DNA of 64,000 nt from Flagellimonas okinawensis (lineage in GTDB: Bacteria; Bacteroidota; Bacteroidia; Flavobacteriales; Flavobacteriaceae): assembly GCF_029194005.1 (NCBI RefSeq), contig NZ_JARFVA010000002.1:124001-188000 (forward strand), written 5' to 3'. A program made the translations under genes and the position numbers. Under the pieces are notes generated by a model that did not search any database, had not been told where the DNA came from, and saw only the letters and a list, made by a program, of their open reading frames with translations. Position 1 is the first letter of the stretch. The number at the start of each line of letters is the position of its first letter. Positions 1 to 64,000 of the stretch are shown one piece after another.

Positions 1-174
1 TTTATTTTCAAGCATTCTTCTGTTATGATCAATTCTGCTGTAAAGTTAAAATAATGATGGTTCGCAGTGTTGCCTCAACGTTTTATTTCGATCATAACAT
101 TCAATTTTTTGAATAAAACCAAACCCAACCCTCAGGAACTCCGTAGATACGATTACAAACCAAAATTCAGTCCT

Positions 175-369
175 ATGAAATCTTTGCAAACTATGATTGT
201 CTCTGCCATTATTATTATCGCGGTAGCAACAGGAATGTATTCCCAAGGTGCCAATTTCCAAAAAAGCAATGGGTCCGTTAATTACCAAGATCTAAATTCT
301 ATCGAAGAAAACTTGTGGTATTATCATGGAAAACGCAGGCACCCATCGATAGTCCTTGCACTTTCTTAG
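175..369 (+). CDS. Small hypothetical exported protein
   Basis: A 64-residue open frame with ATG at 175. Residues 1-24 look like a signal peptide: a short polar start, a hydrophobic core rich in Ile/Ala, and a possible cleavage site after YSQ. The mature part is polar and carries no motif I recognise. I chose this ATG because the longer upstream extension in the same frame has no signal sequence at its own start. It stands alone upstream of the arsenosugar pair. It could be a small secreted peptide or a chance frame; the convincing signal peptide is the only support. Confidence 0.4.
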   Translation: MKSLQTMIVSAIIIIAVATGMYSQGANFQKSNGSVNYQDLNSIEENLWYYHGKRRHPSIVLALS

Positions 370-541
370 TTGTTTCTTAATTGAAAAAACGCTCTTTATA
401 CATGTAGGCACCTCAAAATCAGCACAAATCATAAATTTCACTTATTTCTTCATCAAATTCTGTAATCAAAACCATAAGGTTTCGACCAAAAAGGATAGTG
501 ATATTTGTTGTATGTTTAGGTTGAACATTAAATAAAAGAAC

Positions 542-877
542 ATGGCCAAATCATATTACGACCCCGCAGACCTCAGAAAATTTGGAAAGATTACCGAGTG
601 GAGCGAAGAACTGGGCAATAAATTTTTTGATTATTACGGAAAGGTTTTTGAAGAGGGCGCCTTGAGTGCTCGGGAAAAATCGTTGATTGCCCTGGCCGTT
701 TCTCACGTAGTAAAATGTCCTTATTGTATCGATGCCTATACCAAAGATGGTCTACAACGGGGGATTACAAAAGAAGAAATGATGGAAGCCGTACATGCAG
801 GCGCTGCCATAGAGAGTGGAGCCACCCTGGTTCACGGTCTTCAAATGATGAACAAGTACGACAAACTATCCATGTAA
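542..877 (+). CDS. Arsenosugar-associated carboxymuconolactone decarboxylase (AhpD-like) protein
   Basis: A 111-residue single-domain protein of the carboxymuconolactone decarboxylase/AhpD family. The redox pair CPYC lies at about residues 59-62, inside the usual helical hairpin. Classical AhpD proteins have CxxCxxxH, whereas here the position of the His is Tyr (CPYCIDAYT), so AhpD-type peroxidase chemistry should not be assumed. The next gene, 11 bases downstream, is an ArsS-like radical SAM protein. This pairing is known for arsenosugar biosynthesis loci, where the small protein is annotated as a peroxidase-like partner. The two genes are almost surely co-transcribed. The fold assignment is firm, the reaction is unknown. 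Confidence 0.85.
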   Translation: MAKSYYDPADLRKFGKITEWSEELGNKFFDYYGKVFEEGALSAREKSLIALAVSHVVKCPYCIDAYTKDGLQRGITKEEMMEAVHAGAAIESGATLVHGLQMMNKYDKLSM

Positions 878-888
878 TTCCGTTTTTA

Positions 889-1977
889 ATGACCCAAAGT
901 ATACTGACAGACATAAAAAAAGCAGCGAAAAAATCCTTAAAAGCTCGGGAAGATGCTCTTGCCAATACCCAAAAGCAATTGGAAATCCTTAACGGAGATC
1001 TTTTTGTTGACGGGGAGCTTCCATATTTTAAGGATAAAATTGCCGAGACCGGTCAGTTTCCGTTAAAACCTAAAAAACTGGAAATACTCCAGATCAATGT
1101 AGGGTATATGTGCAATCAGGTTTGTGGTCATTGCCATGTGGATGCCGGACCCGATCGCAAGGAGATCATGACGCGGGAAACCATGGAGCAATGTCTGGAA
1201 GTTATCCGAAATACCGGAGCACACACACTGGACCTTACCGGTGGGGCACCCGAAATGAACCCTGACTTTAGATGGTTCGTGGAAGAGGCTTCCAAGGCAG
1301 GGATCCAAGATTTTATCGTCCGCTCCAATCTTACCATTATCTTGGCCAACAAAAAGTACCACGATTTACCGGAGTTTTTTAAAAAACACAATGTACACGT
1401 AGTTTCATCTATGCCGCATTACACTCGAGGCAAAACGGACAAACAACGTGGTGATGGTGTTTTCGATAAGTCCATAAAGGCATTGCAAATGCTCAACAAG
1501 GTGGGCTATGGCATGCCCGACAGTAATTTGCGCTTGGATTTGGTCTATAATCCATCAGGAGCGTTTTTGCCAGCCGACCAAGCTGCCATGGAGCACGACT
1601 TTAAAAAAGCATTGAAAGAAGATTTTGATATTGACTTCCATAATCTTTTTGCCATTACCAATTTGCCGATTTCGAGGTTCTTGGACTACCTCATCGCTTC
1701 GGACAACTATGAAGATTACATGTATTCCCTAGTGGAAGCATACAATCCTGCAGCAGTGGAGAATGTCATGTGTACGAACACCATCTCAGTAAGTTGGGAC
1801 GGGTGGCTGTACGATTGCGATTTTAACCAGATGCTAGACCTTAAGGTGGCGAGCAAGGTAAAACATATCAAGGATTATAATGATGATGTACTAAATGACC
1901 GTGACATTATTATCTCACAACATTGCTACGGTTGTACTGCAGGAGCCGGTAGTAGTTGTCAAGGGAGTGTGGCTTAA
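889..1977 (+). CDS. arsS: Arsenosugar biosynthesis radical SAM protein ArsS
   Basis: A 362-residue radical SAM enzyme. The iron-sulfur motif CNQVCGHC (CxxxCxxC) lies near residue 79, followed by a GGAPE-type SAM-binding stretch near residue 117. The C-terminal third carries further cysteines (CTN, DCD, CYGC, SCQG) as in the DUF3641 half of ArsS, probably binding an auxiliary cluster. ArsS is thought to add the deoxyadenosyl group of SAM to dimethylarsenic on the way to arsenosugars. The frame stays open up to 715, but that extension lies inside the upstream gene in another frame, so ATG 889 is chosen. The stop overlaps that of the convergent GT9 gene by 4 bases. No ArsM methyltransferase is visible nearby. 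Confidence 0.88.
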   Translation: MTQSILTDIKKAAKKSLKAREDALANTQKQLEILNGDLFVDGELPYFKDKIAETGQFPLKPKKLEILQINVGYMCNQVCGHCHVDAGPDRKEIMTRETMEQCLEVIRNTGAHTLDLTGGAPEMNPDFRWFVEEASKAGIQDFIVRSNLTIILANKKYHDLPEFFKKHNVHVVSSMPHYTRGKTDKQRGDGVFDKSIKALQMLNKVGYGMPDSNLRLDLVYNPSGAFLPADQAAMEHDFKKALKEDFDIDFHNLFAITNLPISRFLDYLIASDNYEDYMYSLVEAYNPAAVENVMCTNTISVSWDGWLYDCDFNQMLDLKVASKVKHIKDYNDDVLNDRDIIISQHCYGCTAGAGSSCQGSVA

Positions 1978-3023
1978 CTTTCCAAAATCTCCAACAATTT
2001 ATCCAGTACTTTTTCCGGTTTGATGGTCTTCATGGCGCTTTCATATCCCTCGGGCACTTTGTTGCCATAGACTGAGGTGGGAATCAAGGGATATACTTCA
2101 CGGTCTGCCATAAGTGCATTTTCAATAGGCTGACCAAAAGGATAGAATCCAGCAAAAGGATGGGTAACGCCCCAGAGTGTGATAACAGGAATACCATAGT
2201 TGGCCGCCATGTGGGCATTACCACTGTCCATGGACAACATTACATCCAAATTGGAAATAAGTTGCAGCTCTTCGGAAAGATTAAGCTTGCCTGCCATACA
2301 AAAGGCATTATGGTAGGTGGTATCGATGCCTTCCAAAGCTTCAACTTCCTTGGCTCCTCCACCGAACAACAGGATTTTATACTTATCGGTCTTATCTAGT
2401 TGCTTGATTACTTCCTCTGTTGATGCCAATGGATACATTTTGCCTTCATGGGCCGCAAAAGGTGCTATTCCCACCCATTTTTTGGTATCCTGTTGCACCA
2501 AGGCCAATACTTTCTCAGAAAGTTCTATCCGTTGCAAAGACTTGGTCATGGATAATTCAATGGGATACCCTAAAGCAGCAAAAACATCGGCATAACGCTC
2601 ATGGGTAGATTTAAGTTGCTTAAAAACTTTATTTTTAGACCGTGTAAGCGCTTTTTTGTCCCTTCGTCCTTTATCTATCTGGACAACGTGAATTCGCTCC
2701 AAGGAAAAGTACTTTTTAAGCACTCGACTGCGCAATACATTATGGAGGTCTGCAACGGCATTGAATTGCAAGGGTTTCAGTTCTTTGTAAAGGCGCCAAA
2801 GTCCCAATAAGCCCTTGTGACGATTTTTAACATCCGCCTCTTTTATCTGTACATTCTTCAACCCATTAAAAATGGGCATAAATGCTTTCTTGGTTAAAAT
2901 GGTAATTTTTAATTCCGGGTATTTCTCGGTGAGGGCACAAATCACGGGAACAGTCATGGCGACATCACCCATTGCGGACAACCGAATTACCAAGATATGG
3001 GTATGTTTACCCTTTTTGCCCAC
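1974..3023 (-). CDS. Glycosyltransferase family 9 (heptosyltransferase-like)
   Basis: A 349-residue GT9 protein. The N-terminal Rossmann start has RLSAMGDV near residue 14, and the family signature DSGNAHMAA lies near residue 260, followed by a nucleotide-sugar pocket segment. GT9 enzymes transfer heptose or related sugars to the LPS core at the cytoplasmic face of the inner membrane. It overlaps the DUF4254 gene by 17 bases and is expressed with it from the promoter near 3628. GT9-DUF4254 pairs are common in Bacteroidota and point to lipid A-core assembly. The donor sugar cannot be told from the sequence. Confidence 0.88.
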   Translation of the reverse strand: MGKKGKHTHILVIRLSAMGDVAMTVPVICALTEKYPELKITILTKKAFMPIFNGLKNVQIKEADVKNRHKGLLGLWRLYKELKPLQFNAVADLHNVLRSRVLKKYFSLERIHVVQIDKGRRDKKALTRSKNKVFKQLKSTHERYADVFAALGYPIELSMTKSLQRIELSEKVLALVQQDTKKWVGIAPFAAHEGKMYPLASTEEVIKQLDKTDKYKILLFGGGAKEVEALEGIDTTYHNAFCMAGKLNLSEELQLISNLDVMLSMDSGNAHMAANYGIPVITLWGVTHPFAGFYPFGQPIENALMADREVYPLIPTSVYGNKVPEGYESAMKTIKPEKVLDKLLEILES

Positions 3024-3612
3024 GTAGCACTGGGTTTAATTCATCGTCGTTGTACATTTTCATCTGTTTATAGACTTTCATGTACTTATCCCCAGCCTCG
3101 ATATCCTTCAATAATTGATCGATCGCTGTAGAAAGGTCTTTTTTCTGCTCCAAAAGAACGGCCAACTTATCGCTACACTTTTGAGTGTGCTCGGGAGTTG
3201 CATCGGTTCGGTCAACCTCCTCTTGCATGTGGTATATTTTTAAAGCCAATATAGAAAGTCGGTCAAGTGCCCATGCCGGACTCTCCGTATTAATTTTAGC
3301 ACCATCCTTTACTTGTACCGACTGGTATTTATTTAAGAAATAGCTATCAATGTATTCTACCAAATCTGTGCGGTCCTGATTGCTCGCATCAATTTTGCGT
3401 TTCAGGTCCAAAGCGGCCACGGGGTCTATATTGGGGTCGCGAATAATATCCTCGTAATGCCATTGTACGGTGTCTATCCAATTTTTTCTGTAAAGCAAAT
3501 GCTCCACTTTATCCTTTGGGTAGGGATTGGTGAATTCTTGGTAAACATCATCCTTAATGTGATAGGTGTCAATACTTTCTTGAAATATTTTGAAGGCAAA
3601 ATCACTGAACAT
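3007..3612 (-). CDS. DUF4254 family protein
   Basis: A 201-residue soluble, largely helical protein matching the DUF4254 family in length and in its opening pattern (WIDTVQWHYED near residue 46). No signal peptide, membrane segment or catalytic motif is visible. It is the first gene of a two-gene unit with the GT9 glycosyltransferase, overlapping it by 17 bases, so a role in LPS core synthesis is likely from context only. A TATCTTTG promoter -7 element sits 16 bases upstream of the start. Function unknown. Confidence 0.82.
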   Translation of the reverse strand: MFSDFAFKIFQESIDTYHIKDDVYQEFTNPYPKDKVEHLLYRKNWIDTVQWHYEDIIRDPNIDPVAALDLKRKIDASNQDRTDLVEYIDSYFLNKYQSVQVKDGAKINTESPAWALDRLSILALKIYHMQEEVDRTDATPEHTQKCSDKLAVLLEQKKDLSTAIDQLLKDIEAGDKYMKVYKQMKMYNDDELNPVLRGQKG

Positions 3613-3627
3613 AGCTTAAAATTTGTT

Positions 3628-3661
3628 CAAAGATATTGCTTTATACCATACTTAATTCAAA
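3628..3661 (-). promoter_or_regulatory. Bacteroidota-type promoter for DUF4254-GT9
   Basis: On the minus strand, TTTG (plus 3658-3661) is followed after 22 bases by TATCTTTG (plus 3628-3635). This matches the flavobacterial -33/-7 pattern TTTG-N17-23-TAnnTTTG. The ATG of the DUF4254 gene is 16 bases further on. Prediction from pattern and position only. Confidence 0.55.
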
Positions 3662-4581
3662 TGAAAGACAAAAAGCGTACTGGCCAAAACCAAACAACCC
3701 ACGAGCACCATCTCTTGTATGCTCCTTTTTTTGATGGCTTCGAAATAATTGGCCAAAAATAGGGCGGCAGGAAAAAAAGTAGCCAAAACGGGAGAGGCAT
3801 CGGCCGGGGTAAACAAAATTATACCGGTTCCCAGTAAGAAAATGAAAAATACGATACGCAACAATAGCAGTTTACCGCCACTCACATTACGCAAGCGAAT
3901 AAATACCGCTATGGCCACCAAAATGGTTAAAATAAGATAAATGAAGGTCTTGATATTAAGTACCTGAAAAAACGATTTTGTGGTAAAAAGGCCCAGGGAA
4001 AATTGATAGTGTTCCCTAAAAAAGTCCAGAGAGCCCTTTAGTGTCAATACCGTATAGCTTAAAATTAAGATTGTTGCCATTCCTAAAACGGGAACAAGCC
4101 AATTTTTAAATGTTTTACGGTCATAGACCCCGATCACATAAAAAACGAGGAGCATAAAGGCAAGCGCCCAATCATAGAACAGACTGGCAATAGAAATCAA
4201 TAGGGAGGCATCAAAGATTTTGTGCTTTACCCTTCTTGTAGATTTGATGGACAAGACCCTCCAAAAGGCCAAAAGCAGAAAAAAGTTGGAGAAAATCACA
4301 TTTTGCAGCACCAGTTCATCCGCAAATGAAATCAATAATAGCAGAAAAAAGAGCATTGCATAAGAATTGGCCTCCGTTGCTTTTTCGGTTCTTACAATTT
4401 GGTTGACCATGAAAATAGAAAGCAGCAGTACAGCGAACAACAACATTTCCAAGGGAATAACCTCATTGATGCGTTGTTCTCCCAACCCGAAAAATACATT
4501 GGTAAAATAAAATAGAAACAATAGGCCGCCAAGAACAATGTAGTTTATGGGTTTAGTTTTTCCGAAAAAGCTTGAAATCAT
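3652..4581 (-). CDS. Polytopic membrane protein, DUF6427-like
   Basis: A 309-residue integral membrane protein with roughly eight to ten hydrophobic helices spread over the whole length and no signal peptide. It resembles the flavobacterial family DUF6427, which commonly stands next to the small DUF6341-type gene and purD as it does here. No catalytic motif is visible. The gene is divergent from the small membrane protein at 4621, and the promoter of that gene overlaps its start codon region. Its own stop is 40 bases before DUF4254. Function unknown. Confidence 0.7.
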   Translation of the reverse strand: MISSFFGKTKPINYIVLGGLLFLFYFTNVFFGLGEQRINEVIPLEMLLFAVLLLSIFMVNQIVRTEKATEANSYAMLFFLLLLISFADELVLQNVIFSNFFLLLAFWRVLSIKSTRRVKHKIFDASLLISIASLFYDWALAFMLLVFYVIGVYDRKTFKNWLVPVLGMATILILSYTVLTLKGSLDFFREHYQFSLGLFTTKSFFQVLNIKTFIYLILTILVAIAVFIRLRNVSGGKLLLLRIVFFIFLLGTGIILFTPADASPVLATFFPAALFLANYFEAIKKRSIQEMVLVGCLVLASTLFVFHLN

Positions 4582-4601
4582 CCTATCTTTTGCTACTTTT
4601 G
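4572..4601 (+). promoter_or_regulatory. Promoter for the DUF6341-like gene
   Basis: TTG at 4572-4574, a 19-base spacer, then TACTTTTG at 4594-4601: a full match to the flavobacterial -33/-7 consensus. The start codon at 4621 follows 20 bases later. The -33 element overlaps the first codons of the divergent DUF6427-like gene. Confidence 0.65.
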
Positions 4602-4620
4602 TAAAGTAAATATAGCCAAC

Positions 4621-4842
4621 ATGAGCAAGTTTTTTTACGGTATAGAGGACTTATTTGTAAACTACCTTTTCGCGCCATTGGACTTTTTGCGCTTTACGCA
4701 CAGCTGGTGGGGTGCCAACACCATTAACTGGATCTTTATGGCCATTGGCTTTGTAGCCTTGGTTTATTGGATGGGCCAATTGAAGATTTTTAATGAAAAT
4801 GGTGAGGAAGATAAGAGCATCAGCTCTCATTCTTACCTATAG
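4621..4842 (+). CDS. Small membrane protein, DUF6341-like
   Basis: A 73-residue protein with an amphipathic N-terminal half (FLRFTHSWWG near residue 22), one clear transmembrane helix (about residues 34-53) and a charged C-terminal tail. It resembles the small flavobacterial DUF6341 family, sometimes mislabelled as uracil phosphoribosyltransferase; no such enzyme motif is present. It has its own strong-looking promoter, is divergent from the DUF6427-like gene, and its stop overlaps that of the convergent purD by 6 bases. Function unknown. Confidence 0.72.
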   Translation: MSKFFYGIEDLFVNYLFAPLDFLRFTHSWWGANTINWIFMAIGFVALVYWMGQLKIFNENGEEDKSISSHSYL

Positions 4843-6108
4843 GTCAAATCCTAAATCTTTTCTGAAATACATTCCATCAAAATGGAGTTTTTCCATGCTT
4901 TGATAGGATGTTTTTAGTGCTTCCTTATAGTCTTTTCCAAAGGAAGTAATGGCTATTACACGCCCTCCATTGGTCACTACTTTTCCATCGGATACTTTTG
5001 TCCCTGCATGAAAAACGATGGAATCTTGAATACTTTCAGCTCCAGTGATCTCCTTTCCTTTTTCATAAGCTTCTGGATAACCACCAGACACTGCCATTAC
5101 CGTTGTTGCAGCTCTATCATCTATTTCAAGGTCCACTTGGTCCAAAGTGCCATTGGCCATTGCAAGTAGCACCTCAACCAAATCACTTTTTAGCCTTGGG
5201 ATCACTACTTCGGTCTCCGGATCTCCCATTCGAACGTTGTATTCAATTACCCTGGGCTCTTCACCAACTTTTATCAAGCCAATAAAAATAAAACCAATAT
5301 AGGGCAAATTGTCCTTTTTAAGGCCTTCTACGGTCGGCTTCACAATTTGACGCTCTATCTTGTCCATAAATGCCTTATCGGCAAAAGGAACAGGGGAAAT
5401 GGCCCCCATGCCGCCTGTGTTGAGTCCAGTGTCGCCCTCTCCAATTCTTTTATAGTCTTTGGCGGTTGGCAATATCCTATAATTTGTCCCATCGGTCAGG
5501 ACAAAACAGCTCAGTTCAATCCCATCCAAGAACTCTTCGATTACCACCGTAGCACTTGCATTTCCAAATTTGGAGTCGAGCAGCATTGATTTCAATTCAT
5601 CCTTTGCCTCTTGTAAATCCTGAAGTATCAATACGCCTTTCCCAGCTGCAAGTCCATCGGCCTTGAGGACATATGGAGGGTTGAGCGTTTCCAAGAAAGC
5701 GAATCCATTTTCCAAGGTTTCACCTGTAAAGCTTTGGTAGGCTGCAGTTGGAATATTATGGCGCATCATGAACTCTTTAGCGAACTCCTTGCTGCCCTCG
5801 AGTTCGGCCGCTGCCTTTTCCGGACCTATTACCGAAATGGATTTTAACTCATCATCATTCAAGAAAAAATCGTGTACACCATTTACCAAAGGGTCCTCTG
5901 GTCCTACCACCACTAAATCAATGTTCTCTTTTAACACCAATTGTTTAATGGCTTCAAAATCGTTTACTCCCACGTCAATGTTTGTGGCGATTTGAGAAGT
6001 TCCCGCATTACCGGGTGCAACAAACAGTTTGGATACTTTGGAGCTTTGTGAAATTTTCAGGGAAATGGCGTGTTCACGACCGCCAGAACCCAAGACCAGG
6101 ATGTTCAT
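4837..6108 (-). CDS. purD: Phosphoribosylamine--glycine ligase
   Basis: A 423-residue GAR synthetase of full family length. It joins 5-phosphoribosylamine and glycine with ATP in purine synthesis. The N-domain opens with GSGGREHA (residues 7-14), then GPEDPL, and the ATP-grasp domain has the GLNTGGMGA stretch near residue 230 and the IEYNVRMGDPE metal/ATP site near residue 290. The start is at the very beginning of the conserved N-terminal strand. A TATTTTTG -7 element lies 16 bases upstream, so it probably has its own promoter despite following the glycan operon on the same strand. Confidence 0.97.
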   Translation of the reverse strand: MNILVLGSGGREHAISLKISQSSKVSKLFVAPGNAGTSQIATNIDVGVNDFEAIKQLVLKENIDLVVVGPEDPLVNGVHDFFLNDDELKSISVIGPEKAAAELEGSKEFAKEFMMRHNIPTAAYQSFTGETLENGFAFLETLNPPYVLKADGLAAGKGVLILQDLQEAKDELKSMLLDSKFGNASATVVIEEFLDGIELSCFVLTDGTNYRILPTAKDYKRIGEGDTGLNTGGMGAISPVPFADKAFMDKIERQIVKPTVEGLKKDNLPYIGFIFIGLIKVGEEPRVIEYNVRMGDPETEVVIPRLKSDLVEVLLAMANGTLDQVDLEIDDRAATTVMAVSGGYPEAYEKGKEITGAESIQDSIVFHAGTKVSDGKVVTNGGRVIAITSFGKDYKEALKTSYQSMEKLHFDGMYFRKDLGFDL

Positions 6109-6123
6109 GATTCAATGTTTTGG

Positions 6124-6131
6124 CAAAAATA
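6124..6131 (-). promoter_or_regulatory. Promoter -7 element of purD
   Basis: The minus strand reads TATTTTTG here, a perfect TAnnTTTG, 15 bases before the purD ATG. No clear -33 TTTG is seen at the expected spacing, which lies in the end of the upstream gene. Confidence 0.45.
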
Positions 6132-6152
6132 CGTTTTGATGGGAACTTTTAT

Positions 6153-7130
6153 CTAGTTATTGGGCGAGAAATCTCGGTGTGCTTCCCATAACTGATCGTG
6201 TGAAAGTGATTTGAAATACTCGAACACCTTTTTCAGACCTTCGGAGCGATGAACCTTGGGTTCCCAATCGAGAATTTCCTTAGCTCTAGAAATATCGGGC
6301 TGACGTTGCATAGGATCGTCTTGGGGAAGTGGTTTGAATACTATTTTTTGGTCTGTTCCAGTTAGTTTGATGATCTCCTCTGCAAACTCCAGAATGGTAG
6401 TTTCATCAGGGTTCCCAATGTTGACAGGCTCCACATAATTACTCATCAACAGACGATAAATGCCCTCGATTTGGTCATCGATATAGGTAAAGGAGCGAGA
6501 TTGTGAACCATCTCCAAAAACGGTCAAATCCTCACCTCGGAGCGCCTGACCCATGAAAGCAGGAACTACACGACCATCGTTCAGCCGCATTCGAGAACCA
6601 TAGGTATTAAATATTCGAACGATTCGCGTGTCCAATCCATGGTGCCGGTGGTAGGCCATGGTGATAGACTCCATAAAGCGCTTGGCTTCATCGTAGACTC
6701 CTCTTGGACCGATTGGACTTACATTCCCGAAATAATCTTCGTTTTGCGGGTGTACCAAGGGGTCTCCATATACTTCTGAAGTTGATGCCACCAGAATTCG
6801 TGCTCCGTGATCTCTGGCCAACCCCAATAAGTTGAGTGTGCCCAAAGAGCCTACCTTAAGGGTCTCAATTGGGATTTTTAAATAATCTATTGGGCTTGCA
6901 GGGGATGCAAAATGAAGTATATAATCCATTTGCCCGGGAACATGGACAAACTTGGTTACATCGTGGTGGAAAAACTCGAACCGCTTTAGGTGGAATAGGT
7001 GCTCAATGTTTTTGATATCCCCAGTAATCAGGTTGTCCATCCCGATAACATGATGTCCTTCGGCAATAAAACGATCACAAAGGTGAGATCCTAAAAATCC
7101 GGCTGCTCCGGTTATTAGTGTTTTTTTCAT
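6153..7130 (-). CDS. UDP-glucuronate decarboxylase-like SDR (UDP-xylose synthase)
   Basis: A 325-residue extended short-chain dehydrogenase. NAD-binding TGAAGFLGS lies at residues 7-15, a catalytic STSEVYGDP segment near residue 116 and the YDEAK active-site Tyr/Lys near residue 146. Length and motifs match UDP-xylose synthase, which converts UDP-glucuronate to UDP-xylose in the cytoplasm. It is the last gene of the long glycan operon, 5 bases after the WcaJ-type transferase. No UDP-glucose dehydrogenase is visible in this window; the only sugar-nucleotide dehydrogenase is AlgD-like at 25343, so UDP-glucuronate must come from elsewhere if the assignment is right. Confidence 0.85.
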
Positions 7131-7135
7131 ATGGT

Positions 7136-8488
7136 TTAATACGCTTTGGCCTCTCCTTTAAATGCATTTAGCACGGTTTGGACTATTATTTTTAAATCGA
7201 GGAACATGGACCAGTTTTCAATGTAGAAAATATCAAATTTTGTTCTATTTAATATGTCGGCTTCTTGTTCGATTTCTCCTCGATAACCCCGTACTTGTGC
7301 CAAACCTGTAATTCCAGGTTTTACAAAATGACGAACCATATACTTATCTACACTTGTTGAGTACTCATTAGTATGCTTTACCATGTGGGGTCTTGGCCCA
7401 ACCACTGACATGGTGCCAAATAGTACATTGTAGAATTGGGGCAGCTCATCTATACTGGTTTTTCTAATGAATTTTCCAATTTTGGTAATTCTCATATCAT
7501 TTTTTGTAGCCTGTACCTGATCGGCATTTTTGTTAGGTGCCATAGACCGGAACTTGTAACAATAAAACTCCCGGTTATCGATTCCATTTCTTGTTTGCCT
7601 AAAAAACACAGGCCCTCGTGATTCCAAGGTAATCAATAAAGCCAAAATTGGTGTTAGCCAAGACAATATCCCAATAATGACCACTAAAGAAAAGACGACA
7701 TCAAAACTTCTTTTTATAAAAGCGTTTATTGGGCTATCCAAAGGAATATCCCGTAATGACAGTACCGGGATATAATCGTAATACTCAAATTTTAACTTTT
7801 TAGAGAAAATATTTTTGTTGTCCGGTATAAACTTGAGTGTTTTTAGGTTGTTATCGGCAAAATTGATGAACTCAACTGTTTCCGAGTTCTTCAATTCAGA
7901 AACAGAGCAATAAATTTCATCAATATTGTTGTTTCGGATATATGCAAAGCACTCCTCTATATCAAAGTGTTCTTTTTTGAGGCAAAATTGTTTTTTGAAC
8001 TCGTAACCAAATTCATCGCGATTCTTAAAAACATTGATTAACTGGTCTGTTTTTTTATTCTTTCCGATAACTACCACCCTTCTAATATTGCCCTTAAACT
8101 TCTCCCTATATTCCATTAACAAAACATAGGTGATGAGCTTAACAATTGCAATTGTTGCCAAACAGACGAAAAAGTATTGAGCTAATGCAAAGCGACTCAT
8201 TAGTGGTTGTTTAAAAAAGCCTATGAAGGCATATAACATCAAAAAGAAAAATATAAACTGAGCAAATATTTTTCTTAAAATAAATGGAACCTTAGTAAAC
8301 CTGTGGATTTTATAAAAATCATTCTTTAAGGATAGGATGACCCAACCAAATGTTATATAAGCATGAAAAAGAAGTGGGTCGTTGATATTTATAGGCAAAA
8401 AATAGACGAAAAGATTTATCACCAATAAATCTACTATCAACGACATAGGCCTTATCAAATCAGAGTATTTGGTGAACCTAAAAAACAT
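7136..8488 (-). CDS. Undecaprenyl-phosphate sugar-1-phosphate transferase (WcaJ/WbaP type)
   Basis: A 450-residue polyprenyl-phosphate sugar phosphotransferase. Four hydrophobic helices fill residues 10-125, a Rossmann-like linker domain follows, a re-entrant membrane helix starts at about residue 257 (KRSFDVV), and the catalytic C-terminal domain has [20 protein letters not shown] and GPRPH. Such enzymes start repeat-unit assembly by moving a hexose-1-phosphate from a UDP-sugar to the lipid carrier at the inner membrane. It lies 5 bases before the UXS gene at the distal end of the operon. The sugar used cannot be told. Confidence 0.93.
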
Positions 8489-8591
8489 AAAAACAAATGG
8501 TTAAAAGAAAGTAGCTGGTTAAAATTTAATTTATTTGACCTAACATGAGACATCTATAACTTTATGCACTGTTTTGCATAATGTAAACATC

Positions 8592-9797
8592 CTAAGACTT
8601 TTTGATATAACTAATGTTATTGGGTTTAAAATTACCACATAAGAATAAAGACGCAAATATCGCAAAGTATTCAATACCTTTAATTCTTACCATCATGGAT
8701 TCCGTTAAATTAGCCGTTATGAATATCAAAAACAGATAAGTAAATAAATAGTCTTTCTTGTAAATACTTAACAGTAATAAAAAAACCAGAGAACAAACAT
8801 AAACAAATCCTCCCACCGCTCCATTTCTACTTAAATATTCAAGAAGTTGGTTGTGTGCGTTCAAGTCTTCCCTTGCGGCAATATCAAAGCCGTATTCTAC
8901 ATATTTTTCGTGCCTAATTGATTCTATTCGAGAAAATCCAATTCCCAAAAAGGGATTTTCTTTAAAAATTTCATAGGAGGCGTCCCATCTTTGAAATCTT
9001 TTGTCGTTTAAAGCTGATTCAACAGTAAACAGTCTATCTTTTACGTATTTGCTTCCCAATTTTTTAAAAACCAAAATGCCGAAAACAATACCTAAAGAAA
9101 GAATAGCAAGTAGCGCCCATTGCTTCTTTGTTTTGTTAACCACCAACAGTATTAAAAATAATATGGCTAGAAAAAGAGCTATTCTACTTGCCAATTGAAA
9201 AAGTCCAAACAAAAAGAACAATATCAAGGGAACCTTAATTGCATGGCTCATTTTTTTGCTTTTGAACATAAATACAATTGAGATTACAACAAAAACCCCC
9301 AGGTATGTCGGGTGCGTATCTGCAATCTCTGTAAACTGATGCCCCAGATGTCTCCATCTAAAAAAATATGAAATGGGTTCGTTACGAGATACCATTTCAT
9401 ATATAAGGTTTCCATAACATATTATTAATGTGACTGCCGAACCAATTACAAGAGAAAGAAAAATATTTTCCCTTCTTTTTCCATATTCGTCTTTCTCTGC
9501 CAACATAATCAAAGGAACTAATAAAAAAGCCCAATATTTTTCTAAAAGTTTGATGCCGTTTGAAAATGTTGCGCCATAAAATGAACCTATAACGGCAAGT
9601 ATAAAAAACCCGAAAATAGGCCAGCCATCTTTAAAATCTTCAACCTTAATTTTTTTAAAATTAAAAAGCAATGTCAAAACACCCAAAAGTATAAAGACCC
9701 CCAATAAATAATTATTGAGCCTCATATACATAGGCAATGTAAACACAACCATGTATAGCAACCAAAATCTTTGTTCCAAGATGAATTTCAACTTCAT
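8592..9797 (-). CDS. O-antigen ligase/polymerase family membrane protein
   Basis: A 401-residue protein with ten to twelve hydrophobic helices and a large periplasmic loop carrying the Wzy_C-type motif around EDLNAHNQLLEYLSRNG (near residue 305), where the His-Asn pair is typical of WaaL/Wzy ligases. These proteins join undecaprenyl-linked glycan to lipid A-core or polymerise repeats in the periplasm. A second protein of this kind lies at 10375, so one is probably the polymerase and the other the ligase. This one is closer to the ligase pattern. A 103-base gap separates it from the transferase downstream. Confidence 0.8.
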   Translation of the reverse strand: MKLKFILEQRFWLLYMVVFTLPMYMRLNNYLLGVFILLGVLTLLFNFKKIKVEDFKDGWPIFGFFILAVIGSFYGATFSNGIKLLEKYWAFLLVPLIMLAEKDEYGKRRENIFLSLVIGSAVTLIICYGNLIYEMVSRNEPISYFFRWRHLGHQFTEIADTHPTYLGVFVVISIVFMFKSKKMSHAIKVPLILFFLFGLFQLASRIALFLAILFLILLVVNKTKKQWALLAILSLGIVFGILVFKKLGSKYVKDRLFTVESALNDKRFQRWDASYEIFKENPFLGIGFSRIESIRHEKYVEYGFDIAAREDLNAHNQLLEYLSRNGAVGGFVYVCSLVFLLLLSIYKKDYLFTYLFLIFITANLTESMMVRIKGIEYFAIFASLFLCGNFKPNNISYIKKS

Positions 9798-9846
9798 TGA
9801 TTTGTTTTATTTCTGTTCGGAAGATTCTATAGATTAGAGCAGTAAT

Positions 9847-10356
9847 CTATTGGTTCCGATATTTCAATATTTTGGCCGGGACTCCTCCCACCACCGCAAA
9901 ATCCGGTATATCCTTTGTGACCACGGCACCTGCAGCAATCACAACATGGTTCCCAATGTTGCACCCTGCAGTTATAATTACATTTGCCCCCAACCAAACA
10001 TCATTTCCAATAATCGTTTTAAGATATTCTTTCCCTTGGTCTTTAATTGGTATATGCAGACTGGAAAATATATGGTTTCGGGAATAAATCTTAACATCAG
10101 GTCCCATGATCACATAATCTCCAATTTCAACATTTGATTGCACCATACAACGTGTACCCAATTCCGAATGGTTTCCTACTAAGGATTTTAAAGAAATTTC
10201 AGCCCCTTTTTTTACTCTTAAATTGCTTCCGCAGGAAATTAAATATTTGCTGACCAAAAAACTTCTTAATTGAGGAAAAAACAAACTATAAGGCCTATAA
10301 TCCTCTGGTGTATTCTTGATAAAAAGGAGATAGATTAAAAAAAATAATCTTTTCAT
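9847..10356 (-). CDS. Hexapeptide-repeat acyltransferase (CatB/WbbJ type)
   Basis: A 169-residue left-handed beta-helix acyltransferase. Hexapeptide repeats run from about residue 55 to 150, with the catalytic-loop His in SRNHIF near residue 93 and the typical ending VVGGVPAKILKYR. These enzymes O- or N-acetylate sugars with acetyl-CoA in the cytoplasm. It sits between the two polymerase/ligase-type genes, so it probably acetylates a sugar of the repeat unit. The N-terminal 30 residues are hydrophobic and may touch the membrane. Confidence 0.85.
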   Translation of the reverse strand: MKRLFFLIYLLFIKNTPEDYRPYSLFFPQLRSFLVSKYLISCGSNLRVKKGAEISLKSLVGNHSELGTRCMVQSNVEIGDYVIMGPDVKIYSRNHIFSSLHIPIKDQGKEYLKTIIGNDVWLGANVIITAGCNIGNHVVIAAGAVVTKDIPDFAVVGGVPAKILKYRNQ

Positions 10357-10374
10357 ATCATTAAAACGGTTGTC

Positions 10375-11607
10375 CTAGTACTTGATTCTTATTTTAAACA
10401 GTGAAATATTGCAAGCGATACTAGCAAGTATAATCATAATAATATAACCAAAGCTATTGGTTAGCATAGGCACAAAAAAGCTTAGGGATAAAAGGTATAT
10501 TAAAATAAAGTTTTTAATAAAACTGGAATGACTGTTCCCAACAATTGTCTTTGACTCCAATAGCTTATAAAACAAGTACATAATTAATAAAACACCTATT
10601 CCTATTTCCGTAATAAAAGTACTTAAAAAAGCATCATAAATTGGCCCTCTTGAATTTGTAGCCTCCCATCCCAACATACCTTGACCTACATTATACTCTT
10701 CATAAATGTGTGGCATCATAAGACTAACCCTTGAGCCAAAGGTGCCAGCACCTGTGCCAAAAGGAAAATAATCTTTATATACCTCTACCGATTTAGCCAT
10801 AATTTGCCAACGAATGTATCCTGAGTCAAATCCCTTACGGTTGGCTGATTCAAAAAATGTGAGATAGTAATATAGTAGTCCTGCAAAAACTGCTACAGAT
10901 AAAATAAGCCTTTTAAGCCATTTTCTTAGTTTACTTTTGGAGGGATAAGGAAACAGTAGGATAAACATAAAAATAAATAAGGTTTCCTTTCTAGAGAAGC
11001 TTAATACACCCAACACAATTGCAAGAAACAAATAAGAAATACTTTTTCTGGTTATTTGATTTCCCATGGCATAATAATAGTAGTGCCAAACAAAAACATA
11101 TAGGCTAATAAATATTGCCAAACTAGGACCCGACCCAAAAAATGATATTAAATAGAATCCATTGATACCCCTGTTTACACTATGAACACCGATAAAGTTC
11201 CTAAATGATTGGTAATCTATTACTTCAATAACAGCAATGATGGCGACCACAACAACAATGAAATCCATTATCCTTTTCATGGATCTCATCATTTCACATT
11301 TCTCTTGGTCGCTAAAAGACTGAAAATAAAAGAAATAAAAAAAGAACTGGCTATAAATTAAAATTTGAAAAAGACTTAACGGCATTATATTTCTATAAAC
11401 ACCCAAAAGCAGTGTATAAACCAGAAAGCTTAAATAAATAAGAAAGGAATTGTTGAACTTTCTTTTAATTAAGATTCTAAAAATGAACAAGGATAAAACA
11501 AGTAGGCTCAAGAGCTCATTGAATACATTGATTTGAAAGCCTGCTTTATAAACAAGTTTTACTATGAATGGCTGTAAAATCAACAATATAAAAATGAACT
11601 TCCTCAT
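10375..11607 (-). CDS. O-antigen polymerase-like membrane protein (Wzy candidate)
   Basis: A 410-residue, very hydrophobic protein with about ten to twelve membrane helices and a periplasmic loop containing PFGTGAGTFGSR near residue 280, a pattern seen in the Wzy/ligase superfamily. The start overlaps the upstream GT-B-like gene by 4 bases. Its position directly after Wzx and a glycosyltransferase makes it the likeliest repeat-unit polymerase. The local sequence is strikingly AT-rich, even against the rest of the window, as is common for exchanged O-antigen genes. Confidence 0.75.
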   Translation of the reverse strand: MRKFIFILLILQPFIVKLVYKAGFQINVFNELLSLLVLSLFIFRILIKRKFNNSFLIYLSFLVYTLLLGVYRNIMPLSLFQILIYSQFFFYFFYFQSFSDQEKCEMMRSMKRIMDFIVVVVAIIAVIEVIDYQSFRNFIGVHSVNRGINGFYLISFFGSGPSLAIFISLYVFVWHYYYYAMGNQITRKSISYLFLAIVLGVLSFSRKETLFIFMFILLFPYPSKSKLRKWLKRLILSVAVFAGLLYYYLTFFESANRKGFDSGYIRWQIMAKSVEVYKDYFPFGTGAGTFGSRVSLMMPHIYEEYNVGQGMLGWEATNSRGPIYDAFLSTFITEIGIGVLLIMYLFYKLLESKTIVGNSHSSFIKNFILIYLLSLSFFVPMLTNSFGYIIMIILASIACNISLFKIRIKY

Positions 11608-12932
11608 ATGTTCAAATTACATTTTGCAACATTCTCAAAATACCCTTCGATATAGTATGGATCCGCTTCTGTTTCTTGAAAATTTAAATGTTTTTCCGAT
11701 AGTGAATCACCTTCCTCAATAATGGTTGCTCCTAGTTTTAAAACATTAAAATATCTTTTGGAAAGATTATCGGCATTATAAAAAATAGGCTTTGCCCCCA
11801 TTGACACTCCTTCCACAGCCGTTGTGGAAAAAATGGTAAGGTTATAATCCGCAATCTTAAGGATATCATATATAGGATATTGTGAAACCAAATAGTTTTT
11901 GTTCAACAAGTAATCGGAATATGAAATACTCCTATCTTTAGGACATAGAACAAACAATACATCCGGGTGCATTTTGGCATAATCCAAAGTAGCGCCTATA
12001 ATTTCTTCTTCCTTAATTGCCTGTAATGTTACACAGAAAACCTGTCGATACTTGTTTTTGATATTTTTAAGTTCATTGGGCAATGGCCTGGATTTAAGAT
12101 ATTCTAACTGCAAGCCTCCGATTGGCAATATTTGATTTTCTTTGAAAATAAAGTTTTTGTTATTTTTTATTTCAAAGTCACCAAAAGAAAATAAATGGTC
12201 TGGATATGATTCTTCAAAGCGTTTTTTTACATGATAAAATGGGTGAGCTTCTCCAATATAACCATGCTGCGCCTCAAAAACCGGAATGTTCTTACTTTTC
12301 GCTGCCATAACCATACTAACCTTCGAAAAACTACTGAGTACAAAAACCGCCCTAGGCTTTATAAGTTTAAAAAGAAACCTATAAAAATAATATTCTCCCA
12401 ATTGTCTCTTTAGCTCCTTCTGAAAATTAATTTGAATGTGATTTCTTTCCTGAATCTCTTTTAAAATCTCAAAATTCTCAATATTGGGAAATACTAAAAG
12501 TGATCTTACAAAAGATGCCAATTTAAACGGAAGGTCAGACATGATGTTTTTGGAAAACACCTTATCCCTTTTATAATGTGATTCAGAAGCAAATTCTACA
12601 AATAAACTTTTGTCTGGGCACAATTTGTCGCCCCAAGCATCAAAATAGATATCATAGTATTTGTTATTTATCGAGATTCGTTTATTGGTATTTTCAAAAA
12701 ACAAGAATTCAAATTTCCTTAAAACGAAAATGTTCTTAATTCCATAAAAAAAACTTTTGATAAGTCTTGCCTTGTTTCTGGTTCGGGTTTTGGAACTATA
12801 GCCCAACCTTTTTTTTAAATCATGAAAATATATTTTGCCACGTAAAAGAGGCCAAACCCGCAATCCACTTGAAAGGCGAATGGAACCAACATCATTATCA
12901 TCCTCTATTACTTCCAAAATGTTCTTTTCCAT
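11604..12932 (-). CDS. Putative GT-B-like glycan transferase, unassigned family
   Basis: A 442-residue soluble protein that I cannot place in a named family. The middle has a conserved-looking FEAQHGYIGEAHPFYH segment near residue 222 and the C-terminal half has LPIGG, then FCVTLQ and FSTTAVEGVSMGAKPIFY near residue 390. This layout recalls GT-B and CDP-glycerol-phosphotransferase-like enzymes, where the last segment binds the nucleotide donor. It lies between Wzx (5-base gap) and the Wzy candidate (4-base overlap), where a glycosyltransferase is expected. It may transfer the nonulosonic acid made by the upstream genes; this is inference from context. Confidence 0.6.
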   Translation of the reverse strand: MEKNILEVIEDDNDVGSIRLSSGLRVWPLLRGKIYFHDLKKRLGYSSKTRTRNKARLIKSFFYGIKNIFVLRKFEFLFFENTNKRISINNKYYDIYFDAWGDKLCPDKSLFVEFASESHYKRDKVFSKNIMSDLPFKLASFVRSLLVFPNIENFEILKEIQERNHIQINFQKELKRQLGEYYFYRFLFKLIKPRAVFVLSSFSKVSMVMAAKSKNIPVFEAQHGYIGEAHPFYHVKKRFEESYPDHLFSFGDFEIKNNKNFIFKENQILPIGGLQLEYLKSRPLPNELKNIKNKYRQVFCVTLQAIKEEEIIGATLDYAKMHPDVLFVLCPKDRSISYSDYLLNKNYLVSQYPIYDILKIADYNLTIFSTTAVEGVSMGAKPIFYNADNLSKRYFNVLKLGATIIEEGDSLSEKHLNFQETEADPYYIEGYFENVAKCNLNI

Positions 12933-12937
12933 TATGA

Positions 12938-14380
12938 TTATTTTTTGATGATGGCCTTTATTTGAGAAGCATTTTTATAAATAATCGGTATAAAAATCAA
13001 AGCTAAGGTCAAAACTTTAATCAAAATCCTTTGCACCAGTGATATTTCCTGCAGATAGTCTTGTATTAGAAACGGCAAACAAGATAACAAAAAGCACGCT
13101 CCAAAAATTACAGTTAAATGTAATCTATGATATGGAATGGGATAAATTCTTTGACATATGATATAGGTCAACAATGTAAATACAATCTTTGTTGTTAAGC
13201 TAGCCAGGGCAGCGCCAAATATGCCATATGCCGGGATCATAAAATAATTTAAAGTTAAATTAGTGATTGCCCCGGTCACTGTTAAGAACGGTAAGTATTT
13301 TGTTTTCTCTAAAAAAAATACATTGCTATAGGTAAAATAGAACCCATTTATAACAAAAGCAGTCGCAATAAATGGAACTACTTTCCAAGATTCGTAGTAG
13401 CTCGGTTTGCCTATAATAACCAGCACTTCTGGTGACAGTAAACTTGCAGCAACAGCTACACATGCATACAAAAGAATTATTTTATCAGTAATATTAACAA
13501 TAGTGCCCTTTGCTTCGGGCTGGGTCTTTACTTGCTCAAAAAACCAAGGGCTGTATGCAGAGTTTACTCCCAAAGAAATTAAGTTGACCACCTTGCCTAT
13601 TTGTGCCCCAACATCGAATAATGCAACCACCGAAAGCGAGTTTAGATTATTAAGCATTAGCTTATCTACCATGTTCATTGCCCAACCAGATAAGTTGTGG
13701 GGCAAAATCGGCAAAGAGTATTTTAGAGAGGTTTTTAGTAATGTGATGTCGAAACAAAGTGTAATCTCTTTTCGTATTCCAATTACACTTACTATAAAAA
13801 CAAGAAAACTTGCAATTGAGTTGCCCAATAATGCCCCTTCGGCCTTGAAGTTAAATACAACTATCAAGATAATGGTAATAGAGGCCATGGCCCCAAAGAA
13901 TAGGAAATCCAGTAGGGATGCTTTTTTTGCTTGGTGCTTGGCTTTAAGTATAGATTGATAAAATAAATAAACCGGTTGGAGCAAAACACTAGCTAGAGAA
14001 AGTAGGATGTAGGGTTTAAACGGAATGTTTTTGAACAACACATCCAAAATCCAATTCTTACCAATTAGTAATAATAAAATCCCAAAAATGGTAAAGAGCA
14101 AAATGAAACTAAAGTTCGTGCCGAAAAACTTTTTGACATAATCAATGTCTTGATCTTTGAACTTATAATAATAATAAGCGGTTGACCCTCTTAGTGATAA
14201 GCCGAACAAAATCACTAAAAATGAAATCACAGCAGTGGACGTACTGATTATGCCAAGTTCTTCAGTATCCAACAGGGAGGCATAAATCGGTAAAAGGAAA
14301 AAACCAAGCCCTTTTTGTAATAATCCGAAAAGCCCATAAACTAGGGCGTTACCCGCTAGTTTTTTTGTGTTCGACTGCAT
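12938..14380 (-). CDS. wzx: Wzx-type oligosaccharide flippase
   Basis: A 480-residue MOP-superfamily membrane protein with 12 to 14 hydrophobic helices over its whole length and the family opening (GLLQKGLGFFLLPIYA near residue 17). Flippases of this kind turn undecaprenyl-linked repeat units from the cytoplasmic to the periplasmic face. Together with the Wzy candidate and the Wzz protein at 34864 it defines a Wzx/Wzy-dependent pathway. A 97-base gap without any recognisable signal separates it from the NeuB-SpsF fusion upstream. Confidence 0.92.
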   Translation of the reverse strand: MQSNTKKLAGNALVYGLFGLLQKGLGFFLLPIYASLLDTEELGIISTSTAVISFLVILFGLSLRGSTAYYYYKFKDQDIDYVKKFFGTNFSFILLFTIFGILLLLIGKNWILDVLFKNIPFKPYILLSLASVLLQPVYLFYQSILKAKHQAKKASLLDFLFFGAMASITIILIVVFNFKAEGALLGNSIASFLVFIVSVIGIRKEITLCFDITLLKTSLKYSLPILPHNLSGWAMNMVDKLMLNNLNSLSVVALFDVGAQIGKVVNLISLGVNSAYSPWFFEQVKTQPEAKGTIVNITDKIILLYACVAVAASLLSPEVLVIIGKPSYYESWKVVPFIATAFVINGFYFTYSNVFFLEKTKYLPFLTVTGAITNLTLNYFMIPAYGIFGAALASLTTKIVFTLLTYIICQRIYPIPYHRLHLTVIFGACFLLSCLPFLIQDYLQEISLVQRILIKVLTLALIFIPIIYKNASQIKAIIKK

Positions 14381-14477
14381 TAAATTAGCTTGTTATAGCG
14401 TTTTAAATCCTTGACTGATTATTTCGCAGGATAGGAATGGAAAACTTTAATACTTCCCTTTAGGATTTCGACTATTA

Positions 14478-16145
14478 TTAAACCTCGAGTTTAACCCTAA
14501 CTGCATAGTTTGAGTTATCTATCAATGCATTGAACTTCTCAAAGCTAGTTGCTTCACCACCTGGCAGCTTAATAACCATATTCCTGTCTGAGGGTTTAAT
14601 CAAAACCATTGCATCCAAAACATCTTTTAAAGTAACTTCCGTGAAGTTGGTTTTATCCATTTCCTTCAATACTTTCATACATCTATCATAATCCTCTTGA
14701 AAATCAACAGATAGGTTGTAATAACTTAAATCTGGATTTGGATGAACCAGATCAATACAACCCTTTTTGGAGTCTTTGTCATTTAATGCAATCCACGCAA
14801 GATATTCTGAAGTCAAAGGGTTTTCCATTTTTAAATACAACTTCCACAAATAAGAGATTGAATATAGTTCAACTCCCACACCTATTGGAACGTTATTCAC
14901 TTTTATATAATCTAGGTTTTCCTTTTTCATTAATTCGATCATTGATTCAAGAATCGTTGGATCAGATAAAGGATTATCACCGGTTACTCGGCATATTGTT
15001 CCTAACTTGTTTTCCAAAGCAAATGAAAGCATACGGTCTATAACAGAGACAGGGTGACCGGTAAATACATCTAAACCATTTTGTTTGCAAAAATCGACCA
15101 ATGGGTCATCTTCAGGTAGAAACGATGTGATTATAGAGGTCTTTTTAACACCCTTTGCAGTGGCAATTCGATGATAAAGGTCACTTATCAAAGTACCGTT
15201 ATGGAATGGCTTCAGTACCTTTTTTTTCAACCTTTTTGACTTTAAGCGTGCTATAATTCCAACCCCTACATTTTGCCTGTCAAAGGAATTGAAAACCTCT
15301 GTTAGATAATCATTCCCATAATCAGCTCTCTTAAGTTCTTTATTTAAATCACCATCCAATACTTTTTTAAATAGCACCCCTCTAAAAGCAGATTCGGAAG
15401 GTGTAGGGTGTTTTACTTTATTTCCAAGGGCCGTTTGGTAGTGAAGCACCTTTTGCACCATCGAAGCAAATTCGTGTGGGTAGAGCGATACCTGCCAATC
15501 ATAATGCCGGTCATTTCGGCTAATTGTAATGTGTTTTTCTAAAAACGCTGAACCTTTTGCCAGAGCCATTAAAGGTATTTCCACGGTATCCAGCGAATGA
15601 TCGGCAAGACCAATTTCACACCCAAATTCTTCCGAAATATAGTCCAGTGCATTCAGGTTTAAATCTTCTACCTCTGTAGGGTAATTACTAAAACCATGAA
15701 TAATGGCTTCTGTTTGATCTCCTAGGTAACTCAATGCCAATTTTATGTCCTGATAGGTAGCACATTGGGTTTCCAACAAAACTTTTATATCCTCTTTTTG
15801 AATATGTTTTAGAAAAGGAACATTAACTATATCTGTAGCATGAATCTTGAACAGATCAAGGTTATGGTCCAAACAAAAGTGAAATGATTTAATATCCAAG
15901 GCACATGGAATCATTTCAATATCTATTTCCCGGCAATAGGCTATTAGTTCTGCCCACTGACTTTGTTGAATGGCTATAGAAGCCACAATATCAAATCGTT
16001 CATAATCCGATGCGCAAAATGATTCCGGATCAAATATTTGAAATGTAAAATAATCTGCACCTGCACCTTTTGATGCCTTGGCAAGTTTCTTTAAATAGTC
16101 AATGTCTCCATTATGATTGGATGCACTCTCTGCAATTATTTTCAT
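14478..16145 (-). CDS. NeuB-like synthase fused to SpsF/NeuA-type nucleotidyltransferase
   Basis: A 555-residue two-domain protein. Residues 1 to about 245 are a NeuB-type TIM barrel (ASNHNGD at 8-14, FKIHATD, GLADHS near 198, LEKHIT near 217). Residues from about 295 on resemble SpsF/NeuA cytidylyltransferases (ARLKSKRLKKKVL near 300, RVTGDNPLSDP near 385). The C-terminal SAF domain of normal sialic acid synthases is missing. Several barrel positions differ from the canonical paralogue at 17199: KFQ is TFQ, ISTGM is LETQC, LHC is IHG, FSDHT is LADHS. These are residues expected around the PEP phosphate, so the reaction may differ. It may supply or activate a nonulosonic-type sugar. It follows the PtmE-like gene by 7 bases. 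Confidence 0.85.
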   Translation of the reverse strand: MKIIAESASNHNGDIDYLKKLAKASKGAGADYFTFQIFDPESFCASDYERFDIVASIAIQQSQWAELIAYCREIDIEMIPCALDIKSFHFCLDHNLDLFKIHATDIVNVPFLKHIQKEDIKVLLETQCATYQDIKLALSYLGDQTEAIIHGFSNYPTEVEDLNLNALDYISEEFGCEIGLADHSLDTVEIPLMALAKGSAFLEKHITISRNDRHYDWQVSLYPHEFASMVQKVLHYQTALGNKVKHPTPSESAFRGVLFKKVLDGDLNKELKRADYGNDYLTEVFNSFDRQNVGVGIIARLKSKRLKKKVLKPFHNGTLISDLYHRIATAKGVKKTSIITSFLPEDDPLVDFCKQNGLDVFTGHPVSVIDRMLSFALENKLGTICRVTGDNPLSDPTILESMIELMKKENLDYIKVNNVPIGVGVELYSISYLWKLYLKMENPLTSEYLAWIALNDKDSKKGCIDLVHPNPDLSYYNLSVDFQEDYDRCMKVLKEMDKTNFTEVTLKDVLDAMVLIKPSDRNMVIKLPGGEATSFEKFNALIDNSNYAVRVKLEV

Positions 16146-16152
16146 AAGGTTT

Positions 16153-17193
16153 TTAAAGGTGTTTGATAAATTCTTGTGCTTGTTTATAATCTACAGGTTT
16201 ACCAATATCGACCCAGAAACCAAGGATTGGTCTATAGATAAGTTTCATTTCTTCGGTAACCATTTCTTCCATTAAATCAGTGATGTCAAAAAATGAATTT
16301 TTTGGAATCCTATTTATCAGTTCTTTCTTTAAAATGTAAATCCCTGCATTGGAGTGATATACAAAAGTTGGCTTTTCTTTAAAACCTACTACTTGGCTTT
16401 CATTGGTATCAAATACAGCGTATGGTACATCAACCTTATATTCTGTAGACGAAACGATCATATCTGCCTTTTCCTTGAGCAAACTCAAATATAGGTCTTC
16501 AAAATCTACATTGGTAAACAAGTCACTGTTCATAAGTAGAATATGCTCCGTTTCAAATTTTGGGACAAGGGACAATGCGCCTGCAGTGCCTAAGGGCTTA
16601 TCTTCCCATACATACTCAATACTTATTCCCTTACTACTTCCATCTCCAAAATATTCCTGTATTTGGTCACCCAAATATTTTACTGAAATATAGATTTTCC
16701 TAATCCCAAATGAGATTAACCTATCAATATTATGTTCAATAATCGGCTTATCTCCCAATGGCAGCATTGGTTTGGGCTTTGTGTCTGTTAACGGGCTTAA
16801 CCTTTTCCCTCTTCCTCCGGCCATCAACATGCATTCCATGGGTAAAATTGATTTGGTTTTGTCCAAATCAACAATCCTAATAAGCCCTTTATTGTTATCT
16901 AATATTGGAAGGATTTTAATGTTCCTCTTCCTATATTCATCTAAGTTTATAAAATCTTTGTTGTTGTATTCAAAGGCAAAATTTTTATTGCAAACCTCCC
17001 CAATTTTTCTAGCTAAATCTTGATCATAAACCAATGACCTTCTTATGTCCCCGTCTGTTACCGAACCAATTATGGAGTTATCATCATCCTTAACAAAAAG
17101 AATTAATCTACTTACATCTCTGATTTCGTTAAGTTTTTGTAGGGCGTCAACTATCGTTTTTTCCTTGTGAATAACAATACTGTCTAGTTTCAT
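16153..17193 (-). CDS. CBS-domain sugar-phosphate nucleotidyltransferase (PtmE-like)
   Basis: A 346-residue protein with two CBS motifs (residues about 1-110) followed by a nucleotidyltransferase domain opening with LMAGGRGKRLSPLTDTKPKP near residue 122. This architecture is that of Campylobacter PtmE, which makes GDP-glucosamine for the legionaminic acid route, and related sugar-1-phosphate guanylyl- or uridylyltransferases. The frame is open to 17217, but ATG 17193 is preferred: it starts the CBS domain and lies 5 bases after the upstream stop. The neighbours are LegB-, LegC- and LegI-like, which supports a GDP-linked nonulosonate pathway. Base specificity is inferred, not seen. Confidence 0.82.
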   Translation of the reverse strand: MKLDSIVIHKEKTIVDALQKLNEIRDVSRLILFVKDDDNSIIGSVTDGDIRRSLVYDQDLARKIGEVCNKNFAFEYNNKDFINLDEYRKRNIKILPILDNNKGLIRIVDLDKTKSILPMECMLMAGGRGKRLSPLTDTKPKPMLPLGDKPIIEHNIDRLISFGIRKIYISVKYLGDQIQEYFGDGSSKGISIEYVWEDKPLGTAGALSLVPKFETEHILLMNSDLFTNVDFEDLYLSLLKEKADMIVSSTEYKVDVPYAVFDTNESQVVGFKEKPTFVYHSNAGIYILKKELINRIPKNSFFDITDLMEEMVTEEMKLIYRPILGFWVDIGKPVDYKQAQEFIKHL

Positions 17194-17198
17194 AAAGG

Positions 17199-18257
17199 TT
17201 AGTTTAACATGTCCCAACTTATTAAACCATCTTCTTCTATATCTTGATTCAATGTCCTTCCAACCACATATTTCATCTCATCTGGAGCTATTTTGGTACC
17301 CGGCCTCTTTGCAGTAAGGTCATCTTCGGTCAACCTGTGTCCTTTTTTTAAATCTCCATTTACAACAAGACTTCTTCTAAATTTTTTTCTTTTCTCCAGT
17401 TCTGCTTCCGATACTGTTCTTTCAAAGCTTCCCAATGAATTCACTATATTCTTGGATTCGGAACATATTGTTTTCATTTCTAAGGGGTCGGCTGATATTT
17501 CATGATCCCATCCCGGAAGGTCTTTATCTATAGTAAAATGCTTTTCTATTAAGCAACTACCAAGTGCTACAGATGCCAAAGGAATAGAAACTCCGATGGT
17601 ATGGTCAGAAAAGCCTACAGGAAGACCAAATGCTTTTTGTAGCATTGAGATATTATTCAAGTGAATATCTTCGTATTTAGGAGGATATATGGAGATACAG
17701 TGCAAAAGAATAATCCTTTCGTTGCCGACTTTGAGACAAGCATCAACTGCGCGTTGAATTTCAGCCAAATCAGCCATACCTGTGGAAATGATCATTGGTT
17801 TTTGATAAGCAGCAACATCTTGAATAAAGTCCAGATAGTTGATATCCATTGAAGCTATCTTAAAAAACGGCACGTCAAGATCATTCAATAGTCTTGCCTC
17901 TGCTTTAGAAAATGGGGAAGAGGCAAATGTTATTTGATTATCATCACAAAAGTTTTTGAGCTCTTTATGTTGTTCATTGGTAAGGGCATATTTTTTTACC
18001 ATTTCTTCCAATGACCCAAAATGCTTTTTCTTCGAATCATTGTAAACCTGATTTCGTTCATACTCCTCTTTAGCTATCAAGGATTTAGGGGTCCATGATT
18101 GAAATTTAACACAATCCGCACCTGCTTCTTTTGCAGAAATAATCATTTTTTTGGCAAGCTCCATATCCCCATTATGGTTTGCCCCTATTTCTGCAATGAT
18201 GTAAGGCTCTGCATTGTTTTTAATTTTTTTTCTAGAATCAAGTTGTATTTCTTTCAT
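17199..18257 (-). CDS. Sialic/legionaminic acid synthase, canonical NeuB/LegI type
   Basis: A 352-residue full-length NeuB-family synthase, which condenses PEP with a 6-carbon N-acyl sugar to give a nonulosonic acid. The barrel has AEIGANHNGD (23-32), KFQ, FFKIASMD, ISTGM, LHC.S.YP and GFSDHT in order, and a C-terminal SAF domain with RRSLVV and AKRPGTKI (residues about 290-350). All motifs that the fusion at 14478 lacks are intact here. The start overlaps the GT2 stop by 20 bases. With LegB, LegC and PtmE-like neighbours, legionaminic acid or a relative is the likeliest product; neuraminic or pseudaminic acid cannot be excluded. Confidence 0.92.
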   Translation of the reverse strand: MKEIQLDSRKKIKNNAEPYIIAEIGANHNGDMELAKKMIISAKEAGADCVKFQSWTPKSLIAKEEYERNQVYNDSKKKHFGSLEEMVKKYALTNEQHKELKNFCDDNQITFASSPFSKAEARLLNDLDVPFFKIASMDINYLDFIQDVAAYQKPMIISTGMADLAEIQRAVDACLKVGNERIILLHCISIYPPKYEDIHLNNISMLQKAFGLPVGFSDHTIGVSIPLASVALGSCLIEKHFTIDKDLPGWDHEISADPLEMKTICSESKNIVNSLGSFERTVSEAELEKRKKFRRSLVVNGDLKKGHRLTEDDLTAKRPGTKIAPDEMKYVVGRTLNQDIEEDGLISWDMLN

Positions 18258-19143
18258 TGGAAAAATTTATTTCTTCAAACCAAAATAGGTTTTCTATTTT
18301 ATTTAATTGTAAAATATGGCTTTTTAATCCCTCGTTATCATCTAAAACCTCCCTTTTGAACCTTTCATGTTCCAATATATACTTTTGTACAAAAGGAAAG
18401 TTCAACTTTTTCGCAAAAGCATATACTTTTCCTTTAATTTCCCAAAGGTTTACAAGCCCTTCTTTTGTGTATTTTGTTTTAAGGCCAAGTGTATTGGCCA
18501 AGTGTTGTCTATAAAACGTAGTGGCATCAATAAATTGACATTCCACCTTTTTTCCGAGACCAAAAATCTGCAGGTAAAAAATCCAGTCGAATAAATTTAA
18601 CTTCTTGTCCACTTGAATATCAAATGTCAGCAAATCTTTAGTAATGGCAGTATTACTTAATCCCAAAACATTTTGTCTCAATAAAAACTTTAAATCTATT
18701 TCAACTTCATGAAGTCTATTCCTCCATATTCTTTCCTTAATCAAACTTCCTTCCTCCGTAACTGCGGACAAATCGTTGACTACAATATTTGCACCCTCGT
18801 TAATTGCCTTGGCCGATAATTCTATTCGATTGTTGGAAAAATAGTCGTCTGTATCTGCAAAGACAATAATTTTATAACCGGCCAACTTTATGTATTCTAT
18901 CAGTTCAACCCTAATTTCTGATGGAGTTTTATTCTCGACATCAATGACCTTGAAACTAATTTCATTAAAAGTCCGCAAATGTTTTTTCAATTCGATATGA
19001 TTACAACCATCATTGAAAAGAATCAAATCAAAATTTTTCTCAGTCTGTTGACTAAGTGAACTTAAAAAAACATCAAAAAACCTAAGGTTATTTGGAAATA
19101 TTACCGATGCTACTGCAATTTCAAAGTTACATTCATCAATCAT
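18238..19143 (-). CDS. Glycosyltransferase family 2
   Basis: A 301-residue GT-A glycosyltransferase. The first strand and nucleotide pocket (VASVIFPNNLRF) lie near residue 10, and the metal-binding DxD region is FADTDDYF near residue 98. The frame extends to 19188, but ATG 19143 is preferred because it starts the GT-A fold and lies 11 bases after the stop of the acetyltransferase gene. It probably adds one sugar of the repeat unit at the inner membrane. The C-terminal 100 residues are helical and not diagnostic. Donor and acceptor unknown. Confidence 0.82.
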   Translation of the reverse strand: MIDECNFEIAVASVIFPNNLRFFDVFLSSLSQQTEKNFDLILFNDGCNHIELKKHLRTFNEISFKVIDVENKTPSEIRVELIEYIKLAGYKIIVFADTDDYFSNNRIELSAKAINEGANIVVNDLSAVTEEGSLIKERIWRNRLHEVEIDLKFLLRQNVLGLSNTAITKDLLTFDIQVDKKLNLFDWIFYLQIFGLGKKVECQFIDATTFYRQHLANTLGLKTKYTKEGLVNLWEIKGKVYAFAKKLNFPFVQKYILEHERFKREVLDDNEGLKSHILQLNKIENLFWFEEINFSNERNTT

Positions 19144-19154
19144 ATAGGCAAACC

Positions 19155-19793
19155 TTATGAAATTCTTTGAGCTGGATTTCCTGCCCAAACCTGAGAATTT
19201 GGCACATTTTTATTTACCACTGACCCTGCACCAATCACAGATTCTCTTCCCACCTGTACACCTTGAACCATAACAGAGTTGGCACCAATAAATGTACTGT
19301 TATCTACTTTTACGTCGCCAGACAAAACTGTTCCAGGAGCTATATGGCAATAGTCGCCGATACAACAATCATGCTCAATTATTGCACCTGAATTAATTAT
19401 TGCGCCAACTCCAATATTACAATTGCAATTAATAATTGCATTGTTAAGAACAACTGTTCCATCTGCAACTGAGCTATTGTTAGAAACATATGCGGTTTTT
19501 GCAACAATTGCCGGTAGCTTTCCACTCTGGGATTTAATTAACCCAAAAAGCTTTATACGTATTTTTGGTGATTTTATCTGGCCTACGGTAACAACAAATG
19601 AATGCCCCATTGAAATATACCTGCTGATATCATCATCGTTGCCAATTATTGGGACATCTTGAACGAACTTCTCTTGTGTAGAGTCAAAACAAGGGTCCAA
19701 TACCCCAACAATATTATATTCAGGCAGACCTTTGATTACTTCTATCACAGATTTACAGTGTCCACCTCCACCAACCAATATTAAATTTTTCAT
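19155..19793 (-). CDS. NeuD/PglD-like sugar O- or N-acetyltransferase
   Basis: A 212-residue protein with an N-terminal Rossmann-like sugar-binding part (LVGGGGHCKSV at residues 5-15) and a left-handed beta-helix from about residue 95, ending in AGNPAQRI. This is the NeuD/PglD/LegH family, which uses acetyl-CoA to acetylate an amino sugar. The family catalytic His lies in EHDCCIGDY near residue 140. It overlaps the LegC-like aminotransferase by 4 bases and so most likely acetylates the 4-amino group that LegC introduces. Confidence 0.88.
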   Translation of the reverse strand: MKNLILVGGGGHCKSVIEVIKGLPEYNIVGVLDPCFDSTQEKFVQDVPIIGNDDDISRYISMGHSFVVTVGQIKSPKIRIKLFGLIKSQSGKLPAIVAKTAYVSNNSSVADGTVVLNNAIINCNCNIGVGAIINSGAIIEHDCCIGDYCHIAPGTVLSGDVKVDNSTFIGANSVMVQGVQVGRESVIGAGSVVNKNVPNSQVWAGNPAQRIS

Positions 19794-20932
19794 ACTACAC
19801 TACTTGGGATATTAACTACCCTGCTTTCCAACCATTCGGAATTCTCCAAATTTGTCTTTTGTGCGTTTTGGAACATTTTTACCCTGCTCATCAACTTCCA
19901 AATTGGCCTGGTCATAACACCTTGGTCATTTGTTTCTTGAAGAAATTTATTCCGCTCTTCCAACGAATTCAGTACAACTGCATTTAACCAATGATTTGGC
20001 ACGGAGTCCTGAGATCCTTGTAAAAATTGTATGGATTTATTTTTAAAAAAAGATTTATACTCATCTGCCAACTGTTTTTTACTTTTTAAAAACTCAGGCA
20101 AAACTTCCATTTGTGCACAACCCAAGGCGGCATTGATGTTGGGCATCCTATAATTGTAGCCCACCATGTCGTGGTCATATTCCCATGGGTGACTAATTTT
20201 GGCAGTGGTTGTAATATGCTTTGCTTTTTTTGCCAAGATCTCATCATCGGTAACAATCATGCCCCCTCCGCCTGTTGTTATTATTTTATTGCCATTAAAG
20301 CTAAAGGCTCCCAAGCATCCAAACGTTCCTGTGTGCCTATCCTTGTAATAACTTCCAAGCGATTCTGCTGCATCTTCAACTAATGGTATATTATATTTTT
20401 CACATACTGCAACAAGTCCGTCAATATCTGCAGAAAACCCGAAAGTATGCATCGGAACCACAGCCTTTATTCGCCTATTTGTGCTTTTATTAAAGCATTC
20501 ATTGTTTCGAACTTCTGCATTCCTACGCAAGAAACCTTCTAGTTTTTCCACAGAAAGCCCTAGAGACTTCTTGTCAACATCCACAAAAACTGGATGAGCA
20601 CCTATATAGTTAATTGCATTGCAAGTAGCAATAAATGTAAGCGGCTGTGTTATGACCTCATCGCCTTTGGATACACCAGAAAGAATTAACGATATATGTA
20701 GTGCCGCCGTTCCATTAACAGTGGCAATTGCATATTTGGAACCGGTAAACTCAGCAACCTGTTTCTCAAATTTGTCTACGAAAGCACCAACACTAGAAAC
20801 AAATGTGGAATCTATACACTCTGAAACATACTTTTTCTCATTACCAATAAATTTTGGGGCATGAAGCGGAATAAAGTCTTCTGTATTATGTAGCTTTTTA
20901 ACAAATGCTATTACATCATCGTATTTTCCCAT
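19790..20932 (-). CDS. LegC-like sugar aminotransferase (DegT/DnrJ/EryC1)
   Basis: A 380-residue PLP-dependent aminotransferase of the DegT/DnrJ/EryC1/StrS family. The PLP region has TVNGTAALH near residue 72, PLVEDAAESLGS near residue 185, and the Schiff-base Lys in FNGNKIITTGGGG near residue 215. Length and order match LegC-type enzymes that aminate a 4-keto-6-deoxy sugar nucleotide. It overlaps the dehydratase gene by one base upstream and the acetyltransferase by 4 bases downstream, a dehydratase-aminotransferase-acetyltransferase set that makes a diacetamido-trideoxyhexose. Confidence 0.9.
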   Translation of the reverse strand: MGKYDDVIAFVKKLHNTEDFIPLHAPKFIGNEKKYVSECIDSTFVSSVGAFVDKFEKQVAEFTGSKYAIATVNGTAALHISLILSGVSKGDEVITQPLTFIATCNAINYIGAHPVFVDVDKKSLGLSVEKLEGFLRRNAEVRNNECFNKSTNRRIKAVVPMHTFGFSADIDGLVAVCEKYNIPLVEDAAESLGSYYKDRHTGTFGCLGAFSFNGNKIITTGGGGMIVTDDEILAKKAKHITTTAKISHPWEYDHDMVGYNYRMPNINAALGCAQMEVLPEFLKSKKQLADEYKSFFKNKSIQFLQGSQDSVPNHWLNAVVLNSLEERNKFLQETNDQGVMTRPIWKLMSRVKMFQNAQKTNLENSEWLESRVVNIPSSVV

Positions 20933-22119
20933 TACATTTTATTATCGAGATACTTTCCTGTTTCTAAATGATTAAAACCCGGAATCATTTCATTAAATAA
21001 ATCAACTATTTCTTGCTTTTCCCATTTTTTCCGTGCCTTCAATTTTTGAATTTGCTCAGAGAAAAAATTGAGCTTTTCTTCATTGTAGTCAGGTTCATTT
21101 TTGATTATTCCCAAGTTTTCAAATTTTGCCAAATCTAAAATTTCTTGAGTAGTAAAAAACTCTTCAAAATCTTTTTCTCCGGTTGTATCGCTAGAAACAA
21201 ATAAGCAGGGCCATTTTCCTTGCTCGGGGAGTTTTCCAACGAGCTCTCTTGCCTGATCTTCACTTTCACAGATAAAAGCCTCAAAACCTAGTTCTTTTAA
21301 ATACCGTACAGCAATATCCGAAAAGGTAATTAAGTGCAGCTCTTCACTTAGTTTTGGAAAAAAGATGTCCCTGTTTTCACCAAAAATACAAGACATTAAA
21401 CATAACTCCCCAGATTCTTTGGGAGTAACAAAATATCTCTTAACATCATTTGGCGCCACTATAGGCTGTTGTTTTTTTATACGTTGATCAAAGCCGTGGA
21501 GCAATGAACCATCGGAAAAGGCCACATTGGCAAATCTTGCTGTTGAGATTTCTATTTGTTTACTTCTGCGCATTAGGAACATTTCCATAATTCTTTTGGA
21601 AGCTCCCATCATATTAACAGGATTCGCTGCCTTGTCCGTAGAAACACAAAAATACTTTTTCGTATTCTTAGCGATGGCTTGTTTTAAAGTTTTTTCGGTA
21701 TTGATAATATTCACATTGATCATCCTCATCAATGTAAATGGATCCTTTTCACTCCTAACATGCTTAAGAGCCGATAAATTTAAGACATAGTCGTACTTTC
21801 CGTCATTTTCGATAAATACATCATACTCTTCCGAAGAAATGTCCAGTGCAAAAGTTCTGAAATCACCATCAATATAACCATATGAACTTCGGATGTCTCT
21901 CACCAATTCCACCAAGTTGTTTTCACTAATATCAACAACATGTAGTTTCTTCGGTTTTCTTTTAAAAATTTCCTTGACCGTTGCCTGCCCTATAGATCCC
22001 GCTCCACCTATTACCAAAAAAGATGAAGAGGAAACAATTTGGCTTAATTCAATCTCATGCGTATTGATATCATTTGTAAACAGTTCCTTGCTTCTTCCTA
22101 TTAAACCTAATGTTTCCAT
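20932..22119 (-). CDS. LegB-like sugar-nucleotide 4,6-dehydratase
   Basis: A 395-residue NAD-dependent dehydratase of the CapD/LegB group. The N-terminal extension of 30 residues is followed by VIGGAGSIGQ near residue 37 and the catalytic STDKAANPVNMMGASK near residue 158, where Met stands in the place of the usual Tyr as in the WbpM/CapD type. These enzymes convert UDP- or GDP-GlcNAc to the 4-keto-6-deoxy sugar. It is the first gene of the long leftward glycan operon. No TAnnTTTG promoter could be found in the 174 bases upstream. Confidence 0.88.
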   Translation of the reverse strand: METLGLIGRSKELFTNDINTHEIELSQIVSSSSFLVIGGAGSIGQATVKEIFKRKPKKLHVVDISENNLVELVRDIRSSYGYIDGDFRTFALDISSEEYDVFIENDGKYDYVLNLSALKHVRSEKDPFTLMRMINVNIINTEKTLKQAIAKNTKKYFCVSTDKAANPVNMMGASKRIMEMFLMRRSKQIEISTARFANVAFSDGSLLHGFDQRIKKQQPIVAPNDVKRYFVTPKESGELCLMSCIFGENRDIFFPKLSEELHLITFSDIAVRYLKELGFEAFICESEDQARELVGKLPEQGKWPCLFVSSDTTGEKDFEEFFTTQEILDLAKFENLGIIKNEPDYNEEKLNFFSEQIQKLKARKKWEKQEIVDLFNEMIPGFNHLETGKYLDNKM

Positions 22120-22271
22120 GTATTTATGCCTTTTAAGTATACAAACTTCTGAATTATCTCTTAATTAATCGATGTCTCTTTGTAATTCATTTTATTTTGG
22201 GAGGTCTTTTTATCTTTTGATAAGCTTAAACACTTTAACTCTAGAGAACAATAGGTTTACTCATTAATAAT

Positions 22272-22279
22272 TACATTTG
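22272..22279 (+). promoter_or_regulatory. Possible promoter -7 element before the hydrolase pseudogene
   Basis: TACATTTG matches TAnnTTTG 14 bases before the TTG proposed as start of the broken alpha/beta hydrolase. No good -33 element is seen. If real, transcription would begin close to the TTG. Confidence 0.3.
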
Positions 22280-22293
22280 AAAAAAAGTCGACC

Positions 22294-23214
22294 TTGGAGA
22301 GCATAAAACCATCTTGCCAGAAAAAGTGTGATTATATTACATTATCCGTATGTAAAAACGTTTTGCTGCTTTTTTTTCTGGTCTTATTTCTTTCACCGAT
22401 TAGTAGCTACGCTCAAAGGAAAATATCCTATGAGAGGGTCAATTTTAAAGAAATTGGATCTTCTCAACTGGAACTGTTGGTATTCTATCCCGAAAAACAA
22501 TATTTGAAAAATGACACCCCCGCAATTGTCTTTTTTTTTGGCGGAGGATAGGTAAACGGTGGAAAAACACAGTTTATTAATCATGCGAAATACTTTTCGA
22601 GAAGAGGATTGGTAAGCTTTCTTGTTGACTATAGAACCGAATCCAAAAACAACACCACTCCTTTTGAGTCATTAAAAGATGCAAAGTCCGCGATTCGCTA
22701 TATAAGGGAAAATGCTTCCTCTTTTAATATTGACAAAAATAAAATCATAGCTGCTGGTGGTTCTGCTGGCGGTCATTTAGCTGCAGCTACAGCATTAATA
22801 GATGGTTTTAATGAAGAAACTGACAATTTATCCATTAGTTGCGTGCCAAATGCCCTTGTGTTGTTCAATCCGGTCATAGATAATGGGCCAAATGGTTATG
22901 GCTTCGAAAGAATTGGCGATAAATTCAAAGATTTTTCGCCTATGCACAACATTAACAAAGGAGCTCCACCAACCATTATATTTTTGGGCACAAAGGACCA
23001 TCACGTCCCTATAGAAACAGCTTATGAATATAAAACCAAAATGGAACAAGTAGGTAGTAGATGCGACTTAAAAATCTATGAAGGTGAAAAACATGGGTTC
23101 TGGAACCACAGAAACTTTGAAAATTACAAAAAAACAATTCTTGAAGCTGATTGTTTTTTACAAACACTTGATTATTTAAAGGAAGATCCTATTGTGCCCA
23201 TTGAAAAAATGTGA
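22294..23214 (+). pseudogene. Alpha/beta hydrolase (esterase-like) interrupted by an in-frame TAG
   Basis: One continuous frame of 306 codons codes for a secreted alpha/beta hydrolase but is cut by TAG at 22549-22551. The break falls in the oxyanion motif FFFGGG-stop-VNGG, where this family has Trp, so TGG to TAG is the simplest explanation. After it, all hallmarks remain: GGSAGGH nucleophile elbow, GTKDHHVP acid and GEKHGFW His. A signal-peptide-like segment ends at YAQ near residue 46. No in-frame ATG exists at the front; TTG 22294 is the only plausible start. It is probably a recent pseudogene of a carbohydrate esterase; read-through or a sequencing error are alternatives. Confidence 0.8.
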
Positions 23215-23284
23215 CGTTTACGTTTGGGACTGTAAAGTTCCTTTCAATACCCTCCAAAATTAAAAACACTTATATTTAACGACC

Positions 23285-24151
23285 ATGATTCGAAAATCTT
23301 TAATCTTACTCTCCCCGTTTGTAATTATATTGGCCGGGTTTCTTTGTTGTGGCCAAACTAGTATGCATTCAATTGATTCTTCCAAGCCCAGAAATACCAT
23401 TAAAAATCTAAAAATCTTTAGTGATGATTTTGAGGGTGCTTTAAAGGATTTTTGGATGACCAATGAATTTACAGATACAACCCGTTATGGTATCGTAAGA
23501 GATCCATTAGACCCGGAAAACAAAGTTTTGAAAATACAGCTCAAATTAACGGATAGGATTGCCAATGGATGGAGGTCGGAAATTAAAATTAAAACGGCAT
23601 TGGATTCCATGGGGTATAAAAACAAACTTTCATTTAAGTTTTTGTTACCTGAATCTTTTTATGCCAAAGAAAAGAAAAGCGGAAGGATAGTAATCCAACA
23701 ATGGCACAACCGTCCTTATCCTGGTCTGGATTGGAGATCCACCATTAAGGTGAGACCTCCACAGGCCCTATATTTTGAACATGACGAAAACGGTGATTGG
23801 CGCCTTATACTTCAAACAGGGTTGTTTGTTGGAAATATTGATGAGGTGCGTTTGGGGAAAATTGATAGTATCTCTCCAAACGTATGGCACAAGTTTGAGT
23901 TAGAATCGTTTTGGAGCCTCTATTCCGATGGTTATTTCACCGCTTCATTGGATGACAATTGTTTCATTTATGATAGTGCAGAAAGTTGCAAGCTCAATGG
24001 ACGTAATATGTACCATACAAACCCGAGTTATATGAAAATGGGATTGTACAGGTCTGGATCACAAACAAATGATAGGGAAATCTTTTTTGATGACTTTGAG
24101 ATGACTACTGGACGTATTCACTATTTTCCATTAGAGCACAGCGAAAACTAA
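23285..24151 (+). CDS. Heparin lyase I family lipoprotein
   Basis: A 288-residue protein with a lipoprotein signal (hydrophobic segment, then GFLCCGQ near residues 18-24) and a jelly-roll domain of the heparin lyase I family (PF14099-type). Family landmarks are DDFEG near residue 48, VIQQWH near residue 137 and GLYRSG near residue 255. Relatives cleave uronate-containing polysaccharides by beta-elimination, but many members are uncharacterised. It is encoded against the flanking glycan operons, so it may trim or release the glycan made here or degrade an outside one. It ends before a perfect palindromic terminator shared with the GT4 gene. Confidence 0.8.
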   Translation: MIRKSLILLSPFVIILAGFLCCGQTSMHSIDSSKPRNTIKNLKIFSDDFEGALKDFWMTNEFTDTTRYGIVRDPLDPENKVLKIQLKLTDRIANGWRSEIKIKTALDSMGYKNKLSFKFLLPESFYAKEKKSGRIVIQQWHNRPYPGLDWRSTIKVRPPQALYFEHDENGDWRLILQTGLFVGNIDEVRLGKIDSISPNVWHKFELESFWSLYSDGYFTASLDDNCFIYDSAESCKLNGRNMYHTNPSYMKMGLYRSGSQTNDREIFFDDFEMTTGRIHYFPLEHSEN

Positions 24152-24164
24152 TTCGGCTATGCCA

Positions 24165-24200
24165 TTTACAAAAAGGTTATTTAAATAACCTTTTTGTAAA
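24165..24200. terminator. Bidirectional terminator, perfect 36-base palindrome
   Basis: Bases 24165-24182 and 24183-24200 are exact reverse complements, giving a hairpin of up to 16 pairs with A-tract and T-tract arms that serve both strands. It lies between the convergent lyase and GT4 genes and includes the stop codon and last codons of the GT4 gene. Confidence 0.85.
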
Positions 24201-25362
24201 TATCCAATAATTTATTTTTCTCATAATCCCAACTCAACTCATTGATAACCCTTTTATATCCGTAGTCCCCCATCTTGGCTCTCAGCTCATCATTGTCAAG
24301 TAATGTCAATATTTTTTCAGCAAAGTCGATTGGGTCAGAGTTTTTGGCGTACAAAGAGGCCTCCTGTGCCGAAAATTTACCTTCTTTAAGGGTGTATTGT
24401 ACAATGGGTTTTTTTAACGCCATATACTCCATTATTTTGTTCATGGTAGAAAGGTCGTTCATAGCAGTGGGCTTATCAGGGTTTACACAAACATCAGCAG
24501 TGTTCAACACCCTCAACATAGTCTCATCATCTACCCTTCCATAAAAGTCAAAATAATTCTCTAATCCTCTTTCTGAACATTCTTTTTTTATCTCTGCCAA
24601 ATGGGTTCCCCCACCTACAATACCAAAATGAACATCATTCCGTTTGGAAACAATGTATTCTGCTGAAGTTAACAAAAGGTCGAGACCTTCTTGCTCTCCT
24701 ATAACACCAACATAACCTACCATGTATTTTTTTCCTTTCTTCAAGGTTTCATCCGGCGGCATTAGTTTAAGTCTGTCCAATTTTGGACCACTGCGGACAA
24801 CTTGAACTTTGTTTTCTGGCATGCCACCTCTTTCTATGGCAATTTTTTTATAAGATTCATTGGTAGCAATGCTATAATTGGCAACTTTGAAGGTCAGCTT
24901 TTCAAACAACACCATAAGGTTATAGAAAAAGCCCTTTTTTTCAAACTTTGATATGTAAAGTTCTGGATTTATGTCGTGATGGTCGAACACATATTTAACT
25001 CCAAATATCTTGTACCACATTGCCGTTAGAAAAATCAAATCTGGAGGGTTGCAACCATGTATCACATGAAATCTTTTCTTTATAAAGATTCTGAAGGTAA
25101 GCAATGCCTCCCAAAAAATTGCTTGCGAATATTCCACTAAATATCCTAGGGCACCACTTCCTTCCTTCAAAGGGTGCCTGTGAATATCTATCCCTTCGAT
25201 ATTCTCAAAGCTTTTGGTATATCCTTTCATCTTTGGGCATATAATGGAAACATTGGCCCCATTTTCCTTTAAGGTAGTTGCCTCTTGCCATACTCTTCTG
25301 TCGAAGGGTGCAGGAAGGTTTTCTATAATTATTAAAATGTGTTTACCAGCAAATTCCGACAT
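24181..25362 (-). CDS. Glycosyltransferase family 4 (WbuB-like)
   Basis: A 393-residue GT-B glycosyltransferase. The N-domain has IIIENLPAPFDRRVWQEA at residues 10-27, typical of GT4 proteins near polysaccharide loci, and the C-domain has GYVGVIGEQEGLD near residue 213 and the donor-binding end near VNPDKPTAMND. It probably adds a sugar to the lipid-linked unit in the cytoplasm. It is the last gene of the second operon, overlapping the dehydrogenase by 20 bases. Its last codons lie inside the terminator hairpin. Confidence 0.88.
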   Translation of the reverse strand: MSEFAGKHILIIIENLPAPFDRRVWQEATTLKENGANVSIICPKMKGYTKSFENIEGIDIHRHPLKEGSGALGYLVEYSQAIFWEALLTFRIFIKKRFHVIHGCNPPDLIFLTAMWYKIFGVKYVFDHHDINPELYISKFEKKGFFYNLMVLFEKLTFKVANYSIATNESYKKIAIERGGMPENKVQVVRSGPKLDRLKLMPPDETLKKGKKYMVGYVGVIGEQEGLDLLLTSAEYIVSKRNDVHFGIVGGGTHLAEIKKECSERGLENYFDFYGRVDDETMLRVLNTADVCVNPDKPTAMNDLSTMNKIMEYMALKKPIVQYTLKEGKFSAQEASLYAKNSDPIDFAEKILTLLDNDELRAKMGDYGYKRVINELSWDYEKNKLLDIYKKVI

Positions 25363-26653
25363 AGTTGTCCGATGTTGTCAATTCGTTATCAATTCTTACC
25401 AAGTCAATAATCGTCTTATCCTTGGGTATTTTGTGTAAAATTTCTTTGAACTCCTTTGAATTATTACCGATGACCAGGACATCGGATTTTTCTATAACTT
25501 CATTTATGTCTTCTTTTAAAAGCTTATAAATATGTGGGATATGGCTATTTATATACTCTTTGTTCTTGCCCATTAGAGAGGATAGATGAACATTGCTATC
25601 ATAAACCTTTAGATCGAAACCTTTTCCTATGAGTGTTTCAATAACCTCAACAATAGGACTTTCCCTAAGGTCATCCGTTCCCGATTTAAAGGCAAAGCCC
25701 AAAAAACCAACTTTCTTGGTGCCTGCGGACAATATCAATTCCAACCCTCTATCTATTTGATATCGGTTACTGACCAATAGACTTGATAAAAGAGGTGTTT
25801 CCAAATCCAATTTTTTGGCAATATTGGTCAACCCCCTAACATCTTTTGGCAGACAAGATCCTCCAAAAGCAAACCCTGGCTTCATGTAATAAGGAGAGAG
25901 GTTTAGTTTGGTATCCTTACAAACAATATCCATTACCTTATGCCCATCTACTTGGTGTTCTTTACATATATTGCCTATTTCGTTTGCAAACGAAATTTTA
26001 AGTGCATGGAAATTATTGTTGGCATACTTAATAAGCTCGGCCTCTTCTGGTTTAATACAGTAAATAGGTGCCTCTATACTTCCATACAGTTCCTTTAATA
26101 CCGATTCGCTCTTTTCACTGTATGTTCCTATAATGGTGTAAGGGGGCTCCACAAAATCCTTCATGGCAGAACCTTCTCTCAGGAACTCGGGGTTTGAAAC
26201 CATTCCAAAACCTTCATTTACTTTTTTCCCGGATATGTCCTCAACTATTTCTGTACAGGTTTTGAGTGTTCCTGGCTTTACCGTACTCCTAATCACTATT
26301 GTGTGGAAGGAGTCTTTCCCCTTAATGGATTCTGCAATTTGTTTGACTACTTGATAGATATAAGCCAGATTGATTGATCCATTTGCCAAACTTGGAGTGC
26401 CAACACATATAAAAGAAACATCACTTTCCATTACTGCCTCCTCAAAATTCTTGGTGGCCGTTAACCTTTCCTTTTCTACGGAATCCTTTATCTGCTCTTC
26501 CAGTCCTTTTTCAATTATAGTGGCCTTACCACTATTGATCAAGTTAACTTTTGTTTCTTCTATGTCCACACCTATGACTCTATGCCCTTCTCTTGAAAAA
26601 CATGCGCAGCTAACAACACCAACATATCCGAGTCCAAAAACACTAATATTCAT
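25343..26653 (-). CDS. GDP-mannose 6-dehydrogenase-like enzyme (AlgD type)
   Basis: A 436-residue UDP-glucose/GDP-mannose dehydrogenase family protein. NAD-binding FGLGYVG lies at residues 6-12, and the active-site Cys is in FAFGGSCLPKDV near residue 262. The stretch YYMKPGFAFGGS is closer to AlgD than to Ugd, so the likely reaction is oxidation of GDP-mannose to GDP-mannuronate, though UDP-sugar specificity cannot be excluded. It overlaps the sulfotransferase stop by one base and the GT4 start by 20. It suggests an acidic uronic or related residue in the glycan. Confidence 0.85.
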   Translation of the reverse strand: MNISVFGLGYVGVVSCACFSREGHRVIGVDIEETKVNLINSGKATIIEKGLEEQIKDSVEKERLTATKNFEEAVMESDVSFICVGTPSLANGSINLAYIYQVVKQIAESIKGKDSFHTIVIRSTVKPGTLKTCTEIVEDISGKKVNEGFGMVSNPEFLREGSAMKDFVEPPYTIIGTYSEKSESVLKELYGSIEAPIYCIKPEEAELIKYANNNFHALKISFANEIGNICKEHQVDGHKVMDIVCKDTKLNLSPYYMKPGFAFGGSCLPKDVRGLTNIAKKLDLETPLLSSLLVSNRYQIDRGLELILSAGTKKVGFLGFAFKSGTDDLRESPIVEVIETLIGKGFDLKVYDSNVHLSSLMGKNKEYINSHIPHIYKLLKEDINEVIEKSDVLVIGNNSKEFKEILHKIPKDKTIIDLVRIDNELTTSDNYVGICW

Positions 26654-27513
26654 TAACGATATATTAAATAATTAAATACTCTGGTAAAATAGTAGGCTGA
26701 CCCTTTCCTATCTACCTTTTTTAAATCTCTTTGTAAAACAATATTGTCTTTTAATCTTATTCTATTCCCATCAAACAGATAGCCAGTATCCAAAGCTTCG
26801 TCATCTTTTATTTTGTCCTTTGCTGCTTCTACCTCTATCCCTAGTCTACTTCCTATTCTGTCCAACACTCTTAAAGGCTCTGCAATCAAATCTTCATATT
26901 TTAACACTACAACATTGTGCCCTCTTTTTCTGAGCTTCCAGACAGTTAAATAGCAGAACACATTAATCGTAAAATAATACAGGTTTGATGCCAAAAAGGG
27001 CTTGGCCGGCTGCTCCAAACCTTTTTTGCCGAAGGACGATACAACTTTAACCGGGTCTTTTTTTAAGTAGACATAGCCCACCTCCATTTTATCTTTTAGA
27101 GCACTTGAAACATTTAATGCCCTTGCCGGATACTTGGAAGACTCAATAAGCACTTTTTTGTCCTTTGTGTGTTCCGCAATTGATTCGTACTGTTTAATTA
27201 ATGTGTTTTGATAAAATTTGTCGCTTCCAAACAAAAGCGGCTTTAAGAAATGGGTGTGGTATTCATTTTTGTCAAATGCCTTTTTAAATCTGGAATAGTC
27301 TCCTTCCAAATTCTTATCAAAGGTCCCTTTTATCTTATCCCAAAAAACATATTCTTTACTGTCGATTTCCCTTTTTGGTGCAATTCCATTTCTTTTGAAA
27401 AAACGGTTTATTTCCCCAAGGCTAATACTGTCCGAGCAATTACCCAATACAATATCCAAAATTGTTGTGCCGCTTCTTCCAGCGCCAAGAATATAAATCA
27501 GCTTTTGTTTCAT
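26653..27513 (-). CDS. PAPS-dependent sulfotransferase
   Basis: A 286-residue sulfotransferase. The 5-prime phosphosulfate loop is GAGRSGTT at residues 10-17, and the 3-prime phosphate region fits VLIESSKYP near residue 122 followed by the LKKDPVKVVSS segment. Such enzymes move sulfate from PAPS to a hydroxyl, here probably of a sugar in the surface glycan. It follows cysN by 3 bases and precedes the AlgD-like dehydrogenase, so PAPS supply and use are in one operon. The acceptor is inferred from context. Confidence 0.85.
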   Translation of the reverse strand: MKQKLIYILGAGRSGTTILDIVLGNCSDSISLGEINRFFKRNGIAPKREIDSKEYVFWDKIKGTFDKNLEGDYSRFKKAFDKNEYHTHFLKPLLFGSDKFYQNTLIKQYESIAEHTKDKKVLIESSKYPARALNVSSALKDKMEVGYVYLKKDPVKVVSSFGKKGLEQPAKPFLASNLYYFTINVFCYLTVWKLRKRGHNVVVLKYEDLIAEPLRVLDRIGSRLGIEVEAAKDKIKDDEALDTGYLFDGNRIRLKDNIVLQRDLKKVDRKGSAYYFTRVFNYLIYR

Positions 27514-27516
27514 ACA

Positions 27517-28770
27517 TTAAACGATCATTCCTGCTGCTACTGTTTCATTTGTGGCATCATCTATCAAAATAATACTTCCGGTAGTTCTATTTTCTCGATA
27601 AGAATCTACCATCAAAGGTTTTGTGGTCCTTATTCGAACTTTACTAATGTCGTTCATGGACATTTCAGTGTCGTCAGAACTGCGGTTCAACGTATTGATG
27701 TCTATTTTGTACAAAACCTCCTTGATCATTGCTTTTTGTTCATTTGAGGTATGTTTGATTGTATATTTGGCCCTTGGCTTTGCTGGACTATTGTTCAACC
27801 AGCACAGCATCACTTCTATATCTTGTAGAGCTTCTGGTTTATTGTTGGAACGAACAATCATATCCCCCCTGCTTATATCGATATCGTCTTCAAGGGTAAT
27901 GGATATCGACATAGGGGCAAAAGCTTCTTCTGCCTCACCAGAAAAGGTGTCGATTGATTTTATTTTTGAGGTAAATCCAGAGGGCATAACGGTTATCTCA
28001 TCGTTTTTTCTCAATACTCCACTTGCCATTCGACCTGCATAGCCTCGATAGTCCCTAAACTCCTCGCTTTGTGGCCTTAAAACGGTCTGAACAGGGAACC
28101 TAGCATCCACTTTGTTGATGTCGCTGCTGATATGCATGGTTTCCAATGTGTGCAATAGGGGGGCTCCTTGGTACCAATCCATATTTTTAGATCGGTTTAC
28201 TACATTATCCCCCAACAAGGCACTAATCGGAATAAACCGCACATCCTTTACAAGCAATTTGGATGAAAACTCTTCAAACTGGGAAATAACTGTATTATAG
28301 GCTTCTTCTGAAAAATCAACCAAGTCCATTTTATTTATGCATACGATTACATGTGGAATTTGGAGTAGTGAAGCAATAAACGCATGTCTTTTTGTCTGCT
28401 CAATTACTCCATGCCTAGCATCGACCAGGATTATGGCAGCATTTGCGGTAGAAGCACCGGTTACCATGTTGCGTGTGTATTGAATGTGCCCTGGAGTATC
28501 TGCAATTATGAACTTTCTTTTGGGCGTTGTAAAATACCTGTAGGCAACATCTATAGTGATGCCCTGTTCTCGTTCGTCACGCAATCCATCGGTAAATAAA
28601 GCTAAATCAACTCCATCGTGCCCCTTTTGTTTACTCGTGTTTTCAATGGCCTCTAATTGATCTTCAAAAATTGATTTTGAATCGAATAAGAGCCTTCCTA
28701 TTAATGTACTCTTTCCGTCGTCCACACTACCTGCTGTAGTAAACCGTAATAGTTGATTATTGTCCAACAT
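27517..28770 (-). CDS. cysN: Sulfate adenylyltransferase subunit 1 (GTPase)
   Basis: A 417-residue EF-Tu-like GTPase subunit of ATP sulfurylase. The P-loop AGSVDDGKST lies at residues 13-22, the switch II motif DTPGH near residue 92 and NKMD near residue 146, followed by two beta-barrel domains. With CysD it turns sulfate and ATP into adenylylsulfate. The length is typical for the shorter bacterial form without a fused CysC. It is 5 bases downstream of cysD. Confidence 0.96.
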   Translation of the reverse strand: MLDNNQLLRFTTAGSVDDGKSTLIGRLLFDSKSIFEDQLEAIENTSKQKGHDGVDLALFTDGLRDEREQGITIDVAYRYFTTPKRKFIIADTPGHIQYTRNMVTGASTANAAIILVDARHGVIEQTKRHAFIASLLQIPHVIVCINKMDLVDFSEEAYNTVISQFEEFSSKLLVKDVRFIPISALLGDNVVNRSKNMDWYQGAPLLHTLETMHISSDINKVDARFPVQTVLRPQSEEFRDYRGYAGRMASGVLRKNDEITVMPSGFTSKIKSIDTFSGEAEEAFAPMSISITLEDDIDISRGDMIVRSNNKPEALQDIEVMLCWLNNSPAKPRAKYTIKHTSNEQKAMIKEVLYKIDINTLNRSSDDTEMSMNDISKVRIRTTKPLMVDSYRENRTTGSIILIDDATNETVAAGMIV

Positions 28771-28775
28771 ATCTT

Positions 28776-29681
28776 TTAAAAATATCCTTGTTTTTTTCTA
28801 TCCTCCATTGCAGTTTCGGAGCGTTTGTCATCACTTCTGTTCCCTCGTTCCGTTTGTCTCATAGCCGCTACTTCTTGAGCTATTTTTTCAACCGTATCGG
28901 CGTCTGATTCTATTCCGCCAGTTATTGTGATATCACCTAGTGTTCTAAAACGTATTTTTTTAGTAACCACCTCTTCACCTTCGTCCAGTTTTAAGAACTC
29001 TGAATTTGGAATCCAAGAGTTACTTCTCCAAACCACTTCCCGTTCATGGGCAAAGTAAAGAGATGGTATTTGGATATTCTCTCGCTTAATGTAATTCCAA
29101 ACATCCATTTCGGTCCAGTTACTAATTGGAAACACCCTAAAGTGTTCTCCTTCAAAGTGCTTTCCGTTGAAAAGGTTCCATAATTCTGGACGTTGATTTT
29201 TGGGATCCCACTGACCAAAATCATCCCTATGGGAAAAGAAACGCTCCTTGGCTCTAGCTTTTTCTTCATCCCTTCGTCCTCCACCAATTGCACAATCAAC
29301 TTTGTTTTCTTCTATCGCATCCAACAAAGTGGTTATTTGTAATGCATTTCTTGTAGCATTCTTGCCTTTTTCCTCGGCAACCCTTCCTTGATCAATTGAC
29401 TCTTGTACGGAGCCCACAATAAGTCTAACCCCAAAATTATCAATTAGATCGTCCCTAAATTTTATGGTTTCTGGAAAGTTATGCCCTGTATCCACATGCA
29501 TTAGTGCAAAAGGAATTTTGCTGGGATGAAAAGCTTTTCTTGCCAAATGGGTAACTACGATAGAATCTTTGCCGCCCGAGAAAAGAATAACGGGGTTTTG
29601 GAATTGTGCCCAAACCTCTCTCAGAACAAAAATTGCTTCCGACTCTAATTCGTCTAAATAGTTTAAATAATATTTACTCAT
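28776..29681 (-). CDS. cysD: Sulfate adenylyltransferase subunit 2
   Basis: A 301-residue PP-loop ATP pyrophosphatase subunit of ATP sulfurylase with SGGKDS at residues 35-40, LMHVDTGHNFPET near residue 60 and the R-rich GGGRRDEEKARAKER stretch near residue 155. Length is standard. It catalyses adenylyl transfer to sulfate, driven by GTP hydrolysis in CysN. Its start overlaps the cysC stop by one base. No reductive genes (cysH, sulfite reductase) follow, so this set seems dedicated to sulfation. Confidence 0.96.
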   Translation of the reverse strand: MSKYYLNYLDELESEAIFVLREVWAQFQNPVILFSGGKDSIVVTHLARKAFHPSKIPFALMHVDTGHNFPETIKFRDDLIDNFGVRLIVGSVQESIDQGRVAEEKGKNATRNALQITTLLDAIEENKVDCAIGGGRRDEEKARAKERFFSHRDDFGQWDPKNQRPELWNLFNGKHFEGEHFRVFPISNWTEMDVWNYIKRENIQIPSLYFAHEREVVWRSNSWIPNSEFLKLDEGEEVVTKKIRFRTLGDITITGGIESDADTVEKIAQEVAAMRQTERGNRSDDKRSETAMEDRKKQGYF

Positions 29682-30271
29682 TACAATTGTAATTTGTGCC
29701 GAATCAATTCGTATATTTTATTAACTGCTTCTTCTATAGACTCTTTTTCCGATATTACAACATCAGATTGCAAAGGTACTTCATATGGACTGGAAATCCC
29801 GGTCATATCCTTTATCTCTCCTTTTCTAGCTTTTTTGTACAGCCCTTTCACATCTCTTTTTTCGCACTCATCTAAACTGGTGTTCACAAAAACCTCTATA
29901 TAATTTTCTTTTCCTACCGTTTCTTTGATGAAGTTCCTGTCTTTTTCAAAAGGAGCAACAAAAGCTGCCAATACAACAATTCCTGCATCGACAAATAACT
30001 TGGCAATTTCTCCTATCCGTCTATTGTTTTCGGAACGATCTTCATTGGAAAACCCTAAACCTTTATTGATTCCCCTGCGAACATTATCTCCATCAAGGAC
30101 ATACGTTTTTATGTTTTCATGGAATAACTTTTGCTCCAATGCACAGGCAATCGTGGATTTTCCTGAACCAGAAAGTCCTGTAAAAAAAATAAGGAATGAA
30201 TTATGAGAATTGCTCTCTCTTCTTTCTTTCATTCCGATTTTATAATCGTGCCTTATGATGTTCTCTTCCAT
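29681..30271 (-). CDS. cysC: Adenylylsulfate kinase
   Basis: A 196-residue APS kinase, which phosphorylates adenylylsulfate to PAPS. The P-loop GLSGSGKST lies near residues 32-40, then LDGDNVRRGINKGLGFS near residue 60 and the APS-binding FVNTSLDECEKRDVKGLY near residue 128. Length fits the family. It overlaps DUF2061 by 19 bases and cysD by one, indicating tight coupling. Confidence 0.95.
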   Translation of the reverse strand: MEENIIRHDYKIGMKERRESNSHNSFLIFFTGLSGSGKSTIACALEQKLFHENIKTYVLDGDNVRRGINKGLGFSNEDRSENNRRIGEIAKLFVDAGIVVLAAFVAPFEKDRNFIKETVGKENYIEVFVNTSLDECEKRDVKGLYKKARKGEIKDMTGISSPYEVPLQSDVVISEKESIEEAVNKIYELIRHKLQL

Positions 30272-30687
30272 TTTTTAGCGCGTTTTCTTTTATCGAGCCC
30301 GTAGTTGATCTTGTACCATGTCCTTTCATGAAAATAGTATAAAATCATTTTAGTAATTACTTCGGCAAATCCTATTTTAAGTCCAGTAAAAGGATTCCCT
30401 GAAATGACCCAGGATAGGATTATGGTGTCCAAAGTTCCCAAAATCCTCCAAGTTATTGTTTTTATTAAATGACGTTTTTTACTATCACTAACACTTGCTT
30501 TGACCCAAAATCTTTCATGTAAATAATACAGGCCCATTTTGGTTATAACTTCAGCCAAACCAATCTTAAGTCCGGTAAAAGGATTTCCCGTAATTGCCCA
30601 TGAGAGCATAATGGTATCCAGTGTACCTACTAATCTCCAAGTAATGGTTTTGGCCAAATGCCTTTTAAAGGAAACCGTCTGAGTCAT
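30253..30687 (-). CDS. Membrane protein with two tandem DUF2061 repeats
   Basis: A 144-residue protein made of two copies of a segment of about 65 residues. Each has TITWR, GTLDTI, NPFTGLKIG and YY.HER in the same order, starting near residues 11 and 75. DUF2061 proteins normally have one copy and two short membrane helices; this one is a head-to-tail duplication, giving four. It lies between cysQ (next base) and cysC (19-base overlap). DUF2061 is repeatedly found with sulfate activation genes in marine bacteria, but its role (transport or anchoring) is not known. Confidence 0.85.
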   Translation of the reverse strand: MTQTVSFKRHLAKTITWRLVGTLDTIMLSWAITGNPFTGLKIGLAEVITKMGLYYLHERFWVKASVSDSKKRHLIKTITWRILGTLDTIILSWVISGNPFTGLKIGFAEVITKMILYYFHERTWYKINYGLDKRKRAKKWKRTS

Positions 30688-31500
30688 TTACTTTACTAAA
30701 AAAAATGGGTTCAAAAGGTTTTCCTTATTGTACACCAAGTCTTCTCCTGTTTCCCAGTTGGTCACCTTTAATCCCATAGCACTGCATATGGCATGGCCTG
30801 CTGCAGTATCCCATTCCATAGTTGGCGCCACCCTTGGATATATATCAGCCTTTCCTTCCGCTACCAAACAAAATTTTAAGGAACTTCCTTTGGATACAAT
30901 CTCCACATCTTTACCTTTTTCCTTAATTCTTTTAATAAAGAGTTCGGTTTCGGTGTTCATATGAGAGCGGCTTCCAACAACTTTAATTATTGTTGAATTT
31001 TCCCTGTTTTTTTGCCTTATTTGGTTGTTAGGACCCAACAATTTCTCGTACGACTCCGTTTCATGATTTACAACAACCTTATACGCTTCATTTAGTTCCT
31101 CATTGGCATAAAAAAGTTCTCCACTTACAGGTACATAAATTACACCAAGAACAGGTACTCCTTTATTAATCAATGCAATATTTACTGTAAACTCCCCATT
31201 TCTTTTAATAAACTCCTTAGTGCCATCAAGTGGGTCGACCATCCAACAGAAGTCCCAGTTTTTTCTTTGGTCATAGTCTAAGTTTTTATTTTCCTCACTT
31301 ATTATTGGAATGTTCGTTTTTTCCAAATAGGACATTATAACCTTATTGGATTCAAGATCAGCGAGTGTTAATGGGGAGTTATCCTGTTTTAATTCGGTTC
31401 CGAAATCAACAGAATCATATATTTGCATTATAGCATGGCCTGCCTTTATCGATGCTTGAATCGCCAGAAGAAGTTTTTGGTTCAAATCTGTTAAGGTCAA
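30688..31500 (-). CDS. cysQ: 3'(2'),5'-bisphosphate nucleotidase
   Basis: A 270-residue inositol-monophosphatase-family enzyme. The metal-binding motifs are all visible: ISEE near residue 80, DPLDGTKEF near residue 93 and EWDTAAGHAI near residue 226. CysQ removes the 3-prime phosphate of PAP, the by-product of sulfotransferases, and so keeps sulfation running. Its place at the head of the sulfation genes, 10 bases after rfbC, fits that role. Confidence 0.93.
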   Translation of the reverse strand: MTLTDLNQKLLLAIQASIKAGHAIMQIYDSVDFGTELKQDNSPLTLADLESNKVIMSYLEKTNIPIISEENKNLDYDQRKNWDFCWMVDPLDGTKEFIKRNGEFTVNIALINKGVPVLGVIYVPVSGELFYANEELNEAYKVVVNHETESYEKLLGPNNQIRQKNRENSTIIKVVGSRSHMNTETELFIKRIKEKGKDVEIVSKGSSLKFCLVAEGKADIYPRVAPTMEWDTAAGHAICSAMGLKVTNWETGEDLVYNKENLLNPFFLVK

Positions 31501-31510
31501 TTTTCAGTAT

Positions 31511-32059
31511 TTAAGTTAATGGTTTTAATGAGGTTGGCAAGCTCTTATCTTTTTCAGACACGAGCAAATTGCTCGGCTCAATTAACCAATTAATTTTTAA
31601 TTCAGGGCTATCGTAAAAAACTCCTGATTCGGCATTAGGATTGTAATGATTATCACACTTATAAAAAACTTTTGCATGATTGCTTAAGGTCAAAAATCCA
31701 TGTGCGAACCCTCTGGGTACAAACAATTGTTTTTTGTTTTCACTGCTCAACTCTATGGATAAATGCTCGCCAAAAGTAGGGGAATTTTTACGCAAATCGA
31801 CCACAACATCCTGAATTCTTCCCTCCAACACAGATACTAATTTGGCTTGGGCATACTTTCCTTTTTGAAAATGCAATCCTCTCAACACTCCTTTTTTGGA
31901 GTAGGACTGGTTATCCTGCACAAAAGTTACTTCTTGGTTTATCGCTTCACAAAAATCCTTTTGGTTGTAACTCTCAAAAAAATAGCCCCGTTCGTCTTCA
32001 TATATGGTGGGCTCAATGATAAAACACCCCTTTAACTTGGTCTCTGTTGCTTTGATCAT
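31511..32059 (-). CDS. rfbC: dTDP-4-dehydrorhamnose 3,5-epimerase
   Basis: A 182-residue cupin-type epimerase of the dTDP-L-rhamnose pathway. The substrate-binding [18 protein letters not shown] stretch lies near residue 48 with the catalytic His, and [14 protein letters not shown] near residue 113. Length is standard. It overlaps rfbA by 4 bases, within rfbDBAC. Confidence 0.95.
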
Positions 32060-32925
32060 GCCTCCTTGTTCAAAATTCCCAATAATCGTTCACCATAGCC
32101 ACTTTTAATCAAAGGCTGTGCTAACTTCCTGAAGCTGCTTTCATCTATGTAGCCCATCTCATAAGCGGCAACTTCTATGGATCCAACCACCAATCCCTGA
32201 CGGTCTTCAATGACTTCTATAAACTGTGAAGCTTGCATGAGTGCCTGAAACGTTCCGGTGTCCAACCAGGCGGTTCCCCTGTCTAAAATACTCACATTGA
32301 GTTTTCCCCTTCTTAAATATTCCCGGTTTACATCGGTAATCTCTAGTTCTCCCCGTGCGCTGGGTTGTATACTTTTGGCCATACCTACAACATCATTGTC
32401 GTAAAAATATATGCCTGGTACAACATAATTGGATTTGGGTTTTTGGGGTTTTTCTTCGATACTTATGGCTTTTCCCTCATCATTAAACTCCACTACACCA
32501 TATCTTTCCGGGTCATTTACTCGATATGCATATATGGTGCCCCCATCTGGATCATTGTTGGCTTGCAACAATTTGGACAAACCGCTGCCATAAAAGATGT
32601 TGTCTCCCAAAATCAGGGCAACCTTTTCCTTACCAATAAATTCTTCACCTATTATAAATGCTTCGGCCAAACCCTTCGGGGATGCTTGCTCAGCATAGGC
32701 AAAGGAACAACCATATTGTTTTCCATCTCCCAATAATTCCTTGAAGAGTGGTAGGTCTTTTGGTGTGGAAATAATCAATATTTCCCTTATTCCAGCATAG
32801 ATTAAGGTGGACAAGGGATAGTAAATCATTGGCTTGTCATATATGGGCATCAACTGCTTGCTTACCGATAAGGTAAGTGGATGCAGCCTGCTACCGGTTC
32901 CTCCTGCCAATATGATTCCTTTCAT
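32056..32925 (-). CDS. rfbA: Glucose-1-phosphate thymidylyltransferase
   Basis: A 289-residue RmlA enzyme with [11 protein letters not shown] at residues 8-18, the [10 protein letters not shown] metal site near residue 107 and the C-terminal KSGYGERLL ending. It makes dTDP-glucose from glucose-1-phosphate and dTTP, the first step of the dTDP-rhamnose route. It follows rfbB by 6 bases. Confidence 0.96.
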
Positions 32926-32931
32926 TTTATC

Positions 32932-33993
32932 CTATACTTGATATTGCTTCTTGTAATATTCCAAATAATCCCCTGAAGTAACATTGTCCAGCCATTCCTT
33001 GTTATCAAAATACCAATTTATGGTATTCTCGAGTCCCTCTTCGAACGTTACCGAAGGTTCCCAGCCCAATTCTTGTTTGATTTTAGTCGCATCAATAGCA
33101 TACCTTAAATCATGTCCTGGGCGGTCTTTAACAAAAGTTATTAATTTTTCCGATGTGCCCTCTTCCCGGTGGAGTTTTTTATCCATTAATCGACACAGTA
33201 ATTTGGTCAATTCAATATTCTTCCTTTCATTGAATCCCCCAACATTGTACGTTTCGCCCTTTCGCCCTTTATGAAAAATCAAATCAATTGCTCTTGCATG
33301 ATCCTTTACATTCAACCAATCTCGGGTGTAATTCCCGTCACCATAAACGGGCAACGGTTTATTTTGAATGATATTGTTAATAAACAACGGTATCAACTTT
33401 TCTGGAAATTGATTGGGACCATAGTTGTTGGAACAATTTGAAATTATATATGGTAATCCATAAGTTTCGCCATATGCCCTCACAAAATGATCGGAACTTG
33501 CTTTGGAAGCAGAGTAGGGGGAGTTGGGATCGTACGCTGTTTTTTCGGTAAAAAACCCATCTTTTCCCAAACTACCATAAACCTCATCCGTGCTTATGTG
33601 ATAAAAAAGAAAATCTGGATTCTCCTTCGCCAATTGCACTGAGCTGTTCAATAGATTAACAGTACCCAGAACATTAGTTTTGACAAAAGACATTGGGTCG
33701 GTAATGGAACGGTCAACATGTGATTCTGCAGCAAGATGAACTACTGCATCAAACATTTGTTTTTGAAAAAGAGAACTGATATAATTTGAATCGGAAATGT
33801 CTCCTTTAATAAATGTATAGTTGGGAGCTTGCTCTATATCTTTCAAATTTTCCAAGTTCCCAGCATACGTTAATACATCGAGATTAAAAACATTGTAAGA
33901 TTTATATTGGGAAACAAATCGTCTAACTACATGGGAACCAATAAAACCGGCTCCTCCAGTAATTAAAATATTCTTTGGAATGTTCTTATCCAT
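32932..33993 (-). CDS. rfbB: dTDP-glucose 4,6-dehydratase
   Basis: A 353-residue RmlB SDR with TGGAGFIGSH at residues 12-21, the active-site HISTDEVYGS near residue 132 and YSASKASSDH near residue 160. It turns dTDP-glucose into the 4-keto-6-deoxy sugar. It lies 32 bases downstream of rfbD and 6 bases upstream of rfbA. Confidence 0.96.
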   Translation of the reverse strand: MDKNIPKNILITGGAGFIGSHVVRRFVSQYKSYNVFNLDVLTYAGNLENLKDIEQAPNYTFIKGDISDSNYISSLFQKQMFDAVVHLAAESHVDRSITDPMSFVKTNVLGTVNLLNSSVQLAKENPDFLFYHISTDEVYGSLGKDGFFTEKTAYDPNSPYSASKASSDHFVRAYGETYGLPYIISNCSNNYGPNQFPEKLIPLFINNIIQNKPLPVYGDGNYTRDWLNVKDHARAIDLIFHKGRKGETYNVGGFNERKNIELTKLLCRLMDKKLHREEGTSEKLITFVKDRPGHDLRYAIDATKIKQELGWEPSVTFEEGLENTINWYFDNKEWLDNVTSGDYLEYYKKQYQV

Positions 33994-34025
33994 TTAAATT
34001 CCCCTTAATATTTCCATCTTCTTTG

Positions 34026-34802
34026 TTAAGAGAGAACACTGTTTTTCGGCCTCTTTGCTAATGTACGATAATTAGCATCCAATACAAGTTTGGCCTTATC
34101 CGACAAACCATTCTCCTCCAGTATCTGTTTAGCAAAATCGTACCATGTCATGGGCTTGCCATCTGTAAAATGATAAATCCCAAATGACTTGTTACCCAAT
34201 ACCATTTGAAGCAAAATAAATTTTACCAAGTTTTCGGTATTGGTTGGACACCCCCTTTGGGCATCCGTAATACGCAACTCTTCTCCTGCCTGGGCATTTC
34301 TTAGAATTGTACGATAAAAGTTATGTCCGTGTTTTTTGCTATACAACCAAGATGTGCGAATTATAAAATGGTTGGGTAGAATTTCTCGAATTAGTTTTTC
34401 CCCTTCCAACTTAGACCTCCCATAAACATTTATTGGATTCGTGTCATCCCCAACTTCATAGGCCGTTTCCTTTTCACCATCAAAAACATAATCTGTTGAA
34501 ATTTGTACCAGAGTAACCTTATTCTTCTTACAAGCATTGGCTATGTTCCTAGCACCGTCCGCATTTATCTCGAATGCCTTTTCGGGATGATTTTCTGCTT
34601 GCTCAACATTGGTGTAGGCCGCACAATTTATACAATAGTCATAATTGCCGTTTTGAAAAGTTGCCAGAACCTGATTTGCATTTGAAACATCGAGTTCTTC
34701 TGATGTCTTAAAATCAAAGGTTATTTCCGGAAAATCATCGGCTGTTTCTTGAAATGTAAGCCCCAGTTGACCCCCGGCACCTGTTACCAAGACTCTCCTC
34801 AT
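34026..34802 (-). CDS. rfbD: dTDP-4-dehydrorhamnose reductase
   Basis: A 258-residue RmlD reductase, the last enzyme of dTDP-L-rhamnose synthesis. TGAGGQLG lies at residues 7-14, QISTDYVFDG near residue 100 and YGRSKLEGE near residue 127. It ends at AKRPKNSVLS, about 25 residues before the end of many homologues, with no homologous coding sequence after the stop, so it may be a naturally short form. It begins the rfbDBAC set, 61 bases after the wzz stop. Confidence 0.92.
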   Translation of the reverse strand: MRRVLVTGAGGQLGLTFQETADDFPEITFDFKTSEELDVSNANQVLATFQNGNYDYCINCAAYTNVEQAENHPEKAFEINADGARNIANACKKNKVTLVQISTDYVFDGEKETAYEVGDDTNPINVYGRSKLEGEKLIREILPNHFIIRTSWLYSKKHGHNFYRTILRNAQAGEELRITDAQRGCPTNTENLVKFILLQMVLGNKSFGIYHFTDGKPMTWYDFAKQILEENGLSDKAKLVLDANYRTLAKRPKNSVLS

Positions 34803-34817
34803 TTTTCTTTTTTTGAT

Positions 34818-34837
34818 TTGATATTCTTCAATATCAA
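34818..34837. repeat. Small inverted repeat upstream of rfbD
   Basis: TTGATATT and AATATCAA (8 exact pairs, 4-base loop) lie in the 61-base leader between wzz and rfbD. It lacks a T-tract on the minus strand, so it is not a classical terminator for the operon. It could be an operator or RNA hairpin, or chance in AT-rich DNA. Confidence 0.3.
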
Positions 34838-34863
34838 AATTACTCCTTATGTAAAGAGGCTAA

Positions 34864-35913
34864 CTATTCCTTCTTGTATGCCTTAAGGTATTTATTGACT
34901 TCCAATAATGCCAAAACTCCAAAAACCAAGGCTAAAAGCACCAATGGAAGTTTGAATTTATAGCTGTTCAAAATACCTTTTTGTTCCACGCCACGTGTTG
35001 GGAAATCACTGATTACATTTACAATAGTGGATTTATTCGCACGTTCTTCATTCAATTCCACCAACTTTTCCTTAAGAATATCCTTCTCCTGTATCAAAGC
35101 AAGCTCCCTACTTCTTGATTGGCCTGATTCAGCCATGTTAATACTAGTTCCTTGCATTGGTTTATCCGCTTCCTTTACCAATACGGTTCTATAAAGGCTT
35201 TGTAAAGAATCAAGCTCTTCCAATTGTTTCCTATAAATAGTGTCCTGAAGGTCCAAGTTTTCGTCATTGATTTTCTTCTGAAGCTTGAAATACTCATTTA
35301 CAGAAATGGAATTGATAATAGCAGGTTGAGCTTTCTTGGCCACCCTGTTATCCGTACTGATCATAGATATTTGATGGAACCTGGCATCCATTGAGTTGAA
35401 GTTGTTGAGATAATTTTCATAATCAATGGCTTTTACAGTCGTAGTATCCAAACCACGGATAAATTCATCAAACAGTTTAATTTTTTGATTCTCATCTGAA
35501 TAGGAGTCCGTAAAAATTTCCTTGATTGTAGCTGCTTCATGCTCGGTAATATTCAACGCGGTGGCCAATGCTACAGAGTCTTGCGCCTTTGCCAAATCGT
35601 TGTAAAACGCAATATTGTTGTATAGCTGTTGAACACTATTAAAATTCGGCTCTACCACCATTTTGGAAACATATTTTTCGGGCAATACTTTATCCAAAAC
35701 AAAACCTCCTATGCCACCAATAACCACAGCGGCAGTAATGATTATAAAGTTCCTTTGAACAAATAGGAGAAACAGTATAATTACATGAAAAATGCCCTTA
35801 AAAATACTACCAATGAAATTGAAGAACTTTTGAAAGCCCCTGCCGATCATTTGGAACAACTGTCCCAAATCTATTTCATCCGAACTATTCTGATTTACTG
35901 GTTGGTCTGCCAT
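34864..35913 (-). CDS. Wzz-type chain-length determinant protein
   Basis: A 349-residue polysaccharide co-polymerase. A membrane helix lies near residues 45-72 and a second one near 322-340, with a long helical periplasmic domain between them (coiled-coil-like near residues 205-290). There is no tyrosine kinase domain or separate kinase gene, as in O-antigen-type Wzz proteins. It sets the number of Wzy-made repeats. It starts 2 bases after the stop of the DUF6909-like gene and precedes rfbD. Confidence 0.8.
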   Translation of the reverse strand: MADQPVNQNSSDEIDLGQLFQMIGRGFQKFFNFIGSIFKGIFHVIILFLLFVQRNFIIITAAVVIGGIGGFVLDKVLPEKYVSKMVVEPNFNSVQQLYNNIAFYNDLAKAQDSVALATALNITEHEAATIKEIFTDSYSDENQKIKLFDEFIRGLDTTTVKAIDYENYLNNFNSMDARFHQISMISTDNRVAKKAQPAIINSISVNEYFKLQKKINDENLDLQDTIYRKQLEELDSLQSLYRTVLVKEADKPMQGTSINMAESGQSRSRELALIQEKDILKEKLVELNEERANKSTIVNVISDFPTRGVEQKGILNSYKFKLPLVLLALVFGVLALLEVNKYLKAYKKE

Positions 35914-35915
35914 AC

Positions 35916-37604
35916 CTATGAATTGAATATTTGTTTTAAAATTCTATCTGTTATTAAATATGTGGGTTTAACCCCTGTAGTTCCTAATCCGCCCGAAGCC
36001 AATGTGCTTCCAGTTTCTAAAGGATTATCCGATGCGTAGTACGCATAACGCACCTTCACATCTTTTTTTATGCTTTTTCTAATCTGTGAGGCCGATTGTA
36101 TCGCTTTTTGATAATGTACCCCTTCCATTTCCAGCCCGATCACATTCCATGTGGATTCATGGAAAAATTGGAGAATGTCCCTGTTCTGCAACGATGTGCC
36201 CAATACCGTAACCATGGTGCCTTCCATAACCTTGAGCCCATGATCCTTGAAATCGGAGGCACATAGTTCATTGTTAAAGGGATAGTTGTCCGCTGTTCCT
36301 TCAAAAATATGTGCGGAAGGAATCATAAGGTCTCCCTTACCTCCATCCAATATTCCTGCCTTGCCCATAATGGACACCGAATCTACATTAAGGAAAATCT
36401 TCTCGCCACCTTCTTCAAGTGGTTTCAGCAACTCATCAATGGTCTCATATGCCTGTTCTCCAAAGGCATAGTCCATAACAAATATAACGGGTTTTTCTTC
36501 CTGTGAAATGTCTTCGGGCAACTTATAACAACAACTTTGCTTTCCGAACTTGGCCGTATCAAAAATCTGCACATCAATGTTCGCTCCCGATTCGTCATCT
36601 AAAAAGGTCATACCGTTCTTTTCTGCATGGCTTTTCACCTTTTTGTTGAGTGCCTTGTGCTTCTCTGATCCAAGCGCTTCATAGATATCCAGGGATTCAC
36701 TATCAGGAAACTCCTGCGCCAAGGCCTTTTTTGCGAAAAGTGAGTTCATTACACTGTGCATGTTTGCACTTATAATATGCAAAGGCCTATGGATAAGGTT
36801 GTTTTTCTTTAAAGTGGCTTTGATTTTATCAGCCCACTTTTCTCCGTGCAAGTGGTGTCCCAAACGCTCCCTTAAAAGAGGACTGAAAGTGATGGTTCTT
36901 TTATTACCGGTTGTCTCTTCCTCAATGGCAAGTTTTCCCAACCAATAGATTACATTTAAGAAACGATCAGGGTCCTCCGGGGTCTTGAGTTTGTTTGTGA
37001 TATCCACCACCTCATCAAAGGTCCTGCCCAAGATATTTGCACAATGGATCAGGGCTACCTCCCTTTCATCGTTGTCCTTTTCTTCTGTAAGCACAAACTC
37101 GGTAAGCTTGTCCCAATCGCGAATTGTCGCATTTCCATTATCGACCAAGACCCTTCTACAGATCTTGCCCGACTCCACGAACAAAAATGTCAGGTGGGTC
37201 AAAATATCGTAAATATCACTTCTTCCACGTGTGATTTCGATATTCATCTGCTCATCATCTATCCTGTAGCAGTTTCTTCTTCTTTTTGGCGGAACAATGG
37301 GTTGAAGGTGTGATTTGGCGAAACCCTCATCCGAAGTTAAATTGATGAACCGACATTCCTCGATGCCTTCGGGCAAGCGTTCCAACACATAGATAAGACC
37401 ATTGAGCTCTGCCTTATCCTCAGCAATGGTTCCATAGATTTCGGGCCGGAGCAATAGTAATGCACTTCGGAGGGCGTTTCCGGATACACCGGATGGTTTA
37501 TAAAACCCTCGGTTGAGCAAATGGCGCATGGTGATGTACAAACGCTCAATTGCATTGGTGGACTCCTGTGCCCTAGTAGTCTGTTTTACTTCTGTTGCCA
37601 TCAT
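35916..37604 (-). CDS. DUF6909-like protein with nucleosidase-type C-terminal motifs
   Basis: A soluble protein of about 562 residues, which I take to be the Bacteroidota family DUF6909. The N-terminal 250 residues are helical. The C-terminal half has features of the nucleoside phosphorylase/nucleosidase fold: SVSIMGKAGIL near 402, GDLMIPSAHI, a GTMVTVLGTSL stretch and LEMEGVHY near 492, the EMEx pattern that binds ribose in PNP/MTAN enzymes. This link is my inference. The frame is open from a TTG at 37616, but that codon lies in the likely promoter TATTTTTG; ATG 37604 (or 37601) is preferred. It heads the wzz-rfb operon. Confidence 0.7.
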   Translation of the reverse strand: MMATEVKQTTRAQESTNAIERLYITMRHLLNRGFYKPSGVSGNALRSALLLLRPEIYGTIAEDKAELNGLIYVLERLPEGIEECRFINLTSDEGFAKSHLQPIVPPKRRRNCYRIDDEQMNIEITRGRSDIYDILTHLTFLFVESGKICRRVLVDNGNATIRDWDKLTEFVLTEEKDNDEREVALIHCANILGRTFDEVVDITNKLKTPEDPDRFLNVIYWLGKLAIEEETTGNKRTITFSPLLRERLGHHLHGEKWADKIKATLKKNNLIHRPLHIISANMHSVMNSLFAKKALAQEFPDSESLDIYEALGSEKHKALNKKVKSHAEKNGMTFLDDESGANIDVQIFDTAKFGKQSCCYKLPEDISQEEKPVIFVMDYAFGEQAYETIDELLKPLEEGGEKIFLNVDSVSIMGKAGILDGGKGDLMIPSAHIFEGTADNYPFNNELCASDFKDHGLKVMEGTMVTVLGTSLQNRDILQFFHESTWNVIGLEMEGVHYQKAIQSASQIRKSIKKDVKVRYAYYASDNPLETGSTLASGGLGTTGVKPTYLITDRILKQIFNS

Positions 37605-37613
37605 ATCTTCTGG

Positions 37614-37621
37614 CAAAAATA
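37614..37621 (-). promoter_or_regulatory. Promoter -7 element for DUF6909-wzz-rfb operon
   Basis: The minus strand reads TATTTTTG, ending 9 bases before ATG 37604. It would give a very short leader. No -33 TTTG is seen at the normal spacing, so this is weak support. Confidence 0.35.
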
Positions 37622-37654
37622 AGTGAATTCCTATGAAAATAAAGCTGAACTATG

Positions 37655-39154
37655 TCAACTTATTTTAAAGGTTTGTAGCCTGTCCGCCACTTTACGGTCG
37701 TTGGCAAGGCGCTGCACCTTATTCTGCCCTCCCAATTTACCTATAGTTTTCATATAATCTTGAAAACCATTTGGTTTTACCCTGGTAATCTTTAAAGGTT
37801 GAAGGATATTTCCATCGATCAGGTCAAAATAATAACTGTTCTGCTTCTTCATGCTGTCCTCGATGATCTCACAGAATTTAGCCATATCCGATGGCTCCCG
37901 CTCAAACTCGATGAACCATTCGTGATAGGGCAGTTCCCCCTCTTCCGGACTGGTCTGCGGAGCAACGGTAAATTCATTGACCAAAGCATCCGTTTGTTCA
38001 ACCGCAAGCCTGAGTGCTTCTTCCACTTCTTTGGCGATTACGTGTTCCCCAAAAGCTGAAATAAAGTGCTTGATCCTTCCAGAAACCACAATTTTATATG
38101 GGTCCTTGGAAATAAACCGAACGGTATCCCCTAGATTGTAGCCCCATAATCCGGCATTGGTGGAGATGACCATGGCGTAATCCACATCCAATTCCACATC
38201 TGCAATGGTCAACCTCTTAGGGTTTTCATCAAAAAACTCGTCCGCTCTTACGAACTCATAAAATATTCCGGCATCCAAAAGTAAAAGCATGCCTTTTTCG
38301 CTTTGGGAGTCTTGGTAGGCAAAAAATCCTTCACTGGCGGGGAAAAGTTCAATACTGTCAACTTTTCGGCCTATCAGGTTTTCAAATTTGGCTCGGTATG
38401 GCTCGTAATTCACTCCCCCGTAAATGAACAATTGGAAATCCTTGAAGAGCTCTCCCACCTTCTTTCCCGTTTTCGAATGCAGCTTTTCAAAATACATCTG
38501 CACCCAGGAAGGGATACCTGCTATAACGGTCATGTTTTCCTTTTCTGTTTCCTCTACTATCTTGTCCACTTTGGTCTCCCAATCCTCTATGCAGTTGGTC
38601 TCCCAACTGGGCAAACGGTTTTTTTGGAGATAATTGGGCACATAATGTGCGGAGATTCCAGAGAGTCTGCCGAGTTTGATTCCGTTTTTTTCTTCTAGCT
38701 CCGGACTTCCCTGTAGAAAGATCATCCGTCCATCAACAAAATCAGCCTTGCCTGTTTCGTGAATGTAGTTGAGAATAGCATTCCTGGATGCCTCTACCTG
38801 GTTTTTAATGGATGGTTTTGTAATGGGAATATATTTGGCGCCAGAAGTGGTTCCCGATGTTTTGGCAAAATAAATCGGTTTTCCTGGCCATAGCACATCT
38901 TCCCTTCCTTCAATGATTTGTGCAACATATCCCTTGAGCTCTTCGTAATCCCGGATGGGCACACGTTCCACAAAATCTTGATGGGAGCTAATGGAATCAA
39001 AATTGTGGTCCTTGCCAAAAATGGTCTGCTTTCCGTTTTGGACCAACTTATTAAAAACCTTTTGTTGAGTTTTTACGGGCTGGTTGACCCACTTTTCGGT
39101 TTTTTTGGCTATTCGGTTCGCAAATATTTTTGCTGCAAATGCTTTTAAGGACAT
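37655..39154 (-). CDS. GH3 family acyl-adenylating enzyme
   Basis: A 499-residue protein of the GH3 (auxin-responsive promoter) family within the ANL adenylating superfamily. The ATP-binding motif AKTSGTTSGAKYIPI lies near residue 98, followed by an adenylate-forming core and a smaller C-terminal domain near residue 355 (VVSGRIKHFISAFGEH). Plant members conjugate acyl acids to amino acids; the bacterial substrate is unknown. It begins directly after the M23 peptidase stop and is presumably co-transcribed. Length fits Bacteroidota homologues. Confidence 0.88.
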   Translation of the reverse strand: MSLKAFAAKIFANRIAKKTEKWVNQPVKTQQKVFNKLVQNGKQTIFGKDHNFDSISSHQDFVERVPIRDYEELKGYVAQIIEGREDVLWPGKPIYFAKTSGTTSGAKYIPITKPSIKNQVEASRNAILNYIHETGKADFVDGRMIFLQGSPELEEKNGIKLGRLSGISAHYVPNYLQKNRLPSWETNCIEDWETKVDKIVEETEKENMTVIAGIPSWVQMYFEKLHSKTGKKVGELFKDFQLFIYGGVNYEPYRAKFENLIGRKVDSIELFPASEGFFAYQDSQSEKGMLLLLDAGIFYEFVRADEFFDENPKRLTIADVELDVDYAMVISTNAGLWGYNLGDTVRFISKDPYKIVVSGRIKHFISAFGEHVIAKEVEEALRLAVEQTDALVNEFTVAPQTSPEEGELPYHEWFIEFEREPSDMAKFCEIIEDSMKKQNSYYFDLIDGNILQPLKITRVKPNGFQDYMKTIGKLGGQNKVQRLANDRKVADRLQTFKIS

Positions 39155-40024
39155 TTAATTAAAATCAATATAGTTTTGGGGATTTACCGGTTTCCCCTTT
39201 CTCCAAAGTTCAAAGTGTAAGTGTGGTCCTGTGGTAAGTTCTCCGGTATTCCCTATGGAAGCGATAACTTCCCCTGCTTTTACCAGATCTCCCTGTGCTT
39301 TGCTCAAGGAACCATTGTGCTTGTATACCGAGGTCATACCTTCTTGGTGTTCGATGATGATCACATAACCTGTTTCGGTTGTCCATTCGGCAAAAAGAAC
39401 CGTTCCATCCGCTATGGATTTTACCGGTGTCTCCCTCGGCGCGACCAAATCAACGGCATAATGTTTTGTCTTTTGGTCGAACCCTTGTGAAAGCGTTCCA
39501 TTTACCGGGGAAAAAAACAGGGTTCCCAAATTCTCCACGTCCCTTTCAAAAAGATTGTATTTATCCTCCAGTTCCACTTCTTCGCGCAGCAATAGGTCCT
39601 GTCTTATCGGGGTAAGGTCCACCGAAGCTGGATCCAGTTTGTACTGCTCAAATAGAGAATCCCTATTGGTTTGGTTGTTTTCGATATCGCCACGCAACAC
39701 CTTTCTCACATTATCCAAATACCGATTGGTATAGTTGAGCACGGTGACCAAGGAATCCGTTTTATAGGTCAATTCCGTGGCCTGCCGTTTTAGCTTAGTG
39801 GAAGAATATCCTGGAATATATTCCCTTAATGGGGTAAATGCGATGATCAAAGTGGTCAGACCGATCAAAACAATGATGAACATGGTGCCGGTCACAAATA
39901 CGTTGAGCCGGTTCAGTTTAAAGGAAATCTTTTCCTCAAAGGTGCTTTCATTGAGAATCACCAAGCGGTACTTGTGCAGCAGCTTGCGTTTGATCTCCTT
40001 TCTTTTCTTTTTATCCTTTGCCAT
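39155..40024 (-). CDS. M23 family metallopeptidase (LytM-type)
   Basis: A 289-residue envelope protein. A basic N-terminus is followed by one membrane helix (about residues 45-70), a coiled linker and a C-terminal M23 domain with GFDQKTKHYAVDL near residue 184 (first zinc His) and GPHLHFELW near residue 270. M23 peptidases cleave or help cleave peptidoglycan cross-bridges in the periplasm. The frame reaches 40033 through a TTG; ATG 40024 is preferred. A TATCTTTG element lies only 6 bases upstream of that ATG, implying an almost leaderless mRNA. Confidence 0.9.
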   Translation of the reverse strand: MAKDKKKRKEIKRKLLHKYRLVILNESTFEEKISFKLNRLNVFVTGTMFIIVLIGLTTLIIAFTPLREYIPGYSSTKLKRQATELTYKTDSLVTVLNYTNRYLDNVRKVLRGDIENNQTNRDSLFEQYKLDPASVDLTPIRQDLLLREEVELEDKYNLFERDVENLGTLFFSPVNGTLSQGFDQKTKHYAVDLVAPRETPVKSIADGTVLFAEWTTETGYVIIIEHQEGMTSVYKHNGSLSKAQGDLVKAGEVIASIGNTGELTTGPHLHFELWRKGKPVNPQNYIDFN

Positions 40025-40030
40025 GATGAA

Positions 40031-40038
40031 CAAAGATA
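40031..40038 (-). promoter_or_regulatory. Promoter -7 element of the M23 peptidase
   Basis: Minus strand TATCTTTG ending 6 bases before ATG 40024. Transcription would begin within a few bases of the start codon. No clear -33 element. Confidence 0.4.
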
Positions 40039-40189
40039 GTCTTAGATTTTAATATGCATGTTAAGCTTTTTAAAAAGCTGAAAGCGATAAGTTCCTAAAA
40101 ATCATTCTCAAATGCTAATTTTCGTTAATCGAATGCACTCTTCCACATCTTTTTAGTACTTTTACATTTCTAACAAAAGTTTTGAAGAT

Positions 40190-40387
40190 ATGATTGCTCA
40201 AACTATATTTCTTGGTATGCTAGGTCCTTGGCAGATCGTTTTGATTGTCTTGGCGGTTGTTCTACTGTTTGGAGGTAAAAAAATACCTGAGCTCATGAGA
40301 GGACTTGGAAGCGGGATCAAAGAATTCAAGGACGCTACCAAAGAGGATGAAAAACTGGAAAGCGGAGGTAAGGAATCCAAATCCTAA
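40190..40387 (+). CDS. tatA: Twin-arginine translocase TatA/TatE family subunit
   Basis: A 65-residue TatA-type protein: a short N-terminus, one membrane helix (about residues 12-27), the conserved [14 protein letters not shown] hinge and amphipathic helix near residue 27, and a charged tail. TatA forms the protein-conducting part of the Tat export system for folded proteins. It is a single gene here, upstream of the PorE-like gene; tatC is not in the window. Confidence 0.93.
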
Positions 40388-40605
40388 CAGGTTTTTTATG
40401 GCCTGAAAAGTACTGTGGCACAAAAGGTTTTCGACCAACGACCACATTTTTTAAGCTTTCAACGCCATAAATCCATTCTTTCACAACAAAAAATTATTGC
40501 CCCACTTACCATATTATATTTTAGCGGTTCAAACTAAACTGTTAAGCCACCTATGCTTAACCTCCAAGTGTACCCCGATGGTACATTTGTGCAGATGACG
40601 TGGTA

Positions 40606-42651
40606 ATGAATAGACTGATCTTGCTTGTTGTTTTCGTGTGCTCTTTTGGTATAAATGCCCAAGAGCTGGCCCTATCCGATTATGCGGACGGGACCCCTAC
40701 CATTGGCACTGACAGATCCAACAGTACCCTGTCCGATGAATACGTTGCCCAACTTGATGGGCTTAGTGAAAAAAACCTCGCCAAACAACTCAGAAAAAAA
40801 GGCGCCGCAGAAAAACTCATCGAAAAAGGGGATGAGTATTTCGATAAAATGTGGTACGCCGAAGCTGCAAGGGTGTTTGATCTGGTACTCGAAAAAACGG
40901 AAGCCGAGCACACACCGTCCTTGCTGACCAAAGCTGGAGACTCCCATTATTACAGTGGCAACCTGGAAAAGTCCTATACGTGGTACAATGAACTGTACCA
41001 AAGGTACCAAGACGACATGCGGGAAGACACCTTCTATAAGTTTACACAGACCTTGAAAGGAACAGGGAAATATCGCAGAGCTGCAGCTTTGACGAAACTC
41101 CTGAGACAAAAAAGGGATGAACCCTTGAAGGAATTGAAAAAATTGAACGTGCCGACTTGGAAAGGTGCCGTGAACGTGAAAATCAAAAACTTGGTGATCA
41201 ACTCCCAATATTCCGATTTTTCCCCCATGTTCCATGGTTCTGATATCGTATACGCCTCTGCAAAGGATTCTTCTATTTTCACCACAAGGAAATATAAATG
41301 GACCAACCAGCCTTTTCTAGATCTTTATGTATCCAAACGAAAGAACGACGAAGGTGACCTTTACGGGTCCCGTAAATTCTCCAAAAACATAAACACAAAA
41401 TATCATGAGGCTTCATTGGCCTTTTCCCCAGATCAGAAAACCATCTATTTTACAAGGAACAATTATGGTAAACGATTGAAAAGGGGGAAAAATGGAATCA
41501 ATCACTTAAAAATATACCGTTCGCAATATGTTGATGGCGATTGGACCAAAGCTGTGGAACTTCCATTCAATAGTGAAAACTTCTCCACGGGCCACCCGAC
41601 CATCAGTAAGGACGGCTCAAAAATGTATTTTGTGTCGGATAGGCCAGGAGGCTTTGGACAAACGGACATTTATGTGGTCGATATCCTTGAAAACGGAACC
41701 TTCTCCGAGCCTAAAAACCTTGGGCGCACGGTGAACACCGATGCAAAGGAAATGTTCCCTTACGTAACGGAAAACGCCCTCTATTTTTCTTCGGACCGGG
41801 CCATGGGTTTTGGAGGTCTTGATATCTACAAATCCGAAGGGTCCGATGAAATGTTCAGCGTGGGCATAAATTTGGGAAGTCCGATAAATAGCAATCGGGA
41901 CGATTTCTCCTATATCATTGATCAGGAAGGAACCAAAGGCTATTTCGCATCTAACCGAAAAGGAGGCAAGGGAGATGACGACATCTACTCTTTTGCTTAC
42001 ACGCTCAACCAAAACGAGATAACCGGAACTGTACAGCAGGCTACTACCGGAGAACCTATTGAAGAGGCTAAATTGACGTTGCTGGACAAACATGGTTCTA
42101 TTGTCAACGAAGCTTTAGCGAATACCGAGGGTAAATACAGTTTTAGGTATTTAGACCCAACCAGCGATTATTCCGTACTGGCGCAAAAAGAGGGTTTTGA
42201 AAAAGACAGTCTTGCCGTGACAACAAAGGAGAATGAAAAAATTGAAGTGTCCCAATATTTGAGGGAACATAGAAACACGGAGTCTGAAGAAGAAGTTTTT
42301 GAGCCCAACAATGTTTACTTTGATTTCGACAGTTTTGAGATTACCCAAGGTTCTGCAGAAGAACTGGACAAACTAGTTTCTGTATTGAACAAAAACAAAG
42401 AGCTTACCTTAAAAATAGAATCTCATACCGATGCCATCGGACCCAATGCCTACAATAAATACCTTTCCGATAGGCGGGCAAAATCTACAAGGGACTACAT
42501 TATTTCAAAAGGTGTGGACCCATCCAGGATAATCAGTGCAGTAGGGTATGGGGAAGAACGATTGTTGAACGATTGTGCCAATGGTACACCATGCGCACCC
42601 GAACAGCATCGCTTAAATAGGCGCTCTGAATTTTACATTATTCAGGATTAA
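40606..42651 (+). CDS. PorE-like TPR/propeller/OmpA envelope protein
   Basis: A 681-residue exported protein with a signal peptide ending near INAQ (residue 19). In order it has TPR-like helices (about 55-170), WD40/PD40-type beta-propeller repeats with SPDQKTIYFTR, SKDGSKMYFVSD and ALYFSSD (about 200-450), a carboxypeptidase-regulatory-like domain (about 465-545) and a C-terminal OmpA domain (NNVYFDFDSFEI near 568, peptidoglycan-binding). This four-part architecture is that of PorE of the type IX secretion system, though many paralogues occur in Flavobacteriaceae. The frame opens with GTG 40600; ATG 40606 is chosen. It is followed by a terminator hairpin. Confidence 0.85.
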   Translation: MNRLILLVVFVCSFGINAQELALSDYADGTPTIGTDRSNSTLSDEYVAQLDGLSEKNLAKQLRKKGAAEKLIEKGDEYFDKMWYAEAARVFDLVLEKTEAEHTPSLLTKAGDSHYYSGNLEKSYTWYNELYQRYQDDMREDTFYKFTQTLKGTGKYRRAAALTKLLRQKRDEPLKELKKLNVPTWKGAVNVKIKNLVINSQYSDFSPMFHGSDIVYASAKDSSIFTTRKYKWTNQPFLDLYVSKRKNDEGDLYGSRKFSKNINTKYHEASLAFSPDQKTIYFTRNNYGKRLKRGKNGINHLKIYRSQYVDGDWTKAVELPFNSENFSTGHPTISKDGSKMYFVSDRPGGFGQTDIYVVDILENGTFSEPKNLGRTVNTDAKEMFPYVTENALYFSSDRAMGFGGLDIYKSEGSDEMFSVGINLGSPINSNRDDFSYIIDQEGTKGYFASNRKGGKGDDDIYSFAYTLNQNEITGTVQQATTGEPIEEAKLTLLDKHGSIVNEALANTEGKYSFRYLDPTSDYSVLAQKEGFEKDSLAVTTKENEKIEVSQYLREHRNTESEEEVFEPNNVYFDFDSFEITQGSAEELDKLVSVLNKNKELTLKIESHTDAIGPNAYNKYLSDRRAKSTRDYIISKGVDPSRIISAVGYGEERLLNDCANGTPCAPEQHRLNRRSEFYIIQD

Positions 42652-42681
42652 TCAACCTTTTACCGGTTCCAATATGTCTGT

Positions 42682-42706
42682 AAACCACCTTTTTGAGTGG
42701 TTTTTT
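42682..42706 (+). terminator. Rho-independent terminator after the PorE-like gene
   Basis: AAACCAC (42682-42688) pairs with GTGGTTT (42697-42703), and the T-tract continues to 42706. It lies 31 bases after the stop codon at 42651. Confidence 0.7.
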
Positions 42707-42899
42707 GCATTTCATCGATCTTTACGTCCGTCCATCAACCTAGGGCAACATTCCGTTTATCGATCAAACAAATGGCTTTGCGGATATTTTGCCTTGGACC
42801 AATTCCTTTGCCTTGATTTTGATACCGTTGGTCTGTTTGTTTTCCTTTAGATGACATAAAACCAAAACTTTGACCCGTATTAAACCTTAAATCACACTA

Positions 42900-43070
42900 A
42901 TGAAGAGATTATTACTTATAAAGGAAATTTACATTGAAGGATTCCGAAACCTGGGACACATTATAGTAGAAAAGTATTTTAAAATATTTGCCTGGTTCAG
43001 CTTTATCATGTTCTTTATTGTGCTCTATGCCTTTGTTTACAGGATTGCTACAGGTTTTGCTTTTGATTAA
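42900..43070 (+). CDS. Small membrane protein of 56 residues (DUF6747-like)
   Basis: A short frame from ATG 42900 to TAA 43070. The N-terminal half is basic/amphipathic (MKRLLLIKEIYIEGFRNLG) and the C-terminal half is one membrane helix (about residues 31-49) ending in ATGFAFD. It looks like the small flavobacterial membrane family I know as DUF6747, though I am not sure of the number. It is followed 16 bases later by a strong bidirectional terminator, which supports a real transcription unit. Function unknown. Confidence 0.65.
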   Translation: MKRLLLIKEIYIEGFRNLGHIIVEKYFKIFAWFSFIMFFIVLYAFVYRIATGFAFD

Positions 43071-43085
43071 AAAGATAAAGTCCAT

Positions 43086-43124
43086 AAACAGAAATGCCCG
43101 GATGATTTCCGGGCATTTCTGTTT
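43086..43124. terminator. Bidirectional terminator, 16-bp perfect stem
   Basis: Bases 43086-43101 and 43109-43124 are exact reverse complements around a 7-base loop; arms are GC-rich inside and A/T outside, so it can serve both strands. It separates the rightward 56-residue gene from the leftward DUF4837 gene. Confidence 0.9.
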
Positions 43125-43151
43125 TATATGGGTATTTAAAGAGCTACATTT

Positions 43152-44153
43152 TTAATCGCTCACATTTGATGTGGCCGAGAAATCGATGGTTTTAAGGATG
43201 GCCTCCAACTCGAACATATAATCTCTTTTTGCTTCCGAAGGGGCAAAAGTAAAGCCTTCAACGATCATTTTCCTGTTGTTCTCCTTATCGTTGATGATAT
43301 AGGTTAAAAATGGCCCCGCCATAGGGTATCCATGTATTTCCCAGACACCTTTTACTTCAGCGGCCTTTTTTCCTCCGATCTCCGCAGGGAATACATAAGG
43401 TGCAAATGCCTTTTCCGTGATCATATAAGTGTTCTCATAAGGACCCGGAATATATTTCTGTCCAATGGAGTCGCGCATTCGAACAATATCTTGTACAAAG
43501 GTGGAGTCATTGCTAAAATAGTCCCAAGGCATTTCATAAGCGATAATGTTCATGGTTCCTTTTGGAATCTGAATGTCCATCCAAACAAACTTGTCCTCTC
43601 TTCTTCCGACCTTATAAAGGGACGGAACGTTGAGATGTATGCCAAACTCTTCCTCCAAAGCCTTATCCTTGCTAAGCGATCGTTCAAATCGTTTTTGGGC
43701 CTCGGCAATCTCATTGGCCTTGAACTCTTTTATGGCCCGATTGGCCAAAGAATCCAGGTTTTTGATCATAACCTCATCCGTAGGGCCGGTAACTACTGCG
43801 ACCTTTTGAGGTTTTGAATAGGCATCGTCACGGATATGTGCCAAAGAAGCGGAATCCTTTTCCACATAAAGAATGGATCTGGAATGTGTTGTTGTTCCCT
43901 TAAAAACCTTGGGAGGCACTTGGGTAAGGGTGAATTTGGGCTCTATTTGGGGCAACCCAACGATTTGGGCGGCAAATTCGTCCCTTATTTTTTCGCCTAC
44001 CGGACCCCTCCATAGTTCGGTGTCCATTACAACCATCAGCGAGTTGATACCCCCCGTAGAGGGCGGTAGAAATCTTTCGTTTGAGCCTGAATCCTTACAC
44101 GCTCCCAAAGCCAACATAATGCTGGCCATCAATAGTGTTCCTAATTTTTTCAT
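43152..44153 (-). CDS. DUF4837 family lipoprotein
   Basis: A 333-residue lipoprotein: signal with lipobox LGAC (Cys near residue 19), then a soluble domain matching DUF4837 in length and in landmarks such as NSLMVVMDTELWRGPVG near residue 38 and VWEIHGYPMAGPFLTYI near residue 270. It is expected in the periplasm or on the outer membrane. It follows the LysM transglycosylase by 12 bases and is probably co-transcribed. Function unknown. Confidence 0.85.
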   Translation of the reverse strand: MKKLGTLLMASIMLALGACKDSGSNERFLPPSTGGINSLMVVMDTELWRGPVGEKIRDEFAAQIVGLPQIEPKFTLTQVPPKVFKGTTTHSRSILYVEKDSASLAHIRDDAYSKPQKVAVVTGPTDEVMIKNLDSLANRAIKEFKANEIAEAQKRFERSLSKDKALEEEFGIHLNVPSLYKVGRREDKFVWMDIQIPKGTMNIIAYEMPWDYFSNDSTFVQDIVRMRDSIGQKYIPGPYENTYMITEKAFAPYVFPAEIGGKKAAEVKGVWEIHGYPMAGPFLTYIINDKENNRKMIVEGFTFAPSEAKRDYMFELEAILKTIDFSATSNVSD

Positions 44154-44165
44154 CTTGAGTTAAAT

Positions 44166-45770
44166 TTACGAAGAACAATCACACAATTTAAGTTTTGTGC
44201 CCGGTTTTAGATTATTACCACTAATACCGTTCCATTCTCGTAAGTTTTCAATGGAAACGCCGGGATATTGTTTGGAAATGGTCCAAAGTGAATCGCCAGA
44301 CCTTACCGTATGAATCTTGGAAGAACCCGCAACTGTGGTCCCGGAGGATTTTGTGTTGGCGCTTTTGGCAGTGTTCTTCGCGATATAGGGCTTTCGGGGA
44401 AAAATAGTCAATCGTTGACCAATTCGTAGGTTGTTGCTTCGCAATCCGTTCCATCTTTTGATCTGGCTCACTCCCACACCATAACGTTCCGCTATCTTGC
44501 CCAAATAATCACCGCTCTTGACCCGATAACGAATCTGGTCCTGGGCGGTCACCATATTCGGCAAGGGCTTTTCCAGAGAATCGAGCTCCTTCTTTACATA
44601 GGCATAGATTTCCTCTTCGTTGGAAACAAATTTTCCAATTTTGGAAACAGGCAACCTTAACGCATAATCCTTACCTTCAACTTTTGGAATAATGTTCAAT
44701 TTATAGGCCGGGTTGAGCATTTCGAGCTCCTCCTTGCCAATGTCGACCAATTTGGAAATTTGGTCAAAGGTGATCAGGTTTTTTACATGAACGGTGTCCG
44801 TTTCAAAGTATGGTCGATCGGCTTTTTTATACTGTAGACCGTGTTCTTCTGCATATTCAAAAATATACATGGTTGCCAAAAATGCCGGCAGATAGCCCGC
44901 AGTTTCACGTGGAAGAAATGGCCGTATGTTCCAATAGTTTTCATATCCGCCCGAGCGACGTATGGCCTTGTTCACGTTTCCCGGGCCGGAATTATATGCC
45001 GCCAGGGCCAAGTCCCAATCCCCGAAAATATCGTAAAGTCTTGAAAGGTATTTACTGGCCGCCTTGGTAGCCATAATGGGATCGTGCCTCTCGTCCACAT
45101 AGCTGCTCACATCCAGTCCGTACATTTTGCCCGTACTGTACATAAATTGCCAAAGTCCTTTGGCCCCTACCCTGGATCTTGCCTTGGGGTTCAATGCGGA
45201 TTCCACAATGGCCAAATATTTGATTTCCAAAGGAATATTTTGGTTGTCCAACTCTTGCTCGAACAATGGAAAGTAGAATTGGCTGGCCGTCATCATACGC
45301 TGCATCAAATCCCTCCTTCTGGTCAAAAAAGACTTGATCACGCTCTCCAATGATGAATTATAGGTAATGTTGAACGGGGTCTTTTCATCCATTCGTGCCA
45401 AGCGGGCCTTCAGGGTATCCGTTGGCAGATCTACAGTAAAGATAGAGTCTTGTCCTGGCCCATTCTGAATCTCCAACAGCATATCACTGAACAGGTCCGC
45501 ATTACTGTACAGTTCCTTCAGCCATAGGCTATCGTAACGCCAGGCCTCTTCCAAGTCCCTCAATTTGAACTTTCCGTTCTCATGGGTTTCCAAGGCCATT
45601 AGCTGGCCATCTATTTTGATGTTGGATACCGCAATAGTTGTCTTTTCCCCTTCATTAAGCAAAGTGGAATCTTTCTCCGAAATCGGTGCAGCATCTTCTT
45701 GTTGCGCACCTGCATAGGGAGCTGCGGACATTAGGGCCGCGAAAACAGCTATTTTCAATTTTTGGTTCAT
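44166..45770 (-). CDS. LysM lytic transglycosylase (MltD-like)
   Basis: A 534-residue exported muramidase-type enzyme. The signal peptide ends near PYAGAQ (residue 23). The SLT domain starts near residue 160, with the catalytic Glu in AIVESALNPKARS and then GLWQFM and ALAAYNSGPGNV. Two LysM modules follow (YRVKSGDYLGKIA near 421 and HTVRSGDSLWTIS near 485), which hold peptidoglycan. It cleaves glycan strands to anhydro-muropeptides. The frame opens at 45851, but ATG 45770 starts the signal peptide. Downstream is the DUF4837 gene. Confidence 0.92.
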   Translation of the reverse strand: MNQKLKIAVFAALMSAAPYAGAQQEDAAPISEKDSTLLNEGEKTTIAVSNIKIDGQLMALETHENGKFKLRDLEEAWRYDSLWLKELYSNADLFSDMLLEIQNGPGQDSIFTVDLPTDTLKARLARMDEKTPFNITYNSSLESVIKSFLTRRRDLMQRMMTASQFYFPLFEQELDNQNIPLEIKYLAIVESALNPKARSRVGAKGLWQFMYSTGKMYGLDVSSYVDERHDPIMATKAASKYLSRLYDIFGDWDLALAAYNSGPGNVNKAIRRSGGYENYWNIRPFLPRETAGYLPAFLATMYIFEYAEEHGLQYKKADRPYFETDTVHVKNLITFDQISKLVDIGKEELEMLNPAYKLNIIPKVEGKDYALRLPVSKIGKFVSNEEEIYAYVKKELDSLEKPLPNMVTAQDQIRYRVKSGDYLGKIAERYGVGVSQIKRWNGLRSNNLRIGQRLTIFPRKPYIAKNTAKSANTKSSGTTVAGSSKIHTVRSGDSLWTISKQYPGVSIENLREWNGISGNNLKPGTKLKLCDCSS

Positions 45771-45888
45771 CTGGACAAGGTTTGATTTTTGGGGCAAACT
45801 AAAATGGCTTTTTTTTCTGAAATAGTAAAACCGGGAGACAAAAATCTCCATCTTTTAACGTTTCCCCCAATAACTCATAACGTGATAC

Positions 45889-47079
45889 TTAGTCCAATAT
45901 TGCGGCGATTCCGGGCAAGGTTTTGCCTTCCAGGCTTTCCAACATGGCTCCGCCTCCGGTCGACACATAACTAACTTTGTCCTCGAATCCGAACTGTTTT
46001 ACAGCGGCAACGGAATCCCCTCCTCCAACAAGGGAGAATGCTCCACTTTGTGTGGCTTCATCGATATAATTACCTACAGCTATGGTTCCCTTGGCAAAGT
46101 TTTCCATTTCAAAAACGCCAACGGGACCGTTCCAAAGAATGGTCTTGGATGCTAAAATTACCTGTTTGAAGATCTCCAAGGTTTTTGGACCTGCGTCCAG
46201 ACCTTGCCATCCATCAGGTATTTCATTGACATCGACAAACTGGGTATTGGCGCCATTATCAAAATCATCCGCAGCCAATACATCAACCGGCAAGTATACT
46301 TTCACGTTTTTTGCCTCGGCCTGCTTAAGGATTTCCAATGCCAATTCCATTTTATCGTCCTCACAGATGGAGTCGCCCACTTTACCGCCTTGGGCCTTGA
46401 TAAACGTGTAGGTCATCCCGCCACCAATGATGAGGTTGTCGACTTTGTCCAATATGTTCTCTATGATGGTGATTTTGGAAGATACCTTGGCTCCACCCAA
46501 AATAGCGGTTACAGGTTTTTCCCCTGTTTCCATCACCTTGTCAATGGCTTTTATCTCTTTTGCCAACAAATACCCAAAACATTTGTTTTCTGGGAAAAAC
46601 TTGGCCACAATGGTTGTTGATGCATGCGCCCTGTGTGCCGTGCCAAAGGCGTCGTTAACATAAATGTCACCCAATTTGGACAATTGTTCTGCAAAGGACT
46701 CGTCACCTGCCTCTTCCTCTGAATGAAAACGAAGGTTCTCCAACAAAAGCACTTCACCACTTTGCAACCCGGCAACAGCCCCTTCTGCCTTTGGGCCGGT
46801 ACAATCCTCTACAAACTTCACCTGAACCCCGATGATCTCGGATACGGTTTCGGCAATATGTGAAAGGGACATGTCTGGATTGGCCTTGCCTTTTGGTCTG
46901 CCCAAATGGCTCATCAAAACAGCTGAACCGCCATCTTCCAAAACCTTTAGAATGGTTGGTTTTGCGGCATCGATCCTACTGGTGTCCGTAACATTGAAAT
47001 TACCATCCAATGGTACGTTGAAATCAACTCTGATCAATGCTTTCTTTCCTTCGAAATTAAAATCGTCTATCGTCTTCAT
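45889..47079 (-). CDS. pgk: Phosphoglycerate kinase
   Basis: A 396-residue glycolytic kinase that makes ATP and 3-phosphoglycerate from 1,3-bisphosphoglycerate. RVDFNVPLD lies at residues 17-25, SHLGRPKG near residue 58, LGGAKVSSK near residue 193 and the C-terminal GGGDSVAAV and STGGGAMLE near residues 350 and 372. Length is standard. It is a single gene with a TACATTTG -7 element 25 bases upstream. Confidence 0.97.
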
Positions 47080-47104
47080 GTGGTGTGTTCTTTTTTGAGA
47101 ATTT

Positions 47105-47112
47105 CAAATGTA
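47105..47112 (-). promoter_or_regulatory. Promoter -7 element of pgk
   Basis: Minus strand TACATTTG, a perfect TAnnTTTG, 25 bases before the pgk ATG. No clear -33 TTTG upstream. Confidence 0.45.
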
Positions 47113-47249
47113 AAGATTTCCTGCTTTTTCCGTAGCGGGAAGCGCCCATTATTTGAAAGTTTCACGCTTTTTAACCTTTTGGGTTTGATATGTTAAACCT
47201 ACTGGTTATGGATCAAGGTTGCCATGGCAGACTTCAACTCTTAAAAATG

Positions 47250-47257
47250 TATCTTTG
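47250..47257 (+). promoter_or_regulatory. Promoter -7 element of holB
   Basis: TATCTTTG lies only 4 bases before ATG 47262. If this is the promoter, the mRNA would have almost no leader. No convincing -33 element at the normal spacing. Confidence 0.4.
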
Positions 47258-47261
47258 GAAC

Positions 47262-48413
47262 ATGCTTTTTAAAAATGTTTTAGGTCTAGAGCACATTAAA
47301 AACCATTTGGTGACCACCGCTGAAACCGGGCGGGTGGCCCACGCACAATTGTTCGTTGGTCCCGAGGGCTCCGGAGTGCTGCCCATGGCGATTGCCTATG
47401 CACAGTATTTGCTCTGCAGCAATACTGGTGGAGAAAATGATGGTGACAATATTGTCTGCAATACCAAGTGTAATTCGTTGACGCATCCCGACCTTCACTT
47501 TGCCTTTCCTGTTTCCAACTCGGACAAGGTAAAGTCACATGCGGTGAGCGATCATTTTTTGGAAGAGTGGCGACAGTTTGTCAAAGAACAGCCCTATGGG
47601 AACCTGTTCGATTGGTACCGACATATCGGCATTGAAAAAAAGCAGGGCCAGATCGGTGTGGATGAAGCCCAGGACATGGTAAAAAAGCTCTCCTTGAAAT
47701 CTTACGAGGGCGGATATAAGGTGCTCATTGTTTGGATGGCCGAAAAAATGAACATTTCCGCCGCCAATAAACTACTAAAACTGATTGAGGAACCGCCGAA
47801 TAAAACAATACTGCTTCTTTTGGCAGAAGATGAGGAACAGATTATCAATACGATTCGTTCCAGGTGCCAAATTTTAAACTTTCCTCCATTGGCGGAACAG
47901 GTAATCACGGATGAACTTTTGGTCAGGGGCGTTTCCCAGACCGAAGCATTGACCATTGCACTTGAGGCAAATGGAAATTTTAACAAGGCCTTGGATCTGT
48001 TGAACAAGGACTCGGAAGATTTGGTTTTTGAACGTTGGTTTGTTCAATGGGTGCGCAGTGCCTTTAAGGCAAAGGGCAATAAGGGTGCCATACAAGAATT
48101 GATTTTGTGGAGCGAAGAGGTTGCCAAAACAGGTCGTGAAGTACAAAAAAAGTTTTTAAACTATTGCCTTACCATGATGCGGCAAGCGCTTTTGCTCAAT
48201 TATAAAGCAAATGAGCTAGTCTATGCCAAGGTGCATATGGAAGGTTTTGACCTGAACAAATTTGCCCCTTTTGTACATGAGAACAATATTTTGGATATTG
48301 TACAGGAGTTGGAGCAGGCCATTTTTCACGTGGAACGTAACGGAAATTCCAAATTGATATTTACCGACCTCTCCATCAAGCTCACCAGGCTCTTGCATGC
48401 CAAGGCCGCTTAA
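47262..48413 (+). CDS. holB: DNA polymerase III subunit delta'
   Basis: A 383-residue clamp-loader subunit. FKNVLGLEHIKNHL at residues 3-16 is the usual beginning, the degenerate P-loop GPEGSGVLP near residue 36 fits delta', which does not hydrolyse ATP, and the zinc module keeps only three of the usual cysteines (LLC, VC, KC). AANKLLKLIEEPP near residue 168 and IRSRCQILNFPPL near residue 198 are typical of AAA+ clamp loaders. The frame is open to 47190, but ATG 47262 matches the family start. It precedes the DoxX-like gene by 14 bases. Confidence 0.92.
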   Translation: MLFKNVLGLEHIKNHLVTTAETGRVAHAQLFVGPEGSGVLPMAIAYAQYLLCSNTGGENDGDNIVCNTKCNSLTHPDLHFAFPVSNSDKVKSHAVSDHFLEEWRQFVKEQPYGNLFDWYRHIGIEKKQGQIGVDEAQDMVKKLSLKSYEGGYKVLIVWMAEKMNISAANKLLKLIEEPPNKTILLLLAEDEEQIINTIRSRCQILNFPPLAEQVITDELLVRGVSQTEALTIALEANGNFNKALDLLNKDSEDLVFERWFVQWVRSAFKAKGNKGAIQELILWSEEVAKTGREVQKKFLNYCLTMMRQALLLNYKANELVYAKVHMEGFDLNKFAPFVHENNILDIVQELEQAIFHVERNGNSKLIFTDLSIKLTRLLHAKAA

Positions 48414-48427
48414 CTTAAATACCGACC

Positions 48428-48823
48428 ATGAACAATTTATTCGCGAATGCCACGGAAATTCTATTGTTGGCGTTTTTGACCATTACTTTTTTACAGAGTG
48501 GAATAGATAAAATTTTGGATTGGAAGGGCAACCTTGATTGGTTGACCGGCCATTTTTCAAAATCGATCTTCAAAGGTGTGGTCCCATTTCTACTTGGGAC
48601 AATCCTTGTACTGGAAATGCTATCGGGAATACTCAGTGGGGTAGGAATTTTTCAGTTTGCCATAGATGGCGATAGCGTATATGGATTATACGGAGCAGTT
48701 CTTTCTGCCATAACTTTGTTGATGCTGTTGTTAGGTCAACGCGTTGCCAAAGACTATGTAGGTGCACAAACGATTGTCGTGTACTTGATACCCACCATTA
48801 TTTTGGTGTATTTGCTTCAGTAA
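48428..48823 (+). CDS. DoxX-like small membrane protein
   Basis: A 131-residue protein with four hydrophobic helices (about residues 8-25, 48-68, 78-97 and 108-130), the layout of the DoxX/DUF-like superfamily. FLQSGIDKILDWKG near residue 21 resembles the first loop of that family. It lies between holB and a glycine-zipper-like protein on the same strand with short gaps. Function unknown. Confidence 0.7.
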   Translation: MNNLFANATEILLLAFLTITFLQSGIDKILDWKGNLDWLTGHFSKSIFKGVVPFLLGTILVLEMLSGILSGVGIFQFAIDGDSVYGLYGAVLSAITLLMLLLGQRVAKDYVGAQTIVVYLIPTIILVYLLQ

Positions 48824-48836
48824 AAAAGTATTGGCC

Positions 48837-49286
48837 ATGATTCTTGAGCCCGTTCATATACCAGAGCTTACTGGTAAAACCAAAAGTGCTTACGAGCAGT
48901 TCCAACGATTGATCATTGAAATCAAAAAAAAGAAACTGCCCGAAAAAATTACGTTGGCCATCAATAAACATATTAGCCACCTTAATTCTCTAGCCGATAC
49001 CGGAAAATCATTTCGCCCTCAAATAGTTAAAGTACAATCAAAAATTGTTGGGCTCCTTGCCCAGAAACTGAAAATCGTACCCAAAAACTACTTCAAAAAA
49101 ACCTGGTTTGTTTTAGGTATGACGGTTTTTGGCCTTCCCATTGGTGCTGCTTTGGGTGTTAGTCTAGGAAATATGGCATTTTTGGGCATCGGACTCCCTG
49201 TTGGAATGTCCATAGGCCTTGCCATGGGGTCAAATATGGACAAAAGAGCAAAAGAACAAGGCAGACAACTCGATATTGAACTTTAA
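48837..49286 (+). CDS. Hypothetical protein with glycine-rich C-terminal membrane segment
   Basis: A 149-residue protein. The N-terminal 85 residues are basic and helical; residues 90-140 form two hydrophobic glycine-rich stretches (GLPIGAALGVSLGN and GIGLPVGMSIGLAMGS), a glycine-zipper-like pattern that can pack in membranes. The frame begins with TTG 48831; ATG 48837 is chosen. Not recognised as a named family. It is 13 bases after the DoxX-like gene and 9 bases before the next small membrane protein. Confidence 0.6.
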   Translation: MILEPVHIPELTGKTKSAYEQFQRLIIEIKKKKLPEKITLAINKHISHLNSLADTGKSFRPQIVKVQSKIVGLLAQKLKIVPKNYFKKTWFVLGMTVFGLPIGAALGVSLGNMAFLGIGLPVGMSIGLAMGSNMDKRAKEQGRQLDIEL

Positions 49287-49295
49287 ACAAAATCC

Positions 49296-49478
49296 ATGTT
49301 CGGAAAAAATACAACCGCCCCTTTAATCGTGATCTTAATTAGTTTAGTGCTATTTGTGCTCAATATTATGGAGTTGAAAAATGGCAACAGCTCCATTTGG
49401 GGCATGATATCCAATGTGCTGTTGATCTTTGCCATGGTCATGGTGATTTTGGACAGAAAGAAAAAATCCAAAGAATAA
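49296..49478 (+). CDS. Small membrane protein, 60 residues
   Basis: Two hydrophobic helices (about residues 8-25 and 33-51) and a basic tail RKKKSKE. No family recognised. It lies 9 bases after the previous gene and 17 bases before the next one, so it is probably part of the same small run of membrane genes. Confidence 0.55.
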   Translation: MFGKNTTAPLIVILISLVLFVLNIMELKNGNSSIWGMISNVLLIFAMVMVILDRKKKSKE

Positions 49479-49495
49479 TTTCTACGCATACAACC

Positions 49496-50071
49496 ATGAA
49501 CAAAGAATTTAAAGAAAAGAACGGGGCTCCTATGGATTCCTTTTTGAATGCACAATCGGAATTGAGAAAAGGCTATGCAGATGGCTCGCTGGGAGTTTTA
49601 GCTTCAGGAACCGTTTGGATGGTCGCCGCCTCGGCAGCTTTTTTGATTTCTTCTAAGTCAGCTATTTGGACCCTTTTTTTTGGTGGCATGCTCATTTATC
49701 CTTTAGGATTGATAATGGCCAAACTGATGGGCATCCGCGGTAGTCATTCCAATCAAAATCCTTTGGGCAAATTGGTTATGGAGGGAACCATTTTTATGTT
49801 GATGTGTATTCCTTTGGCCCTGCTCCTCTCCTTGCAGAACCACGCTTGGTTCTTCCAGGGCATGTTATTGATCATTGGTGGAAGATATTTAACGTTCGCG
49901 ACCTTATATGGTATCAAAACGTATTGGATTTTAGGCGGATTGTTGGGAGTTTCGGCCTTTGCCCTGTTTTTCTTGGAGACTTCTCCTGCGATTTCTGCGC
50001 TATCCGGCTCTATCCTCGAGATAGGTTTTGGTATATTTATGTTTACCTCCTACAAAAGAAAACAACGATAA
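49496..50071 (+). CDS. DUF7010-like membrane protein
   Basis: A 191-residue protein with about six hydrophobic helices after a polar N-terminus of 30 residues. The opening LNAQSELRKGYADGSLGVLASGTVW pattern resembles the DUF7010 family; I am only moderately sure. The frame is open to 49397, but that extension overlaps the preceding gene in another frame and ATG 49496 is preferred. A strong terminator follows 2 bases after the stop. Function unknown. Confidence 0.6.
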   Translation: MNKEFKEKNGAPMDSFLNAQSELRKGYADGSLGVLASGTVWMVAASAAFLISSKSAIWTLFFGGMLIYPLGLIMAKLMGIRGSHSNQNPLGKLVMEGTIFMLMCIPLALLLSLQNHAWFFQGMLLIIGGRYLTFATLYGIKTYWILGGLLGVSAFALFFLETSPAISALSGSILEIGFGIFMFTSYKRKQR

Positions 50072-50073
50072 TA

Positions 50074-50105
50074 AAAAAAGCCCGCTACTTTGAGCGGGCT
50101 TTTTT
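50074..50105. terminator. Bidirectional terminator
   Basis: Bases 50074-50086 and 50093-50105 are exact reverse complements with the GC-rich core AGCCCGCT/AGCGGGCT and A/T tracts outside. It separates the rightward DUF7010-like gene from the leftward OmpH-like gene. Confidence 0.9.
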
Positions 50106-50127
50106 ATTCTAATTGGATGCATCGAGA

Positions 50128-50634
50128 TTAATTCTCGTATTTATCGTTTAAAATCTTTAAGATTTCGTTGGTCACATCTTTTGCATCATCACCATAAATT
50201 ACGGAACCACCTTCTCCTCCACCCAGGATATAGGTGTAACCATTGGCTTTTCCATAGGCTCTGATCTCTTTTTTAACAGTCCTTACCAAGGTATCCATTT
50301 CCGCTTGGCTCTTTTGTTGTAGCTGCTGCTCTTCTTGTTGCAGTTGTTGTCCGATCTGTTGGCCCCGTTGTTGTAACAATGAATATTCTTCTTGTGCGCT
50401 TTTTTGGGACATGCTCTGCGCCTTGCTCTGGAATTGTTGCAGTTCCATTTGGAATGCTTGGGAAATACTGTCCCTTTTTCTGGTCATGGTCTGTGCTTTG
50501 GTCTGGAATCTGGCATCTACATCAATTTTTGCCTGATAGTCGTCCATGATCTTTACACTATCGACATATCCAATTTTGTTTTGCTGACACGCCACAGCTG
50601 TAATCGCTATAACGAGTACTACTAATTTTTTCAT
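50128..50634 (-). CDS. OmpH/Skp family lipoprotein
   Basis: A 168-residue Skp-like periplasmic chaperone. A lipobox VAC lies near residue 16, then IGYVDSVKIMDDY, a long Gln-rich coiled coil (about residues 45-120, with repeated QQ and QLQQEEQQLQQ), and the closing IYGDDAKDVTNEIL. Skp proteins hold outer membrane proteins during transit; the lipid anchor here would tether it to a membrane, as in many Bacteroidota homologues. A TATTTTTG element is 21 bases upstream. Confidence 0.88.
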   Translation of the reverse strand: MKKLVVLVIAITAVACQQNKIGYVDSVKIMDDYQAKIDVDARFQTKAQTMTRKRDSISQAFQMELQQFQSKAQSMSQKSAQEEYSLLQQRGQQIGQQLQQEEQQLQQKSQAEMDTLVRTVKKEIRAYGKANGYTYILGGGEGGSVIYGDDAKDVTNEILKILNDKYEN

Positions 50635-50655
50635 CTTTTACTTTTTATAGATGGG

Positions 50656-50663
50656 CAAAAATA
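50656..50663 (-). promoter_or_regulatory. Promoter -7 element of the OmpH-like gene
   Basis: Minus strand TATTTTTG, 21 bases before the ATG. It overlaps a perfect 16-base palindrome (50662-50677, TAGAAAAGCTTTTCTA), which could be an operator or chance. Confidence 0.45.
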
Positions 50664-50875
50664 GAAAAGCTTTTCTAAAGGAGGTCATTAAGTTTTTGTA
50701 AGGTCAAAATTGCCTGTTTTGGCACTATAAGGGATATCAATAGCAAAACACCAAAACAATTGGCGCCGTTTATTTTGTTGGCGTTCAGAAACGGGCCAAT
50801 TTAAGCGGATAATTTATCTTTAATGGAATGGTGTGGGCGAAGAGCCTTTTGTGCGGTAGAGGTCTTAAAAACGGC

Positions 50876-51706
50876 TTATTTCGTCTTTTTAAGAATATAG
50901 ATTAAAGATGAATGCTCTTTTGTGAACAAAGCGCTTAGATTGGACCATAGTCCGATAAAAAAGGCTTTGACCAAGTACAATTTTGATCCCTTGTATTTTT
51001 CAGAGAGCAAGGAAACATAAAAAGCGTCGAACCACATTGGTTTAATTTGTACCACCTCCATTTGATGCGGCGAAAAAAGTTTTGCAATCGATGTTTTTGA
51101 AAAATGCCAAAGGTGTCTTGGAACATCAAAAGCTGCCCAATGGGATTTATAATATTTGGCATCGTAAGATTTATAGTTGGGAACTGCTAAGACCAAAATT
51201 CCATCCTCTTCCAAAAGGTTGACCAAAGTTGTTATTTGTTCATCAAGATTTGGAAGATGTTCCAAAACGTGCCACAGGGTAATGGCCTGGAATTTTTGCT
51301 CGGACACACCTTGTAGGTTTGGTAAAAGACCAATGCCCTTTTCTTGAGCAAGCTTTCTTGCTTTGTCGTTTGGCTCTACTCCTGTTACTTGAAATCCAAA
51401 ATCTTGGGCCGTAATTAAGAAATCGCCGGTACCAGCCCCTAAATCCAATAAATTTTTTCTTTCATTTATCTGATTATCAACTATTTGAATCTTATTTCTC
51501 AGATTTTTTAGCTTAACAAGTTGATATAACCTGTCTGTAAATGAGGACTTTGAGTCGGTATGGGAAATATAGTCCTCACTTTCATAATAAGATTCCAGGT
51601 TTTTGGGTTGAGGCTTGGTCACCAACATATCCAATGTTTCATCCCAAAATAATTCGAACTGTTCCCCGGATACGGAAAAGTCTTTAGTTTTTAAAAACAA
51701 CTTCAT
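50876..51706 (-). CDS. Class I SAM-dependent methyltransferase
   Basis: A 276-residue methyltransferase with SAM motif I LLDLGAGTGDF near residue 89, an acidic GVEPN near residue 113 and LWHVLEHLPN near residue 150, as in UbiE/Methyltransf_23-type enzymes that act on small molecules or sugars. The N-terminal 40 residues resemble the leader of polysaccharide-linked methyltransferases. It overlaps the upstream lipoprotein gene by 23 bases. Substrate unknown. Confidence 0.85.
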   Translation of the reverse strand: MKLFLKTKDFSVSGEQFELFWDETLDMLVTKPQPKNLESYYESEDYISHTDSKSSFTDRLYQLVKLKNLRNKIQIVDNQINERKNLLDLGAGTGDFLITAQDFGFQVTGVEPNDKARKLAQEKGIGLLPNLQGVSEQKFQAITLWHVLEHLPNLDEQITTLVNLLEEDGILVLAVPNYKSYDAKYYKSHWAAFDVPRHLWHFSKTSIAKLFSPHQMEVVQIKPMWFDAFYVSLLSEKYKGSKLYLVKAFFIGLWSNLSALFTKEHSSLIYILKKTK

Positions 51707-52229
51707 TATAATTATCTGTTGCCAAATATTCGTTTTTCAATTCCCGAAGATAGGATAAAACCATTTCTCTTGAAACTGAATTCTCAGACAAGCAATCTTT
51801 GTCTATGTCATTAAAAACCTCGATGGCTATATACCAATTTCCTATTCGGGAAGAATATGCCTCTTCCAAAATTGGATCCATGTCCGCAGATTTGTTTAAA
51901 GCAACATCCAAAACCATAGGAATTAAATTAATGGTCTTAGTTGGAATCTCCACTTCATAAAATGAAAAATAAAAAAATTCATCCTCTACCGTAAAAGGAA
52001 CTTGTACATCCACATAATAATCGTTAAGCTGAAATTTTGTGTTGATGTACTCATAAAACTCATTCGCCTCTTTAGGGTCTTCAAAAACAAAAACACTCTT
52101 TTTTGGGAGTCCCTTTTTAAAACGTTTTCCTTGGGTCAATTTATAATCCTTGATAGTCGGTGCTATTCGTAAAGGAATACATGAACCCAAAAAGATGGCC
52201 ATAAAAAGGATTGGCAAAATTTGTTTCAT
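51684..52229 (-). CDS. Hypothetical lipoprotein
   Basis: A 181-residue lipoprotein with lipobox LGSC (Cys near residue 17) and a soluble alpha/beta-looking domain. No known family seen. It overlaps the methyltransferase gene by 23 bases and follows mnmG with a gap of 97 bases that holds a parS site. Expected in the periplasm or at the outer membrane. Confidence 0.7.
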   Translation of the reverse strand: MKQILPILFMAIFLGSCIPLRIAPTIKDYKLTQGKRFKKGLPKKSVFVFEDPKEANEFYEYINTKFQLNDYYVDVQVPFTVEDEFFYFSFYEVEIPTKTINLIPMVLDVALNKSADMDPILEEAYSSRIGNWYIAIEVFNDIDKDCLSENSVSREMVLSYLRELKNEYLATDNYNEVVFKN

Positions 52230-52300
52230 CTGGCTTAGTGTTATGCCAACTATGAAATCAAAAACTAAGCCATTAATCGCTAGACAGGTAACAAAAATAA

Positions 52301-52316
52301 TGTTCCACGTGGAACA
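52301..52316. promoter_or_regulatory. parS site (ParB centromere), perfect 16-bp palindrome
   Basis: TGTTCCACGTGGAACA is a perfect palindrome and matches the bacterial parS consensus (core GTTCCACGTGGAAC). It lies 10 bases downstream of the mnmG stop, between genes. A second copy is at 54203. ParB bound to such sites drives origin segregation. Confidence 0.88.
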
Positions 52317-52326
52317 AGTAATAAGA

Positions 52327-54195
52327 TTATCTACCTAAATACACTAAAAGAACGCTGATGTCGGCAGGAGAAACACCACTAATTCGAGATGCTTGGGATA
52401 TGGTAACCGGCTGAATGGACTCCAACTTCTCCCGCGCTTCATAGGACAGCGATTTTAGTTTAGAATAATCAAAATTATCCGGAATACGGACATTCTCTAA
52501 ACGCTGAAGTTTATCCGCATTCGTCTTTTCCTTTTCTATATAACCGGAATATTTAACCTGTATCTCTGCCTGCTCCAACACCTCAGTATCCAAATCATTT
52601 TCCTTTACAAACTCTGAAACAGATTCTAATTGAAGCATGTGGTCCATTGTAACTTTTGGCCTAGAAAACACTTTGAACAGTTTGTCGGATTGCTTTACCA
52701 ATGATGAATCCAAAGACTCCAAAATAGGATTGATTTCGTCCGTAGTGAAGCTGGTCTTTTTAAAGAAATCTACAAAATTATCGGACTTGCTCATCTTCTC
52801 CTCCATCCGTTTTAAACGTTCCTCCTTTGCTAAACCAATTTCATATCCTTTTGGTGTCAGGCGTAAGTCTGCATTATCCTGGCGCAATAATGTCCGGTAT
52901 TCAGCTCGCGAGGTAAACATACGGTACGGCTCTTCTGTTCCTTTTGTGATCAGATCATCCACCAAAACCCCAATATAGGCCTCATCCCTTTTTAGTATAA
53001 AAGGTTCTTTACCGTTTATTTTTAAGTGTGCATTAATACCTGCCATTAAACCTTGAGAGGCCGCTTCTTCATATCCGGTTGTTCCGTTAATTTGCCCGGC
53101 AAAATATAAGTTGCTAACCAATTTGGTCTCTAAAGTATGTTTCAACTGTGTGGGTGGAAAATAGTCATACTCGATTGCATAACCAGGTCTAAAGAATTTA
53201 ACGTGCTCAAATCCCTTTACAGATTTTAAAGCTTTGTATTGGACATCCTCTGGCAATGAAGTTGAAAAGCCATTTACATAAACCTCAACCGTGTTCCAAC
53301 CTTCCGGCTCCACAAATATTTGGTGCGAATCTTTATCTGCAAATCGGTTGATTTTATCTTCGATGGAAGGACAATATCTTGGGCCCAAACTTTGAATTCT
53401 ACCATTGAACATTGGCGAACGATCAAAACCTTCCCGTAAAAGATCATGTACCAATTTACTGGTATGTGTCATATGACAATCACGTTGAGTTTGAAGAACC
53501 GGTGTATTTAGATAGGAAAACTTTTCAGGCTTTTCATCACCAGGTTGAGGAATCATTACGGAATAATCCAACGACCTTCCATCCACTCGTGGAGGTGTCC
53601 CTGTTTTCATTCTACCACTATCAAACCCTAAGTCCACAAGTTGTTCTGTGATACCTGTAGCGGCCTTTTCACCAGCTCTACCACCACCCAGTTGTTTTTC
53701 TCCAATATGGATGAGGCCATTCAAAAAAGTACCATTAGTAAGCACGACTGCTTTGGCCCTAATTTCCAAACCTAGACTTGTTTTCACACCAACAACCTTA
53801 TCTCCTTCTATCAACAAACCGTTGACCATCTCTTGATAAAAGTCTGCATTCGGAGTATTCTCCAATGCCATTCTCCATTCCTCAGCAAAACGCATACGGT
53901 CGTTCTGTGCCCGGGGACTCCACATGGCTGGACCTTTGGATTTGTTCAGCATTTTAAATTGAATGGCGGACTTGTCGGTAACGATACCACTGTAACCTCC
54001 GAGAGCATCGATTTCACGTACGATCTGTCCCTTTGCAATTCCACCCATAGCAGGATTACAGGACATTTGTCCAATCGTTTGAAGGTTCATTGTGACCAAC
54101 AAAGTGCTGGAGCCCATATTTGCAGCAGCGGCAGTTGCTTCCGCACCAGCGTGTCCTCCTCCTACTACTATTACATCATATTCCTTTTCAAACAT
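52327..54195 (-). CDS. mnmG: tRNA uridine-5-carboxymethylaminomethyl modification enzyme MnmG
   Basis: A 622-residue FAD enzyme of full family length. With MnmE it modifies the wobble uridine of several tRNAs. FAD-binding [11 protein letters not shown] lies at residues 11-21, [11 protein letters not shown] near residue 46, [10 protein letters not shown] near residue 200, [11 protein letters not shown] near residue 170 and [17 protein letters not shown] near residue 368. It begins 2 bases after ybeY and is flanked on both sides by parS sites, as gidA is often origin-linked in other bacteria. Confidence 0.97.
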
Positions 54196-54197
54196 AA

Positions 54198-54617
54198 CTA
54201 TGGTTCCACGTGGAACATTTTAATCTTTTCATCTTCCTTTATACGCATCTGCTTAGATTCCATCTCACCCTTATCACCATATCCAGCAAGGTGTAAAACC
54301 CCATGGCTCATTACCCTGCGAAGTTCTTCGAACACATCAACTTTAAACTCCTCGGCGTTCTCTTTTACCCGGTCTGTTGAAATAAAAATATCTCCAGATA
54401 TGGTTTTACCTTCCGTATAATCAAAGGTGATAATATCCGTAAAGGTGTCGTGATTTAAATACTCTTGGTTGAGTTCCAACAAGTATTCGTCGGTACAAAA
54501 AATGTAATCAATCTGTCCTACCATAAATCCTTCGGAAAGAATAACCCTATTTATCCAATCGGTATACTCGGATTTGTTGTCAATCAGCAAGTCACTTTTA
54601 AAATGAAACTCAATCAT
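54198..54617 (-). CDS. ybeY: Endoribonuclease YbeY
   Basis: A 139-residue rRNA-maturation endoribonuclease. The zinc motif is [14 protein letters not shown] near residue 110: two His are present, but the third expected His (GYDH in most bacteria) is replaced, with Asp close by, as is common in Bacteroidota. Residues 55-75 (TDIITFDY) match the family. It overlaps DUF4175 by 8 bases. Its last six codons (MFHVEP) and stop are read through a parS site at 54203-54216. Confidence 0.92.
54203..54216. promoter_or_regulatory. parS site (ParB centromere), 14-bp palindrome
   Basis: GTTCCACGTGGAAC, a perfect 14-base palindrome, one flank base short of the 16-mer at 52301. It lies inside the 3-prime end of ybeY, 7 bases upstream of the mnmG ATG. 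The two sites are 1.9 kb apart. Confidence 0.85.
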
Positions 54618-57600
54618 TATCGAAATAAACCTTTACCTTTTTTTCAAAATTTTGCCGCAAAGGTAATGCTTGTCTATTTAATATTTCAATGCTATTCCTG
54701 TAATCTTGAAGCAGTTCTGGTTTGGTGGTCACAGGATTTGTATACTGGTTTACATTAGTGTTACTTTCCCGCTCTTTCTTCTCACCCTGCTCCATGGAAG
54801 CATTTTCCAATTTCATTAACTGATGTTGAATATTATTGGCCTTGTTTCTGGTACGTTCGGTTATACCATTCTCCAACAAATCGTTCTCAAAATCCTCCAT
54901 TTGCCGAATTAATTTATTGGCAAGGTTTTTATCCGATTCCTGCATCATGTCTTGCAATTGCCTTTCTAAATTCTCTCGCAAATATTGTTGTTCCTTGTAA
55001 ATCTCGTATACCTCGTTTAGGTCCATTTCATCCAAACCATTGCCATTGGATTGACCTTGACCTCCATCTTTAGAACCTTGTCCGTTCTTACCGTTTTTCC
55101 CTTCCTTTCCATTTTCACCTTTGCCTTGTTTTCCTTGTTGACCTTCTTGTTGACCTCCTTCATTTTCTCCTTTCTCTTGACCCTCTCCACTTGATGGTTT
55201 ACCTTCTTGACCTGAACCATTCATTTTTTCCTGAATACTTTGCTGTCCTTTAATGATATCTGGGAGTTGAAAATCTTGACCCTCGCCACCACTTCCTTGG
55301 CTAGGATTCATATTCTGTTGCATATTGTCCAGGATATTTGCCAGAAAATCGGCAAGCGAATTGGTAGCATTAATTACATACTGCTGATATGAGGCTCCTT
55401 GATAAATCTGGTTCTCAGCTATGCTTTCAAGCGACTTATCAATATTGTAATAGACCTCGGTTATTTGTTCATTTACGAATTCCGATAACTCAGCCCTTCG
55501 TAAAGAAAGGGCGAACAAACTATCGTCCACATGTTCAAATAATCTCCTTAGGTTTTGTTGATCCTTCACCGTCCTGGAAAATTGGGAAATATCCACATCA
55601 GCACTTTGAATATTATCAAAAAGAGTTTCCTGCTTAAAGGAAAAAGTAACAAGGTTGTCCAAAATCTGACGTAACATTTCGGCATCCTCCGCATCGGATT
55701 CAGCTCCTCCCGACATAGCACTTGATTTCATAGAGTCACTAATTTCCTTCATCTTTTGCGCGGCTGACTTTTGCTTTTTTGAAGCGTTGGTTTCTCTTTG
55801 TTGTTTTTCATTTGATTGAGAGGATTCTTCTAATCCTTGATGTTTGTTTATCTCTTCCAACGCGTTCTCCTGATCTTGTTTTACCGCTTCGGTTTTTCTT
55901 TTATCCGCATCAAAATTTAGTGGCTTTTGTAGCTGCTGATTATCCAGCTCTAACGACCTGATTTGCTTTTCCAAACCCTTAAACTCATCATTGAGCTTTT
56001 GTTGCTCCTTATCCGAAAAATCTTGACCCAACTTTAACTCCGACAAGATCTCTTGTCGTTTAGCTAAATCATCTAACTCCTTTGCTAATTGCGAGGCCTT
56101 TTCTGTTACATAATACCGTTTAGTCAACTCTACAATCTGTTCCAGATTTCGGGTATTCTTTCCTTGGTTCTTACCCAACTCTTCCAAACGCCTCTGTAAA
56201 TCCTCTTTATCTATCTTATCAGCAATCTTATTAAGCTCCTCCAATAAAGCAGCATTCTTTTTTGCCTCCGCCTCCTGCCGCTCCAATCTTTCCTGAAGCA
56301 TTTTCTTCATTTCGGTGTCCTCACTATTCTTATCGATACTTTCGTTAAGATCCTTACTAAATTTTTGCATCAATTCCTCTTGCATTTTCTGTTGTTGCAA
56401 GAAATTTTTGATTTGACTTTTATCTTCAAAGCTTAGGGAAGATTCTTCACGCTGTAAGTTGTTGATTTCCGATAATCTGTTTTCTTGTTCCTGAAACTTC
56501 TTTAAGGACTCGCCCATCTTGTTCAACGTAGAATTCTGAAACTCTAATTGTTTGTTATTCAACTCGTTATCATCATAAAGAGTAGCATTAAATACAGCGC
56601 TTTTTGTGACCTTTCCGCCTCTAACTCCATCATTATCAACAACTTCAAAGAATAACTTATACCTTTTACCAACGTCCAAAGTCAATCCTGAAGGAAAAGT
56701 ATAATAGAACTGATATACGTTTGAATTGGGCCTTTCTAATGTAACTCGTTGAGTATTGCTTACATCATCCAAAGGATAGCAAACCAATCTAATTTCACTT
56801 AAACCATGATCGTCCGCTGCCTGACCACTATAATAAGATTCATTTGGATTTAAAGAATCCAATACTTGTTCCACTTGTACCGTAGCCCTGGCATCTTTGA
56901 TTACATTAAGTCGATAAGCAAGTTTTTCAAAATCCTTTACTCTATTGTTCGATGTGCTCAGTTCATAATTAAAATCGTTGAACAGCCTTTTTGATGTGCT
57001 AAAAGTGTCTTTGTTCTTACCTAAAGAGACAGTGGTATCCGTGGACATCATTTTAATGTTGTCTACATGATCACCCCTAATTTTCCATGTGACTTTTGTG
57101 CCTTCCGGGACTTCCGCATTACCGGTTCCCGAAATTGTTTCGGACATCAAATTAAGGTACTTTGGGTAATCCAATTGCAAGACAAAATCAACTAAGGTCG
57201 GGGTTCTAAAACTGTAGATGTCATAATTTTTGGAATCCCATCCATTTGCAGTTAAATAAAAACTGGTATTCGCAATCGGAGGCTGAAAAGTATACTCATA
57301 ATGACTCCCCCTATTCTGCATTAAAAGTGCCTCACCATTGATCACTATTTCAACATTATCGGGCCGCACATCACCATAAGTTTTCACCTGAACAGTCAAA
57401 GATTCATTGTCCATTACCTGCAAATCTGTATTCAACACCTGGAATGAAAATGGGGCTGGCCGTTCATATGCCAAATCATAGTGCATCACCCTATTATGGG
57501 AATTAAAAAAAGAAACGATATCCCCAGCTATCCATATAAAAGCAAATAGCGCAATGGGAATAATTATGTATTTGGCGTATTTATAACTTTCCTTAAAATT

Positions 57601-58032
57601 GACCGCATCAGCGAATGGAACCTGTCCCAAACTCAATGCCCTTTGCTCAATACTTGCCAATAACAAATCCGATTTTTCGCTATTTTCAGATAGCTCCAAA
57701 AGATTGAGTAATTTATCATCAACATTAGGGAAATGTTTGCCTATTAATCTGGATGCAACCTTATTATCAATTCCCCTACGTATTTTAAACAAGTACATCA
57801 GTGGTACAAGTACGTAACGATATAACAAGAACAGTTCTACTACAATAAAGAGGATAAACAATATTAACCTCCATGAATTATTGAGCCATAACACGTATTC
57901 AAAAGAAGTTATCGCAATCCAAAAGAGAGTTCCCAATGTGAGAAACAAGAAAATACCCTTTATCAATTGCTTCGTATAAAACCGTTTGATAAAGCCCTCC
58001 AGTTTGGCCAATATGTCCTGATATGCGCCCAA
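54610..58032 (-). CDS. Large DUF4175-like membrane protein
   Basis: A 1140-residue protein. Three hydrophobic segments (about residues 24-45, 53-75 and 153-172) anchor it in the inner membrane. Residues about 180-500 have the beta-rich periplasmic part with VFNATLYDDNE near 490, then a very long coiled-coil region rich in Gln/Glu/Lys (about 500-790), further helices, and a low-complexity Gly/Gln/Lys/Asn stretch (about 935-1003). It matches the Bacteroidota DUF4175-type family. It is first in an operon with ybeY and mnmG. Function unknown, probably an envelope scaffold. Confidence 0.8.
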   Translation of the reverse strand: MGAYQDILAKLEGFIKRFYTKQLIKGIFLFLTLGTLFWIAITSFEYVLWLNNSWRLILFILFIVVELFLLYRYVLVPLMYLFKIRRGIDNKVASRLIGKHFPNVDDKLLNLLELSENSEKSDLLLASIEQRALSLGQVPFADAVNFKESYKYAKYIIIPIALFAFIWIAGDIVSFFNSHNRVMHYDLAYERPAPFSFQVLNTDLQVMDNESLTVQVKTYGDVRPDNVEIVINGEALLMQNRGSHYEYTFQPPIANTSFYLTANGWDSKNYDIYSFRTPTLVDFVLQLDYPKYLNLMSETISGTGNAEVPEGTKVTWKIRGDHVDNIKMMSTDTTVSLGKNKDTFSTSKRLFNDFNYELSTSNNRVKDFEKLAYRLNVIKDARATVQVEQVLDSLNPNESYYSGQAADDHGLSEIRLVCYPLDDVSNTQRVTLERPNSNVYQFYYTFPSGLTLDVGKRYKLFFEVVDNDGVRGGKVTKSAVFNATLYDDNELNNKQLEFQNSTLNKMGESLKKFQEQENRLSEINNLQREESSLSFEDKSQIKNFLQQQKMQEELMQKFSKDLNESIDKNSEDTEMKKMLQERLERQEAEAKKNAALLEELNKIADKIDKEDLQRRLEELGKNQGKNTRNLEQIVELTKRYYVTEKASQLAKELDDLAKRQEILSELKLGQDFSDKEQQKLNDEFKGLEKQIRSLELDNQQLQKPLNFDADKRKTEAVKQDQENALEEINKHQGLEESSQSNEKQQRETNASKKQKSAAQKMKEISDSMKSSAMSGGAESDAEDAEMLRQILDNLVTFSFKQETLFDNIQSADVDISQFSRTVKDQQNLRRLFEHVDDSLFALSLRRAELSEFVNEQITEVYYNIDKSLESIAENQIYQGASYQQYVINATNSLADFLANILDNMQQNMNPSQGSGGEGQDFQLPDIIKGQQSIQEKMNGSGQEGKPSSGEGQEKGENEGGQQEGQQGKQGKGENGKEGKNGKNGQGSKDGGQGQSNGNGLDEMDLNEVYEIYKEQQYLRENLERQLQDMMQESDKNLANKLIRQMEDFENDLLENGITERTRNKANNIQHQLMKLENASMEQGEKKERESNTNVNQYTNPVTTKPELLQDYRNSIEILNRQALPLRQNFEKKVKVYFDND

Positions 58033-58170
58033 AAATCACGTATTAGTATTACCAAAATACCTGATCCATTGGAATTGAGGGGAAAAATTTTGTTAAACCT
58101 CCATTTATCAGTACTTAGGAAACAACAATAACAGACGTAAGTAAGACTTTCCAATTCCTTATCAGCTATG

Positions 58171-58178
58171 TATCTTTG
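58171..58178 (+). promoter_or_regulatory. Promoter -7 element of gltX
   Basis: TATCTTTG, a perfect TAnnTTTG, 20 bases before the gltX ATG at 58199. The -33 region is weak. Confidence 0.5.
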
Positions 58179-58198
58179 CCACTTAATTAAACCTGGTT

Positions 58199-59695
58199 AT
58201 GAGTCAAAAAGTACGAGTTCGATTTGCACCTAGTCCAACAGGGCCTTTACATATAGGAGGTCTTCGTACCGCCTTATTCAACTATTTAATTGCCAAAAAA
58301 AATGGGGGTGATTTTGTACTTCGTATTGAGGATACGGACCAAAATCGGTTTGTTGAGGGAGCGGAAGAATATATTATCGAGGCATTGAACTGGTGTGGGA
58401 TTCCTTTTGATGAAGGACCAGGAAAAGAAGGAGAATTTGGACCTTATAAACAAAGTAAGCGCAAAGATCTTTATAAATCTTATGCCGAAGACCTAATAAA
58501 AAAGGGTAAGGCTTACTATGCCTTTGACACCCCAGAATCTCTGGATAAACATCGAAAGGAACATGAGGCAAACGGAAAAACATTTATCTACAATTGGCAC
58601 AACAGAGAAAAATTAACCAATTCCCTAGCTCTTTCAGAAAACGAAGTTACTGCCAAAATAGCATCAGGAGAAGATTATGTAATCCGTTTTAAATCGCCTA
58701 AGGATGAAGAGTTACTACTCAACGATATTATACGTGGACAAATAAAAATAGACACCAATATTCTTGATGACAAAGTGTTGTTCAAGAGTGATGGAATGCC
58801 CACCTATCATTTGGCCAATATTGTTGATGACCATTTAATGCGGATCTCCCATGTTATCCGTGGAGAGGAATGGTTGCCTTCTTTGGCACTGCATACCTTA
58901 TTGTACGAAGCTTTTGGATGGAATGCTCCGGAATTTGCACACCTGCCATTGATTATGAAGCCCGTTGGCAAGGGCAAACTAAGTAAACGTGATGGAGAAA
59001 AAGGAGGGTTCCCCGTTTTCCCACTCACGTGGAACCAATCCGAAGGGTATAGGGAATCCGGCTTTTTCCCAGAAGCAGTAGTTAACTTTTTGGCTTTACT
59101 TGGGTGGAACCCCGGCACAGAACAAGAAATATTTACTTTGGAAGAGCTTATTAACACCTTTACTTTAGAGCGTGTGAACAAGTCTGGGGCTCGTTTTGAC
59201 CCAGAAAAAAACAATTGGTATAATCAGCAGTGGTTACAACTTAAAAGTAACGAGGAACTTGCTAAATTATACGCTTTAGAGCTTGAAAATAAAGGCATAT
59301 TCGCGGAGCAAAATTATCTGCTTAAAGTTGTATCCTCAATTAAAGAACGCGCTTCCTTTGTAAAGGATTTTTGGGAGTTATCGGATTACTTTTTCAAGGC
59401 TCCAACCTCTTACAACGAAAAAGCCGTTAAAAAACAATGGAAAGAGGACACCCCGGAAATAATGAATCAGGTTGTAGCAGTTTTGGAATCCATACCTGAT
59501 TTTGAATCAAGTAAAATAGAAGAAACCGTTAAGGCTTGGATCGGAGAAAAAGAACTTTCCTTTGGAAAAGTAATGCCCCCACTCCGTTTGGTCATAGTTG
59601 GTGACATGAAAGGGCCGCATTTATTCGATATTATGGATTTGATTGGAAAAGAGGAAAGTATCAACCGCATAAAAACTGCCGTTTCCGAGCTTTAG
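58199..59695 (+). CDS. gltX: Glutamate--tRNA ligase
   Basis: A 498-residue class I aminoacyl-tRNA synthetase. The HIGH-type motif is PSPTGPLHIGGLRTALFNY at residues 12-30, and KLSKRDGEKGG near residue 262 is the KMSKS-type loop. Length and C-terminal anticodon-binding part fit bacterial GluRS. The genome also encodes GlnRS (62001), so discriminating GluRS activity is likely. It is divergent from DUF4175 and transcribed alone. Confidence 0.97.
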   Translation: MSQKVRVRFAPSPTGPLHIGGLRTALFNYLIAKKNGGDFVLRIEDTDQNRFVEGAEEYIIEALNWCGIPFDEGPGKEGEFGPYKQSKRKDLYKSYAEDLIKKGKAYYAFDTPESLDKHRKEHEANGKTFIYNWHNREKLTNSLALSENEVTAKIASGEDYVIRFKSPKDEELLLNDIIRGQIKIDTNILDDKVLFKSDGMPTYHLANIVDDHLMRISHVIRGEEWLPSLALHTLLYEAFGWNAPEFAHLPLIMKPVGKGKLSKRDGEKGGFPVFPLTWNQSEGYRESGFFPEAVVNFLALLGWNPGTEQEIFTLEELINTFTLERVNKSGARFDPEKNNWYNQQWLQLKSNEELAKLYALELENKGIFAEQNYLLKVVSSIKERASFVKDFWELSDYFFKAPTSYNEKAVKKQWKEDTPEIMNQVVAVLESIPDFESSKIEETVKAWIGEKELSFGKVMPPLRLVIVGDMKGPHLFDIMDLIGKEESINRIKTAVSEL

Positions 59696-59788
59696 AAATT
59701 CATGGAAGTGTAACATTATTTGACGAATGGCTACTAATACTATAGCCAAGTTTCGTAATTTCCATTTCTAACATAAAATCTAAACACT

Positions 59789-60721
59789 ATGGGCAACTAT
59801 CTTTTAATACCAATTGCGTTTGTCGCTCTGGTCATTCTTTTCAAATTTTTCTTTATTGTTAAACAACAAACAGCCGTAGCGGTTGAACGCTTTGGCCGTT
59901 TCCACAGTATCCGTAATTCGGGCCTACAGATGAAAATTCCAATTGTGGACCGTATTGCTGGCCGACTTAGCCTTAAAATTCAACAATTGGATGTAATCGT
60001 GGAGACCAAAACTTTGGATGACGTTTTTGTAAAACTGAAGGTTTCCGTTCAATATGTTGTGATTAGAGAAAAGGTGTATGATGCCTTTTACAAACTGGAA
60101 TACCCACACGATCAAATAACTTCTTATGTGTTTGATGTAGTCCGTGCGGAAGTGCCAAAAATGAAATTGGACGATGTTTTCGTTAAAAAAGATGATATCG
60201 CCATTGCGGTAAAAGCGGAATTACAAGATGCGATGTTGGATTATGGCTTTGATATTATAAAAACCTTGGTCACCGATATTGATCCGGATGCCCAGGTAAA
60301 AGCAGCCATGAACCGCATTAATGCATCCGAACGTGAAAAAATTGCAGCACAATTTGAAGGTGATGCCCAACGTATTCTTATTGTTGAAAAGGCAAAAGCA
60401 GAAGCAGAAAGCAAAAGATTGCAAGGCCAAGGTATTGCCGATCAGCGACGAGAGATCGCACGCGGACTTGAAGAATCGGTAGAAGTGTTGAACAAAGTGG
60501 GGATAAACTCGCAAGAAGCATCTGCTTTGATTGTGGTTACCCAACACTATGATACCTTACAAGCCATTGGAGAAGAAACAGATACCAATCTGATTCTATT
60601 GCCAAACTCACCACAAGCAGGTAGCGATATGCTCAACAATATGGTAGCTTCCTTTACTGCCAGTAACCAAATTGGAGAAGCTATGAAACGTAAACAGAAC
60701 GAGAAAGGTTCTGATTCTTAA
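59789..60721 (+). CDS. SPFH/Band 7 domain membrane protein
   Basis: A 310-residue prohibitin/stomatin-family protein. One membrane helix (about residues 4-24) is followed by the SPFH domain with AVERFGRFHSIRNSGLQMKI near residue 32 and a C-terminal helical region of Ala/Glu-rich repeats (about 185-235). Members form large ring assemblies at membranes and often work with FtsH-type proteases or NfeD. No NfeD gene is beside it. A perfect palindromic terminator follows. Confidence 0.9.
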   Translation: MGNYLLIPIAFVALVILFKFFFIVKQQTAVAVERFGRFHSIRNSGLQMKIPIVDRIAGRLSLKIQQLDVIVETKTLDDVFVKLKVSVQYVVIREKVYDAFYKLEYPHDQITSYVFDVVRAEVPKMKLDDVFVKKDDIAIAVKAELQDAMLDYGFDIIKTLVTDIDPDAQVKAAMNRINASEREKIAAQFEGDAQRILIVEKAKAEAESKRLQGQGIADQRREIARGLEESVEVLNKVGINSQEASALIVVTQHYDTLQAIGEETDTNLILLPNSPQAGSDMLNNMVASFTASNQIGEAMKRKQNEKGSDS

Positions 60722-60740
60722 TCTAAACTCAATTAAGATG

Positions 60741-60767
60741 AAAAGGCTCCCAATTGGGAGCCTTTTT
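60741..60767. terminator. Bidirectional terminator, 26-base perfect palindrome
   Basis: Bases 60741-60766 read the same on both strands (AAAAGGCTCCCAATT and mirror) and end in a T-tract. It separates the rightward SPFH gene from the leftward DUF6327-like gene. Confidence 0.88.
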
Positions 60768-60788
60768 AAATGTAACCAACTTTCTTTA

Positions 60789-61004
60789 TTAGTCGAATTT
60801 CTCTAGCAATTTTTTGGCCACGAACGATATGGCCACTTTTTGTATTACAGGTGTTAATCCACCCAAAATATTTGCGGGGTAGAATTCCTTCTTTGTATTC
60901 TGAATGGCCAACTTTACCTTCTCTTCCTCAATTTGTCGTTGCAACTTGAGTACTTTAAGGTCGTGATCAATTTGTTCAAAAGATGTGTATTGTGTTTTAA
61001 TCAT
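60789..61004 (-). CDS. DUF6327-like small protein
   Basis: A 71-residue protein that opens with [19 protein letters not shown] at residues 4-22, the pattern of the flavobacterial family DUF6327, followed by a coiled-coil-like middle and a hydrophobic end. It overlaps the holin-like gene by 4 bases and ends the YtxH cassette. Function unknown. Confidence 0.75.
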
Positions 61005-61351
61005 AGCTCATCAAAATAAAATTTGGAAAACTTTTTTAAGAGTGGCTTTTCCAGTCTTTTTCTAAAAAGGTAAATTATTATACCAATTAGTACATAGAAT
61101 ACTCCTACGATTAAGAAGCCTTTGGCTGTGCTCTCAAGAAGGGTGCCTAACCAAAAAGCAGCACTCAAGGAAAGAAAAAGAAGGGCAATGGACACGATAC
61201 CACCTATCAATAAGACTTTCGTGGCCATTGTGATTCCTTTCATCATGGAACGAAAACTTTGGAGCCTGTAAAAGTCAAGGCTATTCTTTACGTAGGCCTT
61301 TACTCCGTCTTCAACATGATTAATCTCTTCTTCTATATCTTCAAAAATCAT
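61001..61351 (-). CDS. Phage holin family (DUF1469-type) membrane protein
   Basis: A 116-residue protein with an acidic N-terminus, two hydrophobic helices (about residues 45-65 and 78-95) and a basic tail, the layout of the Phage_holin_3_6/YqjE-type family. Despite the name, such proteins occur in chromosomal stress cassettes with YtxH and DUF6327 neighbours, as here, and not in phage. It is 3 bases after YtxH. Role unknown. Confidence 0.8.
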
Positions 61352-61354
61352 CTA

Positions 61355-61684
61355 TTACTTCTGTAGTTGTGCGTTCTTTTCTCTAAGGTCTTCCAATTTT
61401 CTTTCGAGAGCAACAATAATATCGTCGGCCTTGTAACTCATATTGGAAAGAGTGTCTTCCAATTTTTCTTCGAATTCAATTTTTTTGGCATCAGCAGTTT
61501 GAGTGAATTCTTCCTTGGCATTTGAAATGCTTTGTGCAATATCATCTTTTGCCTTTACAGCACTCTTTTTAATTTTTTTTCTAGTTTTCTTTCCCTTATC
61601 AGGAGCATACAAAATTCCGATCCCTGCTCCAACTACAGCTCCAGTTAACAATGCGGTTAATACGTTTCCAGTGTTATTTGACAT
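61355..61684 (-). CDS. YtxH domain protein
   Basis: A 109-residue protein. The N-terminal membrane-like segment GAVVGAGIGILYAPDKGKKTRKK (residues about 14-36) is the YtxH signature, followed by a charged coiled coil (about 40-105). YtxH proteins are linked to general stress or desiccation responses in other bacteria. It is first in a three-gene cassette with the holin-like and DUF6327-like genes. Confidence 0.85.
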   Translation of the reverse strand: MSNNTGNVLTALLTGAVVGAGIGILYAPDKGKKTRKKIKKSAVKAKDDIAQSISNAKEEFTQTADAKKIEFEEKLEDTLSNMSYKADDIIVALERKLEDLREKNAQLQK

Positions 61685-62000
61685 AATATTGTAATTTTTA
61701 ATTAAACTTCAGTTAAATCGATTCGAGTGCCTTTTCAACTTTCGAAAATCATGCTCACCCAACGATTTACTTCAAAACTACAATCCTAAATAGTCAGACA
61801 TTGATCCAATTAGTGGAATCCTTGACGCAAAAGCTAATATTTTGAGAAATACTGCAAATAAAGCCCCTGAACAAGCTTAAAAGGAATACAACAACCCTTT
61901 TGTCAGCTTAATTTTAAAACAAAAGGAAAACGAGCCTAAAAGGCCCGTCTCTTATAAGATAATCCAATATGTTTTATTGAAGAAATAAGTAATATTTATA
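61685..62000. other. Intergenic region between ytxH and glnS
   Basis: A 316-base gap with no open frame worth reporting. The right part holds the glnS terminator (61915-61948); the rest shows no palindrome, repeat or RNA-like structure that I could see. Confidence 0.7.
61915..61948 (-). terminator. Rho-independent terminator of glnS
   Basis: On the minus strand ACGGGCCT pairs with AGGCTCGT (8 pairs including one G-U) around a short T loop, followed by a T-rich run. It lies about 50 bases after the glnS stop. Confidence 0.7.
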
Positions 62001-63686
62001 TTAGCTTTTTTGTTCCAATTTGGCCCAAGTATCCCTTAATGTGACTGTTCGGTTAAAAACCAACTTTTCTGTTGTTGAGTCTTTATCAACATTAAAATAT
62101 CCCATTCTTTGAAATTGTACTTGGTCCCCTATTTTGGAATCCTTTAAACTTGGTTCCAAATAACCGGTTACCTTTTCCAAAGAATCAGGATTGACAAAAT
62201 CCAGGAAATCTTTATCCCTATGTCCGTCTGGTGTAGGATCGGAAAAAAGACGGTCGTACAATCTAACCTCTGCGGTAATGGCATGTGGTATGGACACCCA
62301 ATGTAAAGTTCCTTTGACCTTTCTCAAACTTTCTTCTGTACCCGAACCACTTTTACTTTTTGGGTCGTATGTACATTGTACCTCCATAATATTACCTTCA
62401 TCATCCTTGGTACAGCTTTCTGCTTTTATAATGTAGCCATTCTTTAGGCGAACCTCACCACCCAATTTCAGTCTGAAAAATTTTCGGTTGGCCTCTTCCC
62501 TAAAATCCTCCTGCTCAATGTACAATTCTCGCGAAAAAGGAATTTCCCGACTACCTGCGGATGGATCTTCTGGGTTGTTCTCCGCTTCAAGCCATTCCTC
62601 TTTTCCTTCTTCATAATTGGTTATAACCAACTTAAGTGGGTTAAGTACTCCCATTACACGAGGGGCGATCTTGTTCAAGTGCTCCCGAACATGGAAATCG
62701 AGGAGAGAAACGTCCACTACGTTTTCCCGTTTGGCAATACCGATGGTATCGGCAAAATTCCTAATGGACTCGGGAGTGAACCCTCTTCTTCGTAATCCAG
62801 ATATCGTAGGCATTCGCGGGTCGTCCCAACCCGTAACGATTCCTTTTTCTACCAATTGCAGCAACTTACGTTTACTGACTACGGTATGGCTAAGGTTTCT
62901 ACGAGCGAACTCGCGCTGTTTTGGACGTAATTTATCCGAGGATACCACTTGGTCCAAAAACCAGTCGTACAACTCCCTATGAGGTAAAAACTCCAATGTA
63001 CACAAGGAGTGTGAGACTTGTTCTATATAGTCGCTCTCTCCGTGTGTCCAATCGTACATGGGATAAATACACCAATCGGTATTAGTTCGATGGTGAGCTT
63101 TGTGCAAAATGCGGTACATCACGGGGTCGCGCATCAACATATTTGAGGAGGCCATATCTATTTTAGCTCGTAAAACATGGGCTCCATCTGGATATTCCCC
63201 ATTTTTCATGCCCTCAAAAAGTTTCAAATTTTCCTCAACGGACCTGTTTCTATAGGGACTATCCTTCCCTGGGTCGGTAGGGGTTCCCTTTTGGGACGCA
63301 ATTTCTTCCGAGGATTGACTGTCCACATAAGCCTTTCCTTCCTTGATCAACTTCACGGCCCAATCATACAGTTGTTGAAAGTAATCGGATGCATAACACT
63401 CCGTATCCCACTCAAAACCAAGCCATGTAACGTCCTTTTTAATGGCCTCAACATACTCTTTCTCTTCCTTTGCGGGGTTAGTATCGTCAAAACGAAGATT
63501 CACGGGCGCATTATAGCGTAGGCCCAAACCAAAGTTTAGGCAAATGGAACTCGCATGCCCTATGTGCAGATACCCATTGGGCTCTGGAGGAAAACGAAAT
63601 CTCAATTGTTCCCTGGAATAATCCTTGGATAGGTCTTCCTCAATAATGTGCTCGATAAAATTCAGCGATCTAGCTTCTTCTGCCAT
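62001..63686 (-). CDS. glnS: Glutamine--tRNA ligase
   Basis: A 561-residue class I synthetase. The HIGH-type motif is PEPNGYLHIGHASSICLNFG near residue 31, and VVSKRKLLQL near residue 270 is the KMSKS-type loop; the C-terminal half is the beta-barrel anticodon-binding domain. It charges tRNA-Gln directly, so the amidation route is not needed for Gln. It is a single gene with a TACATTTG element 17 bases upstream and a terminator downstream. Confidence 0.97.
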   Translation of the reverse strand: MAEEARSLNFIEHIIEEDLSKDYSREQLRFRFPPEPNGYLHIGHASSICLNFGLGLRYNAPVNLRFDDTNPAKEEKEYVEAIKKDVTWLGFEWDTECYASDYFQQLYDWAVKLIKEGKAYVDSQSSEEIASQKGTPTDPGKDSPYRNRSVEENLKLFEGMKNGEYPDGAHVLRAKIDMASSNMLMRDPVMYRILHKAHHRTNTDWCIYPMYDWTHGESDYIEQVSHSLCTLEFLPHRELYDWFLDQVVSSDKLRPKQREFARRNLSHTVVSKRKLLQLVEKGIVTGWDDPRMPTISGLRRRGFTPESIRNFADTIGIAKRENVVDVSLLDFHVREHLNKIAPRVMGVLNPLKLVITNYEEGKEEWLEAENNPEDPSAGSREIPFSRELYIEQEDFREEANRKFFRLKLGGEVRLKNGYIIKAESCTKDDEGNIMEVQCTYDPKSKSGSGTEESLRKVKGTLHWVSIPHAITAEVRLYDRLFSDPTPDGHRDKDFLDFVNPDSLEKVTGYLEPSLKDSKIGDQVQFQRMGYFNVDKDSTTEKLVFNRTVTLRDTWAKLEQKS

Positions 63687-63703
63687 ACCATAATTTTGAT
63701 GCG

Positions 63704-63711
63704 CAAATGTA
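63704..63711 (-). promoter_or_regulatory. Promoter -7 element of glnS
   Basis: Minus strand TACATTTG, a perfect TAnnTTTG, 17 bases before the glnS ATG. No clear -33 element. Confidence 0.45.
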
Positions 63712-63953
63712 GTAAAATCAAACGTTCATCGCTATTTTTCCATCTTCTGTGTATACAAAGTAGGCCATTTCACAACACTTTTGGTATAGCCTACAACAAT
63801 ATCTTTCCATTCGACGAAATTAGAGACATATTTGTTATTGGAATACTATATGATAAAAAGACGCCTGAACACCGTCTTTTTGAATGAATTACACTTAAGG
63901 GGCACAAACTAACAGGGCTATTATGGCCCATAACCTCTTAAAAACTAACGGTG

Positions 63954-64000
63954 ATGAAAAAAAGTAATTCAACGTATAGCATTCTAGTTCTGGCCTTGGC
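63954..64000 (+). CDS. Start of an exported protein (cut by window end)
   Basis: ATG 63954 begins MKKSNSTYSILVLALA, a basic start followed by a hydrophobic run, as in a signal peptide or lipoprotein signal. Only 15 to 16 codons are in the window, so no function can be given. No TAnnTTTG element is clear just upstream. Confidence 0.5.
   Translation, partial: MKKSNSTYSILVLAL

What the first reader, a model, noticed from the sequence alone, without database searches (positions are those of the whole stretch)
14478..16145. NeuB-like synthase fused to an SpsF-type nucleotidyltransferase, with an altered PEP site
Seen: one frame of 555 codons holds a NeuB-type barrel and an SpsF/NeuA-like domain; the SAF domain is absent. 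Against the canonical paralogue 1 kb upstream, KFQ is TFQ, ISTGM is LETQC, LHC is IHG and FSDHT is LADHS. Known: in NeuB enzymes the Lys of KFQ and the Ser residues of these motifs hold the PEP phosphate, and an Arg from the SAF domain reaches the active site. Inference: the barrel may have lost PEP condensation or gained another substrate, with product activation built into the same chain. It could define a new step in nonulosonic-type sugar synthesis.
Basis: partly seen in the sequence, partly recalled or inferred. Interest (0 to 1): 0.75.

Follow-up and report, generated by a model that had tools for sequence, protein, structure and literature searches.

The report
Rewired sialic-acid synthase fused to activator
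One bacterial protein joins a sialic-acid-synthase-like domain, whose phosphoenolpyruvate pocket has been rebuilt with new fixed residues, to a domain predicted to load a finished sugar onto CMP; the same pairing recurs in bacteria and archaea and likely marks an uncharacterised step in making sialic-acid-like sugars.

Summary
The fusion is real: window 14478-16145, minus strand, 555 aa, NeuB barrel plus SpsF-type cytidylyltransferase. The quoted substitutions are fixed: across 120 relatives all 25 pocket positions checked are at least 95% conserved (mean 0.998, against 0.66 for 237 other barrel positions). One correction: the SAF domain is truncated, not simply absent; about 37 residues remain, with an Arg that appears to match Arg314 of Neisseria NeuB. 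The barrel belongs to a separate NeuB branch ('NeuB2', my label; 75 of 157 barrels), found in bacteria and archaea: Thr110 and Cys182 lost in 75 of 75, Ser213 in 74, an acid added to the PEP pocket in 74 (0 of 82 canonical), metal histidines kept. SpsF is fused or close in 72 of 72 loci. In Bacteroidota LegC clusters, NeuA is in 0 of 4 with NeuB2 and 26 of 30 without, but NeuA coexists in 25 of 72 loci overall. Best reading: a CMP-nonulosonate synthetase carrying a PEP-independent, metal-dependent sugar-reshaping domain; the barrel's reaction is unproven. New variant of a known kind.

The parts
14478..16145 (-). 555-aa fusion: NeuB-fold barrel (NeuB2 branch) + SpsF-type cytidylyltransferase
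   Evidence: AlphaFold2 model mean pLDDT 93.3, pTM 0.81
15393..16145 (-). residues 1-251: TIM barrel with re-lined PEP pocket (T34, C81, K100, H102, E125-T126-Q127, G151, S153, A181) and kept metal histidines H183 and H205
15282..15392 (-). residues 252-288: probable shortened SAF remnant with R273 (inferred equivalent of Arg314)
14568..15278 (-). residues 290-526: SpsF/KdsB-like cytidylyltransferase domain with invariant R300, S303, R305, K309, D390, D481, D485
16153..17217 (-). CBS-domain nucleotidyltransferase (PtmE-like; name recalled)
   Evidence: PF00483 + PF00571
17199..18257 (-). canonical NeuB (LegI-like, 'NeuB1') with KFQ, SSP, KIAS, ISTGM, KRPG
   Evidence: PF03102 + PF08666; motifs
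18238..19188 (-). GT2-like protein with D-x-D-D motif; its family sits in loci without an Epimerase_2 (LegG) gene
19155..19793 (-). NeuD/PglD-type acetyltransferase
   Evidence: TIGR03570 over cut-off
19790..20932 (-). LegC-family aminotransferase
   Evidence: TIGR04181, 562.8 bits, cut-off 420
20932..22119 (-). PF02719 nucleotide-sugar dehydratase (LegB-like, 395 aa; role inferred)

Best explanation
The 555-residue protein fuses a NeuB-fold barrel, whose PEP pocket is re-lined with invariant new residues, to an SpsF-type cytidylyltransferase domain; the barrel has likely lost PEP condensation and would instead reshape the nonulosonic acid (NulO) predicted to be made by the neighbouring NeuB1, which the SpsF half is then predicted to activate with CTP. 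Shown: fusion, conserved pocket, conserved metal-site histidines, partnership with SpsF. Inferred: (1) no PEP chemistry, because an acid enters or a lysine is lost where PEP's charges would sit; (2) the SpsF half makes the CMP-sugar; (3) the barrel's step is a metal-dependent isomerisation of the sugar just before activation, most plausibly a retro-aldol/aldol at C3-C4 that uses an enolpyruvate-like state instead of PEP. Step 3 is the least certain.
For: Pocket: 25 of 25 positions at least 0.95 conserved (mean 0.998) against 49 of 237 other barrel positions (mean 0.66); none of 20,000 permutations reaches this. Branch-wide: T110 lost 75/75, C182 to G 75/75 (G in 2/82 canonical), S213 lost 74/75, acid at 110, 129 or 154 in 74/75 NeuB2 against 0/82 NeuB1; K53 and K129 both present without such an acid in 0/75 against 80/82; H215, H236 and D247 kept 157/157. 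The three subfamilies change charge by different routes: fused K53T with S154E 26/26; split K129 to D/E 12/12, and 120/120 of listed homologues; distant T110 to D/E 36/37. SpsF: fused in 27, within 200 bp in 43, within 3.5 kb in 2, of 72 loci with NeuB2 (query held both domains). A barrel-only search of 395 Bacteroidota genomes matched 38; by my profiles 7 hold a NeuB2, all 7 with SpsF fused or adjacent and NeuB1 near, and 31 only NeuB1. NeuA swap: among 34 Bacteroidota clusters with LegC and NeuB1, NeuA is in 0 of 4 with NeuB2 and 26 of 30 without, Fisher p 0.0015; NeuA is in 0 of 23 fused-family loci L003-L025. In the window's genome (99.98% complete) the other PF02348 hits are a strong one on C11 (187 bits, taken as KdsB; not tested further) and a weak one in a frame that looks MobA/MocA-like (by inspection). 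Optional add-on: of 11 Bacteroidota genomes with the NeuB1 type that accompanies the fused family, 6 show SpsF without NeuB2 and 2 the fusion, as expected for a tailoring step.
Against: No assay, ligand or product. NeuA coexists with NeuB2 in 25 of 72 loci, so the NeuA swap is not general; there the pair would have to make a second activated sugar. NeuB2 with LegC is only 4 clusters (one, L120, holds the same NeuB2 protein as L076), and L151 shows an SpsF-like gene without NeuB2 or NeuA, so SpsF alone may account for the swap. In the distant subfamily K53 (35/37), K129 (37/37) and Arg314 (37/37) are still present, so a changed PEP use is not excluded there. In the fused family Ser at 184 is not unusual: 55 of 82 canonical barrels have it. 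The split subfamily has lost Arg314 (M/L in 12/12; 119 of 120), so the sugar site is not uniform. The branch rests on FastTree with support values 0.936 and 0.671 on either side of the midpoint root; IQ-TREE timed out.
Confidence: 0.45

Rival explanations
1. The barrel is a non-catalytic NeuB-derived scaffold or sensor that docks the cytidylyltransferase on the NeuB1 synthase or gates it by binding the sugar.
For: NeuB1 lies in the same locus in 68 of 72. NeuB1-SpsF fusions also exist (L211, L212, L213), so coupling synthase and activator in one chain recurs. SpsF occurs without NeuB2 in sister clusters.
Against: The interior pocket and metal ligands are nearly invariant, which a pure scaffold would not need. 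Coexistence with NeuA (25 of 72) is not explained.
Confidence: 0.25
2. The barrel is still a PEP-dependent synthase, with altered pocket and a different aldose.
For: K129 and the metal site are kept in the fused family; the distant subfamily keeps K53, K129 and Arg314. The barrel's listed fold matches are NeuB, DAHP and KDO8P synthases, all PEP enzymes (PEP use recalled).
Against: Of the six PEP-surrounding positions listed in PMC7371886 (section 7), 110, 131, 132 and 182 hold residues in the fused family that canonical barrels rarely or never have (0, 0, 2 and 2 of 82); 129 is kept and S at 184 is common. An acid is added in 74 of 75.
Confidence: 0.18
3. The barrel replaces the missing hydrolysing 2-epimerase LegG/NeuC of the legionaminic pathway.
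For: The window genome has no Epimerase_2 (PF02350) and no PseG match, although LegC, NeuD and NeuB1 are present.
Against: In the LegC sample 3 of 4 clusters with NeuB2 keep an Epimerase_2 gene (L133, L137, L147; 27 of 30 without NeuB2 have one), and L123 lacks it without NeuB2. The absence follows the GT2-like gene instead (0 of 2 with it, 30 of 32 without; Fisher p 0.011).
Confidence: 0.04
4. Ordinary decaying duplicate of NeuB carried along with SpsF.
For: SAF domain shortened; PEP ligands lost.
Against: Mean pocket conservation of 0.998 over 120 relatives.
Confidence: 0.02

Closest known systems
NeuB / LegI / PseI nonulosonate synthases (PF03102 + SAF; 1xuu, 8h2c)
   Different: PEP side re-lined, acid added, SAF truncated, fused to a cytidylyltransferase
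SpsF / KdsB-type cytidylyltransferases (PF02348; 6oew; Bacillus subtilis SpsF)
   Different: carried behind a NeuB-like barrel; B. subtilis spsF is a gene of its own in spsABCDEF (same passages)
Leptospira 6ncs NeuB-like and 6oew cytidylyltransferase
   Same: best PDB sequence matches to the two halves, and 6ncs the best fold match
   Different: two separate chains; 6ncs keeps KFQ, HC and SDH motifs
KDN-9-phosphate pathway of Bacteroides thetaiotaomicron (synthase BT1714, PMC6200933 passage; phosphatase structure 3e81, protein name BT1713 recalled)
   Same: of 23 fused-family loci L003-L025, 22 hold a NeuB1 and 21 a HAD phosphatase, whose representative from L011 matches 3e81 at E 2e-57
   Different: no call showed what the Bacteroides CMP-KDN synthetase looks like; the window's own cluster is of LegC type and shows no such phosphatase
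SpsF-like domain fused to an aldo-keto reductase, suggested to replace an absent NeuA
   Same: bifunctional SpsF fusion proposed to stand in for NeuA (PMC7371886, passage)
   Different: different partner domain

Membership tests
NeuB-type nonulosonate synthase | NeuB-family barrel | tested here: met
NeuB-type nonulosonate synthase | two metal-binding His (215, 236) | tested here: met
   157 of 157 barrels, this one included
NeuB-type nonulosonate synthase | residues around PEP (53, 110, 129, 131, 132, 154, 182, 184, 213) | tested here: not met
   in this protein only K129, and S184 which is common in canonical barrels, are within the usual range; roles of 53, 154 and 213 towards PEP recalled, the other six from PMC7371886
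NeuB-type nonulosonate synthase | C-terminal SAF domain with Arg314 | tested here: inconclusive
   no Pfam SAF, but a probable short remnant with R273
NeuB-type nonulosonate synthase | PEP-dependent condensation | not testable with these tools
   needs an assay
SpsF/KdsB-type cytidylyltransferase | CTP_transf_3 fold | tested here: met
SpsF/KdsB-type cytidylyltransferase | conserved nucleotide and metal motif residues | tested here: met
   R300, S303, R305, K309, D390, D481, D485 at 1.0 in 120; their roles recalled
SpsF/KdsB-type cytidylyltransferase | CMP transfer to a NulO | not testable with these tools
   needs an assay
LegG/NeuC hydrolysing 2-epimerase | Epimerase_2 (PF02350) | tested here: not met
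   not among the Pfam hits of the protein at E 0.01

The most novel reading that the evidence does not exclude
NeuB2 is an unrecognised enzyme branch, present in bacteria and archaea, that turned the PEP-condensing NeuB barrel into a PEP-free, metal-dependent nonulosonate isomerase (for example a C4 epimerase working by retro-aldol/aldol); paired with or fused to SpsF it makes CMP-activated sugars not yet described, while databases name members legionaminate synthase.
Probability: 0.25. Interest if true: 0.82.

Novelty: new variant of a known kind. Interest (0 to 1): 0.62.

Why it matters
Genome-based predictions of sialic-acid-like sugars lean on NeuB genes (as in PMC7371886, which assigns pathways from NeuB sequences). 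If this branch does not condense PEP, clusters with NeuB2 would be misread, and a recurrent enzyme step in surface-sugar synthesis would be missing from the maps. Some members are named N,N'-diacetyllegionaminate synthase in public data. It would also be a directly testable case of a PEP enzyme changing its chemistry.

Tried and rejected
Rejected: NeuB2 as stand-in for LegG, because L133, L137 and L147 keep Epimerase_2 beside NeuB2. Rejected: chance substitutions or decay. Considered: heterodimer of NeuB2 with NeuB1 through the swapped SAF domain; not tested, since only single chains can be folded. Led nowhere: a genome-contig scan with the single sequence (none); IQ-TREE (timed out, so only FastTree support is given); a search for BT1713/BT1715 in papers (nothing on point among the 15 listed of 22); a look-up of the 2008 KDN paper (not held). 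Literature: in the listings over the CC-licensed PMC library (some listings capped) I saw no title or abstract start describing this fusion or branch. I read passages of PMC6200933, PMC7439481, PMC7371886 (plus its section 7), PMC6795526 and PMC3438082, and no paper whole. Most subscription journals are not held, so absence in print is not shown.

Limits of the counts: the 120 relatives are the best listed of 387, so nearer relatives are favoured; the 26 fused barrels in the tree include two seen twice (L081 = L015, L082 = L019, judged from contig lengths and motifs); three more fused proteins (L026, L027, L030) fall in the distant group; L120/L202 hold the same NeuB2 protein as L076. The profile models used for cluster labels were built from the same loci, with score thresholds of my choosing. 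The 39 LegC regions were 4-20 kb, some cut by contig ends; five in which my models found no NeuB1 were left out of the 34. The 'NeuB1 type' sample of 11 has a HAD phosphatase in 6 only, and two of its regions (L205, L212) also hold a NeuA-type gene.

Full report
What is there. The frame at 14478-16145 lies on the minus strand and encodes 555 aa. Pfam gives NeuB at residues 23-245 and CTP_transf_3 at 297-431, with no SAF hit. It follows, on the same strand, a PF02719 dehydratase (20932-22119), a LegC aminotransferase (562.8 bits, cut-off 420), NeuD, a GT2-like protein, a canonical NeuB with SAF and a CBS-domain nucleotidyltransferase. The window's genome (G000, 99.98% complete) has two NeuB-family matches, both here.

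The substitutions are fixed. I aligned P0001 with 119 full-length relatives. Mapped on Neisseria NeuB numbering, K53 is T, T110 is C, G131 is H, S132 is A or G, S154 is E, G156 is Q, C182 is G, N184 is S and S213 is A; K129, E25, Q55, D214, H215, E234, H236 and D247 are kept. The 25 pocket positions average 0.998 conservation, the other 237 barrel positions 0.66. PMC7371886 (section 7) lists 110, 129, 131, 132, 182 and 184 as the positions around PEP. Of these, 110, 131, 132 and 182 carry residues seen in 0, 0, 2 and 2 of 82 canonical barrels; 129 is kept; Ser at 184 is common in canonical barrels too, 55 of 82. The roles of 53, 154 and 213 towards PEP are recalled.

A wider branch. A genome-contig scan with the family alignment gave 78 loci from Bacteroidota to archaea (the best 80 of 135 matches were kept). 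Besides the fused form (mostly Bacteroidota) there are stand-alone barrels with an SpsF gene beside them. A FastTree of 157 barrels splits at the midpoint root into 75 'NeuB2' (26 of the fused core family, 12 split Bacteroidota, 37 distant, three of them also fused) and 82 canonical barrels including Neisseria NeuB; support values are 0.936 and 0.671, and IQ-TREE did not finish. In NeuB2, C182 is G in 75/75, T110 is lost in 75/75, S213 in 74/75 (L044 keeps it), and an acid is present at 110, 129 or 154 in 74/75 (not in L043), against 0/82 canonical. The three subfamilies do this by different substitutions. In the split group an acid at 129 is present in 120 of 120 homologues, the best listed of 304.

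Partners. Of 72 loci with NeuB2, SpsF is fused in 27, within 200 bp in 43 and within 3.5 kb in 2; NeuB1 is in 68; a NeuA-type gene is in 25. These loci were found with a query holding both domains, so the first count is biased. A barrel-only search of 395 Bacteroidota genomes matched 38. By my profiles 7 hold a NeuB2 (own, G011, G277, G163, G227, G124, G169), all 7 with SpsF fused or adjacent and NeuB1 near, and 31 only a NeuB1; G006, known, fell below this cut-off. The fused form itself is patchy: 3 of 378 genomes of the window's family carry it, and one same-genus genome does not.

What it replaces. I took the 39 other Bacteroidota clusters with a LegC gene over cut-off and read up to 20 kb around each. 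Of 34 with both LegC and NeuB1, NeuA is in 26 of 30 without NeuB2 and 0 of 4 with it (p 0.0015). Epimerase_2 (LegG) is in 3 of 4 with NeuB2 and 27 of 30 without. So in this setting the NeuB2-SpsF pair stands in for NeuA, not LegG; L151, with an SpsF-like gene but neither NeuA nor NeuB2, suggests that SpsF alone may do so. A second sample came from the NeuB1 type that accompanies the fused family, found in 11 of 395 genomes: 2 carry the fusion, 6 show SpsF without NeuB2 and 3 carry NeuB1 fused to SpsF; 6 of the 11 have the HAD phosphatase of a KDN-9-phosphate-type pathway. SpsF therefore seems able to act without NeuB2, and the barrel looks like an add-on.

How it likely works. The SpsF half has its motif residues at 1.0 conservation, and is the only evident candidate for CMP-NulO synthetase in the genome: the other PF02348 hits are a strong one on C11, taken as KdsB, and a weak MobA/MocA-like one (by inspection). 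For the barrel, loss of PEP ligands with gain of acid and His, while metal and other sugar-side residues stay, suggests a metal-held sugar without PEP. A tailoring step before activation would explain three facts together: it is optional, its pocket is strongly conserved within the two subfamilies measured, and in other lineages NeuA is kept beside it (25 of 72), as if two sugars were activated. The chemistry (retro-aldol/aldol epimerisation) is my inference and unproven. Scaffolding and altered PEP use remain live rivals.

Novelty. Public names seen for members include 'N-acetylneuraminate synthase family protein' and 'N,N'-diacetyllegionaminate synthase'. The listings I saw named no paper describing the branch or fusion. 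The parts are known kinds; the branch and its pairing are a new variant.

Noticed in passing
window 18238-19188 (minus): GT2-like protein (D-x-D-D motif) between NeuD and NeuB1. In the LegC sample 0 of 2 clusters with its family have Epimerase_2, 30 of 32 without it do (p 0.011); none of 15 loci labelled with it holds Epimerase_2. PF02350 is absent from the whole window genome and from those of L028 and L051, but present elsewhere in eight others searched. It may stand in for LegG.
   Followed up: partly
L211:7869-9614, L212:9847-11640, L213:9247-11118: A different fusion: canonical NeuB1 joined to SpsF (581-623 aa).
   Followed up: partly
L044, L060, L040, L052, L033, L038, L041, L065: Recurring set of radical SAM/SPASM protein, NeuB2, SpsF and a GT2 + CTP_transf_3 fusion, often near NeuA and NeuB1.
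   Followed up: no
L035:16312-17340, L064:9920-10939: Third odd NeuB type with N at 129, D or E at 53 and a GQH-MA motif in place of HC..YP, next to an SDR-family gene.
   Followed up: no
NeuB1 beside fused relatives, e.g. L008:11659-12693: Arg314 is Ser (LSPG motif) in 20 of 82 NeuB1, those beside fused relatives; would fit a substrate without N-acetyl group.
   Followed up: partly
L008, L016, L017, L048, L133 and others: DUF386 (YhcH/NanQ-like; anomerase role recalled) genes occur beside NeuB2/SpsF.
   Followed up: no
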